Shown here in pieces: positions 1-14,988 of a stretch of 14,988 nt of DNA. How positions within the stretch are numbered: position 1 is the stretch's first letter; every line of letters begins with the position of its first letter. A model generated the notes under the pieces. The model saw only the letters and a program-made list of their open reading frames with translations. It had not been told where the DNA came from and ran no database searches. Source of the DNA: a bacterium (GTDB lineage Bacteria > JAMCPX01). The stretch spans positions 1-14,988 of the forward strand of contig JAJYJX010000043.1 in assembly GCA_021789095.1 (NCBI GenBank). The letters run 5' to 3'. Both the position numbers and the translations under genes were made by a program.

Positions 1-94
1 CTCTCCGGTTGAGACGCGGCTTTCTAACGGAATAAAATATGTATGGAACACGCAGGCAACTACCGCTAAAATTAAAAACCGGTATTCTCTTTGA
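1..94 (+). CDS. Possible 3' end of an upstream gene (partial)
   Basis: An open frame entering from the left edge (codons from position 2) runs 30 residues to a TGA at 92-94. Its peptide contains IKYVWNTQATTAKIKNRYSL, which has ordinary protein-like composition. The next gene begins 50 bases later on the same strand. There is too little sequence to assign a family, and a 30-codon open frame can occur by chance. Confidence 0.3.
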   Translation, partial: SPVETRLSNGIKYVWNTQATTAKIKNRYSL

Positions 95-144
95 TTGATT
101 TTCTGTTGCCGTGCTGTTAAAAAAAATAACAAAGGAGGACTTAT

Positions 145-1290
145 ATGGATGAAAGGATAACACAGGAAGCAAGGCATTTTATAGATACCATCAAACGGTT
201 TGTAAAGGACGAATGCATGCCTGCGGAGGATGCGATAGAGCAAACTGGCAGGCTGCCTGACGGGCTTATCGGAAAGATGAAAGACCTGGGGCTGTTCGGT
301 CTGAGGGTGCCCGCTGCCTACGGCGGATCCGGCATGAACCTGCTGGATTACTGCTACGTAATAAAGGAATTATCAAAAACCCATGATGCGCTAAGGGCTG
401 TCATAAGCGTGAACAACGGCATAGGCTCCATGGCGATTGTACATGACGGGACAGAAGAGCAGAAAAAGCATTACCTGCCGCTTCTTGCAAGCGGTGACTA
501 TATTGCGGCATTCGCCCTTACAGAGCCCGGCGCAGGATCCGATGCATCTTCAATAGCAACAACAGCCGTAAAAGAAAACAATGGATGGATACTCAACGGC
601 ATGAAGCATTTTATAACAAATGCTCCTATAGCTGACATCTTCACTGTCATAGCATTAACAGACAAGGAGAAACGGGCAAAAGGCGGGATTACGGCTTTTC
701 TGGTGGAGAAAAGCCTCAAAGGGATGCGCATAGGCAATATACACAATACCATGGGCGGTAAGGGCTGGCTTCAGGCAGAGGTAATCTTTGAAGACTGCTT
801 TGTGCCTGACAAGAACCTGATCGGCGCGATAGGCAACGGGTTCAAAATAGCAATGAAAACCCTGAACGAGGGAAGGCTATCTGCAGCAGCGTCAGCTATC
901 GGCATTGGCGAGAGGCTCTTGTCCATGGGCATTGAATACGCAAAGCTCCGCAAGCAGTTCGGCAAGCCTATTGCGGAGTTTGAAGCTATACAGTGGATGC
1001 TTGCCGACAGTGCGACGGAACTCTATGCCGCAGACAGGATGCTTGCAGATACGGCTTACAGGTTTGATCAGGGGGAAGATATCCGTACGCAGTCAAGTAT
1101 GACAAAGCTGTTCGCAACAGAGTCGGCGTTCAAGATCGCGGACAGGATGCTGCAGCTGCACGGAGGCATGGGCTTTATGAAAGAAACAAAGGTCGAAAGA
1201 ATGTTCAGGGACATACGGGCGTACAGGATATTCGAGGGCACTTCTGAGATCCAGAGGTTCATGATTGCGAGGGAACTGCTGAGAGGCTAA
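145..1290 (+). CDS. Acyl-CoA dehydrogenase
   Basis: A 381-residue FAD flavoprotein of the usual acyl-CoA dehydrogenase length. It would introduce a trans-2 double bond into an acyl-CoA and pass electrons to electron-transfer flavoprotein in the cytoplasm. Visible signatures are AFALTEPGAGSDASS at residues 122-136 (flavin/substrate loop), LHGGMGF near residue 340 and YRIFEGTSEIQR near the C-terminus. The Glu of EGTSEI (E364) matches the catalytic base of medium/short-chain enzymes. The ATG at 145 has a strong ribosome site (AAAGGAGG, 131-138) six bases upstream. It stands alone: the next gene begins 101 bases on. Chain length and substrate cannot be read from sequence; glutaryl-, isovaleryl- or butyryl-CoA enzymes share these motifs. 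A role in the downstream lipid pathway is possible but unsupported beyond proximity. Confidence 0.93.
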   Translation: MDERITQEARHFIDTIKRFVKDECMPAEDAIEQTGRLPDGLIGKMKDLGLFGLRVPAAYGGSGMNLLDYCYVIKELSKTHDALRAVISVNNGIGSMAIVHDGTEEQKKHYLPLLASGDYIAAFALTEPGAGSDASSIATTAVKENNGWILNGMKHFITNAPIADIFTVIALTDKEKRAKGGITAFLVEKSLKGMRIGNIHNTMGGKGWLQAEVIFEDCFVPDKNLIGAIGNGFKIAMKTLNEGRLSAAASAIGIGERLLSMGIEYAKLRKQFGKPIAEFEAIQWMLADSATELYAADRMLADTAYRFDQGEDIRTQSSMTKLFATESAFKIADRMLQLHGGMGFMKETKVERMFRDIRAYRIFEGTSEIQRFMIARELLRG

Positions 1291-1334
1291 TCCCTCTATT
1301 CACGATACTCACTACTGCTGCTCATCAAGGATGC

Positions 1335-1367
1335 AGTGTGGGGATAGTAGACACTCTGGCATTTTTT
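1335..1367 (+). terminator. Weak possible terminator
   Basis: AGTGT (1335-1339) and ACACT (1351-1355) can pair across an 11-base loop, followed six bases later by a run of six T (1362-1367). It lies just after the acyl-CoA dehydrogenase. The five-base stem is short, so this is a weak candidate. Confidence 0.25.
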
Positions 1368-1391
1368 AAAAAAATTTGTTAAGGTACTTTT

Positions 1392-2606
1392 ATGTTCGGA
1401 AGATTCCTTCTAAACCAAAAGATTATAACAAATGACCAGCTTACCGAGGCACTCAACTCACAGATCATCTTTGGAGGAAGGCTTGGTACGAATCTTATAG
1501 AGTCCGGGGCCCTTAAAGAGGAGGATCTGGAAAAATACCTTTCCCTGTATCACAGGCTGCAGCCTGTACCCGTGGAAAAAACCCTGAACATACCTTCAAA
1601 CACATTAAAGCTTATTCCCTTGAATGTTGTAAAAAAGCTAAAAGTAATACCGTTTGAACTGAGTGACAAACAGCTCAAAGTCATTCTCATGGATCCCGGC
1701 AGGCTCGATGTCATTGATGAACTGTCTTTTGTTACGGGATTAAATATAAAACCGTATGTAGTGCCTGAAACAAGGTTTCTGCTTTTGCTGGAAAAATATT
1801 ACCGCATAAAAAGGGACATACGCTACATTACCCTGTCAAGGCAGGACACGGAGCAGTACCTGACCGACAGGTTGAATAAAAAACCCGGGCCTCAGCAGGG
1901 ACCTCAGGCAGAAAAAACCGGACAACCGGATGAACAGACCACCCGGCAGGAAACAGCCGGCGCACCGTTCAGGCCTCTTGCAAACAATGAAGAACTTACA
2001 ACAGAGGAAGATTTCCAGAAAATGCTGAAAACTCAACAAGTGCATCCGGAACCAGCGGAATCACCTATAGAGCTCTCTCATGCAATGGAACTTGAACAAG
2101 AGCTTACGCTGATACATCCGTCTGATCTGCCGGCTGCATCGGCAATACTTGCGGAGGCCAACTCAAGGGATGACATAGCCGCGGTTGTACTGGGGTATGC
2201 CCTGTCAGTGTTTAAAAGGGTCGCGATATTCCTGATCCAGAAGAGACTCGCCATAGGGTGGGAAGGCGCGGGTACGGGCGTCAACAGATTTAATATAAAG
2301 CAGCTTGTAATACCTCTTGACCAGCCGTCTGTATTTAAATTTGTAAACGATACGGGTGCACATTTTATAGGCCCACCGCAGGACGCTGAACTGAACAGGG
2401 ATTTTTTCCTCCTGCTCGGGGGCAAGCCGCCGCGGACCGTTGCAATCATACCCATACATTTTAAAGGTAAACTCGTTCAGATGCTCTATGGCGACAGCGG
2501 TGAGGATGAATTCGCATCCGTAAATATCGGTGAGCTTCTGATCCTTCTGCAAAAGGTTCCAGAGATTATAGAGACACTTGTGACCAGAAAGAGAGGCAAT
2601 TTATGA
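1392..2606 (+). CDS. MshEN (GspE/PilB N-terminal) domain protein lacking the ATPase
   Basis: A 404-residue protein. Residues 1-140 carry the fold found at the N-terminus of GspE/PilB/MshE secretion and pilus ATPases, with two tandem motifs: FGRFLLNQKII..QLTEAL..Q (2-24) and RLGTNLIESGALKEEDLEKYL (30-50). In MshE-type proteins such motifs bind cyclic di-GMP. Residues about 160-230 are a Pro/Gln/Glu-rich linker. Residues about 240-404 form a globular domain I do not recognise; its pattern recalls GAF-like sensors, but this is a guess. No Walker A or B motif is present, so it is not a secretion ATPase. The ATG at 1392 is chosen because it starts the first motif; the ribosome site (AAGG, 1381-1384) is weak. 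It overlaps the next gene by ATGA, suggesting translational coupling. Likely a cytoplasmic nucleotide-responsive adaptor; target unknown. Confidence 0.8.
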   Translation: MFGRFLLNQKIITNDQLTEALNSQIIFGGRLGTNLIESGALKEEDLEKYLSLYHRLQPVPVEKTLNIPSNTLKLIPLNVVKKLKVIPFELSDKQLKVILMDPGRLDVIDELSFVTGLNIKPYVVPETRFLLLLEKYYRIKRDIRYITLSRQDTEQYLTDRLNKKPGPQQGPQAEKTGQPDEQTTRQETAGAPFRPLANNEELTTEEDFQKMLKTQQVHPEPAESPIELSHAMELEQELTLIHPSDLPAASAILAEANSRDDIAAVVLGYALSVFKRVAIFLIQKRLAIGWEGAGTGVNRFNIKQLVIPLDQPSVFKFVNDTGAHFIGPPQDAELNRDFFLLLGGKPPRTVAIIPIHFKGKLVQMLYGDSGEDEFASVNIGELLILLQKVPEIIETLVTRKRGNL

Positions 2607-3403
2607 CCGTGTTGAAGATACTCGCATGGATCTTTGTGGCTGTTCTGCTGTATACCGTTTCCCAGTTTACAACATTGATCTATGACCTGCTTAACTTCCA
2701 GAAAAAGCCGTTAGAACGCTCTTCGCTTATTGTACGGGAAATATTGCAGGAGGCTGTTTTTACTTTTATTTCGTTGATAACCTATATCTTTGGTTTTATA
2801 AACTATGATTCCCTGTTCATGAAAAAAGAACAAACAAAGCACCCTCCTGTCCTGCTTGTACACGGCTATATGATGAACAGGGCTTGTTTCATCTATATGC
2901 ACATAAGGCTGGTGCTCGACGGGTTCAGGGTTTTCACTGTTAACCTCTATCCTCCCGCGTTGTCCATAACAAGGCTTTCAGAAAGGGTTGCGGATAAAAT
3001 GGATGAGTTAGCAGAGAAAACAAGGGAGAAACAGGTCTATGTGATAGGCCACAGCATGGGTGGTCTTGTATCAAGGTATTACGGCAACTCCCCAAGGGGA
3101 GTCGGGAGGGTAAAAAAGCTTATAACTATTGCAAGTCCGCACAAAGGCACTCGCCTTGCAGTGCTGGGCATAGGCAAAAATGCAAGAGAAATGGTCCCCG
3201 GCTCTGTATTCTTAAACGAACTTAACTCAAAACCCATTCCACCTGTATATGCGATATGGTCTACCCTTGATAATATGATTATACCTCCTGAGAATGCGTA
3301 CATGGACGGCATGTCAAATGCGCCTGTACCTTTAAAGGGTCATATAGCTATGCTGTTTTCAAATACCGTTTACAGGCATATCTTGAGTGTACTCACAGAT
3401 TAA
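2603..3403 (+). CDS. Membrane-anchored alpha/beta hydrolase (lipase-like)
   Basis: A 266-residue protein. Residues 4-30 form a hydrophobic N-terminal segment and residues 50-68 a second one, so it is probably anchored in the inner membrane. The hydrolase core follows: VLLVHGYMMN (oxyanion region, HG at 87-88), VYVIGHSMGGLVSRYY (GHSMG nucleophile elbow, Ser151), SPHKGTRLA (179-186), Asp223 in WSTLDNMIIPP, and His247 in GHIAML. This gives a full Ser-Asp-His triad in the order and spacing typical of triacylglycerol lipase/PGAP1-type esterases. The substrate is likely an acyl ester or lipid, which is inference from the family. The gene begins inside the stop of the MshEN protein (ATGA), so the two are probably made together. 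It ends 170 bases before the ACP operon. Confidence 0.85.
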   Translation: MTVLKILAWIFVAVLLYTVSQFTTLIYDLLNFQKKPLERSSLIVREILQEAVFTFISLITYIFGFINYDSLFMKKEQTKHPPVLLVHGYMMNRACFIYMHIRLVLDGFRVFTVNLYPPALSITRLSERVADKMDELAEKTREKQVYVIGHSMGGLVSRYYGNSPRGVGRVKKLITIASPHKGTRLAVLGIGKNAREMVPGSVFLNELNSKPIPPVYAIWSTLDNMIIPPENAYMDGMSNAPVPLKGHIAMLFSNTVYRHILSVLTD

Positions 3404-3573
3404 TAAGTTACGTCTTGCCAACGCTTGCAAGGGCTTGACAATTAAACGGGAGTTATACTAACTCTAATAAAGTGCTAACCCGGAAAATGCATTTGAAAAT
3501 AAGGGACGAACAAACTTTCTTATTGCAATTTTGGGTTAATAAATTTTAACCACAATTATTAAGGGAGAATGAT
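3404..3573 (+). promoter_or_regulatory. Probable control region of the ACP operon
   Basis: This 170-base gap is the only space in which the ACP operon could have its own promoter. It holds a perfect -35-like TTGACA (3435-3440), but the nearest -10-like words are badly spaced: TATACT at 13 bases and TCTAAT at 22 bases. It also contains the 8-bp palindrome ATTGCAAT (3522-3529) and the inverted repeat described separately. The ACP ribosome site AGGGAG lies at 3562-3567. The promoter is therefore not firmly located. Confidence 0.35.
3534..3551. promoter_or_regulatory. Inverted repeat, candidate operator
   Basis: GGTTAA (3534-3539) and TTAACC (3546-3551) form a perfect 6-bp inverted repeat with a 6-base AT-only centre. 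It ends 22 bases before the ACP start codon. The size and position suit a dimeric repressor site; no regulator gene is in the window. Chance occurrence in AT-rich DNA cannot be excluded. Confidence 0.35.
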
Positions 3574-3825
3574 ATGGATCGCACAGAAATTTACAATCTC
3601 ATTACCACATTCTTTACGGAACAATTTGAGATCCCTCACGAAAAAATTAAGCCTGCTGCCAATCTTTTCAAGGACCTTGGTCTGGACAGCATAGATGCTC
3701 TGGATATGGTCGGTATGCTGGAGTCGCAGATAAACCTTGATATAAATGTAGAGGAACTAACTCACATACGCACCGTCCAGGATGTCGTGGATTTTGTTTT
3801 CTCTAAAGTCAATGTTACCGCATGA
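3574..3825 (+). CDS. Acyl carrier protein
   Basis: An 83-residue acyl carrier protein, the usual length. The phosphopantetheine attachment motif reads LGLDSIDALDMV with Ser39 as the modified residue. The helix after it is acidic and hydrophobic as expected (MLESQINLDINVEEL). It would carry the growing acyl or polyketide chain as a thioester in the cytoplasm. ATG 3574 has ribosome site AGGGAG (3562-3567) six bases upstream. It is the first gene of a compact + strand operon: the first dehydratase starts 12 bases after its stop. The phosphopantetheinyl transferase at 6063-7547 is the obvious candidate to activate it. Its DSI rather than the DSL of housekeeping AcpP, and its placement with pathway genes, suggest a dedicated carrier, like the ApeE/ApeF carriers of aryl polyene clusters. 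Confidence 0.93.
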   Translation: MDRTEIYNLITTFFTEQFEIPHEKIKPAANLFKDLGLDSIDALDMVGMLESQINLDINVEELTHIRTVQDVVDFVFSKVNVTA

Positions 3826-3837
3826 TATCCCTTTACA

Positions 3838-4209
3838 ATGAGCGAACCCTGGGTCATCCCTGAAAAATTTATTCACTCAGCCAATGGTACAGAGGGCCAT
3901 TTTTTAATTCCCGTTCATTCTCCTTGGTTTTCCGGACATTTCCCGGACATGCCTGTTTTGCCGGCCATCGGCATGCTGGGCATGGTTTACGATACTCTTG
4001 CCGCGCATACGGCCCATAACGGTATCCGGCTAACGATCCGTGGAATGAAACGGGTCCGGTTCAGGCAAATCCTGGAGCCGGGATCGCGTTTCATAGTATC
4101 GATCTCCTTGAATACCTCAACGGATGCTTCTCAGGTTCTCTTTCATTGTGTGTCAGGCGATACGAAAGCCTGCGATGGGATTCTTCTTGTCAGCAAGGGA
4201 AACTCCTGA
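3838..4209 (+). CDS. FabZ/ApeI-like hotdog dehydratase
   Basis: A 123-residue single-hotdog protein resembling 3-hydroxyacyl-ACP dehydratases. The active-site segment reads FSGHFPDMPVLPAIGMLG (31-48), matching the FabZ pattern HFPGxPVMPGVLxxE. His34 is kept, but the position of the catalytic Glu is Gly48. Aryl polyene ApeI-type proteins also depart from canonical FabZ here, so it may be that subtype rather than a dead enzyme. Predicted role: removal of water from a 3-hydroxyacyl-ACP to give a 2-enoyl chain. The ATG at 3838 lies 12 bases after the ACP stop; no clear ribosome site is visible, so coupling to ACP translation is likely. The next dehydratase begins 11 bases after its stop. Alternative: a structural partner that heterodimerises with the ApeP-like protein. 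Confidence 0.82.
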   Translation: MSEPWVIPEKFIHSANGTEGHFLIPVHSPWFSGHFPDMPVLPAIGMLGMVYDTLAAHTAHNGIRLTIRGMKRVRFRQILEPGSRFIVSISLNTSTDASQVLFHCVSGDTKACDGILLVSKGNS

Positions 4210-4220
4210 GGACACAGAGC

Positions 4221-4673
4221 ATGTATACTATCGAAGATTTTATCCCCCACCGGGACAGGATGAGATTAATAGATGACATTGTCGAGGTCGATGATGACCA
4301 CTGTGTGACACAATCCGTTGCCTCGCCCCTCTGGCCGCTGTGCGACGGTGAGCGGATCAACTCCATCATTATCGTGGAACTTGTCGCGCAGACAGCTTCT
4401 GCCTTTGTAGGATGGCTCAGGCGCAATAAGGTGAAAATGGGTGGTAAGGGCTTTATCGTGGGGATAAAAAAGGCTGACTTTTTTGTCCCGGACATTCCGG
4501 TCGGAAGCCGTCTCAGGACTTCCTGCAAAATGCGGGTAACCCTTGACAATGCTTACGGCGAGTTCGAAGGCGACGTAAAAGACGGCAACACAAGTTATGG
4601 TCACGTACTCCTTCAGACCTTCAGCGGTCAGATGCCCGCAGCAGACAAGGGAAACCTCCTGCCAAAAACATGA
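4221..4673 (+). CDS. ApeP-like hotdog 3-hydroxyacyl-ACP dehydratase
   Basis: A 150-residue hotdog protein. Features of the ApeP-type dehydratase group are the N-terminal IEDFIPHRDRMRLIDDIV (4-21; His10 in the place of the catalytic His), VELVAQTASAFVGW (52-65; Glu53 in the helix) and GFIVGIKKADF (77-87). It would act on ACP-bound 3-hydroxy chains beside the preceding hotdog protein. I chose ATG 4221 rather than the in-frame ATG at 4146 because the longer form would overlap the previous gene by 64 bases with residues foreign to the family, while 4221 has ribosome site GAGGA (4208-4212) eight bases upstream and starts just before the conserved IPHR motif. It ends in an ATGA overlap with the ligase gene, indicating tight co-translation. 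Confidence 0.86.
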   Translation: MYTIEDFIPHRDRMRLIDDIVEVDDDHCVTQSVASPLWPLCDGERINSIIIVELVAQTASAFVGWLRRNKVKMGGKGFIVGIKKADFFVPDIPVGSRLRTSCKMRVTLDNAYGEFEGDVKDGNTSYGHVLLQTFSGQMPAADKGNLLPKT

Positions 4674-6061
4674 CACGCCAGGACGTGATTCATGCCTTTA
4701 CCCTCGGCAGCGAAGCACTGAAGGGTAAATATACCACCGGCGGGACCTCCTACAGAGAGGTTTTTGATCTGGCATCCGGCATATATGCATGGAGTTTACA
4801 TGAACAAAAAACTGACAGCCCTCTTTGCCTTGCGACGCGGGACAAGGCGCTCCTCATGGCCGCAATCCTCGCATCTCTTGCCGGCGGTCCTTTCCTGGTC
4901 CTCCCTGCATCTCTATCGGACGCTTCAATCGCTGAAACATGTCAAATAATTGGTGCAAGCGCCGTTTTATCCGATCAACCCATTGCGATACCGAAGGGCA
5001 TACAGTCCGTTCCCCTGCGTAGAGAAAGAACGGATGCACCGGCCTGGCATCTCAAGAGGAAAATAGATAAACCATTTCTGTGGTTGTATACCGGCGGCTC
5101 CACCGGAGCCCCAAAACTCTGGCCTAAAACCCCTCATAACATCATTGGCGAAGCCCTAAACCTTAAAAAGGTATTTGCCATAAACGAAACGGATATCCTT
5201 CTCTCCACCGTCCTCCCGCTCCATATTTACGGCCTGCTATTCTCGGTACTCCTGCCTTTTGTTTCTAAGGCACGCGTTATTGATGACATACCCTATTTTC
5301 CACGGGAGATTGTCCGGACAGCTGCCCGGACAAGGTGTACTGTATTCATTGGCTCGCCTATGCACTACCGGGCACTTTCCACATCTTCATTTCGCTTGAC
5401 ACATCTCAAACTCGCCTTTTCATCGGGAGGTTTTTTGGAAAAATCTCATAGTCTTCATTTTACCCGTGCCACCGGAACAGGTGTCACGGAGGTTTACGGC
5501 TCCACCGAAACAGGCGGGATTGCTACCCGTTGTATAGCAGATGGAAAATCTGCATGGCAGCCTTTTTCCTGTGTCCGCTGGACGATTGATGGAGAACGGC
5601 TCTCCGTATCGTCTCCATTCCTGTCACCGAATCTGCACATAAATAAAAAAGGGTTTTTTACTACCGGGGACAGAGCTGCGGGTTCCGGTGACGGAACATT
5701 TATCCTTCATGGCAGGGCAGACGGGATAGTAAAAATAGGCGGCAAGCGGGTCGACCTGAATGCGATCGAGCAAAAAATCAAATCTCTTCCATGGATCATG
5801 GATGCATGGGTTCTCTCTCTCCCTTCCAGGACAGGACGTGAAAACGAGATCGCTGTACTTGTCGTGACAAAAAGAACACTCCCCTCTCTCAGGAAAGCTT
5901 TTGCCAAGATACTGGAGCCCACTCACATGCCGAGACGGATCATTAGTGTCCCTTCCATCCCAACAACCCCTGCGGGTAAAAAGGACCGCCGCACAGCGCT
6001 CTCCCTCCTCTCTCAACCGGGAAACATCCCAAAGCACAAACCCCATGAGGAGGATAACTGA
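4670..6061 (+). CDS. AMP-forming acyl/aryl-CoA or -ACP ligase (ApeH-like)
   Basis: A 463-residue ANL-superfamily adenylating enzyme, somewhat shorter than the usual 500-550. Core motifs are all present: P-loop YTGGSTGAPK (140-149), VTEVYGSTETGG (272-283; A5), FTTGDRA (330-336; A7), ILHGRADGIVKIGGKRVD (345-362; A8 hinge) and PAGKKDR near residue 434 (A10 lysine). It would activate a carboxylic acid with ATP and pass it to CoA or to the operon's ACP, probably to supply a starter unit or recycle a free chain. Its length and placement after ACP-DH-DH match ApeH of aryl polyene clusters. The starter (aryl or fatty) cannot be told from the sequence by eye. It is the last gene of the + operon; its stop lies one base from the stop of the convergent operon. 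Confidence 0.88.
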   Translation: MTRQDVIHAFTLGSEALKGKYTTGGTSYREVFDLASGIYAWSLHEQKTDSPLCLATRDKALLMAAILASLAGGPFLVLPASLSDASIAETCQIIGASAVLSDQPIAIPKGIQSVPLRRERTDAPAWHLKRKIDKPFLWLYTGGSTGAPKLWPKTPHNIIGEALNLKKVFAINETDILLSTVLPLHIYGLLFSVLLPFVSKARVIDDIPYFPREIVRTAARTRCTVFIGSPMHYRALSTSSFRLTHLKLAFSSGGFLEKSHSLHFTRATGTGVTEVYGSTETGGIATRCIADGKSAWQPFSCVRWTIDGERLSVSSPFLSPNLHINKKGFFTTGDRAAGSGDGTFILHGRADGIVKIGGKRVDLNAIEQKIKSLPWIMDAWVLSLPSRTGRENEIAVLVVTKRTLPSLRKAFAKILEPTHMPRRIISVPSIPTTPAGKKDRRTALSLLSQPGNIPKHKPHEEDN

Positions 6062-6062
6062 T

Positions 6063-7547
6063 TTACGCCCCGGGAATTTCCAGGACAGTGAATAGATGAT
6101 CGTCCACAGCAGCATGGACTGCCTCAACTGCCCTGCCCTCAATTGATACAATACTTCGATCCTCTTTGATCTCCTTCAGCTCAACCCTGGACCACATAAC
6201 TGCAATCGGTATATCAAGTACCTTTGCTGCACATTCCTTTGCTGTCCAGACCCTGATTGCTGCCTGTTCATGTCCAAGTGAGGAGCGTGCACAGAGGGCT
6301 TGCTCGCTTGATGTCATATAGATATACGCTCCTTTCAGAAGATTGCCGTTAAGCCGTTCTACGTCTACACCTATGGGGTGGCGTCCTCCTACAGCAACAG
6401 CAAAGCGGTCGTCGTGAGACGCACTGCAGTAAAATTTCTGTTCGTTTCCGGACAGAATGCACGCCGGATGGATGCCGTCCGGGGCAATAGTCTCTATGAG
6501 TGCCGGATCCACGGGAACTCCGGTTTTGTAGAGGATACGCGAAAGGCGTTTGAGTGCAATCCTCGCTCCTCTGTGCCTGCTTCTTTTGCCCGGATGCCGC
6601 CTGTTCACTACTTCCAGCTCATGCGGTGACAATATTTTTTCCGCAAACGGCAAAATGCTTGCCAACTCTACTACGGAAACACCCTGGATCTTTCCCCTGA
6701 TCGCGCGGAGATCGTCCTGCCCTGCTGTCTTTACCCAGTCAGGCACAGGCATTTTACCTTTGAATACGTCCTTCATCCGCACGCCGAATGCTGCCTCGCG
6801 CAGCGCTCCGTTCCGATCATATATCCATATATCAAAATTAAGGGTGCCCTTTTCTTTGCCTCCCGGCAAGACCCTGCAAAAATAGGATTCCCCGGCTACC
6901 GTCGGGTGAATAATTGTTCTGCCGGTATAGCCTACCGGGAAAGCGATATACCCTGAATAGCGCTGTCCCCATGCGCAAGCGACGTGGAACGCCGCATCAA
7001 GGACAAACGGAGAGCCCAAAGGAGGATTGAGAGTTTCATGATGCGGCGCCTTAATGGCTGCTACGGCTCCGTCATTGAACAGGAACACGGTTCCTACGGC
7101 ATTTTGGAATGACGGGCCAAACGGGACCATCTCCGCATACAGCCGTTCAGCCGGGACCTGACAGCATATTCCTTCGGCCGCACACGCACTGTCCAGAGGC
7201 AGCGGGACAAAGGCACCTATGTCGGCAAATGTTACACGGACGTGGTCACGTACGCGTGAAATGCCGGTGCGCGATGCTTGTGCAAAAGTCCCCAGAGCCG
7301 CGGCCACTGCGCCGTTCCCCTTCACCTCGATATCTGCAATAACCTCTATCTCCGGTTTCGCGGCAGGGAGTTCAAGGAACCTGAGGAATTCGGCATTGCG
7401 GGAATTCAACACTTTCTTTCCCGGGCACCCTGCTGCTACAGTTTCGGCAAGCCTCTCAAGGGATTCCACAGCTGGATACACAGCCTGCCCCTCCACCCTG
7501 TGGTCGGCAAGGTAAGGATGGTTTCTCAGCTTTAATACCAGGCGCAT
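6063..7547 (-). CDS. PKS dehydratase - Sfp-type phosphopantetheinyl transferase fusion
   Basis: A 494-residue two-domain protein. Residues about 1-270 are a double-hotdog polyketide synthase dehydratase: LADHRVEGQAVYP (13-25; His16, the HxxxGxxxxP motif), PFGPSFQ (142-148; the YGPxF motif) and VLDAAFH (182-188; Asp184). Residues about 280-494 are an Sfp-type PPTase with SASHD (375-379), IGVDVERL (392-399) and WTAKECAAK (434-442), the Mg/CoA-binding motifs. It should both dehydrate 3-hydroxy chains and convert apo-ACP to holo-ACP. ATG 7547 is chosen: it falls 8 bases after the thioesterase stop and just before the DH motif, whereas the longer frame to 7613 overlaps the thioesterase by 58 bases. 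No good ribosome site is near, so coupling is likely. A DH-PPTase C-terminal order is known from enediyne PKSs; here it stands alone. Confidence 0.88.
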   Translation of the reverse strand: MRLVLKLRNHPYLADHRVEGQAVYPAVESLERLAETVAAGCPGKKVLNSRNAEFLRFLELPAAKPEIEVIADIEVKGNGAVAAALGTFAQASRTGISRVRDHVRVTFADIGAFVPLPLDSACAAEGICCQVPAERLYAEMVPFGPSFQNAVGTVFLFNDGAVAAIKAPHHETLNPPLGSPFVLDAAFHVACAWGQRYSGYIAFPVGYTGRTIIHPTVAGESYFCRVLPGGKEKGTLNFDIWIYDRNGALREAAFGVRMKDVFKGKMPVPDWVKTAGQDDLRAIRGKIQGVSVVELASILPFAEKILSPHELEVVNRRHPGKRSRHRGARIALKRLSRILYKTGVPVDPALIETIAPDGIHPACILSGNEQKFYCSASHDDRFAVAVGGRHPIGVDVERLNGNLLKGAYIYMTSSEQALCARSSLGHEQAAIRVWTAKECAAKVLDIPIAVMWSRVELKEIKEDRSIVSIEGRAVEAVHAAVDDHLFTVLEIPGA

Positions 7548-7555
7548 GAGGTTTT

Positions 7556-8035
7556 TTATTTCGGGAATGTCTCCCACAGATGAACGGTTTTTTTGTCTAC
7601 GGCAACAGGCCATCCCGATACTTTCATCGCACAGTGCTGTGTAAACCCGGTACAGACGATCTTACCTGTCTCCGCGTGGGCAATGATATAACGGAATGCG
7701 ACTTTGACTTTGCTTATCTCCGCGGGACGCGTATAAATCCACATGGGATCGTCGTAATACAGGGGAGAATGATAACTCACGCCGAGGTCTATAATAGGAT
7801 ATACGTATCCGCTGTCTTCCACTTCCTTGTACGGGTACCCGATATCCCTCATCAGACTTGTCCGGCCCAATTCAAAATATCTCAGATAATTGGCATGATA
7901 AACGACCTCCGAACGATCCGTATCCGCATAGAGTGTCCGGTTGAACACTTTATGCCAGACAAGCTTGCCAACAGCGTCCCGGACGAACGGAGAACCCTCA
8001 TTAAGCGCTTCCGGCTTAAACGGCTGCGGTCTCAT
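7556..8035 (-). CDS. YbgC/FadM-type hotdog acyl thioesterase
   Basis: A 159-residue 4HBT-family thioesterase. The signature LYADTDRSEVVYHANYLRYF (35-54) matches the YbgC/FadM motif, with the Asp of TDRSEVV (D40) in the usual catalytic position. It would hydrolyse acyl-CoA or acyl-ACP thioesters, either releasing the finished chain or clearing stalled ones. Aryl polyene clusters also carry a thioesterase of this type. The N-terminal 25 residues precede the fold and are unusual but coded from a well-supported start: ATG at 8033-8035 abuts the ketosynthase stop codon (8036-8038) with no gap, and AAGGGGG, inside the end of the ketosynthase gene, lies at suitable spacing. It is the third gene of the - operon. 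Confidence 0.88.
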   Translation of the reverse strand: MRPQPFKPEALNEGSPFVRDAVGKLVWHKVFNRTLYADTDRSEVVYHANYLRYFELGRTSLMRDIGYPYKEVEDSGYVYPIIDLGVSYHSPLYYDDPMWIYTRPAEISKVKVAFRYIIAHAETGKIVCTGFTQHCAMKVSGWPVAVDKKTVHLWETFPK

Positions 8036-9301
8036 CTATACCCCCTTGAATACGATACAGCAATTCGTCCCGCCGAAACCAAAGGCATTGGACATGGCAA
8101 TTTCGGACTTCTGCTTTCTCAATTCATTGGGTACAACGTCAACGTCATGAAATGCCGGGTCAGGGATGTGGTTCATTGTCGGGAGGATAATTCCTTGCTG
8201 CATACCCTCTATAGTCAGTGCGCCCTCGATTGCGGCGGCCGCTCCCAGGGTATGTCCGATCTGCGATTTATTGGACGATACAGGAATGTGCTCAAGAGCT
8301 CTGTTAAACACCTCACGCAGACAATTTATTTCATTAAGGTCACCCTTTGGTGTAGAAGTGCCGTGTGTATTTACATACCGGATATCAGCAGGACCCAGGC
8401 CCGCATCATCGATGGCCTCCTGCATTGCCCGGATAACCGTTGGCCCGTTGGGCCTTGTGAAATGATGGGCGTCCGATGTCCAGCCTACGCCTAAAACCTC
8501 GGCCCTCGGCTTGAGACCATAGATGGGAATCATTTCTTCGGCTGCCAGGACCATGACTCCTGCACCCTCGGACAATACAAAACCCTGGCGATCGATGCTG
8601 AACGGCCTGGACGCCTGTCCGGGCTCATTCCATGCACGGTCTTTTTCCGACACCTTTATTGTTGCGTTCATGTTGGCAAACCCGTGCAGGATCTCCGGCA
8701 TAATCGGGGTGTCGACTCCGCCGGCAAGCACAAAATCACTGTCACCGTCTCTTATCATTCTTGCACCAATACCTATTGCATAGTTGCCTGAAGCACATGC
8801 TCCTTGTGGAGAAAAGATGGGACCCGTGAACCCCAAAAGCATGCTTGCCTTTCCGGAAGGGAGATTGGCACAGAGATTGGGGAGAAGGTAGTTGCTGACG
8901 CTGTTTGCCCCCCTCTCTTTCAAATTGATCATCGCGGTCCTATAAGCGTCATGCCCGTTGATTGCAGAACCTATCAGACATGCGGTCCTCTCTTTTACAC
9001 CGTCAACCATCTCAAGTCCTGCATGTGCCAATGCATCCTTGCATACCGCCATTGTCAGAATTACATACATTGCGTTCCATTCCTTGGCTTCTTTCTCGCT
9101 GGAAAAATCTAATTTCGCCGGATTCCAATCAGGAATTTCTCCAACAACATTGGCCGGCGTATCCGCCTTGCATCTTGTAACACGCCTGAATCCGGTTTCC
9201 CCTTTTATGGCCCTTTTCCATGTTTCTTCCAGAGTCTTCCCCAACGGTGTTGCAACAGCATATCCTACTACAAAGACACGCCTATTTTTAGGTGATTTCA
9301 T
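8036..9301 (-). CDS. Beta-ketoacyl-ACP synthase, FabF-like (KS1)
   Basis: A 421-residue condensing enzyme of the FabF/type II PKS class, full length. The Cys-His-His triad is complete: Cys169 in GACASGNYA, His313 in NTHGTSTPKGD and His350 in NKSQIGHTLGAAAA. The C-terminus keeps NAFGFGGTN. It would condense an acyl primer with malonyl-ACP. ATG 9301 has GAGGGAGGG directly upstream, overlapping the end of the previous ketosynthase gene 9 bases away. Sequence elements such as ASRPFS.DR.GFVLSEGAG are shared with the neighbouring ketosynthase, so the two are distant paralogues. It is not a chain-length factor, since the active-site Cys is retained. Aryl polyene clusters likewise hold more than one ketosynthase. 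Confidence 0.92.
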   Translation of the reverse strand: MKSPKNRRVFVVGYAVATPLGKTLEETWKRAIKGETGFRRVTRCKADTPANVVGEIPDWNPAKLDFSSEKEAKEWNAMYVILTMAVCKDALAHAGLEMVDGVKERTACLIGSAINGHDAYRTAMINLKERGANSVSNYLLPNLCANLPSGKASMLLGFTGPIFSPQGACASGNYAIGIGARMIRDGDSDFVLAGGVDTPIMPEILHGFANMNATIKVSEKDRAWNEPGQASRPFSIDRQGFVLSEGAGVMVLAAEEMIPIYGLKPRAEVLGVGWTSDAHHFTRPNGPTVIRAMQEAIDDAGLGPADIRYVNTHGTSTPKGDLNEINCLREVFNRALEHIPVSSNKSQIGHTLGAAAAIEGALTIEGMQQGIILPTMNHIPDPAFHDVDVVPNELRKQKSEIAMSNAFGFGGTNCCIVFKGV

Positions 9302-9310
9302 GTCCCTCCC

Positions 9311-10561
9311 TCATCCGATCCTGTGAAATATTATGCAGGCATTGGCACCGCCGAAGCCGAATGCGTTTTTTAAAACATACTCCTGCTTAAGTGTTCTTGC
9401 AGACCCGGGCACACAGTCCATGCTTATTGACGGGTCAGGCGCATAGTTTATCGTTGGAAGGATCGTATCCTTCATCATCCCTTCCATGGTAAATATACTC
9501 TCCAGGGCACTGGATGCGCCCATTGCGTGGCCGATCATGGATTTATTGGCGCTTACCGGTGGGATTTTATCCCCGAAGACCTGCTGAAGAGCCATATACT
9601 CCACCTCATCCCCTAATTTGGTGGAGGCTGCATGCGCATTGACTGCACTGATGTGCGCAGGGCTGATGCCGGCATGTTTAATAGCACCATGAATACAATG
9701 CACAATCGTGTCCTGTCTGGGTGCTACAGAGTGGTAGGCATCGGCGGTCATGGACCAGCCCGCTAACTCTATAGTATATTTTAATCCGTATGCCTCGGCA
9801 AATTCCCGCGTTGACAGTATTATACATCCGGCCCCCTCTGATATTATGAATCCGCGCCTGTTCATGGAAAATGGCCTGCTTGCCCGGGCGGGCTCTTCCG
9901 GAGGGGGCTGTGTACTATTTTGATATGCACCATTCATGGTGGCAAACCCGGCCACAATGCTTTCTACAAGAGGGAAATCCACTGCCCCGCAAATGGCCAC
10001 ATCTGCCATGCCGTCCTGCAACAACATCGATCCTATGATCATCGATGTACTTCCCGTGGCACACGCCGTGACCGTGGTCACGATAGGGCCCGTGGCATTG
10101 GCAAGGATGGCTATCTTGCCTCCTACCATATTGATGCAGGAATTCGGGTTCACGTATGGCTTGGGCAATTGTCCGGATTTTACCATGGTCCTGTCCGCAT
10201 CAAGGACAGCGTCAAGCCCTCCGATGGCAGTGCTGAATGTGGTCGCTGTTCTCGGTGATAGTTCATCGGTAATTTTCAACCCGGTCTTTTCCAGTGCCCG
10301 ATGGACCACAAGCATTCCATATTTAAAAATCGGCGATTTCCAGTGTACCATTTCTCTGGGTCTTAAAAAGGGATAAGGGGTAACGTCCACGTCAGGGACC
10401 TGGCCTGCTACCTGCACAGGAAAATTATCTCTCAATGGAAATCTTGTAAGAGGGCCTATACCGCTGTGTCCCTCCACTGCTTTACTCCATTGATCCTCAA
10501 AGACAATGCCCAGGGGAGACACGAAATCATATCCCAGGACCACGGGTCTAACCATTTTCAT
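9311..10561 (-). CDS. Beta-ketoacyl-ACP synthase, FabF-like (KS2)
   Basis: A 416-residue ketosynthase, first gene of the - operon. Triad residues are Cys167 in TACATGSTS, His310 in NAHAASTKLGD and His345 in NKSMIGHAMGAS. The second motif reads NAHAAST where most FabF proteins have NTHGTST. A Pro-rich insertion (TQPPPEEP, 217-224) precedes the conserved ASRPFS segment. It may act on a different chain length from KS1 or form a heterodimer with it. ATG 10561 is preceded by GAGG at good spacing; a Met two codons on is an alternative. The upstream spacer is full of palindromes, so its promoter is not obvious; read-through from the radical SAM gene 324 bases upstream is possible. Confidence 0.9.
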   Translation of the reverse strand: MKMVRPVVLGYDFVSPLGIVFEDQWSKAVEGHSGIGPLTRFPLRDNFPVQVAGQVPDVDVTPYPFLRPREMVHWKSPIFKYGMLVVHRALEKTGLKITDELSPRTATTFSTAIGGLDAVLDADRTMVKSGQLPKPYVNPNSCINMVGGKIAILANATGPIVTTVTACATGSTSMIIGSMLLQDGMADVAICGAVDFPLVESIVAGFATMNGAYQNSTQPPPEEPARASRPFSMNRRGFIISEGAGCIILSTREFAEAYGLKYTIELAGWSMTADAYHSVAPRQDTIVHCIHGAIKHAGISPAHISAVNAHAASTKLGDEVEYMALQQVFGDKIPPVSANKSMIGHAMGASSALESIFTMEGMMKDTILPTINYAPDPSISMDCVPGSARTLKQEYVLKNAFGFGGANACIIFHRIG

Positions 10562-10587
10562 ACTCTGCCTCTATCAGTATTGAAGAA

Positions 10588-10607
10588 CCACGCTGCAATT
10601 AGCGTGG
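10588..10607. repeat. Palindrome 1 of the KS2 upstream spacer
   Basis: CCACGCT (10588-10594) pairs perfectly with AGCGTGG (10601-10607) over a 6-base loop. It is followed by GATT-like sequence as in palindrome 2, suggesting related repeat units. It lies 27 bases from the KS2 start and would form a hairpin in the leader of that mRNA. Confidence 0.6.
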
Positions 10608-10652
10608 ATTCTTCGCCGGTATGGAATTTGATAATCCTATATCTCGCCTTGA

Positions 10653-10672
10653 CCCCGCTATAAATAGCGGGG
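10653..10672. repeat. Palindrome 2 of the KS2 upstream spacer
   Basis: CCCCGCTAT (10653-10661) pairs with ATAGCGGGG (10664-10672) over two bases, a 9-bp perfect GC-rich stem. No T-run follows in either direction, so it is a repeat-type hairpin rather than a standard terminator. Confidence 0.65.
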
Positions 10673-10702
10673 ATTGCGGCGAGCATCCCGTTCAATATGT
10701 AG

Positions 10703-10723
10703 GGGCGATTCGGTGAATCGCCC
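10703..10723. repeat. Palindrome 3 of the KS2 upstream spacer
   Basis: GGGCGATTC (10703-10711) pairs with GAATCGCCC (10715-10723) over a GGT loop, nine perfect pairs. Palindromes of the form GGGGCGATTCG...CGAATCGCCCC are, to my knowledge, a common dispersed intergenic repeat in environmental bacterial genomes. Confidence 0.65.
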
Positions 10724-10759
10724 TTGCTTGGGCTTTTGCGTGCATTCTTCAGTTTTTTT

Positions 10760-10835
10760 GTCATACCCGTGAAAACGGGTATCCAGTTTTGCCGATTTTG
10801 CAAGGTTTCTGGATTCCCACTTTCGTGGGAATGAC
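10760..10835. repeat. Dispersed inverted-repeat element (REP/MITE-like)
   Basis: The left arm (10760-10786) begins GTCATACCCGTGAAAACGGG and ends ATCCAG. The right arm (10809-10835) begins CTGGATTCCCACTTTCGTGG and ends GAATGAC, so the two are imperfect inverted copies with a 22-base spacer. Each arm also folds on itself (CCCGT..ACGGG; TCCCAC..GTGGGA). This is the familiar 'GTCATTCCCGC...GCGGGAATCCAG' intergenic repeat of many proteobacteria and related phyla. It codes for nothing, and an open frame through it is an artefact. Confidence 0.8.
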
Positions 10836-10885
10836 AAACCAATCGCTTATTATCCGATAAAAAATTGCAATAACCACTCAAGGCA

Positions 10886-11887
10886 TTACCACGGGATGAA
10901 ACGGTATAATTTGGCAAACATTTCATAGACCTCGACCCAGTGCTGGAAATCCTCAGAACTCCGCATGTGCGCCCGCTTATTAACCATTACCCAGCTCATG
11001 TGTGCAGCTCCGTCTTTACACGTGGTACAATCCCGGGTAGCCGATGTGCAGCACCTATGCATAGTTTCGAGGTCAGCTCCCCATCGTATAAACCGTATAA
11101 GCCGCTTGGGCTGGGGGGCACGCGTATCCATGGGCTCGGTTACCGACGGGCATTCGGTCCAGCCCCATGTCCGGTCCAGCATCTTTCCTGTTGTGATTAT
11201 TTTGTGGTAGTACTTACTGGAGATAACGGTATTGCTGTACCTTTCCAGCATATCGTCCATTTCCTTTCGCACACGTTCAAGTATCTCAGGTGTCCACACA
11301 AAACCTTCTACATCCTCATCATTCGAAAACAACTGGAGATGGACCTTTAGCCCTGCGTCCGCTATCTTTTTTACAATACGTTCAATCGTACCCGTTCCAA
11401 CCTGCTTGGGTGTTATCGTGTACAGATAATACGTGTAAGGATCGCCCTGATAATTCTTCAGCGATATGCTGAAGGTGTCCTTGCCGCGCAGAAGCTTCTC
11501 TTCGTGCTCATCACCCCACAGGGAGATCCCGACCATCATATCAGGGAACCGGTCCCTGGGGACTTTGATGAGGCCGTTTGTTGCACAATATGTGGGGATG
11601 CGTTTGTAAAATGCCTCAATTCTGTCAAGAAAGAGCGTTGGTTCCCCGCCGATCAATATAGCAAGGGTTACCCCTCTTTCCTTCTCCTTCTCTACAAATT
11701 TCTCCCATTTGCCGAGGTCTGCCTCTTCTTGCAGTTTGTGTTCGTCGGAGGAAAAAAAGAAACAGCCTTTACATCTCAGGTTGCACTTGTTTGTTACATC
11801 GTAGATGGAACTGCGTATATTGAGATTAGCAATTGCGTTATACCGTTTTTTCCATTCTCCGCTGATAAGTGTGCTTACAGTATGCAT
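10886..11887 (-). CDS. Radical SAM enzyme 1 with C-terminal cysteine set
   Basis: A 333-residue radical SAM protein. The CX3CX2C motif CNLRCKGCFFF (Cys35, 39, 42) binds the [4Fe-4S] cluster that cleaves S-adenosylmethionine; ILIGGEPTL (78-85) is the GGE motif that holds the SAM amine. Later cysteines occur as C246, C279-C280, C287 and C290, which could bind an auxiliary cluster. The second radical SAM protein at 12567-13655 has the same arrangement, plus shared ISLWG and TNGL segments. The reaction is unknown: the family spans C-C bond formation, methylation and epimerisation. ATG 11887 lies 11 bases after the lipoprotein stop, with a weak purine-rich ribosome site, so the two are probably co-transcribed. 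Oxygen-sensitive chemistry is expected, fitting an anaerobe. Confidence 0.88.
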   Translation of the reverse strand: MHTVSTLISGEWKKRYNAIANLNIRSSIYDVTNKCNLRCKGCFFFSSDEHKLQEEADLGKWEKFVEKEKERGVTLAILIGGEPTLFLDRIEAFYKRIPTYCATNGLIKVPRDRFPDMMVGISLWGDEHEEKLLRGKDTFSISLKNYQGDPYTYYLYTITPKQVGTGTIERIVKKIADAGLKVHLQLFSNDEDVEGFVWTPEILERVRKEMDDMLERYSNTVISSKYYHKIITTGKMLDRTWGWTECPSVTEPMDTRAPQPKRLIRFIRWGADLETMHRCCTSATRDCTTCKDGAAHMSWVMVNKRAHMRSSEDFQHWVEVYEMFAKLYRFIPW

Positions 11888-11898
11888 TCTTCTCTTTC

Positions 11899-12492
11899 TC
11901 AGCGGGCGGAAACTGCGCGCTCGAATCCCCGGTCTTCCAACATCGTTTTTACCATCTTATCGATCATCCTGTATGCCCGCTTCTCAAGAAGCCGTGCATC
12001 GGTCGTTGCCGCGGGTTCCATTGTTATCGTGAAACGCTTTTGGAAAGGTGCGCCTTTCCCGTGCACGCTGATCATATACTGGAATTGCTGGTCCGTAATA
12101 GACTCCAGGGTAATATCAACCTCCGGAGCAGTTGTAGCCTGGTCCATGCTATATACCTTAAGCCCTGCACGCTCCAGTGCCTTTTGAATACTGTACCAGA
12201 AATATGACGTCAGACTTGGCCAGCTTTCATAGGTAATAGTTCCTTCAGGGTTATAGTAGTACCATGTTGTTGTGTTGTTTGCCTGATTATCTATATTGGC
12301 CAAATATATTGATTTTTTATGATACAGGGAAGGCGTTCTTCCCAATTCCGGAAAATAATTTTCTTGCTTGATCTCTACCTTTTCCGAGCCCCCTCTGATA
12401 GCGTGTCTGCACCCCCCGGCAAATAAAGCTATAACTATAGCCAGCGTGCTTATCCCTGCAAATACACCAAAAATGCTATTTCTTTTCCGCAT
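11899..12492 (-). CDS. Predicted lipoprotein of unknown function
   Basis: A 197-residue protein with a lipoprotein signal: RKR at the N-terminus, a hydrophobic stretch (residues 8-25) and a lipobox-like AGGC ending at Cys28. After lipidation it would sit in the inner or outer membrane facing the periplasm. The mature part has PEVDITLESITDQQFQYMI and other beta-strand-like segments; the overall pattern (short lipoprotein, conserved ALERAGLKV) recalls auxiliary lipoproteins of lipid-transport ABC systems, but I cannot assign a family. The ATG at 12492 has a near-consensus ribosome site, AAAGGAGGAG (12496-12505). It is placed between the two radical SAM genes, 74 bases after one and 11 before the other. 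Aryl polyene clusters also include an envelope lipoprotein, but similarity to that one is not visible. Confidence 0.78.
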   Translation of the reverse strand: MRKRNSIFGVFAGISTLAIVIALFAGGCRHAIRGGSEKVEIKQENYFPELGRTPSLYHKKSIYLANIDNQANNTTTWYYYNPEGTITYESWPSLTSYFWYSIQKALERAGLKVYSMDQATTAPEVDITLESITDQQFQYMISVHGKGAPFQKRFTITMEPAATTDARLLEKRAYRMIDKMVKTMLEDRGFERAVSAR

Positions 12493-12566
12493 AAGCTCCT
12501 CCTTTAGGTTTAATTGTTATTTTTAAAACAGAAAATATTCCATTGTCCTGTAGAATTTGTATTACA

Positions 12567-13655
12567 TTAAAACCCGGGGGGTTGCTCTATGTGAGAACAC
12601 AGGTTTTCCCCCTTCTCATATCCTTTAACCCAGACGGCAAGGTACGTATCCACGTAGTCAAGCCATGACTTGAAGATCTCCGGGTTCCCGGTATGCCTGC
12701 TTAGCTTTGATGTAACTATAGCGCTCCCTGCGGCATAATGCCTGCAGTCATTGCAATCCGTGTCCGGAACACAACAAGCCGCGGCTCTATCCCATGTAAG
12801 ATCGGTTCTGTATTGCCGGAATGATCTGCCGAGTCCGAATGTAACGGATGGGTTCATGCGTGGATACGGGCACGAAAATAACTGGTACAGGCTGCTCTGA
12901 TGGGTATGAACAACTGTATTATAATATGAAAACAACACCGCCTCCGGGTGTTTTTCCATCAGATCTATCATGACACGGCGGACCTTATTCAGGGTTTCCG
13001 GGGTATGCAGCAGATTTCCGGAATAGTCCAGCGGTGTGGAAAACACATTGAACGTGATTTTGCAGTTGTGCGAGGCCAGAATCCCGGCAACTTCATTGGC
13101 TTCATCAATGGTTTCCCGGCAAAAAGTGTATACGAAAACCGCACGCGGGTCTCCCGCGTAATTATCGATCTGTTTTTTTAGAAGGTCCCTGGCTTTTCTA
13201 ACCCTGTAACTGGTTTCATCGTTGCCCCACACTGAAATGTGTATCTTATATCCGACTGATTCCGGAATACGCTTCAGTCCGTTCGTAGCTATACAACCTA
13301 ATGGGATTTCCTGGTAACACGCTTTCAGCAGATCGGGTACCAGGGAAGGCTCTGCCCCGGCAAGAACCACGAATGTTATGCCTCTCTTCTTCTCCTGACG
13401 GAAAAGGTCGCTCCATGCCTGAGGATCAAGATTTTCCCGGGTAAATTGTTTTTCGCCATTATAGTAGTAACAACCATCGCACCGCATATTACATCGTGTG
13501 GCCATGTCATACGTTGATTCCCTCAGAAAAAAGTATTTCCTGACCTTTTCCCATCGTTCACGCACACGTGTTTCCATGAGAAGGTCTGCGAATTTCCATT
13601 CTCTGGATAACGGTAAATTTTCCTGAAAATTTAATGCTGTATTGTCTGACCCCAT
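12567..13655 (-). CDS. Radical SAM enzyme 2, paralogue of the neighbouring one
   Basis: A 362-residue radical SAM protein. CNMRCDGCYYY (Cys55, 59, 62) binds the catalytic [4Fe-4S] cluster; VLAGAEPSL takes the place of the GGE motif, with Gly-Ala-Glu. A C-terminal cysteine set (C262, C294-C295, C301, C304) mirrors that of radical SAM enzyme 1. Other shared segments are KKRGITF, CIATNGLKRIP, ISVWG and YAGDPRA. I chose ATG 13655, preceded by AGGGG (13666-13670), rather than the TTG at 13691 that would add 12 residues. A -35-like TTGACA (13697-13702) lies upstream but the 16-base-spaced -10 (TAATTT) is poor. It lies 74 bases before the lipoprotein gene on the same strand. The substrate may be an ACP-bound chain from the adjacent pathway; that is inference from position. 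Confidence 0.86.
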   Translation of the reverse strand: MGSDNTALNFQENLPLSREWKFADLLMETRVRERWEKVRKYFFLRESTYDMATRCNMRCDGCYYYNGEKQFTRENLDPQAWSDLFRQEKKRGITFVVLAGAEPSLVPDLLKACYQEIPLGCIATNGLKRIPESVGYKIHISVWGNDETSYRVRKARDLLKKQIDNYAGDPRAVFVYTFCRETIDEANEVAGILASHNCKITFNVFSTPLDYSGNLLHTPETLNKVRRVMIDLMEKHPEAVLFSYYNTVVHTHQSSLYQLFSCPYPRMNPSVTFGLGRSFRQYRTDLTWDRAAACCVPDTDCNDCRHYAAGSAIVTSKLSRHTGNPEIFKSWLDYVDTYLAVWVKGYEKGENLCSHIEQPPGF

Positions 13656-13791
13656 TATATTTATGCCCCTAAAAAAATTACATGTCTCCAAGTTATTGTC
13701 AAGACTTTGTAATCGTTGTTAATTAACCGGGAAACAGAGGGGAGGGGAGAAAACTCTTCCTGCTTGCGTTTTTCTGGTTAAGACAGGAAAA

Positions 13792-14535
13792 TTATTTCAA
13801 AACCTGGATTATAGCGTGCCCCTTAAGGATCAACTTATTATGCACGGCGATAAACCAGGATAAATTGGGCGCGGTCATGCCGAAATCCGTAAACGCAGCA
13901 TTGATTATCGCAGAAATGACAAACTCATTATTTCCTATTTTTTTAAAGGCTACAGCAGTGTCAAAGTCTTTTGCCCCGCCTGCTACGGTAAGTCTGCCGG
14001 TTACATGAATCTCGCCATTATCTGCGTTGATAGCATTGAGGATATCCTCTCTGAGTTTTCCATCTACCAGCAGCTCTTCTCCGCCTAACCGCAACACCAA
14101 TGGAGCGTTTTCTTTATCCGGAATAAGGATATCAACGGTCATATTCTGAGGATCGGCTTTAATGTCCACGTTTTTATTGAGCGGACGCAGGGCCTTTGAT
14201 ATGCTTTCTCCCCCGATTTTCAATATTTCAAAGGTTATTTCCGGATATTTGTCGGACTTCAAATACAGCGTTTTTACCGACCAGTCTCTCATAGGTCTGT
14301 CGGTTTTAAATCCAGAGGACGAGATCATAAGCTTTGCTGCAGCGCTTTCAGGAGAGGCGAGCAGTTTAATGGAAAGGTCATCATTGCGTCCAATTACCGT
14401 TTTTAGGGCAGACCCCAGATTGGTTTCATGTGCCTCATACGTGACATACGCATTGGTAACACGGAATTCTATGACCGGTCTCTGCTGCGCCGTGATAAGC
14501 ATTGAATGGAGTAATAAACCTGCCAGGAAAATCAT
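13792..14535 (-). CDS. YceI-like secreted lipid-binding protein
   Basis: A 247-residue protein with a hydrophobic N-terminus (residues 2-15) suggesting export, possibly cut after the Ala of LITAQQ; it lacks the usual N-terminal Arg/Lys, so cleavage is uncertain. The mature part follows the YceI pattern: IEFRVTNAYVTYEAH (23-37), KTDRPMRDWSVKTLYLKSDKYPEITF (the MRD..L....YPxIxF hallmark), then HVTGRLTVAGGAKDF and AFTDFGMTAP near the C-terminus. YceI beta-barrels bind polyisoprenoids or other long lipids in the periplasm. About 60 residues between the YPEITF and TGRLTV parts are longer than in simple YceI proteins. ATG 14535 has ribosome site AAAGGAGGT eight bases upstream. Its place in the - strand run beside lipid-type enzymes suggests, but does not prove, that it carries or shields the product. 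Confidence 0.75.
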   Translation of the reverse strand: MIFLAGLLLHSMLITAQQRPVIEFRVTNAYVTYEAHETNLGSALKTVIGRNDDLSIKLLASPESAAAKLMISSSGFKTDRPMRDWSVKTLYLKSDKYPEITFEILKIGGESISKALRPLNKNVDIKADPQNMTVDILIPDKENAPLVLRLGGEELLVDGKLREDILNAINADNGEIHVTGRLTVAGGAKDFDTAVAFKKIGNNEFVISAIINAAFTDFGMTAPNLSWFIAVHNKLILKGHAIIQVLK

Positions 14536-14657
14536 ATAAACTTACCTCCTTTTTACACCGTTAGAAATTTTGATATTTAAAACTTACTACCCTTCCGAAA
14601 GATCAGGCTCACCCTAAAAAGTTTCCAACGGTTTTACAGCCTGTTATACTTATGTAA

Positions 14658-14685
14658 AATATATTGTGCGTATTCAATAAGTCAA
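14658..14685 (-). promoter_or_regulatory. Candidate promoter of the YceI-like gene
   Basis: On the - strand, TTGACT (14680-14685) and TATATT (14658-14663) are separated by 16 bases; each matches the sigma-70 consensus at five of six positions. It points to the YceI-like gene, leaving an untranslated leader of roughly 115 bases. The 175-base gap shows no other clear signal. Confidence 0.45.
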
Positions 14686-14710
14686 GTGTAAAACAGTCAT
14701 GACGTGGAGC

Positions 14711-14988
14711 TTAACTATTTTTTGTGTGCGCTTGAACGTATTGTTCAAGTCCGGTGTAGAGGGCAATAAAATTCGGCTCTATACGTGAACATAAAACCTT
14801 TGAGATCTCGTCATTTATCGTATCCCTGAGTGCTGGAGGCAGAAGCGGATAATTTAAAAAATTTGCAATAACATTCCCCCGGACTATTATTGTCGTGTAG
14901 TCGTCGTCCGCCGAGTATGTATCCGTGCCGTACATTTCGATATACTCTTTAAAAACGAACGGTTCATACGACCAGTTGTATACATCGG
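14711..14988 (-). CDS. 3' part of an unidentified gene (cut by window edge)
   Basis: An open frame runs from the right edge to a TAA at 14711-14713, giving at least 92 residues. The Met at 14935 is internal, since the frame stays open to 14988. Visible sequence includes SYEPFVFKEYIEMYG, an acidic stretch YSADDDYTTIIVRGN and NFLNYPLLPPALRDTI. No catalytic motif or membrane segment is seen and I do not recognise the family. It shares strand with the YceI-like gene 175 bases downstream. Confidence 0.65.
   Translation of the reverse strand, partial: DVYNWSYEPFVFKEYIEMYGTDTYSADDDYTTIIVRGNVIANFLNYPLLPPALRDTINDEISKVLCSRIEPNFIALYTGLEQYVQAHTKNS

Follow-up and report, generated by a model that had tools for sequence, protein, structure and literature searches.

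A conserved radical SAM pair with its own ketosynthases beside aryl-polyene-like genes in anaerobic bacteria

The window analysed here is the entire contig JAJYJX010000043.1 (14,988 bases), which comes from a metagenome-assembled genome (MAG) in a family of nine genomes. It holds two convergent operons, one on the plus strand in the order ACP–ApeI-like–ApeP-like–ligase, the other on the minus strand in the order YceI–rSAM1–lipoprotein–rSAM2–KS2–KS1–thioesterase–dehydratase/PPTase. The genes are as follows:

3574..3825, plus strand: acyl carrier protein (ACP), ApeF-like (PF00550, PP-binding, E 9e-14)
3838..4209, plus strand: small FabA/FabZ-type hotdog dehydratase, ApeI/FabZ-like (PF07977, E 1e-6)
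4215..4673, plus strand: ApeP-like dehydratase (PF22817, E 5.7e-5, just under the Pfam curated cut-off)
4670..6061, plus strand: AMP-forming ligase, ApeH-like (PF00501, E 6e-21)
6063..7613, minus strand: double-hotdog dehydratase (DH) fused to a 4'-phosphopantetheinyl transferase (PPTase) (PF21089, PF14765, PF01648)
7556..8035, minus strand: YbgC/4HBT thioesterase (TE), ApeK-like (PF13279, E 9e-13; TIGR00051 above cut-off)
8036..9301, minus strand: ketosynthase KS1, FabF-like (domain profiles; catalytic C-H-H kept)
9311..10561, minus strand: ketosynthase KS2, FabF-like (domain profiles; catalytic C-H-H kept)
10886..11887, minus strand: radical SAM enzyme rSAM2 (PF04055)
11899..12492, minus strand: predicted lipoprotein between the radical SAM genes (no Pfam match)
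12567..13655, minus strand: radical SAM enzyme rSAM1 (PF04055, E 1.4e-6)
13792..14535, minus strand: YceI-like protein with a lipid-binding fold, first gene of the operon in the family (PF04264, E 2e-8)

Profile searches and BLASTP recovered every gene named in the first-pass annotation, at its coordinates and with its domains. The lipoprotein that the annotation had placed after the radical SAM pair is indeed present, but lies at 11899-12492, between rSAM1 and rSAM2. An Rfam search of the window returned no RNA families, a PHROGs search gave nothing useful, and no direct repeats were found in the window. The gap between rSAM2 and KS2 holds two copies of a palindromic unit. Promoter-like sites occur in the window slightly more often than expected by chance, and terminator-like sites at about the chance level.

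By BLASTP, the ACP matches E. coli ApeF at 45% and contains the phosphopantetheine site DSI, while the small hotdog protein matches ApeI at 33% (E 4e-6), with the histidine of GHFP kept in the alignment. The ApeP-like protein matches its E. coli namesake at 30% (E 2e-8). The ligase matches ApeH at 28% over 435 residues (E 2e-25), and starter loading is its likely role. On the minus strand, the thioesterase matches ApeK at 33%. The protein encoded at 6063..7613 has the dehydratase motifs HRVEGQAVYP and DAAFH and the PPTase motifs GVDVE and WTAKE; judged from protein length, about 20 of 51 relatives share this fusion and the others have the dehydratase alone.

KS1 shows the motifs ACASG, VNTHG and SQIGHTLG. 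In the ketosynthase tree, KS1 and KS2 each form a FabF-like clade of their own (support 100/100 for both), and ApeO and ApeR each cluster with other ketosynthases of relatives' clusters, with a long-branch warning for ApeO. This tree, with the same warning, rules out KS1 and KS2 as orthologues of ApeO or ApeR. Nor does either qualify as the ApeR-type second ketosynthase, the ApeR-like enzymes being other genes in the relatives.

The two radical SAM proteins are paralogues at about 30%. The cysteine motifs are CNLRCKGC and CCTSATRDCTTC in rSAM2, and CNMRCDGC and CCVPDTDCNDC in rSAM1. Among orthologues, CxxxCxxC is kept in 67/67 rSAM2 and 69/73 rSAM1 proteins, and a C-terminal CC-x5/6-C-x2-C in 67/67 and 73/73, respectively; no SPASM/twitch-type model matched at cut-off. 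Identity of rSAM2 is 87-91% within the family and 71-79% in loci outside it; for rSAM1, the values are 79-89% within the family and 58-68% elsewhere. The AlphaFold model of rSAM2 has a pLDDT of 88. Structure searches with the radical SAM enzymes gave matches to general folds, namely RiPP maturases (SuiB, SkfB, EpeE), BlsE and viperin, and no name for the pair was found among curated models or solved structures. As for the flanking genes, the lipoprotein is 89% in genome G004 and occurs also in loci L079 and L093. The YceI-like gene adjoins rSAM1 in 7/8 family relatives (in the eighth the contig ends there), and none was seen in the Desulfobacterota loci.

The order YceI-rSAM1-rSAM2-KS2-KS1-TE-DH is found in 9/9 genomes of the family, split over two short contigs in G008. 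We retrieved 80 loci with rSAM2 outside the family, from Desulfobacterota, Spirochaetota and others, and most of them keep the order rSAM1–rSAM2–KS2–KS1–TE–DH. Since synteny is kept in the nine family genomes and in most of these 80 loci, the linkage of the radical SAM genes to the ketosynthases is not due to chance. The first-pass annotation had offered as its own refutation that the radical SAM genes would never adjoin the ketosynthase operon in relatives; the opposite is seen, the pair adjoining ketosynthase genes across phyla. A survey of 395 Desulfobacterota genomes found rSAM2 in 28 and a KS2 orthologue in 27, all 27 of which also have rSAM2 (raw counts, with kinship ignored). Both genes lie on one contig in 26/27 of the shared genomes, in 25 of these within about 1 kb. 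The pair is present in about 7% of the sampled Desulfobacterota genomes and in roughly half of those belonging to one family, cultured species included; culturable carriers include Desulfogranum japonicum and a Desulforhopalus strain. By record title, the module was seen in sulfate reducers, syntrophs and spirochaete MAGs. A domain-wide genome sample gave no more than the family of the window and a lone, distant rSAM1-like protein (G036, G183, G318); in G036, no ketosynthase was found beside the latter.

The pair lacks KS2-KS1 after it in four loci (L092, L097, L101 and L115), and in the first three it still adjoins aryl-polyene-kind genes for MMPL, glycosyltransferase or acyltransferase proteins. 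The pair nearly always adjoins its own ketosynthases or aryl polyene genes. Furthermore, an ACP gene lies directly upstream of rSAM1 in 56/64 loci searched by tblastn, which suggests an ACP-bound substrate.

As the first-pass annotation had observed, LolA, MMPL, ketoreductase and glycosyl/acyltransferase genes are absent from the window, a statement that covers one complete contig of 14,988 bases; they are found beside the same module in relatives. There, the module is accompanied by a ketoreductase (KR; 48% to ApeQ), a KS-CLF (37% to ApeO), a ketosynthase (40% to ApeR) and a glycosyltransferase (35% to ApeJ), and likewise by LolA, MMPL and two ACPs. Of 25 long loci, just 5 had a recognisable ApeP-type gene, and the count is the same for the LolA and KR types. 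The KS-CLF is one fused, ApeO/ApeC-like protein that includes a CLF-like half. It lies beside the module in many Desulfobacterota, and the window's family has it at a second locus, where, among eight relatives, six have ACP-ACP-KS-CLF, six an aromatic amino acid lyase, and seven at least one of the two. The assembly to which the window belongs (92% complete, 203 contigs) yielded neither the KS-CLF nor the lyase. With kinship ignored throughout, the KS-CLF is present in 18/28 rSAM2-positive Desulfobacterota versus 1/48 rSAM2-negative genomes, a lyase not of the HutH type in 11/28 versus 1/48, and one or the other in 25/28 versus 2/48; the fusion is thus missing from 10/28 carriers and the lyase from 17/28. 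B12 radical SAM genes, as well as PlsY-like and LPLAT genes, are also seen near the module in relatives.

With the aryl polyene clusters of E. coli CFT073, Xenorhabdus and Acinetobacter, the window shares its ACP and its ApeI-, ApeP-, ApeH- and ApeK-like proteins, and the relatives' loci share the KR, KS-CLF, ApeR-type ketosynthase, glycosyltransferase, LolA and MMPL. Unlike those clusters, the loci described here contain the radical SAM pair, KS2 and KS1 from separate FabF-like clades and the DH(/PPTase) protein; the KS and CLF are fused in relatives, and the genes are spread over two loci in the window's family. Flexirubin clusters (Chitinophaga pinensis, PMC3992019) have in common an aromatic amino acid lyase and a ligase as the likely starter route, although no dialkylresorcinol genes were recognised here and the radical SAM module is particular to the present loci. 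In a literature search that missed most subscription papers, we found no published description of the radical SAM pair together with aryl polyene genes.

Because relatives carry the genes missing from the window, together with the KS-CLF and lyase at a second locus, we read the window, with moderate confidence, as carrying a portion of a type II pathway of aryl polyene type, with an added, conserved radical SAM/ketosynthase module that works as set out below. The first-pass reading is upheld as to a pathway of this type joined to a radical SAM pair, and the ApeO/ApeC-, ApeR-, ApeQ-, ApeJ-, LolA- and MMPL-type neighbours and the lyase of relatives strengthen the aryl polyene link. Its "recognisable aryl-polyene core", however, over-reads KS1 and KS2, because both stand apart from ApeO and ApeR in the tree.

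Gene content, domains, synteny, co-occurrence and intact ketosynthase and dehydratase catalytic residues are observed; from here on we infer the catalytic steps, the substrate and, most of all, what the radical enzymes do. The ApeH-like ligase would place an aromatic starter on an ACP, and the aromatic amino acid lyase is the probable source of that starter in relatives. The polyene would be built by the ApeO/ApeC-like KS-CLF of the relatives' second locus with the ketoreductase and the ApeI/ApeP dehydratases, and KS2, KS1 and the double-hotdog dehydratase may carry out a further, distinct elongation. Our best guess is that the radical SAM pair modifies an ACP-bound acyl chain: rSAM1 and rSAM2 would take hydrogen from the acyl intermediate, with C-C bond formation or dehydrogenation as the most likely outcome. 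The thioesterase would free the product or pass it on, and the LolA/MMPL-type proteins of relatives may carry it to the envelope.

The pair might instead make or tailor an aromatic starter or head group, for example in place of O2-dependent ring chemistry in anaerobes, and leave the polyene chain untouched. The sulfate reducers, syntrophs and spirochaete MAGs that carry the module would suit this, as would the co-occurring non-HutH lyase and the nearby B12 radical SAM genes. However, the ACP gene ahead of rSAM1 in 56/64 loci speaks against it, and the pair is linked most tightly to KS2/KS1, not to the lyase; we consider it unlikely.

We give a low probability to a cyclised polyene lipid, whether of ladderane type or another. 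On this view, the pair would close rings while the polyene is bound to an ACP, and the cluster would be other anaerobes' counterpart of the FASII/radical-SAM sets proposed for anammox ladderanes. In Rattray et al. 2009 (PMC2649909), the FASII clusters of Kuenenia and Desulfotalea psychrophila proposed for ladderanes have two radical SAM genes, several FabF, FabZ, FabG, ACPs, a CoA ligase, a phytoene-desaturase-like oxidoreductase and a glycosyltransferase, with a polysaccharide deacetylase in Kuenenia. Compared as lists of gene kinds, these clusters match the loci described here, ligase and deacetylase included; the text of the paper names no thioesterase, and no DH/PPTase protein was seen there. 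According to the same paper, however, D. psychrophila made acyclic polyenes and no ladderanes. Nor did Kuenenia candidates yield ladderanes when expressed in E. coli, and the Kuste3342/3343 proteins went undetected (PMC4790861). Non-canonical FabF proteins without the C-H-H triad mark the anammox ladderane set, and KS1 and KS2 both keep the triad. A bolder version, which we regard as a long shot, makes rSAM1/rSAM2 a new family of radical SAM enzymes that forge C-C bonds, as rings or cross-links, in an aryl polyene bound to an ACP. The product would be a cyclised lipid new to chemistry, and the anammox ladderane enzymes would be distant members of the family.

It is likewise improbable that two separate pathways are neighbours here, an aryl polyene one and, independent of it, a fatty acid variant of radical SAM-KS type that would serve membrane adaptation. 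The distinct clades of KS1 and KS2, the 10/28 carriers without the fusion and the PlsY-like and LPLAT genes nearby are consistent with such an arrangement, but L092, L097 and L101 keep the pair beside aryl-polyene-kind genes without KS2-KS1, and the excess of KS-CLF or lyase among carriers (25/28 versus 2/48) also counts against it. Finally, that these are RiPP maturases lying beside lipid genes by chance is very hard to credit, despite SuiB, SkfB and EpeE among the structure matches, given the near-perfect co-occurrence and adjacency with KS2; in addition, no precursor-peptide gene was noticed in passing.

Taken together, a tightly conserved radical SAM pair is joined to aryl-polyene-like fatty-acid genes in many anaerobic bacteria, and our results suggest that the product is a new radical-modified lipid. 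The pair is strongly conserved (rSAM2 >70% identical across phyla), yet no curated family names it. The module offers a testable setting for radical SAM action on acyl chains attached to a carrier, a question that ladderane biosynthesis also poses; if the anammox ladderane enzymes are in truth distant members of rSAM1/rSAM2, ladderane-type chemistry would become testable in culturable sulfate reducers. The module is a marker for a probable new lipid of anaerobes, which could be sought in cultured species.

The window, complete contig C171 (14,988 bases) of a 2.15-Mb parent assembly in 203 contigs, carries two convergent operons that meet at ~6062:

3574-3825, +, ACP
3838-4209, +, small hotdog dehydratase
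4215-4673, +, ApeP-like dehydratase
4670-6061, +, AMP-forming ligase
14535-13792, -, YceI-like protein, first of its operon in reading order
13655-12567, -, radical SAM protein rSAM1
12492-11899, -, predicted lipoprotein
11887-10886, -, radical SAM protein rSAM2
10561-9311, -, FabF-like ketosynthase KS2
9301-8036, -, FabF-like ketosynthase KS1
8035-7556, -, YbgC/4HBT thioesterase (TE)
7613-6063, -, double-hotdog dehydratase fused to a phosphopantetheinyl transferase (DH/PPTase), last in reading order

The C-H-H catalytic residues are present in KS1 and KS2 alike, and those of both domains of DH/PPTase are intact. Three genes of the left flank (acyl-CoA dehydrogenase, MshEN-domain protein, alpha/beta hydrolase) lie outside the conserved set. 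rSAM2 and KS2 are separated by 324 bases (10562-10885), in which a palindromic unit resembling GTCATTCCCNNGAAANNGGGAATCCAG occurs twice, at 10760-10786 and 10809-10835, as a REP/MITE-like intergenic repeat.

rSAM1 and rSAM2 share ~30% identity and have in common CxxxCxxC and a C-terminal CC-x5/6-C-x2-C cluster; in an NCBIfam search, both fell below the cut-off of every model. Their AlphaFold models (pLDDT 80 and 88, respectively) resemble radical SAM enzymes generally, namely SkfB, BlsE, SuiB and viperin, with the rSAM1 matches coming from a Foldseek search and rSAM2 reaching a top Z of 17.8 at 18% identity. Such matches between predicted models and known structures establish the fold of the pair, not its function. 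A second, shorter rSAM1-like frame occurs at G003:C29:21377-22165 (76% identity to the window protein over residues 2-264). A lone rSAM1-like protein (33% identity) is found in an unrelated family, in G036, G183 and G318; in G036, where it is full length (L067:16310-17473), the neighbouring genes encode an HD-domain protein, a further radical SAM protein and cytochrome oxidase, and ketosynthases are missing.

The first-pass annotation suggested a search of other genomes for the joint presence of the ketosynthase genes and the radical SAM pair; they are adjacent in the nine-genome family of the window and at most of 80 further loci. All nine family genomes carry rSAM1 and rSAM2 along with the KS and DH genes, and operon order is constant wherever contig extent permits (in G008 the operon is divided between two short contigs). 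Identity to the window within the family is 87-91% for rSAM2, ~90% for KS1 and 58-73% for DH/PPTase. In G004, a choloylglycine hydrolase-family gene (L065:9123-10283) stands beside DH/PPTase, in the position of the ligase operon.

A scan of 84,980 species, one genome each, put the number of rSAM2 relatives at 443 or more. The 80 best matches among them (71-87% identity) come from Desulfobacterota, Spirochaetota, a MAG labelled Myxococcota and other bacteria, and their loci hold rSAM1 in 78, KS2 in 70, KS1 in 66, TE in 56 and DH in 53 cases, many of the absences being due to contig ends. In 56 of 64 loci, the gene immediately upstream of rSAM1 encodes an ACP. KS2 does not follow rSAM2 at L092, L097, L101 and L115; at the first three, what comes after the pair is instead an MMPL gene, accompanied by genes for a glycosyltransferase, an acyltransferase or both. 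Among 395 Desulfobacterota genomes, a sample centred on a genome picked as a carrier, 28 carry rSAM2 and 27 carry KS2, each of the 27 having both. The two share a contig in 26 genomes (gap 12 to 3,927 bases, 25 within 1,023) and lie on two contigs in G564. Fisher values computed for the Desulfobacterota counts overstate significance because the genomes are related. In the Desulforhopalus family of locus L139, matches of E 1e-20 or better were obtained in 49 of the 93 genomes, that in G816 being a distant fragment only. Gene content, order and co-occurrence are matters of direct observation.

Measured against the aryl polyene cluster of E. coli CFT073, window proteins show 28-45% identity to ApeF, ApeI, ApeP, ApeH and ApeK. 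Beside the module (rSAM1-rSAM2-KS2-KS1-TE-DH) in relatives are found a ketoreductase (48% to ApeQ), a ketosynthase fused to its partner half (KS-CLF, 37% to ApeO), another ketosynthase (40% to ApeR), a glycosyltransferase (35% to ApeJ), an ApeD-like LPLAT, LolA, an MMPL-methyltransferase fusion, ApeE- and ApeF-like ACPs, B12 radical SAM proteins, a polysaccharide deacetylase and a phytoene-desaturase-like enzyme. The MMPL exporter with its C-terminal methyltransferase domain (L127:10601-13684) belongs to a family present in 14 loci, its domains having been checked in L127 only. In G002 (L063:17044-19775), an ArsA-type ATPase and a phytoene-desaturase-like FAD oxidoreductase adjoin an ACP gene. 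Known aryl polyene clusters are defined by two ketosynthase types, ApeO-ApeC and ApeR (PMC8358021). In a maximum-likelihood tree, ApeO, on a long branch, groups with the KS-CLF fusions and ApeR with other cluster ketosynthases; KS1 and KS2 stand apart from both, as two clades of their own that are sisters of each other.

A second locus with ACPs and KS-CLF is present in six relatives of the family, five of which have an FAD enzyme there; the count is again six for an aromatic amino acid lyase (PF00221, E 6e-157 in G002; ASG triad). KS-CLF and/or the lyase occur in 7/8 relatives; neither was found in the 203 contigs of the assembly to which the window belongs. In the Desulfobacterota, 18/28 carriers of rSAM2 have KS-CLF versus 1/48 non-carriers, and a lyase scoring ~480-525 bits (HutH-like lyases score over 649) occurs in 11/28 versus 1/48. 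A FakA-like DAK2-DegV fusion, a possible fatty acid kinase, adjoins the lyase locus (L187:14557-16284, L188:1913-3634, also L129).

A possible link to ladderanes is an idea drawn from the kinds of genes listed by Rattray et al. (PMC2649909), which match those seen here, and from antiSMASH 'ladderane' calls in Desulfobacterota (PMC9902471); according to the authors of the latter, clusters of this sort may have unknown roles in bacteria other than anammox. Mixed FASII and radical SAM gene clusters were already noted in 2009; among the papers searched, none describes the rSAM pair, its constant ketosynthase partners or a connection of the pair with genes for aryl polyenes. The most plausible reading of these genes is an aryl-polyene-type pathway joined by a radical module that would act on carrier-bound chains; what the radical enzymes act on, the reaction they carry out and the end product are inferred.

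Follow-up and report, generated by a model that had tools for sequence, protein, structure and literature searches.

An obligate pair of radical SAM paralogues with a conserved five-cysteine set and a predicted auxiliary iron-sulfur site in aryl-polyene-like gene clusters

Introduction

What role do two diverged radical SAM enzymes, with the same unusual set of C-terminal cysteines, play within a cluster of fatty acid and polyketide synthesis genes? The question is raised by a stretch of bacterial DNA of 14,988 nucleotides, referred to here as the window, which is one whole contig (GenBank assembly GCA_021789095.1, contig JAJYJX010000043.1). The known kin of its source genome are eight further genomes of one family; the other genomes used for comparison share only the domain with it. 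An earlier note on this DNA had proposed that the cysteines conserved in the two proteins, here called RS1 and RS2, form a functional auxiliary iron-sulfur site. The family to which they belong has no NCBIfam name, is widespread in anaerobic bacteria and is strictly paired, and its host clusters, of no known product, tend to be labelled "aryl polyene" or "ladderane" by genome miners.

Results

Sequence motifs of RS1 and RS2

RS1 (positions 10886 to 11887) and RS2 (12567 to 13655) are both encoded on the minus strand. RS1 is an open reading frame of 333 amino acids which matches the Pfam Radical_SAM model at 1.5e-9, over the cut-off, with C-x3-C-x2-C present. RS2 comprises 362 amino acids when read from its ATG, although the list of open reading frames makes a TTG at 13691 a possible alternative start. 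Its score against the same model (1.5e-6, 28.9 bits) lies just below the curated cut-off of 29.5; it is a clear homologue of RS1, the two aligning end to end with 29% identity across 314 residues (E 4e-44). RS1 and RS2 are true paralogues of the radical SAM superfamily.

Both proteins carry the CNxRCxGC motif and the following aromatic triplet that had been described for them: CNLRCKGC and FFF in RS1 (C35, C39 and C42; 11762 to 11785, minus strand), CNMRCDGC and YYY in RS2 (C55, C59 and C62; 13470 to 13493, minus strand). The C-terminal pattern given in the earlier note, C-x31/32-CC-x5/6-C-x2-C, is likewise exactly as claimed. The predicted auxiliary-site cysteines are spaced C246-x32-C279-C280-x6-C287-x2-C290 in RS1 (11018 to 11152, minus strand) and C262-x31-C294-C295-x5-C301-x2-C304 in RS2 (12744 to 12872, minus strand). 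Comparison with homologues places a GGE motif at residues 80-82 of RS1 (11642 to 11650, minus strand); its counterpart in RS2 is GAE, at residues 100-102 (13350 to 13358, minus strand).

Conservation of the cysteine set

When the same number of cysteines was placed at random in each protein (400,000 trials per protein), the C-terminal pattern arose in no trial for RS1 and in 13 for RS2. On the sequences compared, conservation is a stronger proof of the pattern than this test. Orthologues of RS1, 72-91% identical to it, occur in Desulfobacterota, Spirochaetota, Myxococcota and the window's own family, and all five C-terminal cysteines, as well as the three of the barrel motif, are invariant in the 91 RS1-type homologues. 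Among the 81 RS2-type homologues the barrel motif is kept in 80, with one gap; C294, C295, C301 and C304 are found in every sequence, and C262 is aligned in 79; in the two exceptions the corresponding cysteine is present but more closely spaced. Loss of the set in close homologues, which the earlier note had named as evidence against a functional site, was looked for and was seen in none of these sequences. The pattern C-xn-CC-x4-6-C-x2-C is also present in plasmid relatives from Burkholderia, Alteromonas and Tistrella (GGE type), in Methylomagnum and in one further bacterial family (both GAE, grouping with RS2), and Planctomycetota relatives also keep the cysteine set; a SPASM enzyme included in the same motif comparison as a control does not have the pattern. 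The proposal that the set is functional and not a product of chance is thus borne out: no close homologue has lost it, and it persists in relatives that have diverged widely. The aromatic triplet is family-wide. Furthermore, the residue before the third barrel cysteine is a glycine in all family members compared, at a position that is usually aromatic in radical SAM enzymes (CX3CX-phi-C; PMC6231123).

GGE is present in every RS1 row of the motif comparison, and all 81 RS2-type homologues have GAE. In a tree of 43 rows RS1 and RS2 fall in separate groups, each fully supported, although the tree is in effect unrooted and its long branches meet. The GGE and GAE motifs mark two old lineages, which is compatible with divided roles. 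The GAE of RS2 had been taken as a hint of such a division; it is fixed in the RS2 clade and present in its distant relatives, but GAE alone is no demonstration of divided roles, and the obligate pairing of the two genes (see below) is the better argument.

The gene cluster around the pair

Downstream of RS1 on the minus strand lie KS2 (9311 to 10561), a FabF-type ketosynthase which adjoins RS1 in nearly all long loci, and a second such ketosynthase, KS1 (8036 to 9301). These are followed by an acyl thioesterase of the YbgC/4HBT type (7556 to 8035), which is ApeK-like and 33% identical to the thioesterase of the E. coli aryl polyene (APE) cluster, and by a fusion of a PKS-type dehydratase and a 4'-phosphopantetheinyl transferase (6063 to 7613), which has a homologue in 53 loci; a sequence search of the PDB with this fusion as the query found nothing. 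A plus-strand operon encodes an acyl carrier protein (ACP; 3574 to 3825; 45% identical to the APE ACP), a FabA/ApeI-like dehydratase (3838 to 4209), an ApeP-like dehydratase (4218 to 4673) and an AMP-dependent acyl/aryl-ACP ligase (4670 to 6061), which is ApeH-like (28%). RS1 and RS2 are separated in the window by a small lipoprotein-like open reading frame (11899 to 12492), which is absent from most other loci.

The order RS2-RS1-KS2-KS1-TE-DH(PPT), where TE is the thioesterase and DH(PPT) the dehydratase fusion, recurs almost throughout the best 80 genome loci, and the gap between RS2 and RS1 has a median of 38 bp over 70 loci. Among 79 genomes drawn from the family of a Desulforhopalus genome, 43 gave a match; both genes are present in nearly all of the 43, and only short fragments depart from this. 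The pair is obligate, and the clusters that house it, in Desulfobacterota, Spirochaetota, Myxococcota and the candidate phylum of the window, are of an aryl-polyene-like type II kind. Other genes often found nearby encode a B12 radical SAM enzyme (38 loci), a polysaccharide deacetylase (24), a PlsY-like acyltransferase (20), an MMPL-methyltransferase (15), FabG (13), ApeP (12), LolA (12) and an AMP ligase (9).

Compared with the APE cluster of E. coli CFT073 (c1186-c1204), the window has homologues of the ACP, ApeI, ApeP, ApeH and the thioesterase at 28-45% identity, and sister loci add a ketoreductase (KR), ApeO with a chain length factor, ApeR, GT2, LPLAT, LolA and MMPL. KR, the ketosynthase-chain length factor and LolA/MMPL export are not in the 15 kb contig, but two homologous loci, L060 and L084, have them. 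The E. coli cluster, however, has no annotated radical SAM gene, whereas the clusters described here have the added module RS2-RS1-KS2-KS1-TE-DH(-PPTase). Judged by gene content, an APE-like type II cluster to which an RS2-RS1-KS-KS-TE-DH module has been added is the best description. We know of no product for any such cluster.

Place among radical SAM subfamilies

A profile search against radical SAM subgroups and SPASM models, suggested as a check in the earlier note, gave matches of RS1 and RS2 to the generic radical SAM core only, in NCBIfam as in Pfam. No NCBIfam family claims RS1, RS2 or the five classes of relatives, the best scores being about 24-40 bits against listed cut-offs of at least 131 bits. 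Neither protein matches the Pfam SPASM model (PF13186), which the control, a SPASM enzyme from a Desulforhopalus cluster (L084:6817-7854), matches at 2.9e-8. The SPASM motif has seven cysteines, C-x9-15-G-x4-C ... C-x2-C-x5-C-x3-C ... C. Like the SPASM enzymes anSME, PqqE, SuiB and CteB (fold Z 13-17), RS1 and RS2 have a barrel and a cysteine-rich C-terminal extension, but with five C-terminal cysteines in place of seven and neither the C-x9-15-G-x4-C nor the C-x2-C-x5-C-x3-C element. The departure of the double cysteine from the SPASM pattern, which had been remarked on before, is therefore real, in that the motif differs and the model is silent on both proteins while detecting the control. 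Membership of the SPASM group was rejected on the arrangement of the five cysteines and on this result. By these sequence comparisons, RS1 and RS2 are assigned to one unnamed radical SAM family, marked by a fixed set of five cysteines that is peculiar to it.

The best profile match was SkfB, a Twitch enzyme (6.5e-10, core only). RS1 and RS2 share with the Twitch enzymes SkfB, BtrN, SpeY and MoaA a barrel with a short C-terminal extension. As in those enzymes, a putative hairpin region would be flanked by cysteines, with a C-x-C or C-x2-C pair further on. They differ from them in the adjacent CC, in a gap between CC and C-x2-C that is just 4-6 residues long and has no alpha2' helix, in a detectable sequence similarity that is confined to the core and in lacking a peptide-binding domain.

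Predicted structures

Confident AlphaFold models were built from the locus alignments for RS1 (pLDDT 90.7, pTM 0.91) and RS2 (pLDDT 88.2, pTM 0.89). Both show a radical SAM barrel with a C-terminal extension, and Twitch and SPASM enzymes are among the nearest solved folds. For RS1 these are BlsE (Z 18.3, rmsd 3.5, 255 residues aligned), SkfB (17.9, 4.5, 244) and SuiB (17.3, 2.9, 229); for RS2 the nearest is SkfB (18.5, 4.2, 243), which is thus first or second for both models. They are followed by anSME, viperin and MoaA (Z 13-18), and most of these rankings are effectively tied; the viperins, which have no auxiliary cluster, lie within 1-2 Z of the top matches.

In the RS1 model C246 is followed by two strands (267-268 and 276-277), C279-C280, C287-x2-C290 and a helix (293-301). 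This order fits that of the Twitch site in BtrN and SkfB, where a cysteine, a hairpin, a cysteine and the last cysteine pair succeed one another (PMC6231123), although the strands are only two residues long and are poorly shown by the RS2 model. No helix of at least 4 residues corresponding to the Twitch helix alpha2' is seen between the hairpin and the last cysteine pair in either model. The CC and C-x2-C elements are 6 residues apart in RS1 and 5 in RS2, and it is because of these six residues that the site of RS1 would be a compressed one. The best reading of the cysteine set is as a compact Twitch-like site for one predicted auxiliary Fe-S cluster.

Discussion

A literature search, which covered few subscription papers, found no biochemistry for this kind of enzyme. 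The explanation that we prefer, at somewhat under an even chance, is that RS1 and RS2 have a Twitch-like auxiliary Fe-S site and act sequentially on a carrier-bound acyl chain with an oxidative outcome. The barrel of each enzyme would hold the SAM-binding [4Fe-4S] cluster and the short C-terminal extension one auxiliary cluster, its putative ligands being C246 in RS1 or C262 in RS2, one cysteine of the CC pair and both cysteines of C-x2-C. If four cysteines hold the cluster then one of the five is left over and could donate hydrogen, serve as an alternative ligand or have a structural part; the second cysteine of CC would be a spare ligand or a thiol taking part in the reaction. RS1 and RS2 would act in succession while the chain is tethered to the ACP of the aryl-polyene-like type II fatty acid/polyketide system. 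Hydrogen abstraction from the chain by the 5'-deoxyadenosyl radical would leave an electron for the auxiliary cluster to accept, and the chain would end up oxidised (desaturated or cyclised) with no need for oxygen.

That the two enzymes probably modify a fatty chain on a carrier protein is suggested by their distant relatives. The Methylomagnum relative lies beside ACP and NRPS genes, those of Alteromonas and Burkholderia beside a PaaA/PaaC-type diiron protein with MaoC or 4HBT hotdog proteins, and those of Planctomycetota beside an LbpA-like GcvH, lipoyl ligases, further radical SAM proteins and Hdr-like proteins, a gene set that resembles the sHdr-LbpA-LipS1/LipS2 systems (PMC10332631). Members from one family (f29) had no carrier gene among the neighbours scanned. 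We infer a carrier-bound substrate because carrier or thioester genes recur in these contexts, which are unrelated in other respects. The plasmid- and sHdr-linked relatives offer simpler systems in which to find the chemistry. A further-reaching but doubtful version of this explanation makes the family a new one, whose auxiliary cluster would sit in a fold of its own (C - CC - C-x2-C) and which would be specialised for acyl chains attached to carrier domains (ACP, CoA or lipoyl protein). The RS1-RS2 pair would then modify the chain without oxygen in a way that has no precedent in the synthesis of polyene lipids, such as desaturation, ring closure or an insertion of sulfur for which the auxiliary cluster would be sacrificed.

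Alternatively, the pair could make or edit the starter (the head group) instead of the chain: a small acid derived from an amino acid or an aromatic compound would be rearranged or decarboxylated by radical chemistry, and the ApeH-like ligase would then load it onto the ACP. APE-type systems do start from a special acid loaded by ApeH, such a ligase is present here, and the top of the fold list for RS1 is occupied by BlsE, a small-molecule enzyme. The pair, however, is placed with KS2-KS1-TE-DH and not with the ligase, whose homologue occurs in few loci, and family members elsewhere adjoin carrier or thioester genes with no ApeH-like ligase noted; we think this unlikely. It is also conceivable, if rather improbable, that CC is catalytic, one of its cysteines donating a hydrogen atom in a redox-neutral epimerisation or isomerisation of a chain centre while the other four hold the cluster. 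This would explain why five cysteines are invariant although no more than four are needed to hold a site-bound cluster, and EpeE, an epimerase crystallised as its C223A variant, is among the fold matches, C223 being the hydrogen donor of that enzyme. EpeE is not a top match, though, and its cysteine lies elsewhere. SkfB too has five C-terminal cysteines, not all of which are ligands (PMC6231123). Finally, the extra cysteines might be structural or bind another metal, with no auxiliary Fe-S cluster at all. The viperins, themselves without one, fit the models almost as well, but the spacing and order of the cysteines agree with Twitch sites and the set is absolutely conserved alongside the radical SAM motifs, whether the host is an anaerobe or an aerobe, so that this explanation is quite improbable.

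A similar gene company raises the question of whether RS1 and RS2 are the paired SAM radical enzymes described in anammox and Desulfotalea "ladderane" clusters (Kuste3342/3343 and DP1853/DP1855; Rattray et al. 2009), where a gene pair likewise lies among ketosynthases, ACP, FabG, deacetylase and exporters. Planctomycetota genomes were recognised through PF07596. One genome, G621, is taken to be Kuenenia, on account of exactly seven ketosynthase paralogues, as reported for that organism, and of a cluster laid out as kuste3352-3335 is listed in the literature. The radical SAM pair of its cluster consists of a SPASM enzyme (46% identical to L084:6817-7854) and a B12-binding enzyme (33% to L039:5686-7035), both without the CC pattern, and the listed genomes of its family (f307) have core matches only and no full-length gene of the RS1/RS2 family. 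Furthermore, homologues of this SPASM enzyme and this B12 radical SAM enzyme directly adjoin RS2-RS1 in Desulforhopalus (L084), which makes RS1/RS2 an additional, separate pair. Identity with the ladderane-cluster pair is thus extremely improbable and orthology to Kuste3342/3343 was rejected. The ladderane-cluster reading, as used in published mining of Desulfobacterota MAGs (PMC9902471), is unsupported for RS1/RS2. The family can be recognised by CNxRCxGC-aromatic-aromatic-aromatic together with C-xn-CC-x4-6-C-x2-C, a signature which sets it apart from the anammox pair, a possible source of confusion. The HZS_alpha Pfam domain is widespread in the genomes, its best match not being recognisable as a hydrazine synthase.

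Genomic settings of the RS1/RS2 radical SAM family

In the Desulforhopalus locus (L084), the RS2-RS1 module is immediately preceded, on its upstream side, by genes for a B12 radical SAM enzyme (L084:5321-6811) and a SPASM radical SAM enzyme (L084:6817-7854), the second of which shares 46% identity with the anammox enzyme taken as Kuste3343. In the window's family RS2 is adjoined by a gene for a YceI-domain protein, of the lipid-binding type and with a signal-like N terminus (13792-14535 in the window). A second RS2 copy, cut off by a contig end (L188:6375-7166, G003:C29; 76% identity), has its own YceI gene and two B12-radical-SAM-like genes nearby, and the same genome, G003, also carries a complete RS1/RS2 pair.

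Single genes of the family are present in Planctomycetota (L171:9581-10738, L172:9566-10663, L173:5081-6196 and L174; E about 1e-70 to 1e-74), with the C-terminal cysteine pattern C-xn-CC-x4-6-C-x2-C retained. Those of L172 and L173 lie within a gene set like sHdr-LbpA sulfur-oxidation loci, comprising lipoyl ligases, a GcvH/LbpA-like protein, Fer4 and CCG proteins, along with additional radical SAM genes resembling LipS1/LipS2; the available portion of the sHdr-LbpA description in PMC10332631 does not mention a third radical SAM gene such as is found here.

On plasmids of aerobes, a compact three-gene unit (L022:14174-16529; L021:14228-16625) encodes a PaaA/PaaC-type diiron protein, a radical SAM enzyme of the family and a hotdog protein (MaoC or 4HBT), with recombinase and transposase genes near the Alteromonas copy. 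An oxygen-using enzyme is odd company for a radical SAM enzyme.

Fused proteins in the polyene-type clusters

In the window, a PKS-type double-hotdog dehydratase and a 4'-phosphopantetheinyl transferase form one fused protein (6063-7613). Sister loci encode homologues of much the same size (about 510-535 aa); the L084 dehydratase is unfused (271 aa). The 752 aa product of L060:4306-6564, a fused KS-CLF, matches two proteins of aryl polyene synthesis: ApeO, the ketosynthase (37%), and ApeC, the chain length factor (28%).
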